Source: Granulimonas faecalis
Lineage (GTDB): Bacteria; Actinomycetota; Coriobacteriia; Coriobacteriales; Atopobiaceae
Length of the DNA: 64,000 bases
Assembly: GCF_022834715.1 (NCBI RefSeq)
Contig: NZ_BQKC01000001.1
Coordinates: 532,501 to 596,500, forward strand
Direction of reading: 5' to 3'
This document shows positions 1-64,000 of the stretch, piece after piece. Numbering within the stretch: position 1 is the first letter of the stretch; each line of letters opens with the position of its first letter. Under the pieces are notes generated by a model, which saw only the letters and a program-made list of their open reading frames with translations, was not told the origin of the DNA and made no database searches. The position numbers and the translations under genes are program-made.

Positions 1-600
1 TTCGTCCGCCAGTCCGGCGGCCGCGGCCAGTACGGCCATGCCATCATCGACATCGAGCCCACCGAGCCCGGCAGCGGCTACGAGTTCGTCAACGCCATCG
101 TCGGCGGCGTGGTGCCCAAGGAGTTCATCCCCTCCATCGACAAGGGCATCCAGGAGGCGCTGCAGTCCGGCGTCATCGCCGGCTACCCGGTCGTGGACGT
201 CAAGGTGACCCTCACCGACGGCTCCTACCACGAGGTCGACTCCTCCGAGGCCGCCTTCAAGATCGCCGGCTCCATGGCCATCAAGGACGCCCTCAAGAAG
301 TCCAACCCCGTCCTGCTCGAGCCCATCGAGGCCGTCGAGGTCGAGACTCCCGAGGAGTACATGGGCGACGTAATGGGCAACCTCTCCAGCCGTCGCGGCA
401 AGATCGAGGGCATGGAGGACCGCCGCAACACCAAGGTCATCAAGGCCAAGGTGCCCCTGGGCGAGATGTTCGGCTATGCCACCGACCTCCGCTCCCAGAC
501 CCAGGGCCGCGCGAGCTACACCATGCAGTTCGCCGAGTACGAGCCCGTCCCCAAGAACGTTGCCGACGAGATCGTCAGCAAGGCCGGCGGAAACGCCTAG
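1..600 (+). CDS. fusA: Elongation factor G, C-terminal part (5' end outside window)
   Basis: Frame 1 is open from the first base to TAG at 598-600, giving 199 residues of the C-terminal end of the translocation GTPase EF-G. The visible part covers domain IV and [14 protein letters not shown] opens domain IV, followed by the [15 protein letters not shown] stretch and a C-terminal ARASYTMQF-type end. The GTPase domain lies upstream of the window. The gene ends 48 bases before rpsJ with no terminator in between, so the two are probably cotranscribed. The usual tuf gene is not found between them. Identification is secure; the gene is partial only because the window starts inside it. Confidence 0.97.
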
Positions 601-648
601 TCACCAAGCCCGCGAGCATTCCGCCCGCCCATCGATGGAGGTACCACG

Positions 649-963
649 TTGTCTAACCAGAAGATCAGGATCCGCCTCAAGGGCTTCGACCACGAGGTCG
701 TCGACCAGTCCTCCCGGCAGATCGTCGAGACCGCCCAGAAGACCGGCGCCCGCGTCTCCGGCCCGATCCCCCTGCCCACCGAGCGCAATCTCTACTGCGT
801 CATCCGCTCGCCGCACAAGGACAAGGACTCCCGCGAGCAGTTCGAGATGCGCACCCACAAGCGCCTCATCGACATCCTCGACCCCCCGAGCGAGACCGTC
901 GACTCGCTGATGCGCCTCGACCTTCCCGCGGGCGTGGAGATCGACATCAAGCTCGACGCCTAA
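649..963 (+). CDS. rpsJ: 30S ribosomal protein S10
   Basis: A 104-residue protein with the S10 signature ([18 protein letters not shown] at the N terminus, then [19 protein letters not shown]). S10 sits in the 30S head and also serves as NusE in antitermination. The start chosen is TTG at 649, preceded by the ribosome-binding site ATGGAGGT at 637-644; no ATG fits the family length. Unlike the standard S10 operon, the gene is followed directly by a strong terminator rather than by rplC. Confidence 0.97.
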
Positions 964-979
964 GTCAAGGCAGTCGACA

Positions 980-1008
980 GGGGCCGGGCCGCAAGCCCGG
1001 CCCCTTTT
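980..1008 (+). terminator. Intrinsic terminator after rpsJ
   Basis: A 10-bp perfect GC stem (GGGGCCGGGC at 980-989, GCCCGGCCCC at 995-1004) with a 5-base loop is followed at once by TTTT. This is a textbook Rho-independent terminator placed between rpsJ and rplC, genes that are normally contiguous in one S10 operon. Confidence 0.85.
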
Positions 1009-1234
1009 CCTGGGCCCGCCATTCCCGTTTTGTTCTTCCTCTGGGGAGAATCTATGAAATGGGGAAGGCGGGCCCTATACTATTCAGGCTGCAATTTGGG
1101 GTGTTCTGTGCCGAGACTCATACCACGGGGTCGGGCGTATCCCAAAGAGCGGCGATCCGTAGGATGTGGTCCTCTGGGAACGGGGGCATGCGGTCCCCGT
1201 GCCGTCCCATGACCACCGAAGGTAAGGAACAGGA
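1009..1234 (+). promoter_or_regulatory. Leader and probable promoter region of rplC-rplD-rplW
   Basis: About 226 bases without a convincing gene lie between the rpsJ terminator and rplC. A TATACT hexamer at 1076-1081 could be a -10 box; no good -35 is seen. Downstream, around 1178-1198, CGGGG and CCCCG arms flank a GCATGC-containing loop and can form a hairpin shortly before the rplC ribosome-binding site. Since the preceding transcript appears to end at 1008, rplC needs its own promoter here, and the long leader would suit autogenous control by a ribosomal protein. That role is inferred. Confidence 0.45.
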
Positions 1235-1855
1235 ATGGTCAGCACGATTCTCGGCCGCAAGCTCGGGATGACGCAGGTCTGGGACGAGGAGGACAACGTC
1301 GTCCCCGTCACCGTCATCCAGGCCGGCCCCTGCGTCGTCTCGCAGGTCAAGTCCGAGGCCACCGACGGCTACGACGCCGTCCAGATCGGCTTCGGCGACA
1401 TCAAGGCCTCCCGCGTCAACAAGCCCATGAAGGGCCACTTCGCCAAGGCCGGCGTCGAGCCCATGCGCTATCTGCGCGAGGTCCGCGTAGACAACGCCGC
1501 CGACCACAAGGTGGGCGACGTCGTGAGCGTGGCGGACTTCGAGGGCGTCAAGAACGTGGACGTCACCGGTACCTCCAAGGGCAAGGGCTTCCAGGGCACC
1601 ATCAAGCGCTGGAACTTCGCCTGCGGCCCCATCACCCACGGCTCCCGCAACCAGCGCCGCCCGGGCTCCATCGGCCAGTGCGCCTACCCCGCCCGCGTGC
1701 GCAAGGGCCTGCACATGGCCGGCCACATGGGCCACGAGCGCGTCACCGTCAAGAACCTCAAGCTGGTGCGCATCGACCCCGAGCAGAACCTCATGCTCGT
1801 GAAGGGCGCCGTGCCCGGCCCCAAGAACGCCTTGGTCCAGATCCGCATGGCCTAA
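1235..1855 (+). CDS. rplC: 50S ribosomal protein L3
   Basis: 206 residues, the usual bacterial length. The N terminus VSTILGRKLGMTQVWDEE and the central GTSKGKGFQGTIKRWNF and THGSRNQRRPGSIG segments are L3 hallmarks; the last forms the loop reaching toward the peptidyl transferase centre. ATG at 1235 follows the ribosome-binding site AAGGAACAGG. It is the first gene after the internal terminator and long leader, so it probably opens a separate transcript with rplD and rplW. Confidence 0.97.
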   Translation: MVSTILGRKLGMTQVWDEEDNVVPVTVIQAGPCVVSQVKSEATDGYDAVQIGFGDIKASRVNKPMKGHFAKAGVEPMRYLREVRVDNAADHKVGDVVSVADFEGVKNVDVTGTSKGKGFQGTIKRWNFACGPITHGSRNQRRPGSIGQCAYPARVRKGLHMAGHMGHERVTVKNLKLVRIDPEQNLMLVKGAVPGPKNALVQIRMA

Positions 1856-1900
1856 GGGCCTTCGAACGTTCTCACCCTCAGGCTCACAAGGAGAATCCAG

Positions 1901-2530
1901 ATGTCCAACATCGAAGTCAAGAATGCGGAGGGCGCCTCGGTCAAGACCGTCGAGCTCGATTCCCGCGTGTTCGGCATCGAGCCGAACATCCCGGTGGTGC
2001 ACCACGTGGTGGTCAACTACCTGTCCTGCCTGCGTCAGGGCACCCATGACACCAAGGGCCGCTCCGAGGTCTCCGGCGGCGGCAAGAAGCCGTGGCGCCA
2101 GAAGGGCACCGGCCGTGCCCGTCAGGGCTCCATCCGCGCCACCCAGTGGGTCGGCGGCGGCGTGCCCTTCGGCCCCACCCCGCGCTCGCACTACAAGCGC
2201 ACCAACAAGAAGGAGATCAAGCTGGCCATGCGCTCTGTCCTCTCGGGCAAGCTGGCCGACGGCGAGCTCTTCCTCGTCGATTCCATCGACTTCGGCGATG
2301 AGCCCAAGACCAAGAAGGCCAAGGCCCTCCTCGAGTCCCTCGGCATCGCCGACAAGCGCGTGACCGTCGTGGTGGGCAACGACGACATCGTCGAGATGAT
2401 CTCGTTCCGCAACCTCCCCAACGTCCGCGTCCTGGGCGTCAACGAGGCCAACACCCACAACCTCATCGACAACGGCGCCCTCCTCATGACCGAGGCCGTC
2501 GCCAAGACCCTCGAGGAGGCTCTCGTCTAA
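1901..2530 (+). CDS. rplD: 50S ribosomal protein L4
   Basis: 209 residues. The KKPWRQKGTGRARQGSIR stretch is the conserved extended loop of L4 that lines the exit tunnel; RVTVVVGNDD and the C-terminal NVRVLGVNEANTHNL segments also match the family. ATG at 1901 follows AAGGAGAATCC. The stop codon TAA shares its last base with the ATG of rplW, so translation of the two is coupled. In some bacteria L4 represses its own operon; whether it does so here cannot be read from the sequence. Confidence 0.97.
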   Translation: MSNIEVKNAEGASVKTVELDSRVFGIEPNIPVVHHVVVNYLSCLRQGTHDTKGRSEVSGGGKKPWRQKGTGRARQGSIRATQWVGGGVPFGPTPRSHYKRTNKKEIKLAMRSVLSGKLADGELFLVDSIDFGDEPKTKKAKALLESLGIADKRVTVVVGNDDIVEMISFRNLPNVRVLGVNEANTHNLIDNGALLMTEAVAKTLEEALV

Positions 2531-2826
2531 TGAACTCCGTCTACAACGTCATCATCCGCCCCATCGTCTCGGAGCGCACCTTCGACCAGATGGGCGACAA
2601 CAAGTACACCTTCGAGGTGGCCGGTGACGCCGCCAAGCAGGAGATCGCCAGCGCCGTGGAGCAGATCTTCAACGTGAAGGTCGTCAAGGTCAACACCATG
2701 TGGGTCAAGCCCAAGAACAAGCGCGTGCGCTACGCCCAGGGCAAGACCCGCCGCTGGAAGAAGGCCATCGTCACCCTCGCCGAGGGCGACACCATCGAGA
2801 TCTTCGGCCAGCAGGTCGCAGAGTAG
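2530..2826 (+). CDS. rplW: 50S ribosomal protein L23
   Basis: 98 residues, matching bacterial L23: IIRPIVSERTF near the N terminus, YTFEVAGDAAKQEI, and VKVVKVNTMWVKPKNKR. L23 lies at the tunnel exit and is a docking site for trigger factor and SRP. The start ATG overlaps the rplD stop by one base, and no separate ribosome-binding site is needed. Confidence 0.97.
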   Translation: MNSVYNVIIRPIVSERTFDQMGDNKYTFEVAGDAAKQEIASAVEQIFNVKVVKVNTMWVKPKNKRVRYAQGKTRRWKKAIVTLAEGDTIEIFGQQVAE

Positions 2827-2839
2827 TCCTCTGATGAGG

Positions 2840-2863
2840 CCCGGGCCCCGTCGCGGGTCCGGG
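2840..2863 (+). other. RNA hairpin in the rplW-rplB gap
   Basis: CCCGGGCCC at 2840-2848 can pair with GGGTCCGGG at 2855-2863 (nine pairs, one G-U). No T-run follows, so it is not a classic terminator. It sits in an unusually long 153-base gap between two S10-operon genes and could be a processing or protein-binding site; function is unproven. Confidence 0.45.
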
Positions 2864-2979
2864 TCGGTGCCGCAATGGATACGCGCGGTACCGTGGTAAT
2901 CCGGCGTCGTCCCGGTCCCGGCGTCAAGCCGATCCCTGGCCGGGGCGGCCATCGGACATATTCGAAAGGGAACATCACC

Positions 2980-3813
<834 letters not shown>

Positions 3814-3843
3814 CGCAGTCGCGAGAAGCAGGAGCAATTACCT

Positions 3844-4101
3844 ATGAGCAGGAGTCTCAAGAAGGGCCCGTACGTGGAGACCCGCCTCCTCCAGCGCGTC
3901 GTCGCGCAGAACGAGGCCGGCACCAAGGAGGTCATCAAGACCTGGTCGCGTGCCTCCACCATCTTCCCCGACATGGTCGGCCACACCATCGCCGTCCACG
4001 ACGGCCGCAAGCACGTGCCCGTGTACATCACCGAGTCCATGGTGGGCCACAAGCTCGGCGAGTTTGCCCCCACCCGCACCTTCCGCGGACACAAGGCCTA
4101 A
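3844..4101 (+). CDS. rpsS: 30S ribosomal protein S19
   Basis: 85 residues with [18 protein letters not shown] at the N terminus and the [17 protein letters not shown]-terminal motif of S19, a 30S head protein that contacts S13. ATG at 3844 follows AGCAGGAGCAATTACCT. It lies 30 bases after rplB and 18 before rplV in the canonical order. Confidence 0.97.
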
Positions 4102-4119
4102 AAGAGGGGATAGACAAGC

Positions 4120-4485
4120 ATGGCAAAGAGCACCACTAATCCGTCGCACGTGTCCGCGACCGCGAAGTACGTGCGCGTCGCGCCGCGCAAGGCGCGCCTG
4201 GTCGTCGACCAGATCCGCAACAAGTCCGTCGAGCGCGCCATGGAGATCCTCCGCTTCTCCGAGCGTGCCGTGGCGGTCGACGTCGAGAAGGTCCTCCGCT
4301 CCGCGGTGGCCAACGCCTACCAGAACAAGGGCTTCCGTCCCGACGACCTCGTGATCGTCGAGACCTACGTCGACGAGGGCCCCACCCTGAAGCGCATCCG
4401 TCCCCGCGCCAAGGGCTCGGCCTCGCGCATCAACAAGCGCACCAGCCACATCACCGTCACCGTCGCTCCCCGAAAGGAGGCGTAA
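4120..4485 (+). CDS. rplV: 50S ribosomal protein L22
   Basis: 121 residues. [20 protein letters not shown], the [15 protein letters not shown] helix region and the [17 protein letters not shown] hairpin that reaches the exit tunnel are all visible. ATG at 4120 follows AGAGGGGATAG. The gap to rpsC is only 7 bases, with the rpsC ribosome-binding site (AAAGGAGG) lying inside the end of this gene. Confidence 0.97.
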
Positions 4486-4492
4486 CAGATCC

Positions 4493-5199
<707 letters not shown>

Positions 5200-5200
<1 letters not shown>

Positions 5201-5625
5201 TGCTGGCTCCCAAGCGTGTTCTCCACCGCAAGGTGCAGCGCGGTTCCATGAAGGGCAAGGCCAAGGGCGGCACCAAGCTCAACTTCGGCTCCTGGGGCAT
5301 CCGCGCCGAGGAGTGCCACTGGATCACCAACCGCCAGATCGAGGCCGCCCGTATCGCCATGACCCGCCAGATGAAGCGTGGCGGCAAGGTCTGGATCACC
5401 ATCTTCCCGGACAAGCCCATCACCAAGAAGCCCGCCGAGACCCGCATGGGTTCCGGTAAGGGCAACCCGGAGGAGTGGGTGGCCGTCGTCAAGCCCGGCC
5501 GCATCATGTTCGAGATCGACGGCGTGAGCGAAGAGGTTGCCAAGGAGGCCCTGCGTCTGGCGCAGCACAAGCTTCCCATCCGCACCAAGATCGTCTCCCG
5601 CGCCGACCAGGCCGAGGAGGATTAA
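5200..5625 (+). CDS. rplP: 50S ribosomal protein L16
   Basis: 141 residues. [18 protein letters not shown], then [20 protein letters not shown] and [18 protein letters not shown] identify L16, which helps position tRNA at the A site. ATG at 5200 overlaps the rpsC stop by one base; AGGAGGGG just upstream in rpsC serves as its ribosome-binding site. Confidence 0.97.
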
Positions 5626-5630
5626 CCAGT

Positions 5631-5840
5631 ATGAAGGCCAAAGAGATTCGCGAGCTCACCGACGAGCAGCTGTCCACCAAGCTCGAGGAGGCCAGGGCCG
5701 AGCTCTTCAACCTGCGCTTCCAGATGGCCACGAGCCAGCTCGACAACACCGCTCGGGTGACCACCGTCAAGCGTGACATCGCCCGAATCCAGACCGAGAT
5801 GCGCGCGCGCGAGATCGCGGCCGCCAAAGCCGCCAACTAG
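5631..5840 (+). CDS. rpmC: 50S ribosomal protein L29
   Basis: 69 residues. [20 protein letters not shown] followed by [18 protein letters not shown] is the two-helix L29 fold found at the tunnel exit near L23. ATG at 5631 was chosen over longer in-frame starts because it gives the exact family N terminus and follows the GAGGAGGATTAACC ribosome-binding site at the end of rplP. Confidence 0.96.
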
Positions 5841-5859
5841 TCGCTAGGGGAGAAGAAAC

Positions 5860-6120
5860 ATGAGCGATTCCCGTAATTCGCGCAAGGTCCGCACCGGCGT
5901 CGTGTCGTCGATCTCCGGCGACAAGTCCATCACGGTGTCGATCACCGAGCGCAAGCCGCACCCCAAGTACGGCAAGATGATGAACGTCACCAAGAAGCTC
6001 CACGCCCACGACGAGAACAACGAGTGCGGCATCGGCGACACCGTGAGGGTCATGGAGACCCGCCCCCTGTCCAAGACCAAGCGCTGGCGTCTTGTGGAGA
6101 TCGTCGAGAAGGCCAAGTAG
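5860..6120 (+). CDS. rpsQ: 30S ribosomal protein S17
   Basis: 86 residues. [20 protein letters not shown] and [20 protein letters not shown] match S17, an early 16S rRNA binder; the [21 protein letters not shown]-terminal stretch is typical. ATG at 5860 follows GGGGAGAAGAAAC. Confidence 0.97.
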
Positions 6121-6201
6121 CCACCGCCATCAGAACCCCGGCACACGTGCGTCGCTCTCGTGGGCGCACCTCTGGAACCCGGCGGTACGGAGGATAGAAC
6201 T

Positions 6202-6570
6202 ATGATTCAAATGGAGACCGTGCTCAACGTCGCTGACAACAGCGGCGCGCGCAAGGTGAAGTGCATCAAGGTCCTGGGCGGCTCCAAGCGCCGTTACGCC
6301 GGCATCGCCGACGTCATCGTGTGCGCCGTCCAGGAGGCCACCCCCGGTGGCTCGGTGAAGAAGGGCGACGTCGTCCGTTGCGTCGTCGTGCGCACCGTCA
6401 AGGAGACCCGCCGCAAGGACGGCAGCTACATCCGCTTCGACCAGAACGCCTGCGTCCTGATCGACAAGGACGGCAATCCCGTCGGCACCCGTATCTTCGG
6501 GCCCGTCGCCCGCGAGCTGCGCGACCGCAAGTACATGAAGATCGTCTCGCTCGCACCCGAGACGCTGTAG
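6202..6570 (+). CDS. rplN: 50S ribosomal protein L14
   Basis: 122 residues, the exact family length: [20 protein letters not shown] at the N terminus and [20 protein letters not shown] near the end. ATG at 6202 was preferred to an in-frame upstream start at 6160, since it gives the standard N terminus and follows TACGGAGGATAG. An 81-base gap to rpsQ contains short complementary arms but no T-run. Confidence 0.97.
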
Positions 6571-6584
6571 GAGGTCCAGACGAT

Positions 6585-6902
6585 ATGCCTAAGATGAACG
6601 TCAAGAAGGGCGACCTCGTCGAGGTCATCTCCGGCAAGGACAAGGGCGCCCGCGGCAAGGTGCTGCGCGCGCTGCCCTCCGAGGGCCGTGTGGTCGTCGA
6701 GGGCGTCGCCATGGTCAAGAAGGCCATGCGCCCGACCCAGGCCAACCCCCAGGGCGGCATCGTGAGCCAGGAGGCCCCCATCTACGTGTCCAACGTGATG
6801 CTGGTCTGCCCGAGCTGCGACAAGGCCACCCGTGTGGGCCACGACTGGAACGACGAGGGCAAGAAGGTCCGCGTCTGCAAGAAGTGCGGCGCCCAGTTCT
6901 AA
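6585..6902 (+). CDS. rplX: 50S ribosomal protein L24
   Basis: 105 residues. The KOW motif is seen as [20 protein letters not shown]; the C-terminal half carries two CxxC pairs ([11 protein letters not shown] and CKKCGAQF), the zinc-knuckle form of L24. ATG at 6585 follows TAGGAGGTCCAG. It is the last gene before a strong internal terminator, breaking the usual contiguity of L14-L24-L5. Confidence 0.97.
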
Positions 6903-6926
6903 GGAACCCAGGCAACGCCTGACAGT

Positions 6927-6961
6927 GGGCCCCGGCGACACGTTCGCCGGGGCCCGTTTTT
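6927..6961 (+). terminator. Intrinsic terminator after rplX
   Basis: Perfect 12-bp arms GGGCCCCGGCGA (6927-6938) and TCGCCGGGGCCC (6944-6955) enclose a 5-base loop and are followed by GTTTTT. This strong Rho-independent terminator falls in the middle of the spc operon, between rplX and rplE. Confidence 0.88.
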
Positions 6962-7128
6962 GTCGGATTCATTGTGTGGCGGGCGCGATTCTCGCGTGCC
7001 TGCCATTGACTCTGTCCTATGATTCTGAATTGCACTGTGCCGGCCCCTGGCCAAAGACCATGACCAGGGGGCGCGAGGACCCCGGAGCCATAGGACAGCC
7101 CCGCGCTTAAAACCCCAGAAGGAGAACC
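6962..7128 (+). promoter_or_regulatory. Promoter/leader region of rplE and the rest of the spc operon
   Basis: The 167 bases after the rplX terminator are less GC-rich than their surroundings. TTGACT at 7006-7011 resembles a -35 box, and TATGAT (7018-7023) a -10 box, but they are too close to act as one promoter, so the exact start is unclear. A promoter is expected here because the upstream transcript appears to end. Confidence 0.4.
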
Positions 7129-7695
7129 ATGGCAGAAGAGAAGTACGTCCCCCGTCTCAAGACCAGGTACGAGGACGAGGTGCGCGCCAAGCTCATCGAG
7201 CAGTTCGGCTACACCAACCCCATGACCGTCCCGCAGATCGAGAAGATCGTCGTGAACATGGGCGTGGGCGAGGCCGCCACCGACGCCAAGGCCATCGACG
7301 CCGCCGTCGCCGACCTCCGCACCATCACGGGCCAGCAGCCCATGGTCACCCGAGCCCGCAAGTCCATCGCCACCTTCCACCTCCGTGCCGGCATGCCCAT
7401 CGGCGCCAAGGTGACCCTGCGCAAGGACCGCATGTGGGACTTCCTCGACCGCCTCATCGACATCGCCATCCCGCGCATTCGTGACTTCCGCGGCCTCCCC
7501 GTCAAGAGCTTCGACGGCCGCGGCAACTACTCCCTTGGCGTGACCGAGCAGACGATCTTCCCGGAGATCGACTTCGACAAGGTCGACCATACCCGCGGCA
7601 TGGACATCACCATCGTCACCACCGCCGCCACCGACGAGGAGGGCAAGGCCCTGCTCGAGGGCTTCAACTTCCCGTTCAAGAAGAACGGCAAGTAA
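7129..7695 (+). CDS. rplE: 50S ribosomal protein L5
   Basis: 188 residues. The N terminus [20 protein letters not shown], then [27 protein letters not shown] and [18 protein letters not shown] identify L5, which binds 5S rRNA with L18. ATG at 7129 follows AGAAGGAGAACC. It is the first gene after the internal terminator. Confidence 0.97.
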
Positions 7696-7714
7696 ACCAG
7701 GTTTCCATGTGTCG

Positions 7715-7730
7715 CCCGGCAGCTGCCGGG
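7715..7730 (+). other. Palindromic hairpin between rplE and rpsN
   Basis: CCCGGCAGCTGCCGGG is a perfect 16-bp palindrome in the 57-base gap, a few bases before the rpsN ribosome-binding site. No T-run follows it. It may act as an RNA processing or control element; no function is shown. Confidence 0.4.
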
Positions 7731-7752
7731 ACGCATTGATGAAGGAGGATTT

Positions 7753-7938
7753 GTGGCTAAGACTTCGATGATCGTCAAGGCCCAGCGCACGCCGAAGTAC
7801 TCCACGCGCACGCAGCGCCGCTGCCAGCGGTGCGGCCGTCCGCACTCGGTGTACCGCAAGTTCGGCCTGTGCCGTGTCTGCCTGCGCGAGCTGGCAAACA
7901 AGGGCGATCTCCCCGGTGTCCGCAAGGCCAGCTGGTAA
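7753..7938 (+). CDS. rpsN: 30S ribosomal protein S14, zinc-binding (type Z)
   Basis: 61 residues with two CxxC pairs, CQRC at 24-27 and CRVC at 40-43, which form the zinc ribbon of the short S14 type; [19 protein letters not shown] and [15 protein letters not shown] are family signatures. The start is GTG at 7753 after GAAGGAGGATTT. Genomes with this form sometimes carry a second zinc-free S14 elsewhere for zinc shortage; none is in this window. Confidence 0.97.
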
Positions 7939-7973
7939 GGCTGGGGGACCTCGGAGGAGGACCCGCGAGAAGG

Positions 7974-7996
7974 CGTCGGCGCCACGGGTGCCGACG
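7974..7996 (+). other. RNA hairpin between rpsN and rpsH
   Basis: CGTCGGC (7974-7980) can pair with GCCGACG (7990-7996) around a 9-base loop in the 100-base gap before rpsH. No T-run follows. Upstream of rpsH this position could be compared with the S8 autoregulatory site known in other bacteria, but no S8 rRNA-mimic was verified. Confidence 0.4.
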
Positions 7997-8038
7997 AACC
8001 GATCGTGGTGGTTTCATCCGTAACGAAGGAGAATCTGC

Positions 8039-8437
8039 ATGAACGTGAACGACCCCATCAGCGATATGCTCACGCGCATCCGCAACGCGAACACCGTCGG
8101 CAAGGCCGAGGTGGCCATGCCGTCCACAAAGGTGCTCGTCGAGATCGCCCGTGTGCTCCAGGAGGAGGGCTACGTCGAGGGCTACGTGGTGAACGACACC
8201 AAGCCCCAGAAGACCCTCGTCATCACCCTCAAGTACGGGCCCAAGCGCGCCCGCACCATCAAGGGCATCAAGCGCATCTCCAAGCCCGGTCTGCGCAAGT
8301 ACTCTTCCGCTGCCGACCTGCCCCGCGTGCTGGGCGGCCTCGGCACTGCCGTGATCTCCACCTCCCGTGGCATGATGTGCGACCGCGACGCCCGCAAGGC
8401 CGGCGTCGGCGGCGAGATCATCGCCTTCGTGTGGTAA
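8039..8437 (+). CDS. rpsH: 30S ribosomal protein S8
   Basis: 132 residues. NDPISDMLTRIRNANTVGKA, RISKPGLRKYSSAADLPRVL and the STSRGMMCDRDARKAGVGGE signature identify S8, a primary 16S rRNA binder. ATG at 8039 follows CGAAGGAGAATCTGC. Confidence 0.97.
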   Translation: MNVNDPISDMLTRIRNANTVGKAEVAMPSTKVLVEIARVLQEEGYVEGYVVNDTKPQKTLVITLKYGPKRARTIKGIKRISKPGLRKYSSAADLPRVLGGLGTAVISTSRGMMCDRDARKAGVGGEIIAFVW

Positions 8438-8462
8438 CCCGGCAGGACTGAAAGGAGATACC

Positions 8463-8999
8463 GTGTCCCGTATCGGCAAGATGCCTGTCCAGATTCCCGC
8501 CGGAGTCACCGTGGCAGTCGACAACAGCACCGTGATCGTCAAGGGCCCGAAGGGCGAGCTCACCCGCACCTTCTCGCCCCTGGTGTCCTTCAAGGTCGAG
8601 GGTGACGAGGTGCTCGTCGCCCCCGAGAACGAGACCCGCGAGGCCAACGCCCAGTGGGGTCTCTCCCGCACCCTCGTGCACAACATGGTCCTGGGCGTGT
8701 CCCAGGGCTTCGAGAAGCGCCTGCAGCTGGTCGGCGTCGGTTACCGCGCCGCCCTCAAGGGCCGCGACCTCGACCTCTCCCTTGGCTACTCCCACCCCGT
8801 CATCATGGCGGCCCCGGAGAACATCTCCTTCGAGGTCCCCGACAACACCCACATCGTGGTGAAGGGCATCTCCAAGGAGCAGGTCGGCCAGGTTGCCGCC
8901 GAGATCCGTGCCAAGCGTCCCCCCGAGCCCTACAAGGGCAAGGGCATCCGCTACGAGGACGAGCACGTGCGCCGCAAGCTCGGTAAGGCCGCCAAGTAG
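8463..8999 (+). CDS. rplF: 50S ribosomal protein L6
   Basis: 178 residues. SRIGKMPVQIPAGVTVAV at the N terminus and RPPEPYKGKGIRYEDEHVRR near the C terminus are L6 signatures. The start is GTG at 8463, preceded by GAAAGGAGATACC. L6 lies near the factor-binding site of the 50S subunit. Confidence 0.97.
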   Translation: MSRIGKMPVQIPAGVTVAVDNSTVIVKGPKGELTRTFSPLVSFKVEGDEVLVAPENETREANAQWGLSRTLVHNMVLGVSQGFEKRLQLVGVGYRAALKGRDLDLSLGYSHPVIMAAPENISFEVPDNTHIVVKGISKEQVGQVAAEIRAKRPPEPYKGKGIRYEDEHVRRKLGKAAK

Positions 9000-9021
9000 T
9001 GTCTGCGCCCGGTTTTCAAGT

Positions 9022-9043
9022 CCGCCACCCCGTCAGGTGGCGG
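9022..9043 (+). other. RNA hairpin between rplF and rplR
   Basis: CCGCCACC (9022-9029) and GGTGGCGG (9036-9043) form a perfect 8-bp stem with a 6-base loop in the 67-base gap. It lies just ahead of the rplR ribosome-binding site and lacks a T-run. Confidence 0.45.
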
Positions 9044-9066
9044 CGTGATAGAAGGAGACTGTTTCC

Positions 9067-9435
9067 ATGAACAAGCAGAAGGCGAAGAAGCTCGGGCTGA
9101 AGCGCCGCGAGCGTCGCGTCCGCAGCAAGATCACCGGAACCGCGGAGCGTCCGCGCCTCTCGGTGCACCGCACCAATGCCAACATCTACGCGCAGGTGAT
9201 CGACGACGTCGACGCCAAGACCATCTGCACCTGCTCCACCCTCGACCCCGAGTTCCGCGCCACCGGCAAGCTGGGCTCCAACAAGGAGGCCGCCGAGATC
9301 GTGGGCAAGCTCATCGGCGAGCGCGCGCTCGCCAAGGGCGTCACCACCGTCACGTTCGACCGTGGCGGCCGCATCTACCATGGCCGCGTCAAGGCCCTCG
9401 CCGATGGTGCCCGCGCTGCGGGCCTGAAGTTCTAG
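9067..9435 (+). CDS. rplR: 50S ribosomal protein L18
   Basis: 122 residues. [20 protein letters not shown] and [15 protein letters not shown], then the C-terminal [20 protein letters not shown], match L18, a 5S rRNA-binding protein. ATG at 9067 follows AGAAGGAGACTGTTTCC. Confidence 0.97.
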
Positions 9436-9447
9436 GAGGTATGACAG

Positions 9448-9969
9448 ATGGCTCGTAACCCGAAGCAGCGTGACGCCTCCGATCTCCAGGAGCGCGTCGT
9501 CTTCATCCACCGTGTGTCCAAGGTCGTCAAGGGCGGCCGCCGCTTCTCCCTCGTCGCCCTCGTGGCCGTGGGCGACGGCAAGGGCAACGTCGGCCTCGGC
9601 ATGGGCAAGTCCGCCGAGGTGCCCCTGGCCATCCAGAAGGCCGTCGACGACGCCAAGAAGAACATGTTCCACGTGCCCGTCACCGACGAGGGCTCCATCC
9701 CCCACAAGGTCATGGGCCACTTCGGTGCCGGCCGCGTGCTGATCCAGCCCGCCATCGAGGGTACCGGTGTCATCTCCGGTGGCTCCGTGCGCCCGCTGTT
9801 CGAGCTCGCCGGCATCAAGAACGTCATGTCGAAGTCGCTCGGCACCACCAACGCCATGAACGTCATCAAGGCGGCGGCCGACGGCCTCAAGCAGCTTGAG
9901 AGCCCCGAGCAGACCGCTGAGCGCCGCGGCATCACCGTGGCCCAGATGTTCGGCACGAAGGAGAACTAA
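9448..9969 (+). CDS. rpsE: 30S ribosomal protein S5
   Basis: 173 residues. LQERVVFIHRVSKVVKGGRR and the GDGKGNVGLGMGKSAEVPLA double-stranded-RNA-type motif identify S5, which helps set decoding accuracy. ATG at 9448 follows TAGGAGGTATGACAG directly at the end of rplR. Confidence 0.97.
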   Translation: MARNPKQRDASDLQERVVFIHRVSKVVKGGRRFSLVALVAVGDGKGNVGLGMGKSAEVPLAIQKAVDDAKKNMFHVPVTDEGSIPHKVMGHFGAGRVLIQPAIEGTGVISGGSVRPLFELAGIKNVMSKSLGTTNAMNVIKAAADGLKQLESPEQTAERRGITVAQMFGTKEN

Positions 9970-9971
9970 CG

Positions 9972-10157
9972 ATGGCCAACACCCTCAAGATCAAGCTCGT
10001 CAGGAGCGCGGTCACCCAGGTCAAGGGCGACCAGACGCGTACCGCCCGCGCCCTCGGCCTCCGTCGTATCGGCGACGTCGTCGAGCAGCCCGACAACCCC
10101 AGCATCAGGGGCATGGTCTTCAAGATCAAGCACCTGGTCGAAGTGGAAGAGAACTAG
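9972..10157 (+). CDS. rpmD: 50S ribosomal protein L30
   Basis: 61 residues, standard for bacterial L30: LKIKLVRSAVTQVKGDQTRT and LGLRRIGDVVEQPDNPSIRG. It starts two bases after the rpsE stop, so translation is probably coupled. The ribosome-binding site (AAGGAG) lies inside the rpsE end. Confidence 0.96.
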   Translation: MANTLKIKLVRSAVTQVKGDQTRTARALGLRRIGDVVEQPDNPSIRGMVFKIKHLVEVEEN

Positions 10158-10167
10158 GAGTACCCCC

Positions 10168-10608
10168 ATGCAGCTCAATGATCTCCGTCCCGCAGACGGT
10201 GCCAAGAAGAAGCGCAAGCGCATCGGTCGCGGCAACTCCTCCGGTCACGGCACCACCGCCGGCCGCGGCACCAAGGGTCAGCTCTCCCGCTCCGGCGGCG
10301 GCAAGGGCGCCGGCTTCGAGGGCGGCCAGAACCCGCTCGCCATGCGCCTGCCCAAGCTCCCCGGCTTCAAGAACCCCAACCGCGTGGAGTACGCCCCCGT
10401 CAACCTCGACCGCCTCGAGGCCAAGTTCGAGGCCGGCGACGTGGTGGACGGCGCCTCCCTCGAGGCCAAGGGCATCATCAAGAAGGCCTCCACGCCCGTG
10501 AAGGTCCTCGGCGACGGCGAGCTCACCAAGGCCCTCACCGTCAAGGTCGACAAGGTGTCCGCCTCTGCCCAGAAGAAGATCGAGGCAGCCGGAGGAAAGG
10601 TCGAGTAA
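10168..10608 (+). CDS. rplO: 50S ribosomal protein L15
   Basis: 146 residues. The basic, glycine-rich N-terminal tail (KRIGRGNSSGHGTTAGRGTK and GQLSRSGGGKGAGFEGGQNP) and the LPKLPGFKNPNRVEY segment are typical of L15. It directly precedes secY, the conserved spc-operon order. Confidence 0.97.
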   Translation: MQLNDLRPADGAKKKRKRIGRGNSSGHGTTAGRGTKGQLSRSGGGKGAGFEGGQNPLAMRLPKLPGFKNPNRVEYAPVNLDRLEAKFEAGDVVDGASLEAKGIIKKASTPVKVLGDGELTKALTVKVDKVSASAQKKIEAAGGKVE

Positions 10609-10610
10609 TC

Positions 10611-11900
10611 GTGCTAAAAGGTATTGCCAACGCGTTCCGTGTGAAGGAACTCCGTGACAAGATCTTGCTGACGATCGGCATCCTCGTGCTGTACCGCATC
10701 GGCGCCTACGTGCCGGTGCCGGGCATCCCCTTCGAGGGCATGCTCAACCAATTCCAGACCGCACTCGGCGATCAGAGCGCGCTCGCCCTCCTGAACCTGT
10801 TCAGTGGCGGCGCGCTCGCCCGCGTGTCGGTCTTCAGCCTCGGCATCATGCCCTACATCACGGCCCAGATCATCATGCAGATGCTCCAGGCCGTGATTCC
10901 CTCCCTCGGCGAGCTCGCCAAGGAGGGCGATGCCGGTCAGCGCAAGATCACTCAGTACACCCGCTACATCACCGTGGGGCTCGCGCTGCTCAACGCGGTG
11001 GGCTACCTCTTCCTGTTCAAGAGCGACGCCTACGGCATCAACTTCACGGGCATCCCCGCCCCCGAGTGGCTCATGGACGTCATGGTGGTCGTCACCATGC
11101 TGGCCGGCGCCATGATCATCATGTGGCTCGGCGAGGTCATCACCCAGCGCGGTGTGGGCAACGGCATGTCGCTCATCATCTTCGCCAACATCATGGCCGG
11201 CCTTCCCGCGGCCATCTTCAGCTCGGTCTCCCAGGGCGACAACGGCGCCCTCATGACCGTGCTCGTGGTGCTGGTGATCCTGGCCGTCATCCCGTTCATC
11301 ATCTACATCGAGCGCGGCCAGCGCCGCATCCCGGTGTCCTATGCCAAGCGCGTCCAGGGTCGTCGCGTGATGGGTGGGCAGTCCACCTACCTCCCGGTCA
11401 AGGTGAACACCGCCGGCGTCATTCCCATCATCTTCGCCTCGGCCATCCTGTACTTCCCGGCCCAGATCGCCGTGTTCTTCCCCACGGTGGGCTGGATGCA
11501 GGTCTTTGCCAACGCGGTCTCGGCCGGTTGGCTCAACTGGATCCTGTCGGTGCTGCTCATCGTCGCCTTCGCGTACTTCTACACCTCCATGGTGTTCAAC
11601 CCGGAGGAGACGGCCGACCAGCTCCGCAAGCAGGGCGGCTACATCCCCGGCGTGCGCCCCGGCGCCGCCACGGCCGCCTACATCAAGGGCGTCCTCGACC
11701 ACATCACCCTGCCGGGCGCGCTCTTCCTGGCCGTGATCGCGGTCGCCCCATCGATCCTGTTCACGTTCACGTCGAACACCCTCATCCAGGCCTTCGGCGG
11801 CACCTCCATCCTCATCATGGTGGGCGTCGCCCTCGACACCCTCACCCAGGTGGAGAGCCAGCTGAAGACCCACGACTACGAGGGCCTGTTCATCCGCTAG
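10611..11900 (+). CDS. secY: Protein translocase subunit SecY
   Basis: 429 residues with about ten hydrophobic segments. This is the channel of the Sec translocon in the cytoplasmic membrane, partnered by SecE and SecG and driven by SecA. Family signatures are the N-terminal KDKILLTIGILVLYRIGAYV, the plug-region FSGGALARVSVFSLGIMPYI, the GVGNGMSLIIFANI loop and the arginine-rich RGQRRIPVSYAKRVQGRRVM loop. GTG at 10611 lies three bases after the rplO stop, with GGAGGAAAGG upstream. Placement between rplO and adk is canonical. Confidence 0.97.
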   Translation: MLKGIANAFRVKELRDKILLTIGILVLYRIGAYVPVPGIPFEGMLNQFQTALGDQSALALLNLFSGGALARVSVFSLGIMPYITAQIIMQMLQAVIPSLGELAKEGDAGQRKITQYTRYITVGLALLNAVGYLFLFKSDAYGINFTGIPAPEWLMDVMVVVTMLAGAMIIMWLGEVITQRGVGNGMSLIIFANIMAGLPAAIFSSVSQGDNGALMTVLVVLVILAVIPFIIYIERGQRRIPVSYAKRVQGRRVMGGQSTYLPVKVNTAGVIPIIFASAILYFPAQIAVFFPTVGWMQVFANAVSAGWLNWILSVLLIVAFAYFYTSMVFNPEETADQLRKQGGYIPGVRPGAATAAYIKGVLDHITLPGALFLAVIAVAPSILFTFTSNTLIQAFGGTSILIMVGVALDTLTQVESQLKTHDYEGLFIR

Positions 11901-11944
11901 ATGCCACATCCCGGCGCCGGAGCGCCCCAACGTAAGGAGACACC

Positions 11945-12571
11945 ATGAACATCGTTCTTCTCGGGGCGCCCGGCGCCGGCAAGGGCACCCAGGCCCAGAA
12001 GCTCGTGGAGGAGTTCGGCTTCGACCACATCTCCACAGGCGACCTGCTCCGCGCCGCCGTCAAGGCCGGCACGGAGCTCGGCAAGGAGGCCAAGGGCTAC
12101 ATGGACGCCGGCAAGCTCGTGCCGGACTCCGTGGTCATCGGCCTCGTCAAGGAGCGCCTGGGCATGCCCGAGGCCGCCGCGGGCTTCATCCTCGACGGCT
12201 TTCCACGCAACACCTCCCAGGCCGAGTCCCTCGACGCGGAGCTCGCCGGGATGGGCGTCAGCCTCGACGCCGCACTCCTCGTCTCCGTGGAGCCCGAGGT
12301 CATCGTGGAGCGCCTGAGCTCGAGGCGTACCTGCCGCACCTGCGGTTACACCGGCACCGCCGCGGACGAGACCTGCCCGCGCGACGGCGGCGAGATGTAC
12401 CAGCGCGACGACGACGAGCCCGAGACCATCAAGCAGCGCCTCGACGTCTACGAGGAGTCAACGGCACCGCTCGTGGGCTACTACCGCGACAAGGGCCTGC
12501 TGCGCGAGGTGGACGGCGACCGCTCCCAGGACGAGGTCTACGCTGACGTCAAGACCCTCCTGGGCCTGTAA
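11945..12571 (+). CDS. adk: Adenylate kinase, zinc-lid type
   Basis: 208 residues. It interconverts ATP + AMP and 2 ADP in the cytosol. The P-loop GAPGAGKGT is at residues 7-15, and FILDGFPRNT the AMP-binding region. The lid carries C130, C133, C144 and D147, the Cys3-Asp zinc site known from Gram-positive adenylate kinases, here in a lid a few residues shorter than the Bacillus form. ATG at 11945 follows AAGGAGACACC. The secY-adk-map order is conserved. Confidence 0.96.
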   Translation: MNIVLLGAPGAGKGTQAQKLVEEFGFDHISTGDLLRAAVKAGTELGKEAKGYMDAGKLVPDSVVIGLVKERLGMPEAAAGFILDGFPRNTSQAESLDAELAGMGVSLDAALLVSVEPEVIVERLSSRRTCRTCGYTGTAADETCPRDGGEMYQRDDDEPETIKQRLDVYEESTAPLVGYYRDKGLLREVDGDRSQDEVYADVKTLLGL

Positions 12572-12587
12572 AGGACGCTGATCCCCC

Positions 12588-13376
12588 ATGATCAAGATCA
12601 AGCGCCCCGAAGAGATCGAGCAGATGAAGAACGCGGGCGCCCTCTCCAAGACGGCGCTCCGCCGCGTGGGCGCGCGCATCGTGCCCGGCGTCTCCACGCT
12701 CGAGCTCGACCGCGTGGCCGAGGGCATCATCCGCATGCACGGCGGCGTGCCCGCGTTCAAGGGTTACGGCGGCTTCCCGGCCTCCATCTGCTGCTCCATC
12801 AACGACGAGATCGTCCACGGCATCCCGTCCGCGGACGTGATCCTCAAGGACGGCGACATCGTGTCCATCGACACCGGCGCCGTCCTCAACGGCTGGGTGG
12901 GGGACAACGCCTGGACGTTCTACTGCGGCACGCCCACCCCCTCCCACAAGGAGCTCTGCGAGGTCACCCGCGACTGCCTCAAGCTCGCCATCAAGCAGGC
13001 CGTCCCGGGCAACCGCCTCGGCGACATCGGCCACGCCGTGCAGGAGCACGCCGAGCGCCACGGCTTCGGGGTCATCCGCGACTACGTGGGCCACGGCGTG
13101 GGCCACGAGATGCACGAGGAGCCGAGCGTCCCCAACTACGGGCACCACGGCCGGGGCGTGAAGCTCCAGGCCGGCATGGTCATCGCCATCGAGCCCATGA
13201 TCGTGGAGCGCGACTACGCCTCCCGCGTCATGGCCAACCGGTGGACCGTCGTCACCGCCGACGGCGGCTGCGCGGCCCACTACGAGAACACCGTGGCCAT
13301 CACCGAGGACGGCCCGGTCATCCTCACCGAGGACGACCAGGGTCCCTGGTGCCCGATGGAGGGCGGCCAGAACTGA
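12588..13376 (+). CDS. map: Methionine aminopeptidase, type I
   Basis: 262 residues. Removes the initiator methionine from new proteins. The five metal ligands of the pita-bread fold are visible as D95, D106, H169, E202 and E233 (contexts SIDTGAV, GDNAWTF, VGHGVGHEMHEEP, AIEPM, HYENT). ATG at 12588 lies 16 bases after adk, and cotranscription with it is likely. The acidic C-terminal tail of about 20 residues goes slightly beyond the catalytic fold. Confidence 0.96.
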   Translation: MIKIKRPEEIEQMKNAGALSKTALRRVGARIVPGVSTLELDRVAEGIIRMHGGVPAFKGYGGFPASICCSINDEIVHGIPSADVILKDGDIVSIDTGAVLNGWVGDNAWTFYCGTPTPSHKELCEVTRDCLKLAIKQAVPGNRLGDIGHAVQEHAERHGFGVIRDYVGHGVGHEMHEEPSVPNYGHHGRGVKLQAGMVIAIEPMIVERDYASRVMANRWTVVTADGGCAAHYENTVAITEDGPVILTEDDQGPWCPMEGGQN

Positions 13377-13399
13377 CGCCAAGCGTGGTCATCCTGTGT

Positions 13400-13425
13400 G
13401 CAGGACCGCCGTCACGGGGTCCTGC
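13400..13425 (+). other. RNA hairpin between map and infA
   Basis: GCAGGACC (13400-13407) and GGTCCTGC (13418-13425) form a perfect 8-bp stem. No T-run follows, so a classic terminator is not supported; it may be a weak or Rho-assisted stop, or a processing site. Confidence 0.4.
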
Positions 13426-13461
13426 TCCGTCGTGCTCGTGGACGGGTGGGGGACCATCGGA

Positions 13462-13467
13462 TACACT
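13462..13467 (+). promoter_or_regulatory. Possible -10 box ahead of infA
   Basis: TACACT in the context GGATACACTGG lies 37 bases before the infA start. No clear -35 hexamer is seen. A promoter here would separate infA and the alpha operon from secY-adk-map. Confidence 0.35.
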
Positions 13468-13503
13468 GGAAAATCGCCGTAACGTGTGGAGAAAGGTTGC
13501 CAC

Positions 13504-13722
13504 GTGAGTAAACAGGACGCGATCGAGCTCGAGGGCAAGGTCATCGAGCCCCTGCCCAATGCCATGTTCAACGTCGAGCTTGAGAACGGTCACACCATCC
13601 TGTGCACGATCTCCGGCAAGATCCGGATGAACTACATCCGCATCCTCCCGGGCGACCGTGTGGTCGTAGAGATCTCCCCCTACGACCTCACCCGCGGGCG
13701 CATCACCTACCGCTACAAATAG
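13504..13722 (+). CDS. infA: Translation initiation factor IF-1
   Basis: 72 residues, the exact family length. [20 protein letters not shown], then [20 protein letters not shown] and [20 protein letters not shown] give the OB-fold of IF-1, which occupies the A site during initiation. GTG at 13504 is preferred over an in-frame GTG at 13486 because it follows GGAGAAAGG at proper spacing and gives the standard N terminus. Confidence 0.96.
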
Positions 13723-13809
13723 GAGGGCGACGCCCTCGCATTCCAACCGCAGAAACTTACGCCAGCGGCTGGGCGAAGATATAGCAAGCGCAACTTGAAA
13801 GGATGACAG

Positions 13810-13923
13810 ATGAAGGTACGTCCTTCCGTCAAGAAGATGTGCGACAAGTGCAAGATCATCAGGCGCCACGGCAAGGTCCTCGTCATCTGCGAGAACCCCC
13901 GTCACAAGCAGCGCCAGGGTTAA
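13810..13923 (+). CDS. rpmJ: 50S ribosomal protein L36, zinc-binding form
   Basis: A 37-residue gene: [14 protein letters not shown], then [20 protein letters not shown] and a short RQG end. C11, C14, C27 and H32 are the zinc ligands of the C+ form of L36. ATG at 13810 follows GAAAGGATGACAG. Position between infA and rpsM is canonical. Confidence 0.96.
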
Positions 13924-13944
13924 AGAATCGAGAGGAGCTTCAAG

Positions 13945-14316
13945 TTGGCCCGTATCAACGGCGTCGACCTCCCGCGCGAGAAGCGCGTGGAGATCGGTCT
14001 TACCTATATCTACGGCATCGGCCGCACCACCGCTGAGAAGATCTGCGCCGCCACCGGCGTGAATCCCGACACCCGCGTCCGCGACCTCACCGAGGACGAG
14101 GTCTCCAAGATGCGCGACTACATCGACCAGAACCTCACGGTCGAGGGCGACCTCCGTCGCGAGACCCGCACCAACATCGCCCGCCTGATGGAGATCGGCT
14201 GCTACCGCGGCCTCCGTCACCGCAAGGGCCTGCCCGTCCGCGGCCAGCGCACCCACACCAACGCTCGCACCCGCAAGGGCAAGAAGCGTCAGATCGGTGC
14301 CAAGAAGAGGGGCTAA
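13945..14316 (+). CDS. rpsM: 30S ribosomal protein S13
   Basis: 123 residues. [37 protein letters not shown] and the [20 protein letters not shown] basic tail identify S13, which bridges to the 50S subunit. The start is TTG at 13945 after GAGAGGAGCTTCAAG. Confidence 0.97.
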
Positions 14317-14325
14317 GGGAGAGAC

Positions 14326-14727
14326 ATGGCTCAGAAGAAGAACGTGAAGCAGACGCGTATCCGTCGTGCCGAGCGCAAGAACATCGCTGTGGGCCAGGCC
14401 CACATCAAGAGCACCTTCAACAACACGATCATCAGCATCACCGACCCCCAGGGCAACGTGATCGCCTGGCAGTCCGCCGGCACCGTGGGCTTCAAGGGCT
14501 CCCGCAAGTCGACCCCCTTCGCCGCCCAGATGGCCGCCGAGGCCTGCGCCAAGACGGCCATGGAGCACGGCATGCACAAGGTCGCCGTGTTCACCAAGGG
14601 CCCCGGCTCCGGCCGCGAGACCGCCATCCGCTCCCTCCAGGCCGCCGGCCTCGAGGTCTCGAGCATCCAGGACAAGACCCCCATCCCGCACAACGGTTGC
14701 CGTCCGTGCAAGCGTCGTCGCATGTAA
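14326..14727 (+). CDS. rpsK: 30S ribosomal protein S11
   Basis: 133 residues. [40 protein letters not shown] and the C-terminal [13 protein letters not shown] are S11 signatures; S11 forms part of the platform near the mRNA exit. ATG at 14326 follows AGGGAGAGAC. Confidence 0.97.
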
Positions 14728-14751
14728 TCAGGATCAGGAAGGAATACAAGC

Positions 14752-15345
14752 ATGGCAGTTGATAGGACTCCTGTCCTGAAGCGGTGCAGGGCTCTCGACA
14801 TCGACCCCATTGTCATGGGCATCAACAAGAAGTCCAACCGTCAGCCCAAGCGTCAGCGTCGCCAGGAGAGCGAGTACGGCCGTCAGCTCCGCGAGAAGCA
14901 GAAGGCCAAGTTCATCTACGGCGTCCTCGAGAAGCAGTTCCACGGCTACTACGAGCAGGCCCTCAAGGTCGAGGGCATCACGGGCGACAACCTGATGTCG
15001 ATCCTGGAGACCCGCCTCGACAACGTCGTCTTCCGCCTCGGCTTCGCCCGCACCCGCAAGGAGGCCCGCCAGACCGTCCGCCACGGCCACATCCAGGTGA
15101 ACGGCCACCGCGTGGACATCCCCTCCTACCGCGTGAAGGGCGGCGACGTCGTGTCCGTCGCCCCCAAGTACTCCGACCTCCTTCCCATCAAGGAGGCCAT
15201 CATCGCCTCCGAGCACATGGCTGTCCCGTCGTGGCTCGAGGTCGACATCGAGAAGCTCTCGGGCAAGGTGCTTCAGGTGCCCTCCCGCGACCAGATCGAC
15301 CTCGACATCAACGCCCAGCTCATCGTCGAGCTCTACTCCAAGTAG
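14752..15345 (+). CDS. rpsD: 30S ribosomal protein S4
   Basis: 197 residues, without the N-terminal CxxC zinc knuckle seen in some S4 proteins. The S4 RNA-binding domain appears as ETRLDNVVFRLGFARTRKEA followed by RQTVRHGHIQVNGHRVDIPS. S4 nucleates 30S assembly. ATG at 14752 follows GAAGGAATACAAGC. Order S13-S11-S4-alpha is canonical. Confidence 0.97.
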   Translation: MAVDRTPVLKRCRALDIDPIVMGINKKSNRQPKRQRRQESEYGRQLREKQKAKFIYGVLEKQFHGYYEQALKVEGITGDNLMSILETRLDNVVFRLGFARTRKEARQTVRHGHIQVNGHRVDIPSYRVKGGDVVSVAPKYSDLLPIKEAIIASEHMAVPSWLEVDIEKLSGKVLQVPSRDQIDLDINAQLIVELYSK

Positions 15346-15370
15346 CCCGTCACCCCGGTTGGAGGTATAC

Positions 15371-16327
15371 ATGTCCGAGTTCATCCGACCGCAGGTGTCG
15401 GTGGAAGAGGTCAAGGGCGACGTCGCCCGCGTGACCGTGGAGCCGCTCGAGCGCGGCTTCGGCGACACGCTGGGCAACTCCATTCGCCGCGTGCTCCTCT
15501 CCTCCCTGGAGGGGGCGGCCGTCCAGGCCATCCGCATCGACGGCGTGCAGCACGAGTTCACCACCGTCGAGGGCGTCTACGAGGACGTCACCGACATCGT
15601 GCTCAACGTGAAGCGCCTCGTCTTCCAGCGCACCGGCTCCGTCGACACCGCCGAGTGCGAGGTCAACATCGACGGTCCCGCCACCGTCTCCGGCGCCGAC
15701 TTCTCCGTCCCCGCCGGCTTCGAGCTGGTCAACCCCGAGCTGGTCATCTGCCACCTCGCCGAGGGCGCGCACCTCAAGATGACCATGTACGTGGGGTGCG
15801 GCCGCGGGTACGTGTCCGGCGAGAGCAACGAGGGCGACAACGACGCCATCGGCGTCATCCACGTCGACTCCCTCTACTCGCCGGTGCGCCGCTGCGCCAA
15901 GACCGTCGAGCCCTGCCGCGTGGGCCAGCACACCGACTTCGACCGCCTCGTCCTCGAGATCGAGACCAACGGCGCCATGACCCCCCGCGAGGCCGTGGTC
16001 GACGCCGCCAACATCATCAACCAGCACATGAGCGCCTTCATGTCGCTGGACGAGGAGGGCGAGGACGAGGAGGGCGAGGACGAGGAGGAGGTCTCCATCT
16101 TCGCCACCGGCGAGGAGGACGACAACAGCGAGCTTGACAAGGCCATCGAGGGGCTCGACCTTTCGGTCCGCTCCTACAACTGCCTCAAGCGCGCCGGCAT
16201 CCACTCCGTGCGCCAGCTCGTGGACTTCTCCGAGAACGACCTGCTCAACATTCGCAACTTCGGCGTGAAGTCCATCGAGGAGGTCAAGGACAAGCTCGAG
16301 TCCATGGGCCTCGGCCTCAAGGCCTGA
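15371..16327 (+). CDS. rpoA: DNA-directed RNA polymerase alpha subunit
   Basis: 318 residues. The N-terminal dimerisation domain has VEPLERGFGDTLGNSIRRVL; the C-terminal domain that binds UP elements and activators has SYNCLKRAGIHSVRQLV and NFGVKSIEEVKDKL. ATG at 15371 follows TTGGAGGTATAC; an in-frame TTG at 15359 lies within that site and was rejected. The linker between the domains is very acidic (DEEGEDEEGEDEEE at about residues 223-236, then GEEDDNSE), which is more charged than the usual linker. Confidence 0.97.
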   Translation: MSEFIRPQVSVEEVKGDVARVTVEPLERGFGDTLGNSIRRVLLSSLEGAAVQAIRIDGVQHEFTTVEGVYEDVTDIVLNVKRLVFQRTGSVDTAECEVNIDGPATVSGADFSVPAGFELVNPELVICHLAEGAHLKMTMYVGCGRGYVSGESNEGDNDAIGVIHVDSLYSPVRRCAKTVEPCRVGQHTDFDRLVLEIETNGAMTPREAVVDAANIINQHMSAFMSLDEEGEDEEGEDEEEVSIFATGEEDDNSELDKAIEGLDLSVRSYNCLKRAGIHSVRQLVDFSENDLLNIRNFGVKSIEEVKDKLESMGLGLKA

Positions 16328-16362
16328 CGTCGACGACACTGAACTTTTAGGAGTAACGCAAC

Positions 16363-16791
16363 ATGAGGCACCAGAAGAAGCGCGGTATGAAGCTCGGCAC
16401 CGATGCCAGCCATACCAAGGCCATGAAGAAGAGCCTGGTCGCGGCGCTGCTTGCCAACGACCGCATCAAGACCACGCTCCCCCGCGCGAAGGCCATCCGC
16501 GGCAACGTGGACCGCGTCATCACGTGGGCCAAGAAGGGCGACCTGCACTCCCGCCGCCTTGCCATCGCCGCCGTGGGCGACAAGGAGATCGTGCGCGAGG
16601 TCTTTGAGAAGGCAGAGCAGGGCATGTGGGCCGACCGTAACGGCGGCTACACCCGCATCATGAAGCTCGGCCCCCGCAAGGGCGACAACGCCGAGATCGC
16701 CATCATCGAGCTCGTCAACGAGCCGGTGAAGAAGGCCGCCGCTCCCACCAAGGTGGAGCCGGTCGCCGAGAAGGCCGAGGACGCCGAGTAG
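16363..16791 (+). CDS. rplQ: 50S ribosomal protein L17
   Basis: 142 residues. MRHQKKRGMKLGTDASHTKA, the LVAALLANDRIKTTLPRAKA stretch and the GGYTRIMKLGPRKGDNAEIA motif identify L17. A 20-residue Ala/Glu-rich tail follows the core. It closes the alpha operon; a strong terminator follows. Confidence 0.97.
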   Translation: MRHQKKRGMKLGTDASHTKAMKKSLVAALLANDRIKTTLPRAKAIRGNVDRVITWAKKGDLHSRRLAIAAVGDKEIVREVFEKAEQGMWADRNGGYTRIMKLGPRKGDNAEIAIIELVNEPVKKAAAPTKVEPVAEKAEDAE

Positions 16792-16816
16792 GCGCCCCTG
16801 CGGCAGCGACAGACCA

Positions 16817-16854
16817 ACGGGGCCTCGAAGGTTACTTCGGGGCCCCGTTCTTTT
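16817..16854 (+). terminator. Intrinsic terminator of the alpha operon
   Basis: ACGGGGCC (16817-16824) pairs with GGCCCCGT (16841-16848), and the stem continues inward as TCGAA/TTCGG (one G-U pair), closing a 6-base loop. TTCTTTT follows. It separates rplQ from the ECF genes. Confidence 0.87.
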
Positions 16855-16881
16855 GACCGCCCGACGGAGAGGGGAGGGAAC

Positions 16882-18483
16882 ATGCTCGAGACGCGGGCCG
16901 TCTGGCTCGCCTACGGCGAGGACGGGGCCTGGGCGGTGGAGGACGCCACCCTGGCCGTGCGGCCGGGCGAGGACCTCTGCCTCGTGGGGCGCAACGGCTC
17001 TGGCAAGAGCACGCTCCTCTCGGCGCTGAACGGCGGCCTCGCCCCGAGGCGCGGCGGGGTGGTGGTGGACGGTGCGACCGTCGGGGCAGGCCGGTCGTCG
17101 CGCCTCGGGGCCGCCCGGGCCGTGGGCCTCGTCTCCCAGGACCCGGAGTCGCGCATCCTCGGCTCCACGGTGGGGGAGGACGTGGCCTTCGGCCCCCGGA
17201 ACCTCGGGCTCGCCCCGGAGGAGGTCGCGCGCCGCGTCGCGTGGGCCCTCGGCTCCGTCGGGCTCGCGGACCGCGCGGCACAGCCGTGCTCGGAGCTCTC
17301 CGGCGGCCAGGCCCAGCGGCTCGCCCTCGCGTCGGCCCTCGCCATGGAGCCCCCGTACCTTGCCCTCGACGAGGTGGGCGGCGAGCTCGACGAGGGCGCG
17401 CGGGCCGGTGTGCGGGCGCTCCTCGGAAAGGGGCCCCTGGCCTCCTGCGGCCGCGTGCGGGCCACCCATGACGTGCTCGACGTGGCGTCTGCGACGTCCG
17501 TGGCCGTCATGGCCGGCGGCCGTGTCACCTGGCAGGGGAGCCCCTGGGACTTCTTCTGCGACCTCGACCTCGTGGCCGAGGCCGGCATGGGGGGGTCCGT
17601 CCCCGCGGCGTGGGCGCGCGACCTCGTGCTCTCCGGCCTGCCGCTCTCGCTTCTCGCAGACCCCGGCGCCCTCGCGCGCGCCCTCGGCCCGGCAGCGGCG
17701 GGCGGCATCGGCCGGCGCCCGGCCGCGGCGCTCGACACGGCGTCCGGCGCCGCGGGCGGGCTCGTGCTCGACGGCGTGTCCGTGACGGCCCCCTCGGGCC
17801 CCGTGCTCGCCGGCCTCTCCCTCGCCGTGCCCCGGGGCGCCGTGACGCTCGTGGCCGGCGTCTCCGGCAGCGGCAAAACCACGGCCGCCCGCGTGGCGGC
17901 GGGCCTCCTCGGGCCCGACTCCGGCTCGGCCACCCTCGACGGCGCCCCCGTGCGGGCCGGCGCCGTGGGCATCGCCTTCCAGCGCCCCGAGGACCAGACC
18001 CTCGCCGACTCCGTGCTCGCGGACGCCATGATGGGGCCGTCCCTGCCCCCGTGCGACCCGGCCGGTGCCCGCGGGAGGGCCGCCGCGGCCCTGGCCGCCG
18101 TGGGGCTCGACGAGTCCCTCTGGGACCGCCCCACCTGGTGCCTCTCGGGCGGCCAGCGGCGGCGCGCGGCCCTGGCCGCCGTGGTCGCCCGTCCGTCCGG
18201 CGCCTACATCCTCGACGAGCCCACGGTGGGCCTCGACGGCCCGGGCCGCGCCGCCGTGCACGCCGTGGCGCGCTCCCTCGCCGACGGCGGCGCGGCCGTG
18301 TGCGTGGTCAGCCACGACGTGGGGGAGTGGCTCCCCGTGGCCGACCGCCTCGCCCTCGTGGCCGGGGGCCGCACGGTGTGGGAGGGCCCGGCCGCCCAGG
18401 GGCCGTCCTCGGGCGCCTTCGAGGCGGCCGGCGTGAGGCTCCCCCTGGAGCTCGCGGTGGCGAGGGAGGCGGGGCTCCTGTGA
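16882..18483 (+). CDS. ECF transporter ATPase, fused EcfA-EcfA' (two ABC domains)
   Basis: 533 residues with two complete ABC ATPase domains in one chain. The N-terminal half has Walker A GRNGSGKST at 36-44, Q-loop VSQDPESR, signature ELSGGQ and Walker B YLALDE. The C-terminal half, from about residue 290, has Walker A GVSGSGKTT, Q-loop IAFQRPEDQT, signature CLSGGQ, Walker B YILDEP and switch VVSHD. ECF transporters usually use two separate genes, ecfA1 and ecfA2; here they are fused. The stop overlaps the EcfT start (GTGA). No S component lies nearby, so this is probably the shared group II module. Its place after rplQ and before truA matches the conserved ecf locus of Gram-positives. Confidence 0.9.
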   Translation: MLETRAVWLAYGEDGAWAVEDATLAVRPGEDLCLVGRNGSGKSTLLSALNGGLAPRRGGVVVDGATVGAGRSSRLGAARAVGLVSQDPESRILGSTVGEDVAFGPRNLGLAPEEVARRVAWALGSVGLADRAAQPCSELSGGQAQRLALASALAMEPPYLALDEVGGELDEGARAGVRALLGKGPLASCGRVRATHDVLDVASATSVAVMAGGRVTWQGSPWDFFCDLDLVAEAGMGGSVPAAWARDLVLSGLPLSLLADPGALARALGPAAAGGIGRRPAAALDTASGAAGGLVLDGVSVTAPSGPVLAGLSLAVPRGAVTLVAGVSGSGKTTAARVAAGLLGPDSGSATLDGAPVRAGAVGIAFQRPEDQTLADSVLADAMMGPSLPPCDPAGARGRAAAALAAVGLDESLWDRPTWCLSGGQRRRAALAAVVARPSGAYILDEPTVGLDGPGRAAVHAVARSLADGGAAVCVVSHDVGEWLPVADRLALVAGGRTVWEGPAAQGPSSGAFEAAGVRLPLELAVAREAGLL

Positions 18484-19262
18484 TCCGCACCGTCCCCGGG
18501 GCCTACCTCGGTCTGGACGGGCCGCTCCAGCGGCTCTCCGCCGGCCCTAAGATCCTCTGGCTTCTCGGCGTCACCGTGGCCGCCTTCGCCGCCCCGTCGC
18601 CCGCCGTTGTCCTCGCCCTGGTGGCCGGGGCCGCGGTGTGCGCCCGCGTCGCCGGGGTCGCCTGGCGCCGGGTCGGGGAGGCCGTGGCCCCGACGGCCGT
18701 CGTCCTCGTCCTGGCCCTGGCCGCCAACGCCCTCGTGGCCGACGGCACCGGCGACGTCGTGCTGCTCGGCACCGTGGGGGTGAGCCTCCCGGGCCTCGTG
18801 CGGGGCGTCACCGCCGTGCTGCGCATCGTGGCCCTCGTGGCCTGGGCCCTCGTCTACACGGCCACGACGCCCTCGCAGGCCACCGTGGACGCCCTCTCCC
18901 GGGCGCTCTCGCCCCTCGGGCGCCTGGGCGCCCCCGTGGACTCCTGGGCCATGGTGGCCTCGCTCGTGCTCCGGTTCGTGCCGCTCTGCGGCGAGGAGCT
19001 CGTGCGCGTGCGCGACGCCCAGCGGGCCCGCGGCGTCATGCTCGACGGCGGCGGCCCCGTGGCCCGGCTCGCCCGCTGGCGCCTCGTGCTGGCGCCGCTC
19101 GTGGTGGCACTGTTCCGCCGCGCCGACGAGAGCGCCCGCGCCATGGCCGACCGCTGCTGGGGATACGGCCCCCGGACCCCCGCGCGCCGGCCCCCCTCGG
19201 CCGCCGACGTCGCCTGCGCGGTGGCGGCGGTGGCCCTCGTGTGCCTATGCTGTGCCCTGTAG
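18480..19262 (+). CDS. ecfT: ECF transporter transmembrane subunit EcfT
   Basis: 260 residues with several hydrophobic helices in the N-terminal two thirds. Near the C-terminal side are the two Ala-Arg-Gly-type coupling helices (RVRDAQRARGVML and a degenerate RAMADRCWGYGP), which contact the ATPases. The LSRALSPLGRLGAPVDSWAM and LRFVPLCGEELVRVRDAQ segments are typical of EcfT. GTG at 18480 overlaps the upstream TGA. With the fused ATPase it forms an energising module for vitamin S components encoded elsewhere. Confidence 0.88.
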   Translation: MIRTVPGAYLGLDGPLQRLSAGPKILWLLGVTVAAFAAPSPAVVLALVAGAAVCARVAGVAWRRVGEAVAPTAVVLVLALAANALVADGTGDVVLLGTVGVSLPGLVRGVTAVLRIVALVAWALVYTATTPSQATVDALSRALSPLGRLGAPVDSWAMVASLVLRFVPLCGEELVRVRDAQRARGVMLDGGGPVARLARWRLVLAPLVVALFRRADESARAMADRCWGYGPRTPARRPPSAADVACAVAAVALVCLCCAL

Positions 19263-19275
19263 GAAGGAGACTGCC

Positions 19276-20091
19276 GTGACAGACGAGACCTCGACGGACG
19301 CCCCCGACGCGGGGACCCTCGTGCTCAAGGTGGGGTACCGGGGCGCCGGCTTCTCGGGCTTCGCGGCCCAGGAGGGACAACGCACCGTGGCTGGCGAGCT
19401 CGTGCGCGCCCTGGAGACCCTGCTCCGCAGGCCCGTGGAGATCGCCTGCGCCGGCCGCACGGACGCCGGCGTCTCGGCCGTCGCCCAACACGTCTCGCTG
19501 CCGGTGACGCGCGGGGAGTGGGAGGGCCTCACCGCCCGGCGCCTGCTCTGGTCGCTCACGGCCCTCACGCCGCCGGACATCTCGGTCATGGGGGCCTGGC
19601 GGGCGGCGCCGGGCTTCTCGGCGCGCTTCGACGCGCTGGGGCGCCGCTACCGCTACCGCATCAAGTGCGGGTCCCAGCCGGTGCTGCTGGCGGACCACGT
19701 CTGGTGGCTCCGCGACGGGCTGGACGTGGGTGCCATGGACCGCGCGGCCCGCGCCCTCGTGGGCGAGCACGACTTCAGGAGCTTCTGCAAGAAGTCGTCG
19801 GCCGAGGGGCGGCGCACCTTTCGCTGCCTCACCGGGTGCGCTGTCTCGCGCCAGGTGGAGGCCGGCGAGGAGCTCGTGTGCGTGGACGTGGCGGCCAACG
19901 CGTTCCTCCACAACATGGTGCGCATCGTCGTGGGCACCCTCGTGGAGGTGGGCGCCGGCCGCAGGCCCGAGTCCTGGGTGGCCGACGTCCTGGCCGCGTG
20001 CGACCGCGAGGCGGCCGGCCCCACGGCGCCTCCCGAGGGTTTGACCTTTGTTGAGGTACAATATCCCCCATCAGCACTTGTCACCTGGTAG
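19276..20091 (+). CDS. truA: tRNA pseudouridine synthase A
   Basis: 271 residues. Makes pseudouridine at positions 38-40 of the tRNA anticodon arm. Catalytic aspartate D63 lies in the AGRTDAGVSA motif; YRYRIKCGSQPVLLADHVWW and the C-terminal FLHNMVRIVVGTLVEVGAGR also match. GTG at 19276 was chosen over an in-frame GTG at 19252 because AGGAAGGAG lies just before it. It overlaps nothing but follows ecfT by 13 bases, the conserved ecfA-ecfT-truA order. Confidence 0.95.
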   Translation: MTDETSTDAPDAGTLVLKVGYRGAGFSGFAAQEGQRTVAGELVRALETLLRRPVEIACAGRTDAGVSAVAQHVSLPVTRGEWEGLTARRLLWSLTALTPPDISVMGAWRAAPGFSARFDALGRRYRYRIKCGSQPVLLADHVWWLRDGLDVGAMDRAARALVGEHDFRSFCKKSSAEGRRTFRCLTGCAVSRQVEAGEELVCVDVAANAFLHNMVRIVVGTLVEVGAGRRPESWVADVLAACDREAAGPTAPPEGLTFVEVQYPPSALVTW

Positions 20092-20211
20092 GGGAGTGGC
20101 GCGGCCCAGGCCGTGGCACAGCACCTGGGTTGCGAGGACAGGCGCCGCACGTCGGCGCGACGTTCATTCGTAGGCCCGGTTGCGGGCCGCGAGCGAGAGA
20201 GAGGACCGGCC

Positions 20212-20811
20212 ATGGCCAACCTTGAGAGCGGGCTCACCTACGATCAGGCCCACGACCTTCTCACCACCTACAACAAGGACCCCTTCCACGTCCAGCACGG
20301 TGAGACCGTCGGCGGCCTCATGGGCTACTTCGCCGCCGAGTACGACCCGGAGAACGTGGACTTCTGGACCCAGGTGGGGCTCCTCCACGACCTCGACTGG
20401 GAGATGTTCGACCCCGACCTGCACACCGTGGAGACGGCGCGTCTGCTCGAGGAGGCCGGGGCCTCGCCGGAGCTGGCCAAGTCCATCCAGACCCACCAGT
20501 CCGATCTCAACCCGGAGCTCCCCGCGCCCGAGCTCAAGATGGAGAAGATGCTCTACGCCTGCGACGAGCTCTCGGGCCTCGTGACGGCGACCGTGGCCAT
20601 GCGCCCGTCCAAGAGCGTCATGGACTTCAACGTGAAGTCGCTCAAGAAGAAGTTCAAGACCAAGAGCTTCGCGGCGGGCTGCAACCGCGACGACATCCGC
20701 CGCGGCGCCGAGATCAACGGGCTGGAGCTCGACGAGCTGTTCGCGATGGTGATCGAGGGTATGAAGGCCATCGCGCCCGACCGCGACACCTTCGGCAAGG
20801 ACGGCGAGTAG
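20212..20811 (+). CDS. HD-domain phosphohydrolase-like protein
   Basis: 199 residues. The HD pair is seen in VGLLHDLDWE, with an upstream histidine in FHVQHGE and a downstream histidine and aspartate in KSIQTHQSD and YACDELSG, fitting a single metal-dependent HD domain. Predicted as a cytosolic phosphohydrolase of unknown substrate. ATG at 20212 follows GAGAGAGGACCGGCC; an in-frame start at 20113 gives an Arg-rich extension without family support. It stands alone between truA and a metal transporter. Confidence 0.75.
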   Translation: MANLESGLTYDQAHDLLTTYNKDPFHVQHGETVGGLMGYFAAEYDPENVDFWTQVGLLHDLDWEMFDPDLHTVETARLLEEAGASPELAKSIQTHQSDLNPELPAPELKMEKMLYACDELSGLVTATVAMRPSKSVMDFNVKSLKKKFKTKSFAAGCNRDDIRRGAEINGLELDELFAMVIEGMKAIAPDRDTFGKDGE

Positions 20812-20858
20812 GGCGTCGGTCCGAAACCTCCGATCAGAACGGGATGTGATCTAACGGT

Positions 20859-21947
20859 ATGGAAGAGGGTCTCTGGCACCTGCTCGGGCACTCGCTCGAG
20901 CACAGCGTCGAGGACACGTTGGTCCTCGTCCCGTTCCTCTTTGTCACCTACCTGGCCATGGAGGCCCTGGAGCACGGGGCGGCGGGGTTCTCGGAGCGCG
21001 TCATCCTCAGGGCCGGCAAGGCCGGGCCCGTGGTGGGCGCGCTCCTGGGGGCCCTGCCGCAGTGCGGCTTCTCGGCCATGGGCGCCACGCTCTACAGCGC
21101 CCGCGTGGTGACCGTGGGCACGCTCGTGGCGGTGATCCTGTCCACGTCCGACGAGATGCTGCCGGTCTTCGTGGCCAACGGGGCGCCCGTGTCGCAGATC
21201 GCCGCCATCCTCGCCTTCAAGGTGGCCGTGGGCATGGTGGCCGGCCTCCTCGTGGACCTCGCCGTGCGCGTGCTGCGCATACCCGCCTCCAACGCCCTGC
21301 GCATCCACGAGCTGTGCGAGCGCGACCACTGCGGCTGCGGGGACGTCGAGGGCCTCGCCGAGCGCGTCTACGAGGACGACGGCGACCTTGCCGAGGCCGA
21401 GGCCCACGGCGGGTGCTGCCCGTCCTGCGGCCACGAGCTCCCGGCTGAGGCCCGCGGCCACGGGTGCTGCCACGACGGGGGCGGTCACGGGGCCTGCGGC
21501 CACGGCCACGACGCCGAGGGCCACTCCCACGGCCACTCCCACGGCGGCCACGGCTCCATCTGGCGGAGCGCCCTCGTCCACACGGTGCAGGTGACCGCGT
21601 TCATCTTCGTCATCACCCTCGTGCTCGAGGTGGTCATCGAGGCCGTGGGCACCGACGTCTTCGCCGCCTTCATGCTCGCCCACCCCGGCCAGGCCGTCTT
21701 CTACGCCGGCCTCGTGGGCCTCATCCCCAACTGCGCCGCCTCCGTCCTCATCAGCGAGCTCTTCCTCGAGGGGGCCCTGGGCTCCGGCGCCATGATCAGC
21801 GGCCTGCTCGTGGGTGCCGGCGTGGGCCTGCTCGTGCTCTTCAGGGCCAACCGCCCGCTCCGCTCGAACCTGGCCATCGTGGCCGTGCTCTACGTCGTGG
21901 CCGTGGTGTGCGGCCTCTGCGTCAACGTCAGCGGGTTCGTGTTCTGA
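20859..21947 (+). CDS. Putative metal/metalloid exporter, ArsP_2 (PF11449)-like membrane protein
   Basis: 362 residues, with two blocks of hydrophobic helices of about equal size separated by a long cytosolic-type loop. Each block has a proline-cysteine turn, ALLGALPQCGFSAMG and VGLIPNCAASVLISELF, the repeated motif of the ArsP_2 group of 10-TM heavy-metal permeases. The loop has cysteine motifs (CGCG, CCPSCG) and a histidine stretch (HGHDAEGHSHGHSHGGHG), which suggests binding of a soft or transition metal. The substrate is not known. The ribosome-binding site is weak. Family assignment rests on motif recall. Confidence 0.7.
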   Translation: MEEGLWHLLGHSLEHSVEDTLVLVPFLFVTYLAMEALEHGAAGFSERVILRAGKAGPVVGALLGALPQCGFSAMGATLYSARVVTVGTLVAVILSTSDEMLPVFVANGAPVSQIAAILAFKVAVGMVAGLLVDLAVRVLRIPASNALRIHELCERDHCGCGDVEGLAERVYEDDGDLAEAEAHGGCCPSCGHELPAEARGHGCCHDGGGHGACGHGHDAEGHSHGHSHGGHGSIWRSALVHTVQVTAFIFVITLVLEVVIEAVGTDVFAAFMLAHPGQAVFYAGLVGLIPNCAASVLISELFLEGALGSGAMISGLLVGAGVGLLVLFRANRPLRSNLAIVAVLYVVAVVCGLCVNVSGFVF

Positions 21948-21990
21948 CCCAAGGCCCCGGGTCCCGGGGCGCGTATCCGAGGAGGCAGCC

Positions 21991-22713
21991 GTGTACGAGC
22001 GCCCCGACGTCCCCAAGCCCGGCAGGCACCGCACCGCCGTCGCGGTGGCGGTGCTCGTCGCCATCGGCTGCGCCCTCCTCGTAGGCCTGCCGGCCCTCTG
22101 GCACCTCGCCAACGAGACCAACGCCTCCACGCTGGGCGACGGGGCCCTGCAGGAGGCCGTGGCGTCCCGGGACAACGCCCTCGCGGTCCCCGAGGGCTCC
22201 GAGCCCACCGGCGCCGACGTCGAGACGTTCCTCGTCCTCACGGTGGGCGACGTCCGCGCCGACGCCCCGGCCCTCCAGGGGGCCGAGCTCCTCTGCGTCG
22301 ACCACACGGCCAAGGACAGCCACCGGGTCACGCTCCCCACCGACCTCGCCGTGACGGCGGGCGGCGCGGCCACCACCCTCGCCGACCTCTTCGCCGCCCG
22401 GGGCGAGGGCGCCTGCGTGGCCCCGGTCTCGGCGGCCACGGGCCTCGCGGTCTCCCATGTGGTGGAGCTCGACGGCGAGGGCTGGTCGCTCTTCGAGCGC
22501 GCGGTGGCCGGCGGCATCCAGGGGGCGGCCCAGGCCGGGCCGGAGCTCCTCTCCTCCCTCAGGACCGACATGGACACCGGGCAGCTCATGGACCTGCCGG
22601 ACTCCCTCGCGGGGACCGGCGTCTCGGCCGCCGAGCCCGAGCCCTGCCCCATGGCGGGCGACGGGGTGGACCGCGCGGCCCTCGGCGTCCTCGTGGGCAC
22701 GCTCCGCGGATGA
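21991..22713 (+). CDS. Membrane-anchored LCP-like protein, probably catalytically degenerate
   Basis: 240 residues. A single N-terminal transmembrane segment (AVAVAVLVAIGCALLVGLPA, about residues 18-37) is followed by an extracellular domain. The order FLVLTVGDVR, LLCVDHTAKDSHRVTLPTDL, GLAVSHVVELDGEGW resembles the LytR-CpsA-Psr fold (backbone of the D-S/T-D and R-D loops), which attaches glycopolymers to peptidoglycan. The key arginines and the acidic pair are not evident, so it may be non-catalytic. GTG at 21991 follows GGAGGCAGCC. It precedes a glycosyltransferase, consistent with a cell-envelope role. The match is by pattern only. Confidence 0.45.
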   Translation: MYERPDVPKPGRHRTAVAVAVLVAIGCALLVGLPALWHLANETNASTLGDGALQEAVASRDNALAVPEGSEPTGADVETFLVLTVGDVRADAPALQGAELLCVDHTAKDSHRVTLPTDLAVTAGGAATTLADLFAARGEGACVAPVSAATGLAVSHVVELDGEGWSLFERAVAGGIQGAAQAGPELLSSLRTDMDTGQLMDLPDSLAGTGVSAAEPEPCPMAGDGVDRAALGVLVGTLRG

Positions 22714-22837
22714 CTCTGTGGGTGTTTGCTGAAGGCTCGGTGACGGGTGTGTGGTGGCGCGTCTCGTTTTAAAGCTTATATTGTGACGCTGCTACATTTA
22801 CCTCTGACCACACGACCCGTCAGGGGGTTCCAGCCCT

Positions 22838-23908
22838 ATGTCTCCCAAGCCGCCCGCCGTCACGCTCATCATGCCTGCGTACAACATCGAGGCCTATGTG
22901 GCCCGGGCCGTGGAGTCGGTGCAGAACCAGACCCTGCGGGACTGGGAGCTCATCGTCGTGGACGACGGCTCCACCGACCGCACCGGTCAGATCCTCGACC
23001 GTCTGGCCTCCCGGGACTGGCGCATCGAGGTCATCCACACCGAGAACCACGGTGCCGCGGCGGCGCGCAACACCGCCCTCGACCGCGCCCGGGGCCGCTA
23101 CATCCACTTCCTCGACGGCGACGACTGGGTCGAGTCGGCCATGCTGGAGCGCGAGGTGGCCTTCGCCGAGGCCAACGACCTCGAGCTCGTGGTGGCCGGC
23201 TTCTACATCGAGACCTTCTACGGCAACGGCGGAGAGCACCTCACCGAGGCCAAGCGTGTGGACGGGCAGGTCTTCGCCACCCGGTCCGAGTTCCGCTCCC
23301 AGGCCTTCCGCCTCTTCGACCAGAACCTCCTGTACGTGCCCTGGAACAAGCTGTTCCTGAGGGGCCGCATCGAGGAGATGGGCCTGCGCTTCAGGCCCAC
23401 GTTCTGGGACGACTTCCCCTTCGTGCTCGACTACATCCGCGACGTCGGGCGCGTGGGCGTCATGGGCGAGTGCTTCTACCACTTCGGCCGCAGCCGCGCG
23501 GAGAGCGAGACCGCCCGCTGGCGCCCCGGCATGTACGAGAAGCGCGAGGAGGAGCACGGCTGGATGCTCGACCTCTACGACCACTGGGGCCTCTCGGCCG
23601 ACCCGTCGTCGGTGGAGATGGTCCAGCGTCGCTACATCGAGCGCCTCGTGGGCTGCATCGAGAACGTCTGCAACGACGCCTGCACGCTCCCGCGCGAGGA
23701 GAAGCGCGCCCAGATCGAGGCCATGATCTCCACGCCGCGCGCCCAGATGGCCGTGGAGCTCGCTCAGCCCCGGAGCGCCATGATGCGGGCCATGCTCATG
23801 CCCATCCGCCGCAAGGACGCCTCCATGGCCATGCTCGAGGGTCGGGTCATCTCCCTCGTCAAGGGCGCCGACCCGCGGCTCTTCGCCTCCCTCAAGGCCC
23901 GCCGCTAG
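22838..23908 (+). CDS. Glycosyltransferase family 2
   Basis: 356 residues. A GT-A fold transferase with VTLIMPAYNIEAYVARAVES at the N terminus, the nucleotide-binding ELIVVDDGSTDRTGQILD motif, and the DXD-like FLDGDDWVE. The FDQNLLYVPWNKLFLRG stretch is common in GT2 enzymes of capsule and wall teichoic acid-type clusters. No transmembrane helix is obvious, so it acts on the inner face of the membrane. The C-terminal 120 residues lack a recognised domain. A less GC-rich stretch at about 22770-22800 upstream may contain its promoter. Confidence 0.85.
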   Translation: MSPKPPAVTLIMPAYNIEAYVARAVESVQNQTLRDWELIVVDDGSTDRTGQILDRLASRDWRIEVIHTENHGAAAARNTALDRARGRYIHFLDGDDWVESAMLEREVAFAEANDLELVVAGFYIETFYGNGGEHLTEAKRVDGQVFATRSEFRSQAFRLFDQNLLYVPWNKLFLRGRIEEMGLRFRPTFWDDFPFVLDYIRDVGRVGVMGECFYHFGRSRAESETARWRPGMYEKREEEHGWMLDLYDHWGLSADPSSVEMVQRRYIERLVGCIENVCNDACTLPREEKRAQIEAMISTPRAQMAVELAQPRSAMMRAMLMPIRRKDASMAMLEGRVISLVKGADPRLFASLKARR

Positions 23909-24021
23909 GCACGAGTAGGGCCGCTCGGTATCCGTGGAGTGTGGGCGCCTGACGCTTGGGGTGGTCGCGGGCGGGTAGGCACCAGCTGGTACGAGAGGAA
24001 CCTTCCCAGAAGGGGGACACC

Positions 24022-24453
24022 ATGGCAGACAACACCGGCAAGAAGGTCAAGGTCCACTACCGCGGCACCCTTGACGACGGCACGCAGTTCGACAGCTCCT
24101 ACGACCGCGGTGAGCCCCTGGAGTTCACCGTCGGCGCCGGGCAGATGATCCCGGGCTTCGACAAGGCCGTCGTGGACATGGAGGTGGGCGAGAAGAGGAC
24201 CGCCCACCTGGAGCCCGCCGACGCCTACGGCGAGCCCCGCGAGGAGCTCGTGGTGAGCTTCCCGGTGGACCAGGTGCCCAACCTGGACCAGCTCTCCGAG
24301 GGCGACCGCATCTTCCTCCAGGGCCCCATGGGCCAGCCCATCCCGGCCGCCGTGACCTCCATCACCGAGGAGGCCGTGACCGTGGACGCCAACCACGAGC
24401 TCGCCGGCAAGCCCCTGAACTTCGACATCGAGCTCGTCGAGGTGGGGGAGTAG
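24022..24453 (+). CDS. FKBP-type peptidyl-prolyl isomerase, SlyD-like
   Basis: 143 residues, no signal peptide. The FKBP half has KVKVHYRGTLDDGTQFDSSY and LEFTVGAGQMIPGFDKAV; the inserted IF-like chaperone flap and the VDANHELAGKPLNFDIELVE end match the SlyD/FkpB type, without the His-rich metal tail. Cytosolic prolyl isomerase and folding helper. ATG at 24022 follows AGAAGGGGGACACC; longer in-frame starts give no family sequence. It shares a nearly identical 93-base segment with the lipoprotein gene at 30285. Confidence 0.9.
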   Translation: MADNTGKKVKVHYRGTLDDGTQFDSSYDRGEPLEFTVGAGQMIPGFDKAVVDMEVGEKRTAHLEPADAYGEPREELVVSFPVDQVPNLDQLSEGDRIFLQGPMGQPIPAAVTSITEEAVTVDANHELAGKPLNFDIELVEVGE

Positions 24454-24488
24454 CGGCCTGCGGCCCAAGGGCCCTTTTCTGGCGGGAC

Positions 24489-24503
24489 GCGCCACTGTGG
24501 CGC
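24489..24503. repeat. Palindrome GCGCCAC-T-GTGGCGC
   Basis: A perfect 15-bp odd palindrome between two convergent genes. The same GCGCCAC-N-GTGGCGC core occurs at 41086-41098 and 41839-41853, and near-copies at 41043 and 41883, all in intergenic DNA. Confidence 0.5.
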
Positions 24504-24527
24504 GGCAGGGGCGGTGTCGGCCCATGG

Positions 24528-24559
24528 AAAAGGCCCCGACGTCCGAAGACGCCGGGGCC
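24528..24559 (-). terminator. Intrinsic terminator of xpt
   Basis: Read on the minus strand, GGCCCCG and CGGGGCC arms extended by CGTC/GACG (one mismatch) enclose a short loop and are followed by CTTTTCC. It lies just after the xpt stop, between the convergent xpt and FKBP genes. Confidence 0.8.
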
Positions 24560-24576
24560 GTCCCGCCCGTCTCGCC

Positions 24577-25155
24577 CTAGGCGAACTCGATGGCGCCGGT
24601 CTTCGGGTCCATGGAGCTCACGACGGCCAGCGACTCCAGGTTGTAGCCGCGCTCGCGGAGGCTCTTGCCGCCGGGCTGGAAGCCCTTCTCGATGGCGATG
24701 CCGATGCCCTCCACCACGGCGCCGGCGTCCTCGCAGATCTCGAGCAGGCCGTTCAAGGCGCAGCCCATGGCCAGGAAGTCGTCGATGATGAGCATGTGCT
24801 CGCCCTCCTGGATGAAGCGCTTGGCGACGATGACGTCGTACTCGCGCTTCTTGGTGTAGCTCACGATGTGGCTGCGGTACTGGCTGCCGTCGAGGTTGAG
24901 CGACTCGGTCTTGCGGGCAAAGACCACCGGCACGTTGCCGAAGTGGCGCGCCGCCACGCAGGCGAGGCCGATGCCCGAGGACTCGATGGTCAGGATCTTG
25001 TCCACGGGGCGCCCGGCGAAGAGCCGCGCCCATTCGGCCCCGAGCTCGTCGTAGAGGGCGGTGTCGCACTGGTGGTTGAGGAAGTTGTCGACCTTGAGGA
25101 TGTTGCCCTCGCGGACGATCCCGTCACGGCGGATGCGCTCTTCCAGAGCCTGCAT
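24577..25155 (-). CDS. xpt: Xanthine phosphoribosyltransferase
   Basis: 192 residues. Converts xanthine and PRPP to XMP for purine salvage in the cytosol. [20 protein letters not shown] at the N terminus and [20 protein letters not shown] match Xpt; the PRPP loop is [20 protein letters not shown]. The preferred start ATG is at 25155. No purine riboswitch was recognised upstream. A perfect palindrome (25192-25204) overlaps the probable -10 region and may be the operator. Confidence 0.93.
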
Positions 25156-25191
25156 GAAGACCCCTCTCTCGGTTTCTCTCCCTTGGGATCA

Positions 25192-25204
25192 CCCCATTAT
25201 GGGG
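25192..25204 (-). promoter_or_regulatory. Palindrome CCCCATTATGGGG over the xpt -10 region
   Basis: A perfect 13-bp palindrome 37 bases upstream of xpt. Its minus-strand centre reads CATAAT, a good -10 box, so a repressor bound here would block xpt transcription. No convincing -35 was found. Confidence 0.4.
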
Positions 25205-25340
25205 CACTCGGCGCGATTCGTCTCGCGGGGAGGCGCCCCGTGGGAAGCGCCGTTGTTCCCGCCGCGTAACGCCGGGGCAACGTGGGCGACGTACGCTCTA
25301 TCCCCACGGACGGTTCCGCCGATCGAGAAAGGCCACGGCC

Positions 25341-26936
25341 ATGGCGCTGATCAGACCTGTCGACGAGACCCTCGCCGGCTTCCTGCGCGACGAGTCGCGC
25401 ACGCAGGGCCGGGCCGAGACGATCTCGCAGCCGGCCGACGAGGCCGAGGTCCGGCAGGTGTTCCGCGAGCTCGCGTCGGTCCCCGGTGCTCCGGTGCCGG
25501 TGACGGTGCAGGGGGCCCGCACGGGCCTCGCCGCCGGCTGCGTGCCGGACGGCGGCCACGTGATGTCGCTCCAGCGCATGAACCGGGTGCTCGGCGTCTC
25601 CGGCGACGCTGAGGGCGGCTTCTCCGTGCGCGTGCAGCCGGGCGTGGTGCTCCAGGACCTCAGGAACGCCCTGGCCAAGCGGGCGTTCGACACCGCGGGC
25701 TGGGACGACGCGTCCCTGGCCGCCCTCGGGCGCCTCCGCGGGGCCGATCCCGTCTTCTTCCCCTGCGACCCCACCGAGACCTCGGCGACCGTCGGCGGCA
25801 TGGTGGCCTGCAACGCGTCGGGCGCCCGGAGCTACCGCTATGGGGCCATGCGCCGCCACGTGCGGGGCCTCCGCGTCGTACTGCCCTCCGGCGAGACCCT
25901 CGCCCTCTCCCGCGGCGCGGCCGTGGCGGATGGGCGCCGCCTGACCCTGACGACCGAGCAGGGCACCGTGATCGAGGTGCCGCTGCCCACCTACTCCATG
26001 CCCGACGTCAAGAACGCCAGCGGCTACTTCGCCGCGGGCGCCATGGACGCCGTGGACCTCTTCGTGGGGTCCGACGGCACCCTCGGCGTCGTCACCGAGG
26101 TGGAGCTGGCCCTCGCGCCCATGCCGCCCGTCGTGTGGGGTGTCAACTGCTTCTTCGACGGCGAGGACCGCGCCGTGGGCTTCGTGGGGGCCGTGCGCGG
26201 CGCCGTGCCGGGCCTCGGGGCCGTGGAGTACTTCGACCCGGCGGCCCTGGACATCCTGCGCTCCCAGCGCCACTGCGACCCGGCGTTCTCCTCGCTGCCC
26301 GAGGTGCCGCCCGCCTACGCCTGCTGCGTCTTCGTGGAGCTCCAGGAGCCGGGCCGCCCCGAGGCCCTCGAGGCGCTCGCCGCGGTGGGCCGCGCCATGG
26401 GGGAGGCCGGCGCGGACCCGGCGGCCACGTGGGTGGGCACGACGGATGTGGACCGCGAGCGCCAGCGGTTCTTCCGCCACGCCGTGCCCGAGTCGGTGAA
26501 CATGCTCATCGACGAGCGCCGCCGCACCGACCCCGCCATCACCAAGCTCGGCAGCGACATGGCCGTGCCCGACGGCCGCCTCCGCGACGTCGTGGCCCTC
26601 TACCGCCGCACGCTCGCCGAGGAGGGCCTCGAGAGCGCCACATGGGGCCATATCGGCGACAACCACCTCCACGTGAACGTGCTCCCCCGGAACGCCGGGG
26701 AGCATGCGCGCGGCAAGGCGCTGTTCCGCCGTTGGGCCGAGGAGGTCTCGGCCATGGGGGGCACCGTGTCGGCCGAGCACGGCGTGGGCAAGATCAAGCG
26801 GGACTTCCTCGTGCCCATGTACGGGCGCGAGGGGGTGGCCGAGATGGCCGCCGTTAAGCGGGCGCTGGACCCGGACGGAGTCCTCGGCCGCGGCAACCTC
26901 TTCGACGCGTCGCTTCTGGAAGGGGGTGAGGCGTAG
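25341..26936 (+). CDS. FAD-linked D-lactate dehydrogenase (GlcD/Dld family), Etf-associated
   Basis: 531 residues of the VAO/PCMH flavoprotein family. The FAD domain shows PVTVQGARTGLAAGC, CDPTETSATVGGMVACNASG and FVGSDGTLGVVTEVELALAP; the C-terminal cap has HIGDNHLHVNVLP and GTVSAEHGVGKIKRDFLVPM. The following two genes are EtfB and a ferredoxin-bearing EtfA, the arrangement of the electron-bifurcating lactate dehydrogenase complex of Acetobacterium (LctBCD). The likely role is NAD-dependent lactate oxidation driven by reduced ferredoxin; a glycolate or other 2-hydroxyacid substrate cannot be excluded. The stop shares its last base with the GTG of etfB. Confidence 0.82.
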   Translation: MALIRPVDETLAGFLRDESRTQGRAETISQPADEAEVRQVFRELASVPGAPVPVTVQGARTGLAAGCVPDGGHVMSLQRMNRVLGVSGDAEGGFSVRVQPGVVLQDLRNALAKRAFDTAGWDDASLAALGRLRGADPVFFPCDPTETSATVGGMVACNASGARSYRYGAMRRHVRGLRVVLPSGETLALSRGAAVADGRRLTLTTEQGTVIEVPLPTYSMPDVKNASGYFAAGAMDAVDLFVGSDGTLGVVTEVELALAPMPPVVWGVNCFFDGEDRAVGFVGAVRGAVPGLGAVEYFDPAALDILRSQRHCDPAFSSLPEVPPAYACCVFVELQEPGRPEALEALAAVGRAMGEAGADPAATWVGTTDVDRERQRFFRHAVPESVNMLIDERRRTDPAITKLGSDMAVPDGRLRDVVALYRRTLAEEGLESATWGHIGDNHLHVNVLPRNAGEHARGKALFRRWAEEVSAMGGTVSAEHGVGKIKRDFLVPMYGREGVAEMAAVKRALDPDGVLGRGNLFDASLLEGGEA

Positions 26937-27727
26937 TGGACGTCTGCGTGCTCATGAAGGCGGTCCCCGCCTCCACCGAGGTCTCCATGGACCCGGTGAC
27001 CCACACCATCGTGCGCGACGGCGGCGACGCCGTCTGGAACCCCTTCGACACCGCGGCCCTGGAGCTGGCCCTCCGCCTCAAGGACGGCTGCGGCGCCACG
27101 GTGACGGTGCTCTCCATGGGCATCCCGGCCACCGCCGCCCTGCTTCGCGACGCCGTGGCCCGGGGCGCCGACCGCTGCCTGCTGCTGTCCGACCGCGCCT
27201 TCGCCGGCAGCGACACCCTCGCCACGTCCTACGCCCTCACGCTCGGGCTCCGGGCGCTCGGCGGCTTCGACCTCGTGCTCTGCGGCAAGATGGCCGTGGA
27301 CGGCGACACCGCGCAGATCGGCCCGGAGGTGGCCGAGGCCCTGGGCGTGCCCTGTGTCTCGGCCGTGGGGTCGCTCTCCGTGGGCGCCGGCCGCGCCACC
27401 TGCACGGCGGTCTCCGACGGCGTGCGCCGCACCGTGAGGGTGCCGCTGCCCTGCGTGCTCACGGTCGAGAAGGCCGCGGCCGATCTCCGGATGCCCTCCG
27501 TCGAGGGCGTGCTCGCGGCCGAGGGCCGGCCCGTGCCCGTGATGGGTGCGGCCGAGGCGGGGGCCGACCCGGCCCGCTGCGGCCTCGACGGCTCGCCCAC
27601 CCAGGTGGCCTCCTGCACCGTGCCCGAGACCTCGTCGTCCTGCGTGGTCGTGGAGGGCGCCCCGGCCGAGGCCGCGGCGCGCCTGTGCGACCTCCTCGCC
27701 CACGTCCTGGAAGGAGCGGCCTCATGA
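26936..27727 (+). CDS. etfB: Electron transfer flavoprotein beta subunit
   Basis: 263 residues. MDVCVLMKAVPASTEVSMDP, then NPFDTAALELALRLKDGCGA and LVLCGKMAVDGDTAQIGPEV are EtfB signatures (the last is the typical GKQAIDGD-like nucleotide loop). GTG at 26936 overlaps the dehydrogenase stop and ATGA links it to etfA, so the three subunits are made together. In bifurcating Etf proteins this subunit holds the bifurcating FAD; residues specific to that were not verified here. Confidence 0.92.
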   Translation: MDVCVLMKAVPASTEVSMDPVTHTIVRDGGDAVWNPFDTAALELALRLKDGCGATVTVLSMGIPATAALLRDAVARGADRCLLLSDRAFAGSDTLATSYALTLGLRALGGFDLVLCGKMAVDGDTAQIGPEVAEALGVPCVSAVGSLSVGAGRATCTAVSDGVRRTVRVPLPCVLTVEKAAADLRMPSVEGVLAAEGRPVPVMGAAEAGADPARCGLDGSPTQVASCTVPETSSSCVVVEGAPAEAAARLCDLLAHVLEGAAS

Positions 27728-28920
27728 GCGGCCTCGTCGTGGATGCCGACCTCTGCGTGGGATGCGGGCGCTGCGTGCGCGTGTGCGCCAACGACGGCAT
27801 CGAGGTGGTCGACCGTCTCGCCCGGGTGCTCCCGGGGTGCGTCTCGTGCGGCATGTGCGTGGACGCCTGCCCCGTGGGCGCCCTCGAGATGGTGCGCGAG
27901 GGCACCGGCGCGGACCTCTCGCAGTGGTCGGGCGTGCTCGTGGTGGCCCAGACCGACGCCGACGGCGCGCCGCTTCCCGTGGCGAGCGAGCTCGTGGGCG
28001 TGGGCCGCGGCCTGGCCGACGCCCGAGGCTGCGCGCTCAGGGTCCTCGTGCTGGCGCCGGGCACCCACGGCTGTGCCTGCACCGGCGGGTTCTCCGGGCT
28101 CGGGGCCGACGGCGCGGACGAGGTGCTCGTGTCCCGCAGCCCGCGCTTCGGCGCCCGCGACTGCGCCGCCATGGCCGCCACGGTGGCCGCCGCCGTGGGG
28201 GCCACCAAGCCCGAGGCCGTGCTCTTCGGCGCCACGGACCTCGGCCGCGAGCTCGCGCCGCGCGTGGCGCAGCGCTTGGGCTGCGGCCTGACGGCCGACT
28301 GCACGGGGCTGGCTGTGGACTCTGAGACGGGCCTCCTGCTCCAGACGCGCCCGGCCTTCGGCGGCAACCTCATGGCCACCATCGTCTCGCCCGAGGCGCG
28401 GCCCCAGATGGCCACGGTGCGCCCGGGCGTCTTCGCGGCCCCGGAGCGCGACGCCTCGCGGGTGTGCACCGTCTACGAGATGCCGCCCGCGCCGTGCGAC
28501 GTGGCGGCGCCGGAGGTGCTCGCCGAGGAGCCCGCCGACGACGGCACCTCCATCGCGGCGTGCGACGTGCTCGTGGTGGTGGGGCGCGGCATCCGCGACA
28601 AGAAGTCGCTCGCCGTGGCCCGTCGCCTGGCCGACGCCCTCGGCGCCGGTCTGGGCTGTACGCGTCCCGTGGTGGAGGCCGGGTGGCTCGACCACGGCTG
28701 CCAGGTGGGTCAGACCGGCGTCTCCGTGGCGCCCCGGCTGCTCGTGAGCCTCGGTGTGTCCGGCGCCGTGCAGCACCTCGCCGGCATCTCCGGCGCCGGC
28801 TGCGTGGTGGCCGTGAACGAGGACCCGGAGGCGCCGATCCTCGCGGCGGCGGACTACGCCGTGGTGGGGGACTGCCGCGAAGTGGCCCGAGCCTGGGCGG
28901 AAGCGTTGGAAAACCGGTAA
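27724..28920 (+). CDS. etfA: Electron transfer flavoprotein alpha subunit with N-terminal ferredoxin domain
   Basis: 398 residues. Residues 1-60 form a 2[4Fe-4S] ferredoxin domain with CVGCGRCVRVC and CVSCGMCVDACP. The Etf-alpha domain follows, and the C-terminal FAD domain shows VVVGRGIRDKKSLAVARRLA, GCQVGQTGVSVAPRLLVSLG and GISGAGCVVAVNEDPEAPI. The ferredoxin extension is the feature of LctC, which supports a ferredoxin-linked lactate dehydrogenase. ATG at 27724 overlaps the etfB stop. Confidence 0.93.
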   Translation: MSGLVVDADLCVGCGRCVRVCANDGIEVVDRLARVLPGCVSCGMCVDACPVGALEMVREGTGADLSQWSGVLVVAQTDADGAPLPVASELVGVGRGLADARGCALRVLVLAPGTHGCACTGGFSGLGADGADEVLVSRSPRFGARDCAAMAATVAAAVGATKPEAVLFGATDLGRELAPRVAQRLGCGLTADCTGLAVDSETGLLLQTRPAFGGNLMATIVSPEARPQMATVRPGVFAAPERDASRVCTVYEMPPAPCDVAAPEVLAEEPADDGTSIAACDVLVVVGRGIRDKKSLAVARRLADALGAGLGCTRPVVEAGWLDHGCQVGQTGVSVAPRLLVSLGVSGAVQHLAGISGAGCVVAVNEDPEAPILAAADYAVVGDCREVARAWAEALENR

Positions 28921-28940
28921 CCGGTTGGCGCTCCCAAATC

Positions 28941-28954
28941 AGAACAGATGTTCT
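28941..28954 (+). promoter_or_regulatory. Probable LexA/SOS box
   Basis: AGAACAGATGTTCT contains GAAC-AGAT-GTTC, fitting the Gram-positive LexA core GAAC-RNRY-GTTC exactly, with 6-bp inverted arms (AGAACA/TGTTCT). The last T starts TATCAT (28954-28959), a good -10 box, so LexA bound here would block the promoter of the 63-residue gene at 28993. Confidence 0.6.
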
Positions 28955-28992
28955 ATCATGGGTTCCCCGGTGACGAGAGAGGGGAGCATTCC

Positions 28993-29184
28993 ATGGTGGA
29001 GCGGATCGAGGGTGCTGGCAAGGTCGCGACCGTCGTCGAGGTGGACAAGGACGTCTGGCGCGCACAGCTGGTGGGCGCCAAGGCGAGCGTGGACTTTGCC
29101 ACCGCGGCCAAGGCCCGCCTGTGGGCGAGCCTGGCGTGCGGGCTGTTCTCGTCGCCGAGGGAGGCCGCGGCGGCGACGGCGTGA
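28993..29184 (+). CDS. Small protein of unknown function behind an SOS-type promoter
   Basis: 63 residues, not recognised. It starts MVERIEGAGKVATVVEVDKD, has a central WRAQLVGAKASVDFATAAKA stretch and a possible amphipathic helix (ARLWASLACGLFSS) before an alanine-rich end. No clear signal peptide or membrane helix. ATG at 28993 follows AGAGAGGGGAGCATTCC. The LexA-like site 39 bases upstream suggests DNA-damage induction; small SOS proteins are often cell-division inhibitors, but no similarity to SulA, YneA or DivS was seen. Convergent with the DUF89 gene. Codon use is like its neighbours, supporting a real gene. Confidence 0.6.
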   Translation: MVERIEGAGKVATVVEVDKDVWRAQLVGAKASVDFATAAKARLWASLACGLFSSPREAAAATA

Positions 29185-29216
29185 GGGGTGGGATGGCGCC
29201 CGTTGCGGCGGCCGGC

Positions 29217-30098
29217 CTACACCCGGTTCTCCAGGCAGAGGAGGCCGCCCATGGGGACGCCCAGGACGTCGGCGATGTGCTGGCACTTGGCCATAAACAG
29301 GAAGTAGAGCCGGTCGTGGAGGCGGCCGTAGAGGGTCTCGAAGTTGCCCTGCCCCTTGGAGACCACGAGGTCGGCCATCTCCACCAGGTGCCTGAACTCC
29401 GGCGAGAGCGAGCCGTCGAGCAGGGTGCCCGCGCCGTAGTCGGCGTCGCCGTTGGTCATGAGGTCGGCCACCTCGTCCATGCCGGCCGCCAGGGCCTCGT
29501 CCATGGTGAGGTCGTTGAGGATGACGTTGTTGCGCACCACGTAGACCATGCGAGCCGACGGGTTCAGGCGGTGCAGGGTCTCGATGAGGATGCGGTCGAG
29601 GGCCGACTCCCCGCAGTTGTCGGCGAGAAAGACGATAGTGCGGGCCGTGGAGGCGCGCTCGATGAGCGAGGGGGAGTCGTCTCGGGCGAACGCGAGGGAC
29701 GGCACGGAGTCCAGGAGCTCGGCCACGCGGTCCTCGGTGAAGCCCATCGGCGTGCCCACGTCGATGAGGTTGCCGGCCACGGCAAAGCGGACCGCGAGGG
29801 GCGCGGGGTCGTCGGAGGCCTCCACGACGGAGCGGATGCGCGGGGCAAGCGATGTGGTGAGCCGCTCGAAGGTGGACTTGACCTCGGCGTAGGGGTCGGG
29901 TCCCACGGCGTCGACGAGGTCCGCCCACACCTCGCTCATGGCGTAGGGCGCGCGGGAGATGTCGTTGTCGGAGGGGAAGTGCGCGATGAGCGTGAGGGCG
30001 CGGTCGTGAAGGCGGTGGCACCCTTCCTCGTCCACGCCGGCCGCCTTGGCGATCTTGGCGGCATTGTTGGCAACGCACTCGCGGCATCGGTCGTACAC
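29217..30098 (-). CDS. DUF89/ARMT1-type damage-control phosphatase
   Basis: 293 residues. MYDRCRECVANNAAKIAKAA at the N terminus, TIVFLADNCGESALDRILIE in the middle and ADLVVSKGQGNFETLYGRLH toward the C terminus are signatures of DUF89 proteins. Members are metal-dependent phosphatases that hydrolyse damaged sugar-phosphate or related metabolites; D and N in DNCGE are expected metal ligands. The N-terminal CxxC pattern is typical of the bacterial subgroup. Start GTG at 30098 with CTGGAGG upstream. An inverted repeat lies 18-42 bases before it. Confidence 0.82.
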   Translation of the reverse strand: MYDRCRECVANNAAKIAKAAGVDEEGCHRLHDRALTLIAHFPSDNDISRAPYAMSEVWADLVDAVGPDPYAEVKSTFERLTTSLAPRIRSVVEASDDPAPLAVRFAVAGNLIDVGTPMGFTEDRVAELLDSVPSLAFARDDSPSLIERASTARTIVFLADNCGESALDRILIETLHRLNPSARMVYVVRNNVILNDLTMDEALAAGMDEVADLMTNGDADYGAGTLLDGSLSPEFRHLVEMADLVVSKGQGNFETLYGRLHDRLYFLFMAKCQHIADVLGVPMGGLLCLENRV

Positions 30099-30115
30099 GG
30101 CGAACCTCCAGCTAG

Positions 30116-30140
30116 TAGAATCTGACCGCCACCGATTCTA
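30116..30140 (-). promoter_or_regulatory. Inverted repeat TAGAATC-N11-GATTCTA upstream of the DUF89 gene
   Basis: Perfect 7-bp arms (30116-30122 and 30134-30140) flank an 11-base spacer just upstream of the DUF89 gene, in the divergent gap with the FKBP lipoprotein. Placement fits an operator or a promoter element; the regulator is unknown. Confidence 0.4.
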
Positions 30141-30284
30141 CCGCCGGGTCGTCGCGTTTTGGCTCCTTGTGCTTTTTCAGCCCGTTTGTGGAGGGGAGCG
30201 TCGACGCGGTAGGCTTTTCCCGAACCATCGACCCAGACAGAATCGTCCGGCCCCATCGGCGGCCGCCACCGAGAGGACCAGTCC

Positions 30285-30848
30285 ATGACTCACACGCTGC
30301 CGCGCGCCCTCGCAGTCCTCAGCGCCTCCGCTCTCATCGCCCTCGCCGGCTGCTCCGGCCAGCCCGCCTCCCAGGACGCCGGCGACCCGCCCGCCCAGGA
30401 GGGGCAGGCCGAGGCCAAGACCGTGGCCGAGAAGGGCGACACCGTGAAAGTGAACTACCGCGGCACCCTTGACGACGGCACGCAGTTCGACAGCTCCTAC
30501 GACCGCGGCGAGCCCCTAGAGTTCACCGTCGGCGCCGGGCAGATGATCTCTGGCTTCGACGCCGCCGTGGAGGGCATGGAGGTGGGCGAGAAGAAGACCG
30601 TGCGTCTCGAGCCTGCCGACGCCTACGGCGAGCGCTCCGACGCCATGGTGACCACCTTCTCCAAGGACGACGTCCCCGACTTCGACTCCCTCGAGGTGGG
30701 CGACACCGTGACCCTTTCCACCTCCAACGGCTCCACCGTGGCCGCCGCGGTGACCGAGAAGACCGACGACTCCGTCACCGTGGACGCCAACCACGAGCTT
30801 GCCGGCAAGCCCCTTACCTTCGAGATCGAGCTCGTCGAGGTGGGGTAG
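30285..30848 (+). CDS. FKBP-type peptidyl-prolyl isomerase lipoprotein
   Basis: 187 residues. A lipoprotein signal peptide ends in the lipobox LAGC, with the lipidated cysteine at 23, followed by a Ser/Pro/Asp/Glu-rich linker of about 35 residues. The SlyD-like FKBP domain then runs from TVKVNYRGTLDDGTQFDSSY to VDANHELAGKPLTFEIELVE. It acts on the outer face of the membrane, probably folding secreted proteins. It is a paralog of the cytosolic gene at 24022, with 91 of 93 identical bases at 30456-30548. The stop overlaps the sfsA start by one base. Confidence 0.9.
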   Translation: MTHTLPRALAVLSASALIALAGCSGQPASQDAGDPPAQEGQAEAKTVAEKGDTVKVNYRGTLDDGTQFDSSYDRGEPLEFTVGAGQMISGFDAAVEGMEVGEKKTVRLEPADAYGERSDAMVTTFSKDDVPDFDSLEVGDTVTLSTSNGSTVAAAVTEKTDDSVTVDANHELAGKPLTFEIELVEVG

Positions 30849-31588
30849 TGGCCGAGCCCTACCGCTTTCCCGAGCCCCTGCGCGAGGGCACCATCCTCGC
30901 CCGGCCCAACCGCTTCATCATGGACGTGGACCTCGACGGCGAGACCGTGCGGTGCCACTGCCCCGTGGTGAGCCGCATCGGCGACATCGACACCGCGGGG
31001 CTGCCCTGCTTGGTCTCGGACTCCCACAACCCCCGGCGCAAGCTCCCGCTCACCGTCGAGGCCCTCTCGCTCACGGCCCCGGGCGACCCCGGCCGCCGCT
31101 GGGTGGGCCTCAACCAGAACGCCTCCAACCGCTACGTGGAGCACTTCCTGCGGCAGGGGGCCGTACCCGGCATCGTCGACGAGCCGGTGCCCGTGCGCCG
31201 CGAGGTGCCGCTGGGCTCCTCCCGCCTGGACTTCCTCGTGGACGACTCCGTGTACCTGGAGGTCAAGACGCCCCTGCGCCAGCTGGAGTGCGCCGTCCCC
31301 GAGGGGGTGGGGCGCCTGCCGCAGCCGCCCTTCTCGTCCACCGACCGCGCCGTGCGCCACCTGCACGAGCTGGCCGACTCCCTGGCCGACCACGACCGGG
31401 CTGTGATCCTCTACTGCCTCTACTACGCCAACGACGGCTTCCACTTCTACCACGGCACCACCTACGACGAGGTCATGGCCTGCGTCGACGAGGTCCGTGC
31501 CCGTGGCGTCGAGCTCTGGCAGGCCGACTTCTCGGTGGACGCGGAGAAGGTCGACCTCGTGGGCTGCCACCCCCTCGAGGAGTGGTGA
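30848..31588 (+). CDS. sfsA: SfsA family nuclease-like protein
   Basis: 246 residues. ILARPNRFIMDVDLDG, HCPVVSRIGDIDTAGLPCLV and the LGSSRLDFLVDDSVYLEVKT motif match SfsA, whose D-ExK residues form a PD-(D/E)xK-type nuclease site. E. coli SfsA was first linked to sugar fermentation and binds DNA or RNA; its real cellular role is unclear. It starts with GTG at 30848, overlapping the upstream TAG, and is translationally coupled to the FKBP lipoprotein. Confidence 0.85.
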   Translation: MAEPYRFPEPLREGTILARPNRFIMDVDLDGETVRCHCPVVSRIGDIDTAGLPCLVSDSHNPRRKLPLTVEALSLTAPGDPGRRWVGLNQNASNRYVEHFLRQGAVPGIVDEPVPVRREVPLGSSRLDFLVDDSVYLEVKTPLRQLECAVPEGVGRLPQPPFSSTDRAVRHLHELADSLADHDRAVILYCLYYANDGFHFYHGTTYDEVMACVDEVRARGVELWQADFSVDAEKVDLVGCHPLEEW

Positions 31589-31653
31589 GGGGCCGGTTCC
31601 ACGGGAGTTTTCCGAGGGTAACTATGGTGCGCGGGGCTCACCGCGGCCTGTGG

Positions 31654-31676
31654 GGTTAACCGGTTGCGCTAAACTG
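31654..31676 (+). promoter_or_regulatory. Probable promoter region of nfnAB with AACCGGTT motif
   Basis: GGTTAACCGGTT (31654-31665) contains two overlapping palindromes, GGTTAACC and AACCGGTT, and is followed by TAAACT (31670-31675), a possible -10 box. A similar AACCGGTT with downstream GGCGCT lies at 28919-28926. No clear -35 hexamer. Confidence 0.35.
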
Positions 31677-31765
31677 AAACGCAACCGTGGATTCGGGCCA
31701 TGTGTCCGTGCCGCGCATGTCCCCATGAACCAGATGTCTGTCGAGGAGGAGAGAGGAGCCGCTGC

Positions 31766-32608
31766 ATGTTCGAAATCCTCGAGAAGACGCAGTACTCGGA
31801 GAAGGTGTTCAAATTCCGCGTACATGCGCCGCAGATGGCCAAGAAGGCCAAGGCGGGTCAGTTCTTGATGGTGCGTACGGACGAGAAGGGCGAGCGCGTG
31901 CCGTTCACCTTCGCCGACTGGAACCCCGAGGAGGGCTGGATCGAGTTCATCTTCATGGTGATCGGCAAGACCACCCAGGACCTCTCCCAGCTCCAGGCGG
32001 GCGACTCCATCCTCGACGTCACCGGCCCTCTGGGCCAGCCCACCGAGATGAAACCCGGCAACTGGTGCGTCATCGGCGGCGGCGTGGGCCTCGCCATCGC
32101 CTACCCCGTGGCCCGCGCCCTCGTGGCGGCAGGCAACAAGGTCACCGTCATCATGGGCGCCCGCACCAAGGACCTGCTCATCCTCACCGAGCAGTTCCGC
32201 GAGCTTCCCCTGGAGAACCTCATCATCACCACCGACGACGGCTCCGAGGGCGAGAAGGGCGTGGTCACCGCGCCGCTCGAGCGCCTGTGCATCGACCACG
32301 CCATCGACCAGGTCTTCGCCGTGGGGCCCGTGCCCATGATGAAGTTCTCGGCCCTCACCTGCGAGAAGTACGACATGCCCATCACGGCCAGCCTCAACCC
32401 CATCATGGTCGACGGCACCGGCATGTGCGGCTGCTGCCGCGTCACCGTGGGCGGCGAGACCAAGTTCGCCTGTGTCGACGGCCCCGACTTCGACGCCACC
32501 AAGGTCGACTGGGCCGACCTCGCCGCCCGTCAGGGCTCCTACCGCGCCGAGGAGGGCGAGGCCCTGGAGCACGCCAAGCATGAGGGGGGTTGCAAATGCC
32601 ACTCGTAA
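31766..32608 (+). CDS. nfnA: NADH-dependent ferredoxin:NADP+ oxidoreductase, subunit A
   Basis: 280 residues of the ferredoxin-NADP reductase family (dihydroorotate dehydrogenase K / sulfide dehydrogenase beta type). FRVHAPQMAKKAKAGQFLMV opens the FAD domain; GNWCVIGGGVGLAIAYPVAR is the NAD-binding loop; MCGCCRVTVGGETKFACVDG carries the [2Fe-2S] cysteines. NfnAB bifurcates electrons from NADPH to NAD+ and ferredoxin, or the reverse. ATG at 31766 follows GGAGGAGAGAGGAGCC. It overlaps nfnB by 13 bases, so the subunits are coupled. Confidence 0.9.
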   Translation: MFEILEKTQYSEKVFKFRVHAPQMAKKAKAGQFLMVRTDEKGERVPFTFADWNPEEGWIEFIFMVIGKTTQDLSQLQAGDSILDVTGPLGQPTEMKPGNWCVIGGGVGLAIAYPVARALVAAGNKVTVIMGARTKDLLILTEQFRELPLENLIITTDDGSEGEKGVVTAPLERLCIDHAIDQVFAVGPVPMMKFSALTCEKYDMPITASLNPIMVDGTGMCGCCRVTVGGETKFACVDGPDFDATKVDWADLAARQGSYRAEEGEALEHAKHEGGCKCHS

Positions 32609-34017
32609 ACGGCAAGTACCGCGCCAACAACAAGGACCCGAGGGTCCCCGCCAACGAGGTGCCGGCCGAGGTCCGCGCCAAGAACTTCGAGCCCGTGGAC
32701 ACCGGCTACACCACCGAGGACGCCATCGAGGAGGCCAACCGCTGCCTCGACTGCAAGAAGCCCCACTGCGTCGCCGGCTGCCCCGTGGGCATCGACATCC
32801 CCACCTTCATCCGTCAGATCCGCGACGAGGACTTCGCCGGCGGCCTGGCCACCATCCGCGACTCCAACATGCTCCCCTCGGTCTGCGGCCGCGTGTGCCC
32901 CCAGGAGAACCAGTGCGAGGGCAACTGCATCCTCAACAAGACCGGCAACGACCCCATCGCCATCGGCCAGCTCGAGCGCTTCCTCGGCGACATGACCGAG
33001 TCCGTGGGCGCCACGCCCCAGTGCAAGCCGGCCAACGGCAAGAAGGTGGCCGTGGTGGGCTCCGGCCCCTCCGGCATCGCCTGCGCCGGTGCGCTCGCCC
33101 GCGAGGGCTTCGACGTCACGGTGTTCGAGGCCTTCCAGACCGGCGGCGGCGTGCTCACCTACGGCATCCCCGAGTTCCGCCTCCCCAAGGCCATCGTCAA
33201 GCGTGAGATCGACGGCCTCAAGGACCTCGGCGTGAAGTTCGAGTACGACGCCGTGGTGGGCAACCTCTACGACGCCGACGAGTTCTTCAACGAGCACGGC
33301 TTCGACGCCATGTACCTGGCCGTGGGTGCCGGCCTTCCCAAGTTCCTCAACATCCCGGGCGAGAACCTCCCCGGCGTCTTCTGCGCCAACGAGTACCTCA
33401 CCCGCGTGAACCTCATGAAGGCCATGGACTTCCCCGAGTTCGACACCCCCATCAAGCACGGCAAGAACGTGGCGGTCTTCGGTGGCGGCAACGTGGCCAT
33501 GGACGCGGCGCGCACGGCCCTGCGCCTGGGCGCCGAGTCGGTGACCCTGGCCTACCGCCGCACCGAGAAGGAGATGCCCGCCCGCGTGGCCGAGCTGCAC
33601 CACGCCAAGGAGGAGGGCGTCCGCGTGCTGGAGCTCGTCTCCCCGCTGGAGTTCGAGGCCGGCGAGGACGGCTTCGTGGCCAAGGTGAAGCTCGAGCGCA
33701 TGGAGCTCGGCGAGCCCGACGACTCCGGCCGCCGCCGCCCGGTGCGCGTGGAGGGCAGCGAGTTCGAGCTGCCCTGCGACGTGGCCATCACCGCCATCGG
33801 CACCAACGCCAACCCCTTCGCCTCCAAGGCCGCCCCGGTGAAGCTCAACAAGTGGGGCTACATCGAGGCCGACGAGGACGGCCGCACGAGCGACCCGCGC
33901 GTGTGGGCCGGCGGCGACATCGTCACCGGTGCCGCCACGGTCATCCTGGCCATGGGAGCCGGCAAGCAGGCCGCCGCGTCCATGACCCAGGCCCTGCTCG
34001 GCGAGGACGCCGAGTAG
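32596..34017 (+). CDS. nfnB: NADH-dependent ferredoxin:NADP+ oxidoreductase, subunit B
   Basis: 473 residues, glutamate-synthase small-subunit (GltD) fold. N-terminal cysteines CLDCKKPHCVAGCPVG and CGRVCPQENQCEGNC bind two [4Fe-4S] clusters. The FAD loop is VAVVGSGPSGIACAGALARE and the NADPH loop VAVFGGGNVAMDAARTALRL; the C-terminal FAD contact is VWAGGDIVTGAATVI. Without a GltB partner next door and with NfnA directly upstream, NfnB is the best call rather than glutamate synthase. ATG at 32596 follows GAGGGGGG. Confidence 0.9.
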   Translation: MPLVNGKYRANNKDPRVPANEVPAEVRAKNFEPVDTGYTTEDAIEEANRCLDCKKPHCVAGCPVGIDIPTFIRQIRDEDFAGGLATIRDSNMLPSVCGRVCPQENQCEGNCILNKTGNDPIAIGQLERFLGDMTESVGATPQCKPANGKKVAVVGSGPSGIACAGALAREGFDVTVFEAFQTGGGVLTYGIPEFRLPKAIVKREIDGLKDLGVKFEYDAVVGNLYDADEFFNEHGFDAMYLAVGAGLPKFLNIPGENLPGVFCANEYLTRVNLMKAMDFPEFDTPIKHGKNVAVFGGGNVAMDAARTALRLGAESVTLAYRRTEKEMPARVAELHHAKEEGVRVLELVSPLEFEAGEDGFVAKVKLERMELGEPDDSGRRRPVRVEGSEFELPCDVAITAIGTNANPFASKAAPVKLNKWGYIEADEDGRTSDPRVWAGGDIVTGAATVILAMGAGKQAAASMTQALLGEDAE

Positions 34018-34049
34018 CTCTCGGCCCCCAAGACCCGCGCTCCATGGAG

Positions 34050-34080
34050 AAAGGGCGGTCCCGCATGGGGGCCGCCCTTT
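34050..34080. terminator. Bidirectional terminator between nfnB and the GH1 gene
   Basis: AAAGGGCGG (34050-34058) pairs with CCGCCCTTT (34072-34080). The plus strand ends in a CCTTTCC run and the minus strand in CTTTCTCC, so it can stop both convergent transcripts. Confidence 0.75.
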
Positions 34081-34112
34081 CCTGTGGGGGGTGCGTCCGG
34101 TATGCCGCCGGC

Positions 34113-36492
<2,380 letters not shown>

Positions 36493-36563
36493 GGATGGTC
36501 CTCTCGGAGAAGGCCCGGCCGGGGCCGGGCCATGGGTTTCGTCGGGCGATGGGTCGTCTCGGC

Positions 36564-37937
36564 CTAGGCGGCCTCGGCCTCGTCGGCCTTCTCCTCGGCG
36601 ATGACCTGCTTCTCCCAGGCGCGGAAGAACGGGTAGTAGATGGCCACGCCGATGGCGATGAGCACCACGGAGAGCACGGCGGCCCGCCAGTCGCCGCCGC
36701 AGGCCAGGAACGCGCCCACGGGCCCGGGCAGCGTCCAGGGGACGATGGCGCCCACGAACCGGCCCACCAGCCCCACCGACAGGCAGAGGTAGGAGATCAG
36801 GACGTTGACCACGGGGACCAGGATGAGCGGGATCATCATCGTGGGGTTGAGCACCAGGGGCACGCCGAACATCAGGGGCTCGTTGATGTTGAAGACGGCG
36901 GGCACGATGGTGGCCTTGCCCATCATCTTGCCGTACTTGGAACGGGAGGCAAACAGCAGCAGGATGGCGAGGCTGATGGTGCAGCCGGATCCGCCGATCT
37001 GGACGAACCACTGGAAGAAGGGCTCGGACACCACGTGGGGCAGGGCGGTGCCGGCGGCGTAGGCGGCGGCGTTCTCATCGAGCAGCACCAGCCAGAGGGG
37101 ACGGGCGATGGAGTAGACCACGGAGCTGCCGTGGATGCCGAAGAACCAGAAGAGCATCTCGAGGAAGACCACCACCAGGGCGGCGCCCAGGGTGTCGACG
37201 CCGGAGACCAGGGGCATGATCAGCGCGGTGATGAAGTCGTGGATGTTGAAGCCGCCCCAGATGCACACCGCGGAGAACAGGAAGAAGACGATGGCCGTGG
37301 GGATGAGGGCGGCAAAGGAATTGGAGACGGCCTCGGGGACCTGGGCCGGCATCTTGATGGTGAGCCTGTGCTGCACGCAGAGGCGGTAGATCTCCACCGC
37401 GGCGAAGGCGGCGATGATGGCCACGAAGAGCTGGCCGGTGCCCAGGTAGTTCATGTTCATGACGTAGGCGCCGTTGACGGCGGTCATGGCGTCGGGGAAG
37501 CCCGCGTCGGCCAGGGGAGAGGCGGCCAGGGCGGCGTTGATGGCGTCGTCGAGGTCGGGCATCATCACCGGCACGATGGTGAGCAGCATGGCCATGACCG
37601 ACAGTAGGCCGCTCATGAGGCCGTCCACCTTGTAGGAGCGGCCCAGGGAGTAGCCGATGCCGAAGCAGGCGTAGAGCGACAGGATGTACATGGACATGCG
37701 GTAGGGCAGCAGGATCTTGACGGCGTTGGCCTTGAGCCACGCGGCCAGGGCCCAGTCGGCGGGCATCTGGTTGTAGGCGAAGGCGATGACCATGAGGAAC
37801 GAGCTCACGATGATGAGCGGGAGGGTGGAGACGATGCCGTCGCGGATGGCACGTAGATGCCTCTGCTCGGCCACGCGGGCCATGGGGCCGGCGAGGTGCT
37901 CGTCGATCCAGGTGGACATGGACTCGAATGCGGCCAT
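36564..37937 (-). CDS. PTS transporter subunit IIC, lactose/cellobiose family
   Basis: 457 residues, polytopic. RVAEQRHLRAIRDGIVSTLP at the N terminus, the FAYNQMPADWALAAWLKANA loop and GSGCTISLAILLLFASRSKY with NINEPLMFGVPLVLNPTMMI near the C-terminal half are typical of EIIC Lac/Cel. It moves and phosphorylates the incoming sugar with the IIB and IIA encoded upstream. ATG at 37937 follows AAGGAGTACCC. Confidence 0.92.
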   Translation of the reverse strand: MAAFESMSTWIDEHLAGPMARVAEQRHLRAIRDGIVSTLPLIIVSSFLMVIAFAYNQMPADWALAAWLKANAVKILLPYRMSMYILSLYACFGIGYSLGRSYKVDGLMSGLLSVMAMLLTIVPVMMPDLDDAINAALAASPLADAGFPDAMTAVNGAYVMNMNYLGTGQLFVAIIAAFAAVEIYRLCVQHRLTIKMPAQVPEAVSNSFAALIPTAIVFFLFSAVCIWGGFNIHDFITALIMPLVSGVDTLGAALVVVFLEMLFWFFGIHGSSVVYSIARPLWLVLLDENAAAYAAGTALPHVVSEPFFQWFVQIGGSGCTISLAILLLFASRSKYGKMMGKATIVPAVFNINEPLMFGVPLVLNPTMMIPLILVPVVNVLISYLCLSVGLVGRFVGAIVPWTLPGPVGAFLACGGDWRAAVLSVVLIAIGVAIYYPFFRAWEKQVIAEEKADEAEAA

Positions 37938-37970
37938 GGGTACTCCTTAGGGTCGTGGGTGGCGAAGGCC

Positions 37971-38285
37971 TTAGGCCAGGTCGGGCAGAAGCTCGGCGAG
38001 CTGCGCGAAGAGCTTGGGGCCGCCCATGGGGCTGTAGGCCATGGGCTGGATGAGGCACACGGGCACGGAGGCCGCCTCGCAGGTGGCGGCGAGCTCCTTG
38101 AACCGGTGGCGCACCTGGGGCGCCACCAGAACCGCGTCGTAGCCCTCCTTGAGCTCGTCCTCGAGGGCCGAGGTGCCGCAGGCGGCCACCTCGAGGGTGA
38201 GGCCGCGCTTGGCCGCCTCCTTCCTCAGGGCGTCCTCGGCGATGGTGGAGGACATGCCTCCCGAGCAGACGACGAGAACCTTCAT
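37971..38285 (-). CDS. PTS subunit IIB, lactose/cellobiose family
   Basis: 104 residues. MKVLVVCSGGMSSTIAEDAL gives the phospho-accepting cysteine C7 and the P-loop that follows; APQVRHRFKELAATCEAASV is also family-typical. It passes phosphate from IIA to sugar bound to IIC. ATG at 38285 follows AAGGAAAGGAGCATGTC. Confidence 0.92.
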   Translation of the reverse strand: MKVLVVCSGGMSSTIAEDALRKEAAKRGLTLEVAACGTSALEDELKEGYDAVLVAPQVRHRFKELAATCEAASVPVCLIQPMAYSPMGGPKLFAQLAELLPDLA

Positions 38286-38319
38286 GACATGCTCCTTTCC
38301 TTGACGGCTGGGGTGCGGG

Positions 38320-38646
38320 TCAGACGAACAGGACGCAGAACACAGCGGCGAGGGCCGCAGAGAGGGCCGCCGCCACGAACCAGAAACCGGGGCAGGGCCC
38401 GCGGTCGTTCTCGTGGAAGAACTCCATGACGGCCACGGAGAAGCCCACGAGCAGGCCCTGGGCCACGGGCGTGGCCAGCGGGAGGGACGGGGCCAGCGGG
38501 GCGGTGAGGGCCGGGACGACGAAGACGGCGATGACGAGGGAGGCGGTGACCACGGCGGCGCTCACGAAGCCGAAGCGGGGAATGTCGTAGTCGGTCTCCC
38601 CGAGCCAGCGGCGGGCGAGGTCCGGCGTGCCGGCCGCCCTAGCCAC
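38320..38646 (-). CDS. Small membrane protein between PTS IIA and IIB, unknown
   Basis: 108 residues, not recognised. About 28 soluble residues (MARAAGTPDLARRWLGETDY) precede three hydrophobic stretches: FVSAAVVTASLVIAVFVVPA, a central LPLATPVAQGLLVGFSVAVM and a C-terminal FWFVAAALSAALAAVFCVLF. A charged loop, EFFHENDRGPCP, lies between the last two. The GTG start at 38646 overlaps the IIA gene by 8 bases, so it is translated with the PTS. It could be an accessory subunit of the transporter. Confidence 0.65.
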   Translation of the reverse strand: MARAAGTPDLARRWLGETDYDIPRFGFVSAAVVTASLVIAVFVVPALTAPLAPSLPLATPVAQGLLVGFSVAVMEFFHENDRGPCPGFWFVAAALSAALAAVFCVLFV

Positions 38647-38998
38647 GGTCGTGCCCCTCGAGGGCCTCGACGCGCCGCTCCAGGGCGTCGATGCGCTTGG
38701 CCTGAGCCACCAGGTGCCCGATGAGCGACTGGGCCTCGAGGGCGCACATGAGGTGGTCCTGGGCGTGGACGAAGATCATGGAGAGGGGGATGTCCTCTCC
38801 GGCGGCGGACCGCTGGATGAACTCGGTCTGGATGTTGTGGGCGTCCACGAGGTCCTGCTCTGCCTGGGCGAGGGCCTTGTCGGCCTCGTCGAAGCGCCCC
38901 TCCTCGGCTGCCGCGAGGGCCTCGTAGGCCTCCCCCTTGGCGTTGCCGCCGATGGCCACGATGGCGAAGGCTTTCTCGAGCGCGGTCTCCTGGTTCAT
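38639..38998 (-). CDS. PTS subunit IIA, lactose/cellobiose family
   Basis: 119 residues, helical. The active histidine is H78 in FVHAQDHLMCALEAQ, with D81 as the expected metal ligand of the trimer. GGNAKGEAYEALAAAEEGRF is the usual N-terminal region. HPr donates the phosphate. ATG at 38998 overlaps the murQ stop (ATGA), so the two are coupled. Confidence 0.93.
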   Translation of the reverse strand: MNQETALEKAFAIVAIGGNAKGEAYEALAAAEEGRFDEADKALAQAEQDLVDAHNIQTEFIQRSAAGEDIPLSMIFVHAQDHLMCALEAQSLIGHLVAQAKRIDALERRVEALEGHDRG

Positions 38999-39924
38999 CG
39001 CATCTCCTGTTCCTGTCGGGTGTCTTGGGCAAGGGCTATGGCCCGGCGCACGTCGCCGGAGGCCTGGGCGAGCAGGGTGTCGGCGGTCTTGGCGTCGACA
39101 TCGGCGAGGATGGAGACGATGGCCGGCTTGGCCATGCCGCCGGCGTCTTCCAAGGCCGCCTCCGCCCGGGAGGCGTCCGTGCCGCAGGCCTGCTCCACGA
39201 TGGACAGGGCCCGGGCCCGGAGCTTCTCGTTGGTGGGCTGCACGTCCACCATGAGGTTGCCGAAGGCCTTGCCCGTGCCCACCATGGAGCCCGTCGAGAT
39301 CATGTTGAGGATCATCTTCTGGGCCGTGCCGGCCTTGAGCCGGGTGGAGCCGGTGAGCACCTCCGGGCCGCAGGAGACCTCGATGGCGAGCCCGGCCATG
39401 GTGCCGATGAGGGAGGGGCGGGTGCAGGCCACGGCCACGGTGCGCGCCCCGCGCTCCCGGGCCCGCCGGAGGGCACCGGCCACGTAGGGGGTGCGCCCGC
39501 TGGCGGCAAGGCCCACCACCATGTCGGAGGCGCCCACCGAGAGCCCGTCGATGTCGGAGACGCCGAGGCCCTCGTCGTCCTCCGCCCCCTCCACGGCCTG
39601 GGTGAATGCCGGGGCGCCCCCGGCGATGAGGCCAACCACCACGCCGTCGGGCACCCCGAAGGTGGGGCGGCACTCCACGGCGTCGAGGACCCCGAGGCGC
39701 CCCGACGTGCCGGCCCCCACGTAGACGATGCGCCCCTGGGCGGCCAGGGCGTCCCTGCCCCAGGCGATGGCCTGGGCCACCCGGTCGAGCACCTCGCCCA
39801 CGGCCCGGGCCACCTCCCGGTCCTCCCGGTTCATGGCCCGGGCCACCTCCAGGGGGCTCATGGTGTCGAGGTCGGATGTCGCGGGGTTGGGACTCTCGGT
39901 CACGAGGGATTCGAGATCGACCAA
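38995..39924 (-). CDS. murQ: N-acetylmuramic acid 6-phosphate etherase
   Basis: 309 residues, SIS-domain lyase that converts MurNAc-6-phosphate to GlcNAc-6-phosphate and D-lactate. RIVYVGAGTSGRLGVLDAVE contains the sugar-phosphate loop and E84; E115 lies in EGAEDDE; GTAQKMILNMISTGSMV is the signature. The start is TTG at 39924, which follows GGGAGGAGC; a longer in-frame GTG/ATG-type start gives a non-homologous basic extension. In this operon it follows the RpiR regulator and precedes the PTS genes, which points to use of MurNAc-containing sugars. Confidence 0.94.
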   Translation of the reverse strand: MVDLESLVTESPNPATSDLDTMSPLEVARAMNREDREVARAVGEVLDRVAQAIAWGRDALAAQGRIVYVGAGTSGRLGVLDAVECRPTFGVPDGVVVGLIAGGAPAFTQAVEGAEDDEGLGVSDIDGLSVGASDMVVGLAASGRTPYVAGALRRARERGARTVAVACTRPSLIGTMAGLAIEVSCGPEVLTGSTRLKAGTAQKMILNMISTGSMVGTGKAFGNLMVDVQPTNEKLRARALSIVEQACGTDASRAEAALEDAGGMAKPAIVSILADVDAKTADTLLAQASGDVRRAIALAQDTRQEQEMR

Positions 39925-40027
39925 AGCTCCTCCCTTCGTTGTCGCTTTCTGTCGCCCCCTATCGTCGCCGTTCTCACAAGGTGTTCGTCTTGCCATCGGT
40001 AAATGACGTCTTTGTACCGCGCCATGG

Positions 40028-40080
40028 AAAAAAGAAGGGCCGGGAAAGGCCGTCTGCCGACAGAGCGCTACCGTCGGCAG
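40028..40080 (-). terminator. Terminator between the RpiR regulator gene and murQ
   Basis: On the minus strand CTGCCGAC/GTCGGCAG (40073-40080 and 40054-40061) form an 8-bp stem. It is followed by a second small GGCC-tttccc-GGCC hairpin and then CTTCTTTTTT (ending at 40028). It should end most regulator transcripts, so murQ probably has its own promoter in 39925-40027. The larger inverted repeat could also be an operator. Confidence 0.55.
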
Positions 40081-40146
40081 AATGGGAGGGTGGTGATATT
40101 CCAGTTTGAGTTCACAGCATGGGCCCAGGTGCCCCGAGCGGTGCCC

Positions 40147-41010
40147 CTATTCGGCCTCCCCGAGGGCCTTGTGGTGGTAGTTGCCGGCAAAGCGCTGGGA
40201 GGCGGCGTCGTAGTCGCGCAGGGCCACCACGGTGAACAGGATGTCCACCACGTGAAGCTGGGCGATGCGGCTGGCCATGGCGCCGCTCCTCAGGCCGTGC
40301 TCGCTCGCGGCGACGCAGAGGGCGACGTCGGTGTAGGGGAGCAGCCCGTGGCCGCTCACGGCCGCCGTGACCGAGATGACCGGTGCGCCGGCCTCCTTGC
40401 AGCGTCGGGCGCACTCCACCACCTCGCGGGTCTCCCCGGAGTAGCTGAAGGCCACGGCCACGTCGTCGGGGCCGATGTTCTTGGCGGCGAGGAGCTGGGC
40501 GTGCCAGTCGGCGTTGCAGGTGCACGGGATGTTGGCCCGGAGGAGCTTGAGGCCCAGGTCCTCGGCCACGATCTGGGACGCCCCCATGCCGAAGAGCACC
40601 ACGTTCTTGGCGTGGCCCACCAGGTAGGCCGCCCGGTCCACGGCCGAGACGTCGAGGGCCACGGCGGTGGCGTCGAGGGCGTGGACGGTGCGGCTGCTGA
40701 GCTTGTGGATCACCGACCGGGTGGAGTCGCTCCGGCCCACGTCGCCCATGGAGGCCCGGGCCGAGCGGCGCCGCACGGCGAGGTCGTAGATCAGGGCCTG
40801 CTGGAAGTCGCGGTAACCCCTGTAACCGAGCTTGTGGACCAGGCGCATGATGGTGGACACCGATGCGCCCGTGGCCTCGGCCAGGGAGCGCACGGTGAGG
40901 CCCGCCGCCCGCTCCACGTCGCCCACCACGTACTCGATGACGGGGGCCTCCGCGGGGCTCGCATAGCGCAGGTACTCCTCCAGCTTGAAGTTGGTGCCGC
41001 TGATCTCCAT
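40147..41010 (-). CDS. RpiR-family transcriptional regulator (MurR-like)
   Basis: 287 residues. The N-terminal RpiR helix-turn-helix has LTVRSLAEATGASVSTIMRL and VHKLGYRGYRDFQQAL; the C-terminal SIS domain has VVLFGMGASQIVAEDLGLKL and VAVAFSYSGETREVVECARR, which binds a phosphosugar. MurR of E. coli, which senses MurNAc-6-P, belongs here. The gene lies upstream of murQ on the same strand and probably represses the operon. ATG at 41010 follows CGGAGAGGCC. Confidence 0.88.
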   Translation of the reverse strand: MEISGTNFKLEEYLRYASPAEAPVIEYVVGDVERAAGLTVRSLAEATGASVSTIMRLVHKLGYRGYRDFQQALIYDLAVRRRSARASMGDVGRSDSTRSVIHKLSSRTVHALDATAVALDVSAVDRAAYLVGHAKNVVLFGMGASQIVAEDLGLKLLRANIPCTCNADWHAQLLAAKNIGPDDVAVAFSYSGETREVVECARRCKEAGAPVISVTAAVSGHGLLPYTDVALCVAASEHGLRSGAMASRIAQLHVVDILFTVVALRDYDAASQRFAGNYHHKALGEAE

Positions 41011-41042
41011 GGGCCTCTCCGGGCGGTATGCGGGCGACGACG

Positions 41043-41098
41043 CGCCGCTGTGGCGGGGTGTCTCGGCAAAACGGGGGTGCGGCCGCGCCACGGTGGCG
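41043..41098. repeat. Intergenic repeat element, copy A
   Basis: Two CGCCRC-N-GTGGCG palindromes (41043-41055, one mismatch, and 41086-41098, perfect), with centres 43 bases apart, flank GGCAAAACGGGGGTG. The same arrangement, spacing and central CAAAACGGGG recur in copy B upstream of pth. Copy A lies upstream of the RpiR gene and downstream of pth. Confidence 0.6.
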
Positions 41099-41120
41099 TT
41101 ATGGGCGGCGTCGACGGGGC

Positions 41121-41741
41121 TCAGGCCTGCCCCTGCCGCCTGAGCTCCCGCTCCACCAGGTCGGCCGCGTCGGCCACCGTGAGCCCGAACTCCTCCAGGA
41201 ACCTGCCCTTGAGGGTCCTCAGCACGAAGTCGGCCGGGTCCATGCGTCCCGGCGGGCGCCCGATGCCCACCTCCACCCGCTTGAAGTCGCGGGTCTTGAG
41301 CTTGTCGGCGATGGAGCGCAGGCCGTTGTGGCCGTCGAGGCCGCCGCCCGCCTTGTACTTGACCGCACCTGCGGGGATGTCGAGCATGTCGTGGACCACG
41401 AGGATACCCTCGGGCTGCACCCGGTGCTCCCGGGCCAGCTTGGAGACGGGGCCGCCGCTCGTGTTCATGAAGCTCTGGGGTTTGGCGAGGAGCACCGTCT
41501 GCCCCTCGACGGTGCAGGGGGCGACGAGGGCGCCGGCATCCTGCTTCCAATAGCCGGCCCCCCATCGCTCGGCGAGGAGGTCCACCACCTGGAAGCCGGC
41601 ATTGTGCCGGGTCTCGGCATACTCGTCCCCGGGGTTGCCGAGCCCCACGACCATGCCGATGGGCACGGGTGCCTTGGATGGGTTGGCCCCCCGGGGCCTT
41701 TTGCCGCCGGTGGGGGCCTGGTCGCGGTTCCTTGCTGCCAT
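41121..41741 (-). CDS. pth: Peptidyl-tRNA hydrolase
   Basis: 206 residues. Releases tRNA from dropped-off peptidyl-tRNA. MVVGLGNPGDEYAETRHNAG includes the catalytic histidine H46; PQSFMNTSGGPV, HDMLDIPAG and GGGLDGHNGLRSI are the other signatures. A 28-residue basic, proline-rich extension (MAARNRDQAPTGGKRPRG...) precedes the enzyme core. ATG at 41741 is chosen because CAAGGAGCACC lies directly upstream; an internal ATG at M30 would give a core-only protein. Confidence 0.93.
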   Translation of the reverse strand: MAARNRDQAPTGGKRPRGANPSKAPVPIGMVVGLGNPGDEYAETRHNAGFQVVDLLAERWGAGYWKQDAGALVAPCTVEGQTVLLAKPQSFMNTSGGPVSKLAREHRVQPEGILVVHDMLDIPAGAVKYKAGGGLDGHNGLRSIADKLKTRDFKRVEVGIGRPPGRMDPADFVLRTLKGRFLEEFGLTVADAADLVERELRRQGQA

Positions 41742-41838
41742 GGTGCTCCTTGCTGTCGAGGAGGTGACGTGTCCAGTATGGCCCACGGCGCCATTGCGGG
41801 GAGGCGGGGCCGCCATGGGCCCGGTGCCGTTGCCCTCC

Positions 41839-41895
41839 GCGCCACCGTGGCGCGGCCTTCTGACAAAACGGGGATGGCTCCTCGCCGCCGTGGCG
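41839..41895. repeat. Intergenic repeat element, copy B
   Basis: GCGCCAC-C-GTGGCGC (41839-41853) and CGCCGC-C-GTGGCG (41883-41895), centres again 43 bases apart, flank TGACAAAACGGGGATGG. It matches copy A at 41043-41098 but with the perfect palindrome on the other side. It lies upstream of pth. Confidence 0.6.
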
Positions 41896-42001
41896 CGGCT
41901 GGCCTTTATGGCGGTGCCACGGGCCCGGACCTGCGGCCGCCACCGTGGGGCACGGGGCCGAACCCGGCCGGTCGGTGCCTGCCCGCGCCCGGGAGACACA
42001 G

Positions 42002-42035
42002 AAAGCCCCCGTCCCCTCCTGAGGGAGACGGGGGC
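42002..42035 (-). terminator. Intrinsic terminator of the glmU-prs operon
   Basis: GCCCCCGTC and GACGGGGGC arms (one inner extension CCCTC/GAGGG) form a long stem; on the minus strand it is followed by TTTCT. It lies about 57 bases after prs. Confidence 0.75.
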
Positions 42036-42091
42036 GGGGCCAGGGTCCCATACTCGGGGGGCGGGGTCGCCCCGGGCCGAGGTCGCCGACC

Positions 42092-43090
42092 CTAGAGGTT
42101 CATGTCGGCGCCCACCATGCCGCTCACGCTCACCTCGTTGTAGATGCGCTGGATGCACTCGGCGAACTCGTCGGCCACCGAGATGGTCTTGATCTTGCCG
42201 TCGTAGCAGGCGGGGTCCAGGGGCACGGCGTCGGTGACCACGCACTCCACGATGGGGGCGTCCTCGATGCGCTCCACGCCGGGGCCCGAGAAGATGCCGT
42301 GGGTGGCGCAGACGTAGATGTCGCCGGCGCCGAGCTTCTTGAGCTCGCGGACGCTGGCGCAGAGGGTGCCGGCGGTGTCGATCATGTCATCGTTGATGAT
42401 GCAGGTCTTGCCCTTGATGTCGCCGATGATTCCGGTGACGGCGGCCTGGTTGTGCTTGGGGCGGCCCTTGTGGGCGATGGCCAGCGAGCAGCCGAGCATG
42501 TCGGAGAGCTTCTTGGCGGCCTTGGCGCGGCCCACGTCGGGCGAGACCACCACGAGCTCGTCGGTGTCGAAGTCCATGGCGTTGTAGTACTCGCCGAAGA
42601 GGGGCATGGCGGTGATGTGGTTCACCGGGATGTTGAAGAAGCCCTGGATCTGGTTCTGATGGAGGTCGAGGGTGACCACGCGGTCGACGCCGGCGGTCTC
42701 GAGGAGGTTGGCCACGAGGCGGGCCGTGATGGGCTCGCGGGGGGCTGCCTTGCGGTCTTGGCGGGCGTAGCCGTAGTGGGGGATGACCGCCGTGAAGGTG
42801 CGGCAGGAGGCGCGGCGGGCGGCGTCGGCGGTGATGAGGGTCTCCATCATCATGTCGTTGACGTTGGCGCCCACGATGGACTGGATGAAGAAGACGTCGG
42901 CCCCGCGCACCGACTCGTCGAAGCGCGCGTAGATCTCGCCGTTGGCGAACTTCTCGAGGAGGAGCCCCGAGAGCTCGACGCCGAGCAGGTCGGCGATGCG
43001 CTGGGCCAACACCGGGTTGCTGGAACCGGTGTAGAGCTTGAAGCGCTTGGTCATCGGTGTGATCTTGTTGAGGTCCTGATCCTGGTTCAT
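42092..43090 (-). CDS. prs: Ribose-phosphate pyrophosphokinase
   Basis: 332 residues. Makes PRPP from ribose-5-phosphate and ATP. FKLYTGSSNPVLAQRIADLL, the IPHYGYARQDRKAAPREPIT flag loop and the PRPP-binding KTCIINDDMIDTAGTLCASV identify it. ATG at 43090 lies 12 bases after glmU; the glmU-prs pair is conserved in Gram-positives. Its product feeds xpt and nucleotide synthesis. Confidence 0.96.
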   Translation of the reverse strand: MNQDQDLNKITPMTKRFKLYTGSSNPVLAQRIADLLGVELSGLLLEKFANGEIYARFDESVRGADVFFIQSIVGANVNDMMMETLITADAARRASCRTFTAVIPHYGYARQDRKAAPREPITARLVANLLETAGVDRVVTLDLHQNQIQGFFNIPVNHITAMPLFGEYYNAMDFDTDELVVVSPDVGRAKAAKKLSDMLGCSLAIAHKGRPKHNQAAVTGIIGDIKGKTCIINDDMIDTAGTLCASVRELKKLGAGDIYVCATHGIFSGPGVERIEDAPIVECVVTDAVPLDPACYDGKIKTISVADEFAECIQRIYNEVSVSGMVGADMNL

Positions 43091-43102
43091 GGTCGCCTTT
43101 CT

Positions 43103-44485
43103 CTACGACTCTCGGCTGGCGGCGCGCTTGGCGGCGTACCCTTCGACATTGGTCTGACGGGCCCGGGCGATGCCCAGGGCGCCGTCAGGAACGTCCTCGA
43201 CGATGCAGCTGGCGGCCCCGGTTATGACGTCGGAGCCCAGGTTCACGGGGGCCACCATCATGGTGTTGGAGCCGATGAAGGCCCGGTCGCCGATGGTGGT
43301 GGGGTTCTTCTCGTAGCCGTTGTAGTTGCAGGTGATCGACCCGGCCCCCACGTTGACGTCGTCGCCCATGGCGGTGTCGCCGATGTAGGAGAGGTGCGGG
43401 ACCTTGGAGCCGCGCCCGATCGTGGACTTCTTGATCTCCACGTGGGTGCCGGCCTTGGAGCCGTCCAGCATGTGGGTGCCGGGGCGCAGGTAGGCGCGGG
43501 GGCCGCAGGAGACGTCGTTCTCGATGAGGGCGCCCTCGGCCACGGTCTCGTCGACGGTGCAGCGGTCGCCCACCGAGGTGTCGGTGAGGCGGGAGTCGGG
43601 GCCCACGACGCAGTCCTCGCCGACGGAGGTGGAGCCCCACAGGTAGGTGCCGGGCAGGAGCTCGGTGTCGCGGCCCACGGTGACGCCGGGGCCCACCCAC
43701 ACGAGGTCGGGGTCGAGCATGGTGACGCCCTCGGCCATGAGCCGGCCGTTGATGCGGCGCTGCATGACCTTGGTGGCCTCGGCGAGCTGGGTGCGCGAGT
43801 TGACGCCGAGCATCTCGGTGTCGTCCTCCACGTGCACGGCGGTGACGGAGAGGCCGTGGCCCTTGAGGATCTCCACCATGTCGGTGATGTAGTACTCGCC
43901 CTGGACGTTGTCGTTGCCGATCTCGCCGATGTGGGCGGCCAGCTGGGCGCCGTCGAAGGCGTAGACGCCGGAGTTGCACTCGGTGAGGCTGGCGCGCTGC
44001 TCCTCGGTGCAGTCCTTGTGCTCCACGATGGCCACGACCTCGCCGGCGTCGTCGAGGACGATGCGGCCGTAGCCGGTGGGGTCCTCGGGCGCCATGGTGA
44101 GCACGGCGGCGGCGCGGCCGCCGTCGGTCACCTGGTCGGTGAGGGCGGCGATGGTGGAGGGCTCCACGAGGGGCGTGTCCCCGTACAGCACGGCCACGCA
44201 CCCCGAGGCGACGCCCGTCTCGTCGAGGGCGACCTTGAGTGCGTGGCCGGTGCCGAGGCGCTCGCCCTGGAGCACGCACTCGACGTTCTCGTCGGCGAGG
44301 AGCTCCCTGACCTCCTCGGCGCCGTTGCCCACGACCACGACGACGCGGTCCGCGCCCGCCTGGCGGGCGGCCTCGACCGCCCAGACCACGAGGGGACGGC
44401 CGAGCATCCTGTGGGCCACTTTGGGGTGTTTGGACTTCATGCGGGTGCCCTCGCCGGCGGCGAGGACGATGGCGGTGAATGCCAT
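43103..44485 (-). CDS. glmU: Bifunctional UDP-GlcNAc pyrophosphorylase / glucosamine-1-P acetyltransferase
   Basis: 460 residues. The N-terminal uridyltransferase has MAFTAIVLAAGEGTRMKSKH; the C-terminal left-handed beta-helix acetyltransferase shows hexapeptide repeats, including KKSTIGRGSKVPHLSYIGD and GAGSITCNYNGYEKNPTTIG. It makes UDP-GlcNAc for peptidoglycan. ATG at 44485 gives the family N terminus; the in-frame upstream extension is spurious. TATCAT on the minus strand at 44554-44559 could be its -10 box. Confidence 0.96.
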   Translation of the reverse strand: MAFTAIVLAAGEGTRMKSKHPKVAHRMLGRPLVVWAVEAARQAGADRVVVVVGNGAEEVRELLADENVECVLQGERLGTGHALKVALDETGVASGCVAVLYGDTPLVEPSTIAALTDQVTDGGRAAAVLTMAPEDPTGYGRIVLDDAGEVVAIVEHKDCTEEQRASLTECNSGVYAFDGAQLAAHIGEIGNDNVQGEYYITDMVEILKGHGLSVTAVHVEDDTEMLGVNSRTQLAEATKVMQRRINGRLMAEGVTMLDPDLVWVGPGVTVGRDTELLPGTYLWGSTSVGEDCVVGPDSRLTDTSVGDRCTVDETVAEGALIENDVSCGPRAYLRPGTHMLDGSKAGTHVEIKKSTIGRGSKVPHLSYIGDTAMGDDVNVGAGSITCNYNGYEKNPTTIGDRAFIGSNTMMVAPVNLGSDVITGAASCIVEDVPDGALGIARARQTNVEGYAAKRAASRES

Positions 44486-44600
44486 AGAAGGGTGCCTCCT
44501 GGGCAACGGGCCGCGGCCGTTGAACTCGCGGCACAGATGCATGAACGCCTTGCATGATAACGCAGATAGGAGCCGCTTCGGCGAGGCCGTGGGGAGCCCG

Positions 44601-44609
44601 TGGTACACT
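44601..44609 (+). promoter_or_regulatory. Extended -10 promoter element of tRNA-Gln
   Basis: TGGTACACT has the TGN extension plus a TACACT hexamer, 10 bases before the tRNA. A -35 box is not evident, which is acceptable for extended -10 promoters. Confidence 0.45.
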
Positions 44610-44619
44610 TGCCTCCCAC

Positions 44620-44694
44620 AGGGGCATCGTCCAACGGTCAGGACCCTGGTTTTTGGTACCAGTTATGGGGGTTCGAATCCCTCTGCCCCCGCCA
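44620..44694 (+). tRNA. tRNA-Gln (anticodon TTG), CCA encoded
   Basis: The cloverleaf folds: acceptor AGGGGCA/TGCCCCC, D stem GTCC/GGAC, anticodon stem CTGGT/ACCAG with loop TTTTGGT (anticodon TTG, reading CAA), T arm with TTCGAAT loop, discriminator G at 44691 and CCA at 44692-44694. The first acceptor pair would be A-C, a mismatch; tRNA-Gln typically has a weak 1-72 pair (U-A), so an open end here is plausible. The 5' end is set by counting back from T8. Confidence 0.9.
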
Positions 44695-44703
44695 GCGCGC
44701 GGC

Positions 44704-44735
44704 AGGCCGCCCGGCAACCGCCGGCGGCCTTTTTT
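44704..44735 (+). terminator. Intrinsic terminator of tRNA-Gln
   Basis: AGGCCGC and GCGGCCT arms extended by CGGC/GCCG enclose a short loop and are followed by TTTTT, starting 10 bases after the tRNA CCA end. Confidence 0.8.
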
Positions 44736-44765
44736 CATGCACGTATCGTCGGCGGTGCTGGAGGC

Positions 44766-45506
44766 TCAGGCGGTGATGACGCGCGTCTCGGCGGCGACCG
44801 CGGGGTCGCTGCGGTCGGAGACGACCGTGACGCGGTCCAGCGGGAGCACCCTGACGTTTAGGACCTCCCCGAACTTGGAGGAGTCGGCGAGCACGTAGGT
44901 CTCCTTGGCGTGCTCGGCCACCACCTGCTTCTTGTTGGACTCCTGCATGCTCGGCGTGGTGACCCCGAACCTGACGTCGACGCCGTTGGCCCCCAGGAAC
45001 GCCCGGTCGAACACGAAGCGCCCGACGTTCTCCTCGGTCATGGGGCCGTACACGGAGGAGAGGTCGGGGCTCAGGATGCCGCCCAGCATCACGAGGGTGG
45101 CGCAGGGGTCGGCACCTGCGAGGGAGAACGCGTCGGCGTTGGTGGTGACCACCGTGACCGGCCTCGCCATGAGGAGGGCGAGCAGGGCCGAGCAGGTGGA
45201 CCCGGAGTCCACGTAGACCGTCTCGCCGTCCTCCACGAGGGCGGCCGCCGCCGCCGCGATGGCGCGCTTCTCACCCACGTGGATGGCCGCCTTGACGCTG
45301 ATGGGTGTCTCGCGGGGGCCGCCGGCGGCCTTCACGGCGCCGCCGCTCAGGCGCTGGAGCCTGCCGTCCGCCTCGAGCTCGCGCACGTCGCGCCGGAGCG
45401 TCGACTCCGACACCTCGGGCAGGAGCTCCTGTATGTCGGAGAAGCGCACGACCTCCTCCTGGGAGAGGAGGTCGAGGATGGTCTGCTGACGCTTGTAGGG
45501 GATCAT
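44766..45506 (-). CDS. DeoR-family transcriptional regulator
   Basis: 246 residues. The N terminus IPYKRQQTILDLLSQEEVVR with VSESTLRRDVRELEADGRLQ is a DeoR helix-turn-helix; the C-terminal sensor domain has TVYVDSGSTCSALLALLMAR and VLADSSKFGEVLNVRVLPLD, the sugar-phosphate binding DeoRC region. It diverges from the isomerase-PTS genes at 45754 and very probably controls them through the decamer repeats in the 247-base gap. ATG at 45506. Confidence 0.92.
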   Translation of the reverse strand: MIPYKRQQTILDLLSQEEVVRFSDIQELLPEVSESTLRRDVRELEADGRLQRLSGGAVKAAGGPRETPISVKAAIHVGEKRAIAAAAAALVEDGETVYVDSGSTCSALLALLMARPVTVVTTNADAFSLAGADPCATLVMLGGILSPDLSSVYGPMTEENVGRFVFDRAFLGANGVDVRFGVTTPSMQESNKKQVVAEHAKETYVLADSSKFGEVLNVRVLPLDRVTVVSDRSDPAVAAETRVITA

Positions 45507-45547
45507 GGGCCCTCGTGTTCCCGATGGGGCCTTCTCGGCCCGGTGGT

Positions 45548-45587
45548 CGACTGTCTATGACTGTACATGACCGTCCATGAAAGAAAT
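45548..45587. promoter_or_regulatory. Direct decamer repeats, array 1 (putative DeoR-type operator)
   Basis: Four consecutive 10-bp units: CGACTGTCTA, TGACTGTACA, TGACCGTCCA and TGAAAGAAAT. DeoR-family proteins often bind tandem direct repeats. The array lies next to the regulator start, so autoregulation is likely. Confidence 0.6.
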
Positions 45588-45628
45588 CTACCGCTCGCGG
45601 GAGATTACCTACCGTTCATCCCATGGAA

Positions 45629-45688
45629 TGACCCTAAGTGACAGGAAATGATAGTTTCCAACTCTGAGTGACAGTTTGTGACGGTATA
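45629..45688. promoter_or_regulatory. Direct decamer repeats, array 2
   Basis: Six 10-bp registers: TGACCCTAAG, TGACAGGAAA, TGATAGTTTC, CAACTCTGAG, TGACAGTTTG, TGACGGTATA. Five begin TGAY. Ten-base period puts each unit on nearly the same face of the helix. Confidence 0.6.
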
Positions 45689-45699
45689 GTCCTTCTCAA

Positions 45700-45739
45700 C
45701 GACTGCAAATGAACGTGGTTGACAGGAATTGACGGAAGA
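45700..45739. promoter_or_regulatory. Direct decamer repeats, array 3
   Basis: Four units: CGACTGCAAA, TGAACGTGGT, TGACAGGAAT, TGACGGAAGA, ending 14 bases before the isomerase start and overlapping its ribosome-binding region. Bound protein here could block transcription or the transcript start. Confidence 0.6.
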
Positions 45740-45753
45740 GAAGGAGACGCCCC

Positions 45754-46683
45754 ATGAAACTGGCCACCCGCATCAACTCGTTCCTCTCGGAGGCGGACGG
45801 CGACCTCGCCTCCGTGCTCCAGGAGTTCTCGGGGCTCGGCCTCACCCACTGCGACTTCAACTATCCCGAGCACGTGGAGGGCCTGCTCGCGGCCGACCTC
45901 AAGGCCATGCTCGACGCCAACGGGCTCGAGGCCAACGGCGTCGCCGTGCGCTTCCGCAGGCACTTCCTCAACGGCGAGTTCGGCAACGCCGACCCCGCGG
46001 TCGCCGCCGACGCCCTCGCCCTCGCCAAGGAGGGCACCGACTACTGCCGTGCCATCGGCGGCAGGGTGGTCACCCTCTGGCTGGGCTTCGACGGCTTCGA
46101 CTACCCCTTCCAGGCCGACTACCGCCGCATGTGGGACGCCGTCGCCTCGGCCTTCCGCGAGCTCTGCGACTACGCCCCCGACGTGCTCTTCTCCATCGAG
46201 TACAAGCCCTTCGAGGAGCGCTCCTTCGCCTTCATCGACAGCTTCGGGCTCGTGCTCGCCATGATCGACGAGATCGACCGCCCCAACATCGGCGCCACCC
46301 TCGACTACTGCCACATGCTCATGAAGCATGACAACCCCGCGTACGGCGCCGACATCCTCGGCTCCAGGGGGCGCCTCTTCGGCGTCCACCTCAACGACGG
46401 CTACGGGCGCTTCGACGACGGCCTCATGGTGGGCACCGTCACCCTGCCCCAGACCCTCGAGTTCCTCTACTACGTGAAGAAGCACGGCTTCGACCACGCC
46501 GTCTACTTCGACACCTTCCCCAAGCGCGAGCGCGCGGCCGCCGAGTGCGCGGCCAACGTCGCCATGGTGCGCCGCATCGACGAGACCATCGACCGCCTGG
46601 GCCTCGACCGCATCCAGGCCGCCGTGGACGCCAACGACGGCGTGGGCGTGAGCCGCCTCGTGCTCGACGCCTTCATGAAGTGA
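45754..46683 (+). CDS. Sugar phosphate isomerase/epimerase (xylose isomerase-like TIM barrel)
   Basis: 309 residues. Metal-site strands of the AP-endonuclease-2/xylose-isomerase fold are visible: FSIEYKPFEERSFAF (Glu), GATLDYCHMLMKHDN (Asp and His), LFGVHLNDGYG (His) and HAVYFDTFPK (Asp). Substrate not predictable; the PTS next door suggests a sugar phosphate or sugar acid. ATG at 45754 follows AGAGAAGGAGACGCCCC. Expression is probably controlled by the decamer arrays. Confidence 0.85.
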   Translation: MKLATRINSFLSEADGDLASVLQEFSGLGLTHCDFNYPEHVEGLLAADLKAMLDANGLEANGVAVRFRRHFLNGEFGNADPAVAADALALAKEGTDYCRAIGGRVVTLWLGFDGFDYPFQADYRRMWDAVASAFRELCDYAPDVLFSIEYKPFEERSFAFIDSFGLVLAMIDEIDRPNIGATLDYCHMLMKHDNPAYGADILGSRGRLFGVHLNDGYGRFDDGLMVGTVTLPQTLEFLYYVKKHGFDHAVYFDTFPKRERAAAECAANVAMVRRIDETIDRLGLDRIQAAVDANDGVGVSRLVLDAFMK

Positions 46684-46713
46684 GCCCCGGAGAAACGGAG
46701 AGAGGAAACCACG

Positions 46714-48080
46714 ATGGACTACAAAGTGACGGCCGAGAGGATCCTCGAGTACGTCGGCGGCCCCGAGAACGTCGCGAACGTCTCCCACTGCGCCACGCGC
46801 CTGCGCCTCATCCTCAAGGACGAGTCCTTGGCCGACGACGACGCCATCCGCGCCCTCGACGGCATCCCCAACGTGGCCCACGGGTCGGGCCAGTACCAGA
46901 TCCTCGTGGGCATCAACGTGCCCAAGCTCTACGAGCGGTTCCAGCCGCTGGTGACGGGCGGCGCCGCCGAGACGGCCGCGGCCGTCGACGAGGGCGGCAG
47001 CCCCGTCACCAATGTGTTCAGCGCCATCTCGGCGATCTTCTCGCCGCTTCTGGCCCCCCTGGCCGGCTCCGGCGTGCTCCGCGGCCTCCTGATCCTGTGC
47101 ACCCAGCTGGGGTGGATCGCGGAGGGCTCGAGCACCTACACGATCCTCTACTCCGCGTCGATGGCCGTGTTCTACTTCCTCCCTGTGCTCCTCGCCGTGA
47201 GCGCGGCCAAGCGCTTCGGCGCCAACCCCTACATCTCGGCCCTCATCGGCGCGGCCCTCATCTACCCGGACTTCCTGGGCCTCATGGGCGACGTGGGCAA
47301 CGGCGCCATGGGCGACTTCTTCGGCATCCCCGTCGTGCTCATGAACTACAGCTCCACCGTCATCCCCATCATCCTGGCCATCTGGGTCTACAGCCACCTC
47401 TTCAAGCTTCTCGACTCCAAGGTGCCGGAGGACCTGCAGCTCGTCGTCACGCCCCTCGTGTCGCTCGTCGTGATGGTCCCCCTGACCATGATCGTGATCG
47501 GCCCCATCGGCGTGTACGGCGGCGAGGTCATCGCCGCGGGCGTCAACTGGCTCCTCGGTGTGTCCGGCATGGTCGCCGGCGCCGTGGTGGGCGGCGGCTG
47601 GTCGGTGCTCGTCTCCGTGGGCATGCACTGGGCCGTGAACCCCATCATGATCAACAACATCGCGCAGAATGGCATGGACTACATCTGCCCCATGACCTTC
47701 GCCTGCAACTTCGCCGTCATCGGCGTCGCCCTCGGCGTCTTCCTCAAGGCCAAGGACCGCGACGTGAAGAGTTTTCCCTCACCGGCGTGATCACCATCGT
47801 GCTCTCCGCCATCATCGAGCCCACGCTCTTCGGCCTGCTTGTGAAGAACAAGCGCCTCTTCCTGGCCCAGATAGTCGCGGGCGCCGTGGGCGGCGCGGTC
47901 CTCGGCCTCCTGCAGGTGCACACCACCGCCTTCGTGTTCGGCTCCGTGGTGACCTTCCCCGCCTTCATCTCGGCCGACATGATGAACTTCGTGAACGCCA
48001 TGATCGGCCTCGGCATCTCCACCGTGCTCGGGGCGGTGCTCGGGTACGCCTTCTGCAAGAAGGACGAGAAGCTGGTGTAG
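46714..48080 (+). pseudogene. PTS EIIBC, glucose/beta-glucoside superfamily, with a frameshift
   Basis: The first frame (46714-47790) holds the IIB domain with phospho-cysteine C26 in NVSHCATRLR and most of IIC up to FLKAKDRDVK, then runs into SFPSPA and a TGA. The continuation, EFSLTGVITIVLSAIIEPTL to FCKKDEKLV, is in the -1 frame and ends at 48080. One missing G in AAGAG near 47767-47771 (expected AAGGAG) would explain it. The C-terminal part includes the IIC membrane end, so the first ORF alone is likely inactive. Sequencing error, true mutation or recoding are possible; no good slippery heptamer is present. IIBC members import sugars such as sucrose, trehalose or MurNAc. Confidence 0.8.
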
Positions 48081-48089
48081 CGACCGTCC

Positions 48090-48125
48090 GGGTGCCCGTC
48101 CCGCAGGGCGGGCACCCCATTTTTC
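48090..48125 (+). terminator. Intrinsic terminator between PTS EIIBC and IIA
   Basis: GGGTGCCCG and CGGGCACCC arms (with inner CC/GG) are followed by CATTTTTC. It lies inside the operon, so it would lower IIA expression from the upstream promoter unless partially read through. Confidence 0.7.
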
Positions 48126-48139
48126 AGAGAGGAGAGGCC

Positions 48140-48658
48140 ATGGGTCTCTTTGACAGGTTCAAGAAAGGGCCGGCGAGGCCCGACGCGGTGCCGTGCCACT
48201 GGGAGCCCCTGACTGTGCTCTCGCCGGTCGACGGTGAGGCGGTCGCTCTCGCGGACGTCCCCGACGACGCGTTCTCCCAGGGGCTCCTGGGGCAGGGGCT
48301 CGCCGTGAGGCCGAGCGGGCGGACGGTCTTCTCGCCCGTGGACGGCACTGTGGCCGCCCTGGTGGGCTCCGGCCACGCCGTCGGGCTCGAGACGGCAGAC
48401 GGCACGGAGGTCCTCGTGCATGTGGGCGTGGACACCGTGGCCATGGAGGGGGAGGGCTTCACGGCCTACGTCTCCCAGGGCGATGCCGTGAGGGCGGGGC
48501 AGCCGCTGCTGGGGTTCGACCCCGACGCCATCGCGGCGGCCGGCCATCCCGACGAGGTGATGGTGCTCGTCTCCAACTCCGCCGAGTACGGCGCCGTCAC
48601 GCCGGTGGCCCCGGGCCCTGTCAGGGCAGGGGAGCGGGTCGTCGCCCTCGTCCGGTAG
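48140..48658 (+). CDS. PTS subunit IIA, glucose family
   Basis: 172 residues. TVLSPVDGEAVALADVPDDA opens the domain; the two active-site histidines are H79 (GSGHAVGLE) and H94 (EVLVHVGVDTV, the phospho-acceptor). It would phosphorylate the IIB domain of the upstream gene and might act as a general IIA-Glc. ATG at 48140 follows AGAGAGGAGAGGCC. Confidence 0.92.
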   Translation: MGLFDRFKKGPARPDAVPCHWEPLTVLSPVDGEAVALADVPDDAFSQGLLGQGLAVRPSGRTVFSPVDGTVAALVGSGHAVGLETADGTEVLVHVGVDTVAMEGEGFTAYVSQGDAVRAGQPLLGFDPDAIAAAGHPDEVMVLVSNSAEYGAVTPVAPGPVRAGERVVALVR

Positions 48659-48680
48659 CCCGGGTCGGGCCGATAAGAGA

Positions 48681-48723
48681 GGCGGGACCCCCGCCCCGGA
48701 AGGGGAGGGGGTCCCGCCTTTTT
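48681..48723 (+). terminator. Intrinsic terminator after PTS IIA
   Basis: GGCGGGACCCCC (48681-48692) pairs with GGGGGTCCCGCC (48707-48718), and TTTTT follows. It closes the isomerase-PTS operon. The next gene is convergent. Confidence 0.87.
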
Positions 48724-48741
48724 CTCCCGATGCCGGGTTCT

Positions 48742-49662
48742 CTACGCCTCTTCGAAGGCCGCGCAGACAGCGTCCAGGATCACGCTCGCGATCATCTGGG
48801 CGCGGTTGCTCGTGAAGCTGCCGTCGTACTCGTTGGCGTCGGCCGGCAGCTGGATGCGCACGTAGGGCGGGCGGTGCCGGCTGGCGGCCAGGGAGGTGCG
48901 CAGGCGCCGCGGGAGGTCGTCGCCGCAGCGGTCCACGTGCACGGAGGTCACGCCCGGCTGGGCCTCCGGGTCGTCGCAGACGAGCTCGAGGATGGCGGTC
49001 ACATCCCCGGGCACCTCGTCGAGGCTGTTGTAGAGGGCGAGGCCGGAGTCCTCGCTCGTGGCGCTCGCGAGGTTCCAGATGCGGCCGGCCACCGTGCGGG
49101 CGATGGGCCCGTCGGCGAACAGGGCCAGGTCGTTGTCCTCGAGCACGGAGGCCGCCCGGGCGAAGCCGATGCCCGCCTGGGGCACCGGCCCCTGGGCCTC
49201 CTTGCCGCCCCACACGTGGTAGAGGCGCCAGATGGCCTGGAACGTGTCCTGGAAGCACATGCCGTCGGCCAGCATGCCCACGTTGTCCTGGAACTGCTTG
49301 ACAGCCGCCTCGGTGTGGGCGCCGAAGCAGCCGTCGATCTCCCCGCAGGAGAAGCCGAGGATGGACAGCGCGTTCTGCATGGTGCGGACGTCGTTGCCCT
49401 TGAAGTTGGGCAGGCGCAGGTAGAGGGTGCGGTCGCCCATGTGGTAACCCTCGTCCACGAGGGACGACCACATGGTGGCGTCGACGTCGCGCCCGGCCTC
49501 GAGGCCGTGGGCACGGCGGAAGGCCAGGACCGCCTCGGCGGTGGAGGGGCCGAAGCGCTCGGCATCGCGCTCGTCGGGGGCGATGGCGTAGCCGAGGGAG
49601 ACGAGACGGTCCTGCACGTCCTCCACGGCGATGCCGTCCATCCCTTCCTTGATTGGATCCAT
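48742..49662 (-). CDS. Peptidoglycan-binding domain protein of unknown function
   Basis: 306 residues. Two PG_binding_1-like repeats fill the first half: AVEDVQDRLVSLGYAIAP to FRRAHGLEAGRDVDATMW, and VRTMQNALSILGFSCGEIDG to VKQFQDNVGMLADGMCFQ. The C-terminal 140 residues (from about GIGFARAASVLEDNDLALFA) are not recognised and have no clear amidase residues. There is no signal peptide, so export, if any, is not classical. ATG at 49662 follows AAAGGAGCACC. Confidence 0.65.
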   Translation of the reverse strand: MDPIKEGMDGIAVEDVQDRLVSLGYAIAPDERDAERFGPSTAEAVLAFRRAHGLEAGRDVDATMWSSLVDEGYHMGDRTLYLRLPNFKGNDVRTMQNALSILGFSCGEIDGCFGAHTEAAVKQFQDNVGMLADGMCFQDTFQAIWRLYHVWGGKEAQGPVPQAGIGFARAASVLEDNDLALFADGPIARTVAGRIWNLASATSEDSGLALYNSLDEVPGDVTAILELVCDDPEAQPGVTSVHVDRCGDDLPRRLRTSLAASRHRPPYVRIQLPADANEYDGSFTSNRAQMIASVILDAVCAAFEEA

Positions 49663-49719
49663 GGTGCTCCTTTTTGTACAGGTGGTGCGTGGTGCGGTGC
49701 CCGGGCGGGCCGGGCGGTG

Positions 49720-50775
49720 TCAGGCGGTGCGGGAGACGAAGAACGAGGGCATGGCCAGGAGGGCGTCGAGGGCCTCGCCGGGCACGAGCCCCGCGTCCTC
49801 GAGGCGCGTGGCGGCGCGGTCCGCGAGGTCCGCGGCATAGGCGCGGGCGTGGTCCACGGCGCCGGTGGCCTCGAGGATGGAGACGGCGCGTGAGAGACCT
49901 GCGGGGTCGGACGTGCCCGACTCGAGGATCCGCCGGAGCTCGGAGGCCTGCTCGGCCGTGCCGTGCCCCAGGGCCCAGCAGACCATGAGGGTGCGCTTGC
50001 CCTCGGTGATGTCGCTCCGGAAGTCCTTTCCCTGGGCGGCGGGGTCGCCGACGACGTTGAGGACGTCGTCTTGGATCTGGAAGGCGAGCCCGGCGTCGAG
50101 GCCGAAGGAGCGCAGGGCGTCCACCTGGGCCGACGGGGCCCCGGCCACCATGGCGCCCAGGGCCAGCGGCGAGGCGGCCGAGTAGTGCGCCGTCTTGAGG
50201 GTGGCCATGGCCAGGTAGTCCTCGCAGGTCACGTCCCAGCGGCCGTCGCGGGCCCAGCCGAGGTCGAGGGCCTGGCCCTCGACGGTGCGCATCATCATCT
50301 CGCAGAGCTCCACCATGACGGCGTGGCGGCAGGCGGCGGGCACGCGCGTGTCGTCGGCCACGCAGGCGAAGCTCTCCACGAGGGAGAGGTCGCCGGCGTT
50401 GATCGCCAGCCCATCCCCTTCGGAGCGGTGCAGGCAGGGGACACCGCGGCGGGTCTCGGACTCGTCGGCGATGTCGTCGTGGATGAGCGCCGCGCTCTGG
50501 AAGTGCTCCACGGCCGCCGCCACGGGCATGGCCGCCGACTCGTCGCCGCCGGTGACGGCGCAGCCCATGAGCACGAGGGCCGGACGGATGCGCTTGCCGC
50601 CGTGGGCCGAGAAGTCCTGGAGGGGGCGGTAGAGGTAGCGGCGCAGGTCGTCGGTGGGGACGAGCGCGTAGGCGGCCGCGAGCTCGGCGTCCACGGCGTC
50701 GCGGCGCGCGGCCACGTAGTCGGGGAACGCCTGGGGCACGGCCGCGGACGGGGAGGCGGGCGCCACGTCAGGCAC
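49720..50775 (-). CDS. Polyprenyl diphosphate synthase (trans-isoprenyl type)
   Basis: 351 residues. The two aspartate-rich motifs are IHDDIADESETRRG (first, DDxxD) and FQIQDDVLNVVGDPAAQGKD (second). GGKRIRPALVLMGCAV binds the isopentenyl diphosphate. It elongates isoprenoid chains for membrane or wall carriers; chain length is not predictable. The 8-base overlap with galE suggests cotranscription. Confidence 0.9.
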   Translation of the reverse strand: MPDVAPASPSAAVPQAFPDYVAARRDAVDAELAAAYALVPTDDLRRYLYRPLQDFSAHGGKRIRPALVLMGCAVTGGDESAAMPVAAAVEHFQSAALIHDDIADESETRRGVPCLHRSEGDGLAINAGDLSLVESFACVADDTRVPAACRHAVMVELCEMMMRTVEGQALDLGWARDGRWDVTCEDYLAMATLKTAHYSAASPLALGAMVAGAPSAQVDALRSFGLDAGLAFQIQDDVLNVVGDPAAQGKDFRSDITEGKRTLMVCWALGHGTAEQASELRRILESGTSDPAGLSRAVSILEATGAVDHARAYAADLADRAATRLEDAGLVPGEALDALLAMPSFFVSRTA

Positions 50776-51820
50776 CGAGCCCGTCGGGGTTCTTGGACTG
50801 CCAGTTCCAGGAGTCGCGGCACATGTCGGCGAGGTCGTAGCGGGCCTTCCAGCCCATCTCGCGCCCGGCCTTGGCGCAGTCGGCGTAGTTCTCGGCGACG
50901 TCGCCGGCGCGGCGGGCCTCCACGACGTAGGGGATCTCGTGGCCGCAGGCCTCGGAGAAGCACTTGACGACGTCGAGCACAGAGGAGCCCACGCCGGTGC
51001 CCAGGTTGAACACCTCGACGCCGCATCGCCCGTTCATCCAGGCGAGGGCGGCCACATGGCCGGCGGCCAGGTCGCACACGTGGATGTAGTCGCGCACGCC
51101 GGTGCCGTCGGGGGTGGGGTAGTCGTCGCCGAAGACATGGACGGCCTCGCGTTTGCCCACAGCGGTCTGGGCCACGTAGGGCACGAGGTTGTTGGGGATG
51201 CCCTTGGGGTCCTCGCCGATGAGGCCGGAGGGGTGGGCGCCGATGGGGTTGAAGTAGCGGAGCAGCACGACGTCCCACTCGGGGTCGGCCACGGTGAGGT
51301 CGGTGAGGACCTGCTCGATCATCCACTTGGTCCAGCCGTAGGGGTTGGTGGCCGGCTTCTTGGGGGAGTCCTCGGTGAGGGGCAGGGCGTCGGGGTCGCC
51401 GTAGACGGTGGCCGAGCTGGAGAAGATGATGGCCTTGCAGCCGGCCTCGCGCATGACCTCGCAGAGGGTGAGGGTGCCGCCGATGTTGTTGCTGTAGTAC
51501 TCGAGCGGCTTCTCGACGGACTCGCCGACGGCCTTGAAGCCGGCGAAGTGGATCACGCGGTCGACGTCGTGGCGCGCGAAGACCTCCTCGAGGGCGGCGC
51601 GGTCGCAGATGTCCACCTCGTGGAAGGTGCAGCGGGAGAAGGCCTCGTCGCCCACGATCCGGTGGATGCGGTCGAGGACGCGGGGGCTGGAGTTGGAGAG
51701 GTCGTCCACGATCACGACGTGGTAGCCGTTCTCGAGCAGGTCGACGACGGTGTGGCTGCCGATGAAGCCGGCGCCTCCGGTGACGAGGACGCAGGTGTCC
51801 TCAGGCTTCTTGGAATCCAT
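50768..51820 (-). CDS. galE: UDP-glucose 4-epimerase
   Basis: 350 residues, extended SDR. NAD loop VLVTGGAGFIGSHTVVDLLE, FSSSATVYGDPD and the catalytic YxxxK in NPYGWTKWMIEQV; RYFNPIGAHPSGLIGEDPKG and VRDYIHVCDLAAGHVAAL are GalE-specific. It converts UDP-glucose to UDP-galactose. ATG at 51820 was chosen as the family start; an in-frame upstream extension overlaps the neighbouring terminator and has no SDR match. Confidence 0.94.
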   Translation of the reverse strand: MDSKKPEDTCVLVTGGAGFIGSHTVVDLLENGYHVVIVDDLSNSSPRVLDRIHRIVGDEAFSRCTFHEVDICDRAALEEVFARHDVDRVIHFAGFKAVGESVEKPLEYYSNNIGGTLTLCEVMREAGCKAIIFSSSATVYGDPDALPLTEDSPKKPATNPYGWTKWMIEQVLTDLTVADPEWDVVLLRYFNPIGAHPSGLIGEDPKGIPNNLVPYVAQTAVGKREAVHVFGDDYPTPDGTGVRDYIHVCDLAAGHVAALAWMNGRCGVEVFNLGTGVGSSVLDVVKCFSEACGHEIPYVVEARRAGDVAENYADCAKAGREMGWKARYDLADMCRDSWNWQSKNPDGLGA

Positions 51821-51868
51821 GGTTCTCCTCGCAACAAGAGACTTGAACGTGCACCCCACCATAAGGCC

Positions 51869-51902
51869 AATGGGCCGGCCTCCGAATGGAGACCGGCCCA
51901 TT
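51869..51902 (-). terminator. Hairpin terminator between the NADH oxidase gene and galE
   Basis: AATGGGCCGG and CCGGCCCATT are 10-bp arms about 14 bases apart. Read on the minus strand it lies 30 bases after the oxidase stop, but the T-tract (GGCCTTAT) is weak. Confidence 0.6.
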
Positions 51903-51931
51903 TGCGGGAGAAAACCGTATGGGTGAGCGCT

Positions 51932-53272
51932 CTACACGAGGCCTGCCGCCTTCATGGACACCGACCCGATGTAGTTGACGGGGTTGGAGAAGTTGGGCTG
52001 GAAGAGCAGGTCCACCTGGGCCAGCTGCTCCACCGTCATCTTGTTGGCAATGGCGATGGACACGGCGTTGGCGGCCTGGGCCACGTCGGGCTCAGTGGAG
52101 AAGAACTGGGCGCCCTTGACCTGGCGCGTCTCGGGGTCGAAGACCAAAGTGGCAGTCACCGGCGCCGTGGTGAGCATGAAGTCGGGGCGGTAGTTTTCAG
52201 TCACCGTGGTGCTCTCGAGGGAGAGGCCGCGCACGGCGCCGCCCTCCACGGTAAGGCCCGTGGCGGCGAGGCTGTACTCGTAGAGCTGGACGGCCGAGGT
52301 GGCCTGGGTGCCGGCGTAGGCGATCGTGGGCTCGACGATGTTGGCGCCGACGAGCGAGGCCTGGCGCACGGCGTTGGTGGCCAGCGGGATGTAGTCCTCC
52401 TTGCCCGTGGGGTTGAAGAGGATGGACGCGGCGTCGCCGGCCGCGAAGACGCCCGGCACGGAGGTGCGCAGGTACTCGTCCACGCGGATGGCGCCGTTGG
52501 GCATCATGTCGAGCTGCCCGTCGAAGAGGTCGGTGCGGGGTAAAAAGCCCAGGCCGAGGATGGCGTAGTCGGCGGTATAGGCGCCCTTGTCGGTGGTGAC
52601 GGTGACGGCGCTGTCGCTCGACTCGAAGGCCACGACCTTCTCGCCCAGGGCGAGCTCGACGCCGTGGTCGGCAAAGGCGCGCTCCATCTGGTCGGTCACG
52701 TCGGCGTCGAAGTTCTTGGCCAGGACGCGGGGCAGCGCGTCTACGAGGACCACGCGCTTGCCGGCCTCGGAGAGCTGATCGGCGAGCTCGGAGCCGATGT
52801 AGCCGGCACCGATCACGGCAACGGAGTCGGCGTCGCCGCAGAGCTCCTTGACGCGCAGGGCGTCGTCCCAGTTCTTGCAGTGGAGCACGCGGCCGCCGTC
52901 GATGCCGGGGATGGGCGGCAAAACGGGCTTGGAGCCGGTGGTGACCACGAGGTAGTCGAAGTCGCAGGCGCCCTTCTCGTCGGTCTGGAGGTCGGTCCAC
53001 TCCACGTGCTTGGTGGCGGCGTCGGCGCTGACGACGTCGGTGTGCATGTGCACATGGGCGCCGGCGTCGGCGAGGGCGGCGGGGGAGCTGTAGAACATCC
53101 GATTGGGGTCGCTCACGTGGTCGCCCACCCAAAGGGCGATGCCGCACGAGAGGAACGACACGGTGTCGTTGCGCTCGAAGACGTGGACCTCCCAGTCGGG
53201 ATGGGCCTTGAGGATGGAGACGGTGGCGAACACACCGGCGTGGGTGCATCCGATGACGGCGACTTTGGCCAT
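51932..53272 (-). CDS. NADH oxidase / CoA-disulfide reductase family flavoenzyme
   Basis: 446 residues. VAVIGCTHAGVFATVSILKA binds FAD and supplies H11; redox-active C43 lies in SFLSCGIALWVG. The NADH loop is VAVIGAGYIGSELADQLSEA, and VFAAGDAASILFNPTGKEDY the second FAD contact. H and C at these sites fit water-forming NADH oxidases, which protect anaerobes from oxygen and regenerate NAD+; CoA-disulfide reductase is the alternative. ATG at 53272 follows AGAAGGAAGG. Confidence 0.9.
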   Translation of the reverse strand: MAKVAVIGCTHAGVFATVSILKAHPDWEVHVFERNDTVSFLSCGIALWVGDHVSDPNRMFYSSPAALADAGAHVHMHTDVVSADAATKHVEWTDLQTDEKGACDFDYLVVTTGSKPVLPPIPGIDGGRVLHCKNWDDALRVKELCGDADSVAVIGAGYIGSELADQLSEAGKRVVLVDALPRVLAKNFDADVTDQMERAFADHGVELALGEKVVAFESSDSAVTVTTDKGAYTADYAILGLGFLPRTDLFDGQLDMMPNGAIRVDEYLRTSVPGVFAAGDAASILFNPTGKEDYIPLATNAVRQASLVGANIVEPTIAYAGTQATSAVQLYEYSLAATGLTVEGGAVRGLSLESTTVTENYRPDFMLTTAPVTATLVFDPETRQVKGAQFFSTEPDVAQAANAVSIAIANKMTVEQLAQVDLLFQPNFSNPVNYIGSVSMKAAGLV

Positions 53273-53355
53273 GACGAACCTTCCTTCTGACGATGTGCCT
53301 TACATCAGAGATGCTACCCGCTTGACGCAGAGGAAGGCCGCGGGACGCCTCGGTC

Positions 53356-54564
53356 CTACGCGAAGCCCCAACGGGCGGTCACACCGCCGGACTGGTAGTA
53401 GGAGATCCAGGAGTCAAGGTTGATCGTGCGGATGTAGCCGATGTTGTCCATAACCATGCCGCCTCCCACGTAGATGCCCACGTGGCCGTAGATGCGGCCC
53501 GCCGCGGTGTGGGGGTGGGACGGCACTGCCACGAGCATGCCGGGTTGGATGGCAGAACGGTTGGAGCTCGTGCAGAACGAGTAGTACTGGTCCACGGCGT
53601 TGCCACCGGGGTAGCCGCAGCCCGCCGCCTGGTAGACCTGGCTCACCCACATGGCGCAGTAGCCGGCGCCCGGCGAGGGCACGCGCCCGCAGGCGGCCAC
53701 GATGGCCGCGCCCTTGCCGGAGGCGGAGCCGCCCGAGCCGGCGAGGGCCGCCGAGGCGCTGGCCGCCTGGGAGGCGGAGGCTGCGCGGGCGGCCTCGGCG
53801 CGCTCGCGCTCCTCCTGCTCGGCCTTGGCCGACGCCATGATCTCGGCGTCGCGCTGGGCCATGAGCCCTTGGACCTCGGAGGAGAGGCTCGCGAGCATGT
53901 TCTGTGTCTCCACCTGCTTGGCCTGCATGGCCTCGAGGTCGGAGGCCTGGGAGGTCTTGAGGTCCTCCAGCTGGGCCTTCTGGGCCTCCAGCTGGGCCTT
54001 GGTGTTGTCGAGGGCCCGCTTGGCCGTGGTCACCTCGTCGATGAGGGCGACGTCTGCCTGGGTGACCTTGTTCATGTAGTAGATGTTGCTCGTGAGCTCC
54101 TCGAAGCTCGAGGAGGCCATGAGGACCTCGAGGAAGTTGGTGTCGCCTGCCTTGTAGTTGGCGTTCACGCGGGCGGCGAGGAGCTCCTTCTTCTCCTCGA
54201 GCTCCCTCTCCTTCTTCTCGATCTCCGCCTCGGTGTCGGCGATCTGGCCGTTGACGTCCTCGATCTTGCCCATGGTCTCGGAGAGCTGGGCGGCGAGCTG
54301 CTCGTACTCGTCGCCGAGGCGGTCGAGCTCGGCCTGGGCGGCGTCGAGCTGGGCCTGGGCGTCGGCGAGGGCGTCGAGGGTCGACTGGGAGGCCGACGGC
54401 CTGGCGAGGGCGCCGGTGACGGGGGTCGCGAGGGCGGCGAGGCCGAGGCCGCAGGCGACCCGGAGGAAGCCGCGGCGGGAGAGGCCGCGGAGGGGGGTAT
54501 GGGGGGCGGGGGCTACCCCGCGGGGGGCGGCGTCGGGGCGTCCCTCTCGGATGGTCTGCGACAT
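53356..54564 (-). CDS. Secreted coiled-coil CHAP/NlpC-type peptidoglycan hydrolase with Tat signal
   Basis: 402 residues. A twin-arginine signal, LSRRGFLRVACGLG (RR at 30-31), leads to likely cleavage after A54. Residues from about 60 to 260 form two long coiled-coil stretches (QLDAAQAELDRLGDEYEQLA, EIEKKERELEEKKELLAARV), as in PcsB/CwlO. An Ala/Ser linker precedes the catalytic domain with the cysteine in GYCAMWVSQV, histidine in RIYGHVGIYVG and Asn in VMDNIG. Probable FtsEX-type regulated cell-separation hydrolase. Stands alone behind a perfect inverted repeat. Confidence 0.83.
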   Translation of the reverse strand: MSQTIREGRPDAAPRGVAPAPHTPLRGLSRRGFLRVACGLGLAALATPVTGALARPSASQSTLDALADAQAQLDAAQAELDRLGDEYEQLAAQLSETMGKIEDVNGQIADTEAEIEKKERELEEKKELLAARVNANYKAGDTNFLEVLMASSSFEELTSNIYYMNKVTQADVALIDEVTTAKRALDNTKAQLEAQKAQLEDLKTSQASDLEAMQAKQVETQNMLASLSSEVQGLMAQRDAEIMASAKAEQEERERAEAARAASASQAASASAALAGSGGSASGKGAAIVAACGRVPSPGAGYCAMWVSQVYQAAGCGYPGGNAVDQYYSFCTSSNRSAIQPGMLVAVPSHPHTAAGRIYGHVGIYVGGGMVMDNIGYIRTINLDSWISYYQSGGVTARWGFA

Positions 54565-54620
54565 TGCGGCTCCGTTCAATCTGCGTGCACGTCGTACCAC
54601 GGGCGAGGATTTTTCCAGTC

Positions 54621-54639
54621 GGTTTTGAAGGTCAAAACC
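54621..54639 (-). promoter_or_regulatory. Inverted repeat at the promoter of the Tat-exported hydrolase
   Basis: GGTTTTGA-AGG-TCAAAACC is a perfect 8-bp inverted repeat, 57-75 bases upstream of the start. On the minus strand it contains TTGACC, a good -35 box, so a bound regulator would cover the promoter. Confidence 0.5.
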
Positions 54640-54670
54640 ATCCCAGTGTAGTCCACGGATGCCGGGGCGT

Positions 54671-55468
54671 CTAACCGATTCGCCCTGCCGCCAGCAGTAC
54701 GGCGAGGTAGACGGCGCAGGCGATCGCCAAGGCCACGTCGGCTCCACGGACCTTGGGCCGCCTCCAAACGGTGCGGGGGCGTGTCGGGTCGTAGCCGCGG
54801 GCCTCCAGGGCGAGGGAGAGCCCCTGGGCGTGGCGGAGCGCCCCGGTGAGGGCCGGGACGAGCACGCTCGCGAGGGCGCGCACGCGCCGCACGGGGCCGC
54901 CGCGTCCGAGGTCGCCGCCGCGGGCCTCCTGGGCCTCGCGGACACCATCGAGCTCGTCGCCGATGGTGGGGACGAAGCGCAGGGCCAGGGAGAGCACGAG
55001 GGCGAGGGGCCCCACCGGCACGCCGAGGCGGGCCAGCGGGGAGAGCAGGCTCGAGAAAGCGCCGGTGAGCTCCGTGGGCGTGGTGGTGGAGAGCAGGAGC
55101 GAGCCCGTGAGCACGAGCAGCGTCAGGCGCACCGAGTAGAGGGCCGCCCAGTCGAGGCCCCCCTCCGTGACGGAGAGCGGCCCCAGGGACCACACCACGG
55201 GCCCCGTGCGGGTCACCAGGAGGTTGAGGCACGAGACGAGCACGAGCGCCGCCACCACGGGCAGGCAGGTGCGCAGGCACCGGAGGGGCGACGTCCGAGC
55301 CGTGGCGCACAGGCCGAGGAACGCGCCCAGGGCGAGGAGCGCCTGGGCCGGCGTGGCCACGAGGAACGTGGCGGCCATGACGGCGGCCACGACCAGGGTC
55401 TTGACGCGCGGGTCGGCGCGGTGGAGCGGGGAGGAGCCGGGCACGTACCGGCCGATGGAGGCCGCCAC
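54671..55468 (-). CDS. ecfT: ECF transporter transmembrane subunit EcfT (riboflavin operon)
   Basis: 265 residues. GSSPLHRADPRVKTLVVAAV opens it; several hydrophobic helices follow; the coupling helices carry REAQEARGGDLGRGG and LALEARGYDPTRPR, the two Ala-Arg-Gly motifs. The last gene of an FMN-riboswitch operon (S component, two ATPases, T), it should energise riboflavin uptake. GTG at 55468, three bases after the ATPase stop. It differs clearly from the EcfT at 18480. Confidence 0.9.
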   Translation of the reverse strand: MAASIGRYVPGSSPLHRADPRVKTLVVAAVMAATFLVATPAQALLALGAFLGLCATARTSPLRCLRTCLPVVAALVLVSCLNLLVTRTGPVVWSLGPLSVTEGGLDWAALYSVRLTLLVLTGSLLLSTTTPTELTGAFSSLLSPLARLGVPVGPLALVLSLALRFVPTIGDELDGVREAQEARGGDLGRGGPVRRVRALASVLVPALTGALRHAQGLSLALEARGYDPTRPRTVWRRPKVRGADVALAIACAVYLAVLLAAGRIG

Positions 55469-55471
55469 AGG

Positions 55472-56334
55472 TCACGCCCCCTCTCTCGGTCCGCGGGCGA
55501 GGCCTGCGAGGGCGTCCGCCAGGGCGTTGAGGGTGAGCGGCTCGCCCACGTCGACGCCGCGGCGCTCCCTGAGGAGATGCGCGGCCTCCAGGGCGCTCGG
55601 GAGGCCGAGACCCAGGCGCCGGAGCTCGCCCGACCGGGGGAAGACCTCCGCCGGCGAGCCGGAAAGCGCCACGCGCCCGCGGTCGAGCACGGCCACAGAC
55701 GCCGCCAGCGAGGCGGCGTCGTCCATGTCGTGGGTCACGAGCAGCACGGCCCCGCGCCGCGAGGCGAGGTGGGCCACGGCGTCGCGCACGATGGCGCGCC
55801 CCTCGGGGTCGAGGGCGGCCATGGGCTCGTCGAGCACGAGGTTGGCCGGGTCCATGGCCAGGACGCCGGCGATGGCGGCGAGGCGCTGCTGGCCGCCGGA
55901 GAGCTCGAAGGGCGAGCGGCAGGCCAGGTGGCGGATGCCGAGGAGCCCGAGGGCGGCCTCGGCGGCCTCGGCGGCCTCCGCGTCGGTGGCGCCGAGGTTC
56001 CGGGGCCCGAAGGCCGCGTCCTCGGCGACGGTGGCCGCGAAGAGCTGGCGCTCGGGGCGCTGCATGACGTAGCCCACGGCCCGGGGGAGGCCGGGCCGGC
56101 GCCGCGGGCGCCCCAGCACGCCGCGGCGCACCCACGTGGGCGCACCGTCCACGAGGGCCTCGCCCGCGGTGGGGGCCACGAGGCCGGCCATGGCGCGTAG
56201 GAGGGTGGACTTGCCCGACCCGGTGGCGCCGAGCAGGCAGGTCACCCGGCCGTCGCGCGCCTCGAGGTCGACGCCGTCCACGGCGGGGAAGGGGGCGTCG
56301 GGGTAGCGGTAGGTGAGGGACCTGGCGGCGAGGC

Positions 56335-56338
<4 letters not shown>
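55472..56338 (-). CDS. ECF transporter ATPase (second ATPase of the riboflavin operon)
   Basis: 288 residues. Walker A CLLGATGSGKSTLL, Q-loop YVMQRPERQLF, signature FELSGGQQRLAAIAG, Walker B NLVLDEPMAALDP and switch LLVTHDMDD. The C-terminal extension includes a LRRLGLGLPSALEAAHLLRE helix typical of EcfA. ATG at 56338 overlaps the stop of the preceding ATPase gene (ATGA), suggesting equal production of the pair. Confidence 0.92.
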
Positions 56339-57192
<854 letters not shown>

Positions 57193-57194
57193 AG

Positions 57195-57764
57195 CTACCG
57201 GCCCACCATGTCGGAGACGGGCTTGTAGGCCAGCCAGCACACGACGTCGTTGAGCACGACCTTGATGAGGTTGAACGGCAGGAGCACCGGCACGATGAGC
57301 GCCACGACGGCGTCCACGGGCACGCCGCTGTAGAGGGGCGTGATGACGATGTTGCCTGCCACGGCCACAACTATGGCCACGACCGATCCCAGCGCGAGGC
57401 CGGCCGCGGCGCCCGCGCGGGTGTGGCGGCGGCGGTAGACGAGGGACGCCGGGAGCACGGCGGCGAGGGAGCACGCCATGCCCATGACGGCGCCGAACGG
57501 CTCGACGAACAGGTGGATCACCCAGGGGAGCACCGCGACGCAGCTTCCCACGGCCGGCCCGAAGGCCAGGCCCGCCACGAGGCCCACGATGCCGGAGGGG
57601 TCGTACTTGAGGTAGGGCGCCGGCGGGAACAGGGGGATCTCGATGAAGCTCGCCACGATGGCCAGGGCGCAGAACAGCGCCGAGACGGCCACCCGCCGGC
57701 TGTTCCAGCCGCCGGAGGACGAGGACGTGGTATGGGAGGAGGGACGGTTCTGCTGCGCAGGCAT
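57195..57764 (-). CDS. Riboflavin ECF transporter S component (RibU-like)
   Basis: 189 residues. A Ser-rich cytosolic tail of about 25 residues precedes SRRVAVSALFCALAIVASFI and the RibU-like LFPPAPYLKYDPSGIVGLVA with GLAFGPAVGSCVAVLPWVIH. About six hydrophobic helices. The FMN riboswitch upstream makes riboflavin the probable ligand. It is followed by its own two ATPases and EcfT. ATG at 57764 lies just after the riboswitch AAAGAAACGGAG. Confidence 0.9.
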   Translation of the reverse strand: MPAQQNRPSSHTTSSSSGGWNSRRVAVSALFCALAIVASFIEIPLFPPAPYLKYDPSGIVGLVAGLAFGPAVGSCVAVLPWVIHLFVEPFGAVMGMACSLAAVLPASLVYRRRHTRAGAAAGLALGSVVAIVVAVAGNIVITPLYSGVPVDAVVALIVPVLLPFNLIKVVLNDVVCWLAYKPVSDMVGR

Positions 57765-57771
57765 GGCGACT

Positions 57772-57897
57772 CCGTTTCTTTCATCCGGACTGTGACCGTT
57801 GGCCCCGGACTCCCACCGGGTCGGCCGCGCGCACGCGGTTCGCGGGCTTCCCCCTCGGGGGTTACCGCCAGTGGGGACTTCCACCCCGCCCTGAAAC
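57772..57897 (-). ncRNA. FMN riboswitch (RFN element)
   Basis: Read on the minus strand the RFN core is clear: CAGGGCGGGGTGGAAGTCC, then CACTGGCGGTAA, AGCCCGCGAACC, GACCCGGTGGGAGTCCG, and finally CAACGGTCACAGTCCGGATG followed by AAAGAAACGG. Its end is directly joined to the ribosome-binding region of the RibU gene, so it probably controls translation or termination of the whole ECF operon in response to FMN. Confidence 0.93.
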
Positions 57898-57910
57898 TGA
57901 CGCCACGAGC

Positions 57911-60145
57911 TTACCCCTCTTTGGGGCCGCCTGTCCTGCCGCGTCGGCGCATGCGCCCCGAGATGCGCCCGGCGGCGGTCGCCGCGATGACGATGACGCC
58001 GGTGATGGCGCCGCCCCTCCCGCCGCGGGACCCGGGCGCGGCCTGGGCCGCGGTGCCGGGGGCGGTCGGGGCGTCGTCGGGTTCCTCGGGGCCGTCGGCG
58101 GCGTCCCCGGCCCGGGGGGCCTCCCCGTCGGCGGCCTCCACGTCGCCGCCGAGCTCCCCCTTCACGTCGGGGTCGAGGGCCAAAAGCGTGAGGTCGCGCT
58201 CCACGGGCTTGCCGAAGTCCCAGAGCAGCCCCGTCGCGTCGTCCACCCAGTCCGTGCCCCCGTCGTCGGGGCGGTCGAGCGTGGCGCCGGGCTCCACCAG
58301 GGTCACGGCGGGGTCCGAGCCGTCGGCGGGCAGGAGCCGCACCTCCCATACCGGGGCGGCCGAGAGGCGGCGCTCCTCGCTGTCGAGCACGAAGCGCGAC
58401 GCCGTGCCGGCCACGCCCTCCTCGCACCAGCCGAGGGCGGCCAGGGAGGGGTCGTCGGGGGCGTCGAGGGTGAAGGTGCCCCGCGACCCGTCGTCGAGGT
58501 AGTTGTAGAAGTCGTTGGCCGTCTCGGCGGTGTTGCGCCCCACGAGGGCGCCCATCACGCTCGCGGTGCCGGCGTTGAGGATGCCCCCGCCGCGTCGCGC
58601 GGAGTTGTGGGCCACGGTGCCGCCCGCAAGCTCGAGCGAGCCCGTGTTCACGACGCCGCCGCCCATGCCGTCCACGGCGTTGTGGACGATGATGGCGCGC
58701 TCCGCCTCCACCGAGCCCCGGTTGTAGAGGGCGCCGCCGTTCATGGCGGCGTTGTGGGAGAGGGCCGAGGCCCCCAGGCGCACGGAGCCCACGTTGTAGA
58801 TGCCGCCGCCCATGCCCTGGGAGGCGTTGTGGACGATGGTGGCCCGGTCGCAGGAGAGCAGGCCCGTGTTGTAGATGCCGCCGCCGCCGAACTGCGTGGA
58901 GTTGGCGCAGTTGTCCACGATGTCGCCGGTGACGATGTCCACCCGGCCCCGGGCGTTGTAGATGCCGCCGCCGTAGAGGGCGCGGTTGTTGGAGAGGCCC
59001 GCGCCGTCCATGTCCACGGTGCCGGAGCGGGTGTTGTAGAGGCCTCCGCCGGTGTAGAGGGCGCGGTTGCCCGCGATGATGCCCTCGCCCAGGACCAGCC
59101 TGCCGGTGTTGTAGACGCCCCCGCCCGACCCCTGCACGCCGTCGGCGGCGTTGCCCACGATGGAGCCGCCCTCCACGGAGGCGGTGCCGCGGTTGTAGAC
59201 GCCGGCGCCGGAGTCGGCGGTGTTGCCCGAGACGACGGCGGAGCGCTCGTGGAGCGTGCCGGCGTTGAAGACGCCGCCGCCGAAGGACGCGCGGTTGTCG
59301 GTCACGTCGCCGCCCTCGAGCATCACGGTGCCGGTGCTGTAGACGCCGCCGCCGCGGTGGAGGGCCCGGTTGCTGGCTATGCGCCCTCCGGAGACCTCCA
59401 CGAGGCCGCGGCCCACGCAATAGACGCCGGCCCCGTGCACGGCGCGGTTGCCCTCGACGGAGCCGCCGGTCATGGAGAGGGTGGCCTTGTCCACGTAGAC
59501 GCCGCCGCCGTAGAGGACGCCGTCGCCCTCCTGGCGGCAGTTGTCCTGGACCGCCCCCGCCTCGATGAGGAGGCAGGCACCGTCGAGCACCTGGACGGCC
59601 GCGCCCGGCGCAGCCTCGGTGCCGAGGCTCGTGCAGCCGGAGACGCGGCCGCCGCCCATGCGGGCCACGGCCCCCTGGCCGGAGACCCGGAGCGCGCAGG
59701 GGGAGGGCTCGGCCTCGGAGGGTGCGACGACCCAGCCGTCCAGGGCCGAGCAGGGGCCCAGGTTGACCGTGCCGTGGCAGTCGACCAGGCACGACGACGG
59801 CGCCGGCGCCCCGGGAGCGCCGGGTCTCGCCAGGAGGGCGCAGTCGAGGTCGAGGCGGCCGCCGCCGTCCACCGAGAGGAGGGGCGCGGTGCTGTCGCCC
59901 GGGGTCACGAGGAGCGAGCCGGCCAGGCGCAGGCGGCCCCCGTCGGCCACAGAGAACATCTGCGACACGCCCGGCGCGAAGCGCACCGACGTGGCGCAGC
60001 CCATGACGTCGAGGCTGCGGCCGGGGCCCACGGGGACGGGGCCGTCGACCACGACCGACGCAGGGAGGGCCGCCGCGGCGCAGCCGCCCTCGGCCACGAG
60101 GGCGCGCAGCTCGTGCCAGGTGGAGACGGGGACCGGGGCGCTCAT
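57911..60145 (-). CDS. Right-handed beta-helix repeat protein with C-terminal membrane segment
   Basis: 744 residues. From about residue 200 to 560 it has repeats of 20-30 residues with GGGVYN/GGGIYN turns and NRAL/HNA steps (for example GGGVYNTGRLVLGEGIIAGN), the pattern of pectate-lyase-type parallel beta-helices in surface adhesins. A Listeria-Bacteroides-type repeat follows (WEVRLLPADGSDPAVTLVEP to WDFGKPVERDLTLLALD). After an Ala/Pro/Asp linker, GGAITGVIVIAATAAG and a basic tail could anchor it in the membrane. No LPXTG and no N-terminal signal peptide. ATG at 60145 overlaps the stop of the Gfo-MurB gene. Confidence 0.8.
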   Translation of the reverse strand: MSAPVPVSTWHELRALVAEGGCAAAALPASVVVDGPVPVGPGRSLDVMGCATSVRFAPGVSQMFSVADGGRLRLAGSLLVTPGDSTAPLLSVDGGGRLDLDCALLARPGAPGAPAPSSCLVDCHGTVNLGPCSALDGWVVAPSEAEPSPCALRVSGQGAVARMGGGRVSGCTSLGTEAAPGAAVQVLDGACLLIEAGAVQDNCRQEGDGVLYGGGVYVDKATLSMTGGSVEGNRAVHGAGVYCVGRGLVEVSGGRIASNRALHRGGGVYSTGTVMLEGGDVTDNRASFGGGVFNAGTLHERSAVVSGNTADSGAGVYNRGTASVEGGSIVGNAADGVQGSGGGVYNTGRLVLGEGIIAGNRALYTGGGLYNTRSGTVDMDGAGLSNNRALYGGGIYNARGRVDIVTGDIVDNCANSTQFGGGGIYNTGLLSCDRATIVHNASQGMGGGIYNVGSVRLGASALSHNAAMNGGALYNRGSVEAERAIIVHNAVDGMGGGVVNTGSLELAGGTVAHNSARRGGGILNAGTASVMGALVGRNTAETANDFYNYLDDGSRGTFTLDAPDDPSLAALGWCEEGVAGTASRFVLDSEERRLSAAPVWEVRLLPADGSDPAVTLVEPGATLDRPDDGGTDWVDDATGLLWDFGKPVERDLTLLALDPDVKGELGGDVEAADGEAPRAGDAADGPEEPDDAPTAPGTAAQAAPGSRGGRGGAITGVIVIAATAAGRISGRMRRRGRTGGPKEG

Positions 60146-62007
60146 GACGAGAAGGGTCCCACGAACCGCACCTCGGGCTCGAGTTCGACGCCGAAGCGCT
60201 CGCGGACGGTCTCGCGCACATGGGCGATGACGGCGGCGACGTCGGCGGCGGTGGCGCCGCCCAGGTTCACCACGAAGCCCGCGTGCTTCTCCGACACGGC
60301 TGCACCGCCCACGGTGTAGCCCTTGAGGCCGGCGTCGCCGATGAGCTTGCCGGCGAAGTGCCCCTCGGGGCGCTTGAAGGTGGAGCCGGCGCTGCCGAGC
60401 TCGAGGGGCTGCTTGGACGCGCGGCGCTCGGTGAGGTCGTCCATCTTGGAGCGGATCGCGTCCGCGTTGCCGGGGGCGAGCAGGAACGTGGCCGACACCA
60501 CCGTGAGGCCGTCGGTGCGCACGCGGCTCGTGCGGTAGCCGAGGGCGAGGTCGGCGGCGGCGACGGTCTCGGTGTGGCCGTCGGGGAACACGCACTCGCA
60601 CGACTCGAGGACGTCGGCGATGCAGCCGTCGTAGGCGCCGGCGTTCATGAAGACGGCGCCACCCACGGTGCCCGGGATGCCGCAGGCGAACTCGAGGCCC
60701 GTGAGGGAGAGGGCCGCCGCCATCTCGGAGGCCTCCGGGAGCGAGACGCCGGCCTGGCATGTGACGCGGCAGCCGTCGTGGGAGACGTCGTCGAGGCCGC
60801 GGGTCACGTCCACCACGACGCCGCGGTAGCCGGCGTCGGAGACCAGCAGGTCGGAGCCCTTGCCCAGGATGAGGTGGGGCGCGCCGTGCTCGCGGAGCAC
60901 ACGGAGGCAGGAGGCGAGTCCGCCCGCGCCCCGCGGCGTCACGAAGACGTCGGCGGGGCCGCCCAGGTGGAAGGTCGTGTGGGCCGCCATGGGCTCGCCC
61001 AGGGCCACGCAGTCCTCGCCGAGCTCGGCGCCCAGGGCCTCGGCCACGGCGTAGCGGTCGTAGCCCGACGCCATGGCGTCCACGATACGGGCGCAGCGCA
61101 GGGAGTCGGCCAGGGGCATGACGGGGCTCTCCTGGGCGCCGGAGAGCAGGGAGTCGGTGAACGAGGCGATCTCGGCCGAGAAGTCGTCGCCGGGCAGCGG
61201 GCACTCGACGAGCTCGTCGTCGGCGCCGTCGCGGCGCAGCACGGCGCGCTCCGGGCGGGTGACCTCCAGCACCTCGATGGAGCCGAGGCTGCCGGAGATG
61301 GTGACGCGGGAGTCGTCGGCGGCGTCGGCCGAGACGTCGACCGTGCACGCCACGTCGCCCAGGGTGAACTCGCAGCGGTCGGCGCGGTCCACCTCGTCGC
61401 GGTAGGTGTGGGAGCACGCGGAGACCGATATGGCGCCCCCGGCGTACTCGTCGGCCCAGGCGGCGCCGTAGATGCCGAGGTCGAGGGCCGCGCCGCCGCC
61501 CACGGGGTCGTTGTACCAGTGGCCGTCGCCGTGCTCGATGGTGCGCCTGAGGGTGAAGGCCACGGACCCCACCTCGCCGATGAGGCCGTCGACGACGAGG
61601 CCGCGGACCTTCTGGTAGAGCGGGGTGAAGCGCGGCTTCATGGCCTCTACGTAGAGGCGGTCGTGGTCCACGGCCGCCTGGGCCACCCGGGAGAACTCGG
61701 CCGCGGTGAGGGCCGCGGGCTTCTCGCAGAGCACCGCCTTGCCGGCCTCGAGGGCCTTGACGGACCACTCGGCATGCATGGACGCCGGCAGCGCTACGTA
61801 GACGGCGTCCACGTCGTCGCGGGCGAGCAGGGCGTCGTGGTCCGCGCAGGCGTCGCAGCGGAACTCGGAGGCGAAGGCCTCCACGTGGGCGGGGGTGCGG
61901 CCGCTGGCCGCGACGAGGGTGCCCCGGGGCTCCCCCGCGAGGGAGGCGGCGAACCTCTTGGCGATGGACCCTGCGCCGAGGATGCCCCACCTGACCGTAT
62001 CTGACAC
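60142..62007 (-). CDS. murB: Fusion: Gfo/Idh/MocA oxidoreductase + UDP-N-acetylenolpyruvoylglucosamine reductase (MurB)
   Basis: 621 residues with two enzymes. Residues 1-325: Rossmann loop RWGILGAGSIAKRFA, the EKP motif VLCEKPAALT (E95-P97) and the substrate-side GGGAALDLGIYG, a Gfo/Idh/MocA dehydrogenase of unknown substrate. Residues 326-621: MurB, with HTTFHLGGPADVF, LGKGSDLLVSDAGY, FACGIPGTVGGAVFMNAGAY, YRTSR at 491-495, catalytic-type S542 in GSAGSTFKRP and E612 in LEPEVRFVG. MurB makes UDP-MurNAc. The joint is tight, without a long linker. Start GTG at 62007; promoter at 62137-62164. Confidence 0.9.
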   Translation of the reverse strand: MSDTVRWGILGAGSIAKRFAASLAGEPRGTLVAASGRTPAHVEAFASEFRCDACADHDALLARDDVDAVYVALPASMHAEWSVKALEAGKAVLCEKPAALTAAEFSRVAQAAVDHDRLYVEAMKPRFTPLYQKVRGLVVDGLIGEVGSVAFTLRRTIEHGDGHWYNDPVGGGAALDLGIYGAAWADEYAGGAISVSACSHTYRDEVDRADRCEFTLGDVACTVDVSADAADDSRVTISGSLGSIEVLEVTRPERAVLRRDGADDELVECPLPGDDFSAEIASFTDSLLSGAQESPVMPLADSLRCARIVDAMASGYDRYAVAEALGAELGEDCVALGEPMAAHTTFHLGGPADVFVTPRGAGGLASCLRVLREHGAPHLILGKGSDLLVSDAGYRGVVVDVTRGLDDVSHDGCRVTCQAGVSLPEASEMAAALSLTGLEFACGIPGTVGGAVFMNAGAYDGCIADVLESCECVFPDGHTETVAAADLALGYRTSRVRTDGLTVVSATFLLAPGNADAIRSKMDDLTERRASKQPLELGSAGSTFKRPEGHFAGKLIGDAGLKGYTVGGAAVSEKHAGFVVNLGGATAADVAAVIAHVRETVRERFGVELEPEVRFVGPFSS

Positions 62008-62136
62008 GATTCCTACCTTCCGGCGCGCCGCGGGGACGCGCGAATGCTCGGTTCCAGGACATCCCGTGTTCTACCCCAACCGCGCCCGGGCTCCAAGGAG
62101 GCCCTTCGGGAAAGGGGGAGGGAGGTCCTGTCCATC

Positions 62137-62164
62137 AGTATAGAAGTAAAATTACAGGAATCAA
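62137..62164 (-). promoter_or_regulatory. Promoter of the Gfo-MurB gene with palindromic spacer
   Basis: On the minus strand TTGATT (62159-62164) and TATACT (62137-62142) are separated by 16 bases, close to a consensus sigma-A promoter. The spacer contains GTAATTTTAC, an inverted repeat (62146-62155) that could be an operator. Local AT content is much higher than in the rest of the region. Confidence 0.65.
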
Positions 62165-62259
62165 TCAGGTTCATTTTGGGTGGGACCTTTTGGCGCACTG
62201 CGCCCCGCCGCGTCCGTGCCATGATGGGCAGACCCTCAAACCGTCGCGAAAGGGGTCCC

Positions 62260-63534
62260 ATGGACGTCCTCGTGTTGCTCCTGTCCGTCGTGGCCGCCGC
62301 CGCGGCCGTGGCCGCCTGCCTCGTGGCCACCCGCGCCGCCCGGGCTGCCGGTTCCACTGCCGCCGCGGTGTCCGACCTCGGGCGCCGCCAGGCTGACGAC
62401 GCCGGCTCGCTCGCCTCGTCGCTCGCCCGCGTTGACGGTGCCCAGGGCCAGGGCCTGCGCTCCATGGAGGCCCTGCGTCAGGACGTGGCGTCCCGGCTCA
62501 GCTCCGTCGACGGCCGCCTCGACGCCATGTCGTCCACCGTGGGCCTGCAGCTGGCCCGCACCACCGACACCGTGGTGGGGCAGCTCTCCTCCATCCGCGA
62601 GGACAACGCGCGCCAGCTCGAGCAGATGCGCGCCACCGTGGACGAGAAGCTCGAGCGCACCCTCAACGACCGCCTGGCCACGTCGTTCCGCCAGATCAGC
62701 GACCAGCTGGAGTCGGTCCACCGCGGCCTCGGCTCCATGCAGGCCCTGGCGTCGGACGTGGGCGACCTGCGTCGGGTGCTCTCCAACGTCAAGACCCGCG
62801 GCATCCTGGGCGAGGTGCAGCTGGGCGCCATCCTGTCCGAGGTCATGGCGCCCGACCAGTACGCCTGCGACGTGGCCTGCAAGCCCGGCAGCCGTGACCG
62901 CGTGGAGTTTGCCGTCAAGGTGCCCGTGGAGGGCGGCGACCCGGTCCTGCTCCCCATCGACGCCAAGTTCCCCGGCGACCTCTACGCCCGCCTCGCGGAC
63001 GCCCAGGGGGCGGGCGACGCCGAGGCCGCGGCCAAGGCGCGCAAGGAGCTGGAGGCACGCATCCGCCAGGAGGCCAGGGACATCTCCTCCAAGTACCTGG
63101 CCGTGCCGGCCACCACGGGCTTCGGCATCATGTTCCTGCCCTTCGAGGGCCTCTACGCCGAGGTGGTCTCCACCCCGGGCCTCGTGGAGCGGCTCCAGCG
63201 CGAGCACTCCGTGGTGGTGGCGGGCCCGTCCACCATGGCCGCGCTGCTCAACAGCCTCCAGCTCTCGTTCCAGACCTTCGCCCTCCAGCGCCAGACCAAC
63301 GAGGTCATGGCCGTGCTCCAGGCCGTGCGCGCCGAGCTGCCCCGCTACCAGGACGCCCTGCGCCAGGCCAAGCGCCGCATCGACCTCGCCGGCGACGCCG
63401 TGGACAAGATCATCACCACCCGCACCAACGCCATGGAGCGCACCCTGCGCTCCGTGACCCTCACCGACGGCGCCCCCGCGGCACCCGCCGACGCTCTGGG
63501 CGCCGGGGACGGGGACGGCGGGGAGGGGCTGTGA
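62260..63534 (+). CDS. rmuC: DNA recombination protein RmuC
   Basis: 424 residues. An N-terminal hydrophobic helix (VLVLLLSVVAAAAAVAACLV) is followed by a coiled-coil region and the RmuC domain: TRGILGEVQLGAILSEVMAP, VEFAVKVPVEGGDPVLLPID, FPGDLYARLADAQ, and TGFGIMFLPFEGLYAEVVST. RmuC is a predicted nuclease that limits inversions at short repeats. ATG at 62260 follows GAAAGGGGTCCC; in-frame upstream starts lie in the promoter region of the divergent gene. The stop overlaps the next GTG. Confidence 0.93.
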   Translation: MDVLVLLLSVVAAAAAVAACLVATRAARAAGSTAAAVSDLGRRQADDAGSLASSLARVDGAQGQGLRSMEALRQDVASRLSSVDGRLDAMSSTVGLQLARTTDTVVGQLSSIREDNARQLEQMRATVDEKLERTLNDRLATSFRQISDQLESVHRGLGSMQALASDVGDLRRVLSNVKTRGILGEVQLGAILSEVMAPDQYACDVACKPGSRDRVEFAVKVPVEGGDPVLLPIDAKFPGDLYARLADAQGAGDAEAAAKARKELEARIRQEARDISSKYLAVPATTGFGIMFLPFEGLYAEVVSTPGLVERLQREHSVVVAGPSTMAALLNSLQLSFQTFALQRQTNEVMAVLQAVRAELPRYQDALRQAKRRIDLAGDAVDKIITTRTNAMERTLRSVTLTDGAPAAPADALGAGDGDGGEGL

Positions 63535-64000
63535 GCCGCCGCCGCACGGCGCGCCACGGGCGGCTGCGGCTCGTCTGGGCCGTCTGCCTCGTCGCCCTCG
63601 CCGCGGTCCTGCTCCCTCCCGGCACCGGCCTCGCCTGGCGGGCCGGCGCGCTGCTCCGCCCGCAGCCGGAGCCCGTGGGCCTCTCGGCGGACGGCCGGAT
63701 CGAGGGCGTGCCTGTCTTCGAGGGCGACCTCGTGGTCCCGGTGGGCGACGGCAAGGCGGACTTCGGTGCCGACGACGGCCGCACGGACGCCTTCGAGGAC
63801 TACGCGCCGCTGGACGGCGAGGGCCGCTGCGGCGCCGCCTACGCCAACGTGTGCGAGCAGACCATGCCCACCGGCGAGCGCGGGGCCATCTCCGAGGTGC
63901 GCCCCACGGGCTGGCGCCAGGCGAGCTACCCGTGGGTGGACGGCGAGATGCTCTACAATCGCTGCCACCTCATCGCCTGGAGCCTCACCGGCGAGGACGC
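63531..64000 (+). CDS. DNA/RNA non-specific endonuclease (EndA-like), 3' end outside window
   Basis: At least 156 residues, open to the window end. A signal-type N terminus (RLRLVWAVCLVALAAVLLPP) leads to an extracellular domain. MLYNRCHLIAWSLTGED at the end resembles the DRGH-type beta-beta-alpha metal motif NRGHLIGYAL of EndA/streptodornase, with the central residue Cys instead of Gly. The GTG at 63531 overlaps the rmuC stop (GTGA). Probable secreted or membrane-bound nuclease. The catalytic C-terminal part cannot be checked. Confidence 0.7.
   Translation, partial: MSRRRTARHGRLRLVWAVCLVALAAVLLPPGTGLAWRAGALLRPQPEPVGLSADGRIEGVPVFEGDLVVPVGDGKADFGADDGRTDAFEDYAPLDGEGRCGAAYANVCEQTMPTGERGAISEVRPTGWRQASYPWVDGEMLYNRCHLIAWSLTGED

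Follow-up and report, generated by a model that had tools for sequence, protein, structure and literature searches.

The window (the whole 64-kb stretch of DNA analysed here) contains three arrays of ten-base direct repeats, A, B and C, which make up 14 registers at 45548–45739 with the consensus YGACNG. They occupy the gap between the start codon of a DeoR-family regulator gene at 45506 on the minus strand and that of a xylose-isomerase-like gene at 45754 on the plus strand (Table 1). The initial annotation had described arrays of four, six and four decamer registers, and we recovered all three. It had also given the repeated word as TGACNG; this stands as a consensus but not as an exact word, since TGACNG occurs in 7 of the 14 registers and YGACNG in 9. 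Position 1 was T in 11 registers and C in 3, position 2 was G in 13, position 3 was A in all 14, position 4 was C in 11 and position 6 was G in 12; preferences at position 5 and at positions 7–10 were weak.

Table 1. Positions of the arrays, genes and candidate signals at the locus, in window coordinates
Feature	Position	Strand	Details
DeoR-family regulator, 246 aa	44766..45506	-	HTH_DeoR residues 6–58, DeoRC sensor domain 76–231 (Pfam)
Recognition-helix codons, residues 34–46	45369..45407	-	DSSP of model and alignment; begins E34-S35-T36-L37-R38-R39-D40
Array A, four decamers	45548..45587	+	CGACTGTCTA, TGACTGTACA, TGACCGTCCA, TGAAAGAAAT; starts 45548, 45558, 45568, 45578
Array B, six decamers	45629..45688	+	TGACCCTAAG, TGACAGGAAA, TGATAGTTTC, CAACTCTGAG, TGACAGTTTG, TGACGGTATA; starts 45629, 45639, 45649, 45659, 45669, 45679
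Candidate -10 hexamer	45685..45690	+	TATAGT; by-eye alignment with the -10 of L056 and L064
Array C, four decamers	45700..45739	+	CGACTGCAAA, TGAACGTGGT, TGACAGGAAT, TGACGGAAGA; starts 45700, 45710, 45720, 45730
Probable ribosome-binding site	45740..45746	+	GAAGGAG; read from the sequence
Xylose-isomerase-like TIM-barrel protein (AP_endonuc_2)	45754..46683	+	First gene of the presumed target operon
PTS IIBC gene, beta-glucoside type	46714..48080	+	Two reading frames, broken near 47790; first frame stops at 47790, homologous remainder in another frame, to 48080
PTS IIA protein (EIIA_1)	48140..48658	+	Pfam; start codon chosen by eye

The regulator scored above the curated cut-offs of both HTH_DeoR and DeoRC (PF08220, 38.6 bits against 21; PF00455, 143.4 bits against 31.8), which places it in the DeoR/GlpR family. 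We built an AlphaFold2 model from 36 sequences (mean pLDDT 90) and took helix limits from DSSP of this model. The recognition helix, residues 34–46, starts within S33-E34-S35-T36-L37-R38-R39-D40 and so carries the T-x-R-R-D core, which we take to be a mark of the DeoR/GlpR family and which was seen in most of the relatives aligned. None of the named NCBIfam equivalogs (AgaR, SrlR, GlpR, UlaR, DeoR and others) matched the regulator above its cut-off; the highest-scoring were haloarchaeal GlpR (140, cut-off 300) and AgaR (131, cut-off 260). We also considered FruR proper, the repressor of the fructose operon, and rejected it: this regulator lies next to the isomerase-like gene and to IIBC and IIA genes of beta-glucoside type, not to fruK or fruA. 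Both by sequence and by fold, the nearest solved structure was the sensor domain of E. coli DeoR (7l6l), and the matches listed in these searches included no DNA-bound close relative. As this sensor domain was the only solved close relative that these searches found, the way in which the family reads tandem decamers looks structurally open.

On the other side of the gap, the isomerase-like enzyme gene is kept beside the regulator in relatives. The candidate -10 hexamer lies at the end of array B with a poor -35 position before it, and no sigma-70-like promoter in the window passed our consensus scan. Among orthologues with a promoter score of at least 9, the -35 hexamer fell at decamer offset 3 in 12 of 22, as in TGGTTGATAA (Enterococcus) and TGCTTGCAAG (Coriobacteriaceae). 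In orthologues, an array placed like array B overlaps the enzyme gene's -35 region. Array C follows the candidate -10 and precedes the enzyme gene's ribosome-binding site, and second arrays resembling it, between the -10 and the start codon, were found at L056, L058, L064 and L121. Array A, 42–81 bp upstream of the start codon of the regulator gene, is probably its autoregulatory operator; registers adjoining the regulator on its upstream side are present too in the divergent orthologue loci L056, L058 and L064. The IIBC gene of the same operon is split between two frames, whereas in 16 of the 17 relatives examined it is one open frame of 458–506 codons. Either a genuine disruption of the gene or a sequencing error could explain the split.

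The arrays are not a product of chance. Compared with 2000 dinucleotide shuffles, the lag-10 autocorrelation of 0.412 had a z of 4.9; lag 20 reached z 4.6, and the runner-up to these two among lags 3 to 40 was lag 4, at z 2.6. Pairs of TGA at lag 10 numbered 7, compared with a shuffle mean of 0.35 and a maximum of 4. When four-register arrays were scored over both strands of the 64-kb window, A and C came out on top with 19 of 20 each, and the best score outside the array region was 16. In the 2.23-Mb genome, the two-unit pattern YGACNG-N4-YGACNG occurred 36 times (a control pattern, 8 times). Because 4 of these 36 matches fall within the 192 bp studied here, the dense site appears to be local to this operon.

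We found that the 10-bp step is exact within each array and that the register shifts by +1 between arrays, the distances being 51 bp from A to B and 21 bp from B to C. The uninterrupted 10-bp period first proposed therefore applies inside each array but not across the gaps. At 10.5 bp per turn, decamers drift by about 0.05 turn per register and by roughly 0.7 turn overall, so the single DNA face of the accompanying suggestion would be only approximate, and that suggestion is weakened by both the drift and the +1-bp resets.

We then examined conservation in enzyme loci fetched from named genomes. Of 80 such loci, 46 had an orthologue of the regulator in the flank; the pair occurs in Coriobacteriia, Enterococcus, Streptococcus, Lactobacillales, Listeria, Bacillales and others, in two gene orders. 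After adding the window, removing one region that was too short and collapsing those more than 70% alike, 39 upstream regions remained. Lag 10 had a mean z of 2.65 in these regions, with 27 of 39 above 2; lags 20 and 30 followed with mean z 1.89 and 1.46, and the remaining lags were near zero. At least three consecutive TG-decamers at a spacing of 10 were present in 36 of the 39 regions (the misses were L079, L081 and L095), compared with 2, 0, 0, 0, 5 and 2 regions at spacings of 7, 8, 9, 11, 12 and 13. The letters varied by lineage: TGACNG in the window, TGCAAA in the Coriobacteriaceae loci L056 and L058, TGRAAW in Bacillota and a mixture in Olsenella (L064), with TG at positions 1–2 common to all. 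Since the letters change and the spacing stays, the period is what is conserved, which answers the comparison of related gaps that the initial annotation had called for. It had named poor conservation of the decamers among orthologous regions as part of the outcome that would count against it, and at the level of sequence this was not what we observed.

Other intergenic stretches of the same loci had a mean z of 0.02 at lag 10, with 7 of 136 above 2, which supports the proposed tie between the arrays and this DeoR-family regulator. We used these 136 stretches for comparison because the 34 enzyme loci that lacked a regulator in the fetched flank carry arrays too (mean z 2.0, 17 of 34 above 2) and are thus no control. 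In all four genomes with such loci that we searched, a DeoR-family gene lay at most 4 kb beyond the end of the flank.

The register shift seen in the window recurs among relatives. We paired TG-decamer runs of at least three with runs of at least two in 68 non-redundant loci. Of the 68 pairs obtained, 14 showed no shift, 20 a shift of +1 and 3 a shift of -1; pairs within a locus are not independent, and the count includes the window and its Coriobacterial relatives, in which the +1 shift was first noticed. More +1 than -1 shifts would be expected from a helix with 10.5 bp per turn. We also observed that an acidic residue 34 in the regulator went with C at decamer position 4 (13 of 27 decamers versus 8 of 171), an association that is only suggestive because it comes from few loci and lineages. 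One orthologue (G031, locus L064) also has E34, and many of its decamers lack G at position 6, which counts against the explanation that we favour below. The arrays of this Olsenella orthologue (L064, and L016) are even longer than those of the window, at 9, 7 and 5 registers with degenerate ones counted, and this intergenic region also holds two decamers in the opposite orientation, CTGTCACTGGTTGTCACTTG.

To relate the repeat letters to the protein, we surveyed 230 DeoR-family genes, of which 118 came from the family and order of the window (38 + 80 regions, the 80 being those read of a longer list of places) and 112 were held out. L011–L014 (weak or partial HTH matches), L015 (a second copy of the window gene) and L038 (truncated) were excluded from this paralogue survey. 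In the 118 genes, lag 10 was on average the strongest lag, with a mean z of 1.42 in the 38 regions (16 above 2) and 1.06 in the 80 (24 above 2). The letters followed the start of the recognition helix, S-x-y-T. A TGACNG pair at lag 10 was found for 15 of 23 genes in which y is S, 0 of 29 in which y is M and 0 of 66 others, and a TGTTCR pair at lag 10 for 0 of 23, 9 of 29 and 0 of 66, respectively. At lags 8, 9, 11 and 12, TGACNG pairs occurred in at most 3 of the 23 genes with S. These patterns had been seen before they were counted, and the gene of the window and its G031 orthologue are inside the count.

We fixed a rule before turning to the held-out genes: S at the second variable helix position predicts TGA at lag 10, and M predicts TGTT. 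Other Actinomycetota contributed 45 genes to the held-out set and eight named Bacillota genomes contributed 67, after exclusion of L262, L247 and L271 (upstream region too short, or same family as the window). Lag 10 again led, with a mean z of 1.06 in the 45 (12 above 2) and 1.29 in the 67 (19 above 2). Since z exceeds 2 in only these fractions of the four sets, arrays of this kind near the own gene are not used by all members of the family. The M rule held: TGTT pairs were present for 8 of 22 x-M genes versus 8 of 90 others (p 0.003). The literal form of the S rule, that S gives TGACNG, failed outside Coriobacteriia (2 of 19 held-out S genes), and TGA words were not at the top of the four-letter count in the held-out S genes. 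With the pattern widened after the fact, TGANNG pairs were found in 5 of 11 held-out S-E-S-T genes versus 2 of 101 others, and three copies of TGRNYG in 6 of 11 versus 0 of 101; both patterns were shaped after the sequences had been seen, so they are not independent tests. An example among the held-out S-E-S-T genes is L321, with TGATTGAATA, TGAATGAATT, TGGTTGAAAA, TGAAAGAATA and TGATTGACTT. Overall, the repeat unit tracks the opening residues of the recognition helix, TGANNG accompanying S-E-S-T and TGTT accompanying S-x-M-T, and the held-out genes partly confirmed this. Our literature search, for which subscription papers were mostly beyond reach, found no recognition-helix rule for DeoR operators.

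As a check on shared ancestry, we clustered the helix-turn-helix segments at 60% identity, for which 212 of the 230 genes were usable. The link between helix and letters persisted: TGANNG was found in 11 of 20 S-E-S-T clusters, 3 of 88 others and 0 of 25 x-M clusters, and TGTT in 14 of 25 x-M clusters, 6 of 88 others and 2 of 20 S-E-S-T clusters. When the 32 S-E-S-T genes were compared with their nearest relatives lacking S-E-S-T, TGANNG was present in 8 of the 32 comparisons, and the relative was L034 in all 8; because L034 shares a similar motif without E-S, ancestry and the residues themselves are not fully separated as the cause of the link between helix and letters. In L034, whose helix reads S-P-A-T, two copies of TGAGCGAATA follow each other at 10 bp; this word differs by a single letter from the S-E-S-T motif TGACCGAATN, and the gene provides a natural contrast for the recognition rule.

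With the arrays, the conservation of their period, their tie to the lineage of the regulator and the association of letters with helix all computed here, the three arrays are, as far as sequence comparison can indicate, very probably the operator through which the divergent DeoR-family repressor acts, with every decamer a half-site and the control regions of both genes covered. Against this reading weigh the lack of a consensus promoter in the window and the poor -35 position of array B, the arrays at enzyme loci with no regulator in the fetched flank, the failure of the literal TGACNG rule outside Coriobacteriia and the limited share of DeoR-family regions with a lag-10 signal. What we propose about binding and repression, about the inducer, about how many subunits take part and about possible cooperation among the arrays is inference. 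The direct-repeat geometry suggests that every decamer would take up a single winged helix-turn-helix domain and that these domains would point the same way, spaced by about one helical turn. Array B would lie over the core promoter of the enzyme–PTS operon and array C over the DNA between the -10 region and the ribosome-binding site, while array A would occupy the DNA upstream of the regulator gene itself. Bound repressor would shut off both sugar uptake and its own synthesis. By analogy with DeoR-type repressors that respond to fructose 1-phosphate, it would leave once its C-terminal RpiA-like domain binds a sugar phosphate produced by the PTS.

How the repressor would be arranged on the decamers can be read in more than one way: as a continuous row, which would match the filament that the initial annotation had raised as a possibility, as separate tetramers, or as tetramers that bridge arrays. 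In the last case a small number of tetramers, each occupying two to four decamers, could connect A, B and C by looping, as opposed to forming a continuous head-to-tail row. This variant, which is compatible with the operator reading, is a serious candidate whose chances we put somewhat short of even. The existence of three separate arrays speaks for it, as do the cooperative binding of three operators by E. coli DeoR reported in PMC2222622 and the tetrameric state on DNA of Bacillus DeoR, a SorC-family protein, reported in PMC11229326; the Enterococcus arrays, with six or seven adjacent registers, would need no loop. At the other end stands a fully modular DeoR operator, in which any number of 10-bp units would be filled by a repressor polymerising head to tail, the +1-bp resets would offset the 10.5-bp helix and the two residues that open the recognition helix would write the letters of the unit (TGANNG for S-E-S-T, TGTT for S-x-M-T). 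Taken as a whole, this is a speculative and rather unlikely proposal; if it were true, the 14 units found here would place this locus among the longer natural arrays.

It is highly unlikely that the arrays are sites of another regulator, such as a response regulator or an AraC-type protein, with the DeoR-family gene an incidental neighbour. Direct repeats are indeed read by other families (for AraC-type proteins, with a 21-bp period, according to PMC3870299), but arrays and regulator orthologues co-occur in Coriobacteriia, Enterococcus, Streptococcus, Lactobacillales and Bacillales in two gene orders, and the divergent loci show an array adjoining the start of the regulator gene. That the 10-bp period reflects DNA shape (intrinsic curvature from phased A-tracts, or a nucleoid-protein site) and not a repressor operator is scarcely credible even though the Bacillota decamers TGRAAWAAWA place A-tracts every 10 bp, given that the window conserves YGAC-G with weak positions 7–10, that TG at positions 1–2 is what all lineages share, that other intergenic stretches of the same loci lack the lag-10 signal and that the letters track the recognition helix of the adjacent regulator.

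An operator of tandem decamers read by the neighbouring DeoR-family repressor, the reading that we prefer, has precedents. The DeoR-type FruR of Lactococcus lactis has four adjacent 10-bp repeats overlapping the -35 box (Barriere et al. 2005, as cited in PMC10765703, which also presents the S. aureus FruR site as one without such 10-bp repeats). In PMC2222622, Lactococcus FruR is said to potentially bind four repeating non-palindromic sequences, other DeoR-type proteins are given palindromic sites and SugR a 21-bp AC-rich site. The DeoR-family RhaR proteins form four groups with direct repeats of 10–11 bp, and a 38-bp tandem of four sites was bound in vitro by purified RhaR (PMC3870299). Direct repeats at 10–11 bp near the regulated promoter, a feature of FruR- and RhaR-type sites, are present in the window. 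Since tandem 10-bp DeoR operators are in print for both proteins, the kind of site is known and the window locus is a long new member of it.

One of the closest known systems is the L. lactis FruR operator, as cited in PMC10765703 and PMC2222622, where a DeoR-family sugar repressor also has adjacent non-palindromic 10-bp repeats; the -35 overlap of the FruR repeats is seen here in orthologues. FruR has a single array of four at a fructose operon; the window has three, of 4, 6 and 4 registers, and their neighbours are an isomerase-like gene and PTS genes of beta-glucoside type. The RhaR sites of Chloroflexus and others are similar in having direct repeats at 10–11 bp with letters that differ between groups, but they serve another operon and have another sequence (TCGAAA) and a shorter array (PMC3870299). 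SugR of Corynebacterium glutamicum is also a DeoR-type repressor of PTS genes and is released by sugar phosphates; its non-palindromic, AC-rich 21-bp site is, unlike the one here, not described as decamer arrays in PMC2222622. E. coli DeoR has the same sensor-domain fold (7l6l was the best structural match) and more than one operator per promoter region, but its operators are palindromic, according to the same paper. The design is thus known for the DeoR family and unusually long here. What this analysis adds is the length and number of the arrays, the +1-bp resets between them and the recognition rule for the letters. A long natural array, letters that drift while the period stays fixed and a two-residue rule make the system testable, and the rule could help to predict the targets of many unnamed DeoR-family regulators in gut Coriobacteriia and in Bacillota.

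Two further sets of loci carry related decamers. At L110, L111, L124 and L102, which come from Lachnospiraceae, related Clostridia and Bacillales, the enzyme orthologues are preceded by similar decamers, TGAAAA, with DeoR-family genes at most 4 kb past the fetched flank. Within Coriobacteriia, the other S-E-S-T genes L032, L166, L174, L036 and L022 are preceded by nearly the same decamers (TGACCGAATC and similar), so that several paralogues might share sites.

Follow-up and report, generated by a model that had tools for sequence, protein, structure and literature searches.

The 64,000-nucleotide stretch of Granulimonas faecalis DNA analysed here (the window) encodes two enzymes in a single gene: a 621-residue reading frame (60142..62007, minus strand), delimited by its open reading frame and profile matches, joins an N-terminal Gfo/Idh/MocA oxidoreductase to a C-terminal MurB. 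The two-enzyme fusion is real, and the explanation that we favor for the whole, with a probability of about 0.6, is that it originated once, that its MurB half is the sole competent copy in its hosts, and that the two halves carry out separate activities on one tether. MurB, which is needed by every walled bacterium and is an essential antibiotic target, uses NADPH and FAD to reduce UDP-GlcNAc-enolpyruvate to UDP-MurNAc.

Domain Architecture and Distribution of the Fused Gene

The fused gene starts with GTG, downstream of a Shine-Dalgarno-like sequence (GGAAGGTAGGAATC), and its frame is free of internal stops, with a single stop at the end; GC content by codon position is alike in both halves (0.72/0.51/0.97 and 0.73/0.52/0.97). 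The Gfo/Idh/MocA half (61072..62007, minus strand; residues 1-312, or about 1-315) matches two Pfam families above cut-off, GFO_IDH_MocA (residues 5-119; PF01408, 88.2 bits) and GFO_IDH_MocA_C3 (residues 131-245; PF22725, 45.3 bits). The MurB half (60142..61071, minus strand; residues 313-621) consists of an FAD-binding domain (FAD_binding_4, residues 353-481; PF01565, 82.9 bits) and MurB_C (residues 518-616; PF02873, 130 bits), likewise above cut-off, and its residues 336-618 match the NCBIfam equivalog for UDP-N-acetylmuramate dehydrogenase (NF010480; 344.7 bits, cut-off 259). The initial annotation had described, in one 621-residue frame, a full NAD(P)-type oxidoreductase with an EKP motif and a full MurB with its catalytic motifs, and this description holds for both parts: the two Gfo domains are accompanied by E95-K96-P97, and FAD_binding_4 and MurB_C by R492, S542, and E612. 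With two full-length domains above the curated cut-offs and the active-site Arg, Ser, and Glu, the C-terminal half has the sequence features of a MurB.

An architecture search for Gfo/Idh plus MurB, as the initial annotation had proposed, found the same arrangement and the same joint in nine of the 140 Atopobiaceae genomes searched, the window species counted (G000, G002, G019, G022, G063, G065, G066, G067, and G073). Identity to the window protein over the full length is 62-63% in G073 and G022, 62% in G002, and 47-49% in G019, G065, and G063. In G066 the gene is split by contig ends: contig 37 begins with residues 2-243, and contig 7 ends with residues 243-619. The G067 gene (L068:1142-3433) carries a low-complexity insert of approximately 90 residues, which interrupts the Gfo half near residues 227-231 and keeps the frame. 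No further full-length fusion was found in 398 genomes of the class (E 1e-100) or 396 of the phylum (E 1e-95), limits that more distant fusions could escape. Plasmid records contain no full-length match, and viral contigs contain no relative of MurB. The recurrence of the full-length fusion in separately assembled genomes indicates that it is not an assembly error and is more than chance. We found no Gfo-MurB fusion in the literature searched, a body from which most subscription papers were out of reach.

The Joint

The joint (61048..61083, minus strand; residues 309-320, VDAMASGYDRYA) lies at the same point in all fused proteins, where the end of the last Gfo helix passes straight into the N-terminus of MurB. 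Joint sequences such as IVDAMASGYDR, ILDALVSGFDR, IIDAVRSGYDR, and ILDACASGFDR can be compared with the C-termini of unfused Gfo proteins (LDAVRAAF or similar) and with the N-termini of unfused MurBs (MS(D/E)SGYD or similar); the comparison indicates a head-to-tail joining of two almost complete genes, in which the first stop codon, the spacer, and the start of MurB disappeared.

In the window species, residue 312 is encoded by ATG, about where an unfused MurB would start. This could be taken as a sign that the MurB part is made as a protein of its own by internal initiation, or that a sequencing error joined two genes, and we regard either as highly improbable. No missed stop or frameshift, which the initial annotation had named as grounds for rejecting the fusion, is visible at the joint, and the same frame is open across it in eight other genomes. 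Moreover, the position of residue 312 is occupied in the other fused species by Leu, Val, or Cys, never by Met, and no Shine-Dalgarno-like sequence precedes the ATG in the window species. In the full-length AlphaFold model, built with few MurB alignment rows, the pLDDT of MurB is mostly below 50 and the structure of the joint is of low confidence.

Locus and Origin of the Fusion

In other genera the unfused murB is found in a conserved locus, between a DUF711 gene and an ECF transporter, and the fused gene occupies this same locus. In the window, the ECF transporter S component (PF12822; 57195..57764, minus strand) marks the ancestral locus by its conserved place beside murB. The gene that follows the fused gene (57911..60145, minus strand) overlaps its stop by ATGA and encodes a 744-residue repeat-rich protein without a Pfam family; such a gene follows the fused gene in G022 as well (L023:10071-12413). 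The model for a riboflavin S component scores just over its cut-off for L023:12635-13246 and L033:11876-12475 and just under it for the S component of the window; as MurB is an FAD enzyme, a link with a riboflavin-like transporter component is possible. In an unfused relative, the DUF711 gene and murB are separated by a gene (L033:7595-8656) whose product has a beta-lactamase-like domain (PF13354), and weak homologues of this protein are found near murB in several genera.

Related genomes with separate genes, a second finding that the initial annotation had said would speak against the fusion, do exist, but the separate state is the ancestral one and is no evidence against the fusion. The closest Gfo genes of these relatives sit away from the murB locus and have no shared neighbours, and a genome search found no second close Gfo in the fused genomes. 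We propose that an orphan Gfo gene would have been joined head to tail before a pre-existing murB, with loss of the intervening stop and start.

The number of such events turns on one species, G064, in which murB is unfused and no close Gfo homologue was found. In an rpoB tree, which leaves out G063 and G066 as they have no full rpoB, the fused species and G064 form one clade (SH-aLRT 98.4), with G064 nested in it (p-AU 0.019 against a placement outside the g20 fused species). A single clade of fused Gfo domains is not rejected in a quick Gfo tree (p-AU 0.39), nor is a clade of the fused MurBs and the G064 MurB in the MurB tree (p-AU 0.65). A clade of fused MurBs only is rejected (p-AU 0.0011), the MurB of G064 adjoining those of the g20 fused species. 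Because the joint is shared and in view of the rpoB, Gfo, and MurB trees, a single fusion at the base of one Atopobiaceae clade, followed by loss or replacement in G064, appears most likely. The MurB of G064 has an ancestral-looking N-terminus and is without an insertion common to the g20 fused MurBs, so two separate fusions are possible, as is a gene replacement in G064. The fusion has been kept across four genera, and this persistence could mean that the tether has a function.

The Fused MurB and the dcw Copy

The active site of E. coli MurB contains R159, S229, and E325. The corresponding residues of the fused protein, R492, S542, and E612, are invariant in all eight fused MurBs compared, and E612 aligns with residue 325 of 1mbb in an ungapped match. 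Ser229 is the general acid of the E. coli enzyme, and the Ser and Glu of Pseudomonas aeruginosa MurB bind nicotinamide and enolpyruvate (PMC3689657).

The initial annotation had suggested looking for a second, stand-alone murB. The window genome has one (L027:8794-9711; contig 1, about 1290793-1291710, minus strand) in the dcw cluster, where it lies downstream of murC and next to the ftsQ/ftsZ region, and other fused species have it too (L246, L247, and L248). Its catalytic Ser and Glu have been replaced, by Glu and Gln, respectively, which very probably leaves the fused copy as the one that works. At the Ser position, G002 has Glu, and G022 and G073 have Gly; all four fused species with two copies have Gln in place of the catalytic Glu. 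Despite the lost Ser and Glu, the dcw MurBs of fused species are full length and in frame. No second murB copy was found in the other five fused species, and none of the g20 fused genomes, two of which are 98% complete, contains a second MurB_C. Because the dcw MurB has lost its catalytic residues in each of the fused species with a second copy, we predict that, throughout the fused species, catalytic competence very probably resides in the fused MurB alone.

In the unfused genera, most of the dcw copies examined keep both Ser and Glu; the exceptions are G012 (Ser to Glu), G027 (Ser to Ala), and G024, in which the gene is broken. Several unfused genera have no second murB copy. This pattern suggests that the Atopobiaceae depend mainly on the MurB of the DUF711/ECF transporter locus and that the dcw copy decays repeatedly.

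The Gfo Half

The N-terminal half has the hallmarks of the Gfo/Idh/MocA family, a GxGxxA Rossmann domain, a C-terminal alpha/beta domain, a catalytic Lys, and a second acid/base residue. Its motifs are a Rossmann GxGxIA (G11, G13), the EKP (E95-K96-P97), and GGGxxLDxGxY (D176, Y180), and K96 and Y180 are invariant in the eight fused proteins and 44 relatives. The AlphaFold model of this half has a pLDDT of 96, and its best Foldseek match is KijD10 (3rc1; TM 0.89, 30% identity), a stand-alone NADPH-dependent 3-ketoreductase of antibiotic sugar synthesis, followed by dihydrodiol dehydrogenase, aldose-aldose oxidoreductase, and glucose-fructose oxidoreductase. KijD10 has the same fold and the same catalytic Lys and Tyr positions: K96 and Y180 align with its K102 and Y186, for which the mutants K102A, K102E, and Y186F have been deposited. 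We therefore assign the Gfo half, from its conserved residues, to the intact Lys/Tyr-type oxidoreductases of the KijD10, dihydrodiol dehydrogenase, and glucose-fructose oxidoreductase group. We do not class it as a KijD10-type reductase of nucleotide-linked 3-keto sugars, as its agreement with KijD10 is confined to the fold and the catalytic residues. It scores below the cut-off of every NCBIfam Gfo equivalog model, including those for UDP-GlcNAc 3-dehydrogenase (NF040723; 58.1 bits against 450) and myo-inositol 2-dehydrogenase (TIGR04380; 88.7 bits against 355).

Between G022 and G073, the one pair for which dN/dS was usable given the near-saturated codons of these GC-rich genomes between genera, dN/dS is 0.03 for the Gfo half and 0.11 for the MurB half, indicating purifying selection on both. 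The invariance of K96 and Y180 together with this strong constraint suggests that the Gfo half is probably an active enzyme. It probably acts on a sugar or a similar carbonyl, and a few residues suggest that it probably uses NADP(H), although R37 is replaced in G022 and G073.

The stand-alone Gfo genes of relatives revealed no common neighbour. Two related Gfo proteins (L172:1006-2466 and L087:1131-2585), those whose extensions were scanned, carry an HbpS-like domain (PF03928) at the very point at which MurB is joined in the fused proteins. C-terminal extensions at this point are also found in L173, L179, L182, L186, L088, L092, and L093, and such extended Gfo proteins occur in both the Atopobiaceae and the Erysipelotrichaceae.

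Relationship Between the Two Halves

The occurrence of HbpS-like domains as fusion partners within the same Gfo subfamily argues against a role specific to MurB, and the use of the same attachment point argues for two tethered, separate activities. In the most likely arrangement, both halves would be active without coupling: they would be made in equal amounts from one message and held together, with no direct transfer of substrate. The initial annotation had offered NADPH channelling, a UDP-sugar substrate, or a tie between wall synthesis and another pathway, and we found no support for any of these. The relatives of the Gfo half are orphan genes without conserved neighbours, some of them fused to HbpS-like domains, and G064 has neither the Gfo domain nor a close homologue.

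Since MurB needs NADPH, a shared cofactor pool is plausible, and the Gfo half could oxidize a sugar or alcohol and so regenerate NADPH close to MurB. MurB uses NADPH and not NADH (PMC3689657), the best structural match of the Gfo half is an NADPH enzyme, and the fusion has persisted in four genera with both active sites intact. However, MurB is a ping-pong enzyme: the cofactor dissociates, and cofactor and substrate use one common site (PMC3689657), so that a tether would give little. Moreover, no close Gfo homologue accompanies the MurB of G064, and the Gfo relatives are stand-alone or HbpS-fused. We consider coupling through NADP(H) unlikely. A broader proposal is that this clade of gut actinobacteria, by attaching its sole working MurB to a sugar dehydrogenase, has linked the committed step of wall synthesis with another metabolic signal, by way of NADP(H) or a sugar ligand, and retains the old dcw MurB as a non-catalytic protein next to MurC and the division genes; we hold this to be unlikely.

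The two halves could also perform two steps of one pathway, the Gfo half acting on a wall nucleotide sugar, for example by reducing a 3-keto UDP-amino sugar. The closest structure, KijD10, is a 3-ketoreductase crystallized with a TDP ligand, and MurB too handles a UDP-sugar. At 30% identity, however, KijD10 is hardly closer than dihydrodiol dehydrogenase and the aldose oxidoreductases, the UDP-GlcNAc 3-dehydrogenase model is far below its cut-off (58 of 450 bits), and no partner gene for such a step is found near the stand-alone Gfo homologues, making this reading quite improbable. There is a similarly small chance that the Gfo half is a structural part, a module for dimerization or folding whose catalysis is irrelevant. 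The solved relatives include a dimeric enzyme, and the full-length model, of low confidence, shows a single helix that continues from the end of the Gfo half into MurB. Against such a role, the catalytic Lys, the Tyr, and the cofactor motif are invariant in all fused proteins, and the Gfo half is under strong constraint in the closest pair. The balance of evidence favors two tethered, separately working enzymes.

Comparison With Known Systems and Significance

The fused MurB has FAD_binding_4, MurB_C, and the Arg, Ser, and Glu in common with MurB of the Staphylococcus aureus and Listeria monocytogenes type (1hsk, 3tx1), from which it differs by the N-terminal oxidoreductase and by the place of its gene, outside the dcw cluster and beside an ECF transporter. 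Like the MurC-MurB fusion ASB36453.1 (PMC5814848) and the MurC-Ddl of Chlamydiae, it is a Mur enzyme fused in frame to another enzyme; those proteins join two steps of one pathway, whereas here the partner is a Gfo dehydrogenase without a known wall step. No MurB fusion to a partner outside the Mur pathway was found in the literature searched. KijD10, for its part, stands alone, and the Gfo half is only 30% identical to it. The Gfo-HbpS-like proteins L172 and L087 belong to the same Gfo subfamily and have the same attachment point after the last helix, with an HbpS-like partner rather than MurB.

If the Gfo half is unrelated to the wall, this would be a near-neutral gene fusion that has survived on an essential gene. 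The dcw MurB of the fused species, full length and without its catalytic residues, may be a naturally occurring Mur pseudoenzyme beside MurC and FtsQ/FtsZ. As its hosts probably have no working MurB other than the fused one, removal of the Gfo half would be a clean test of the importance of the tether.
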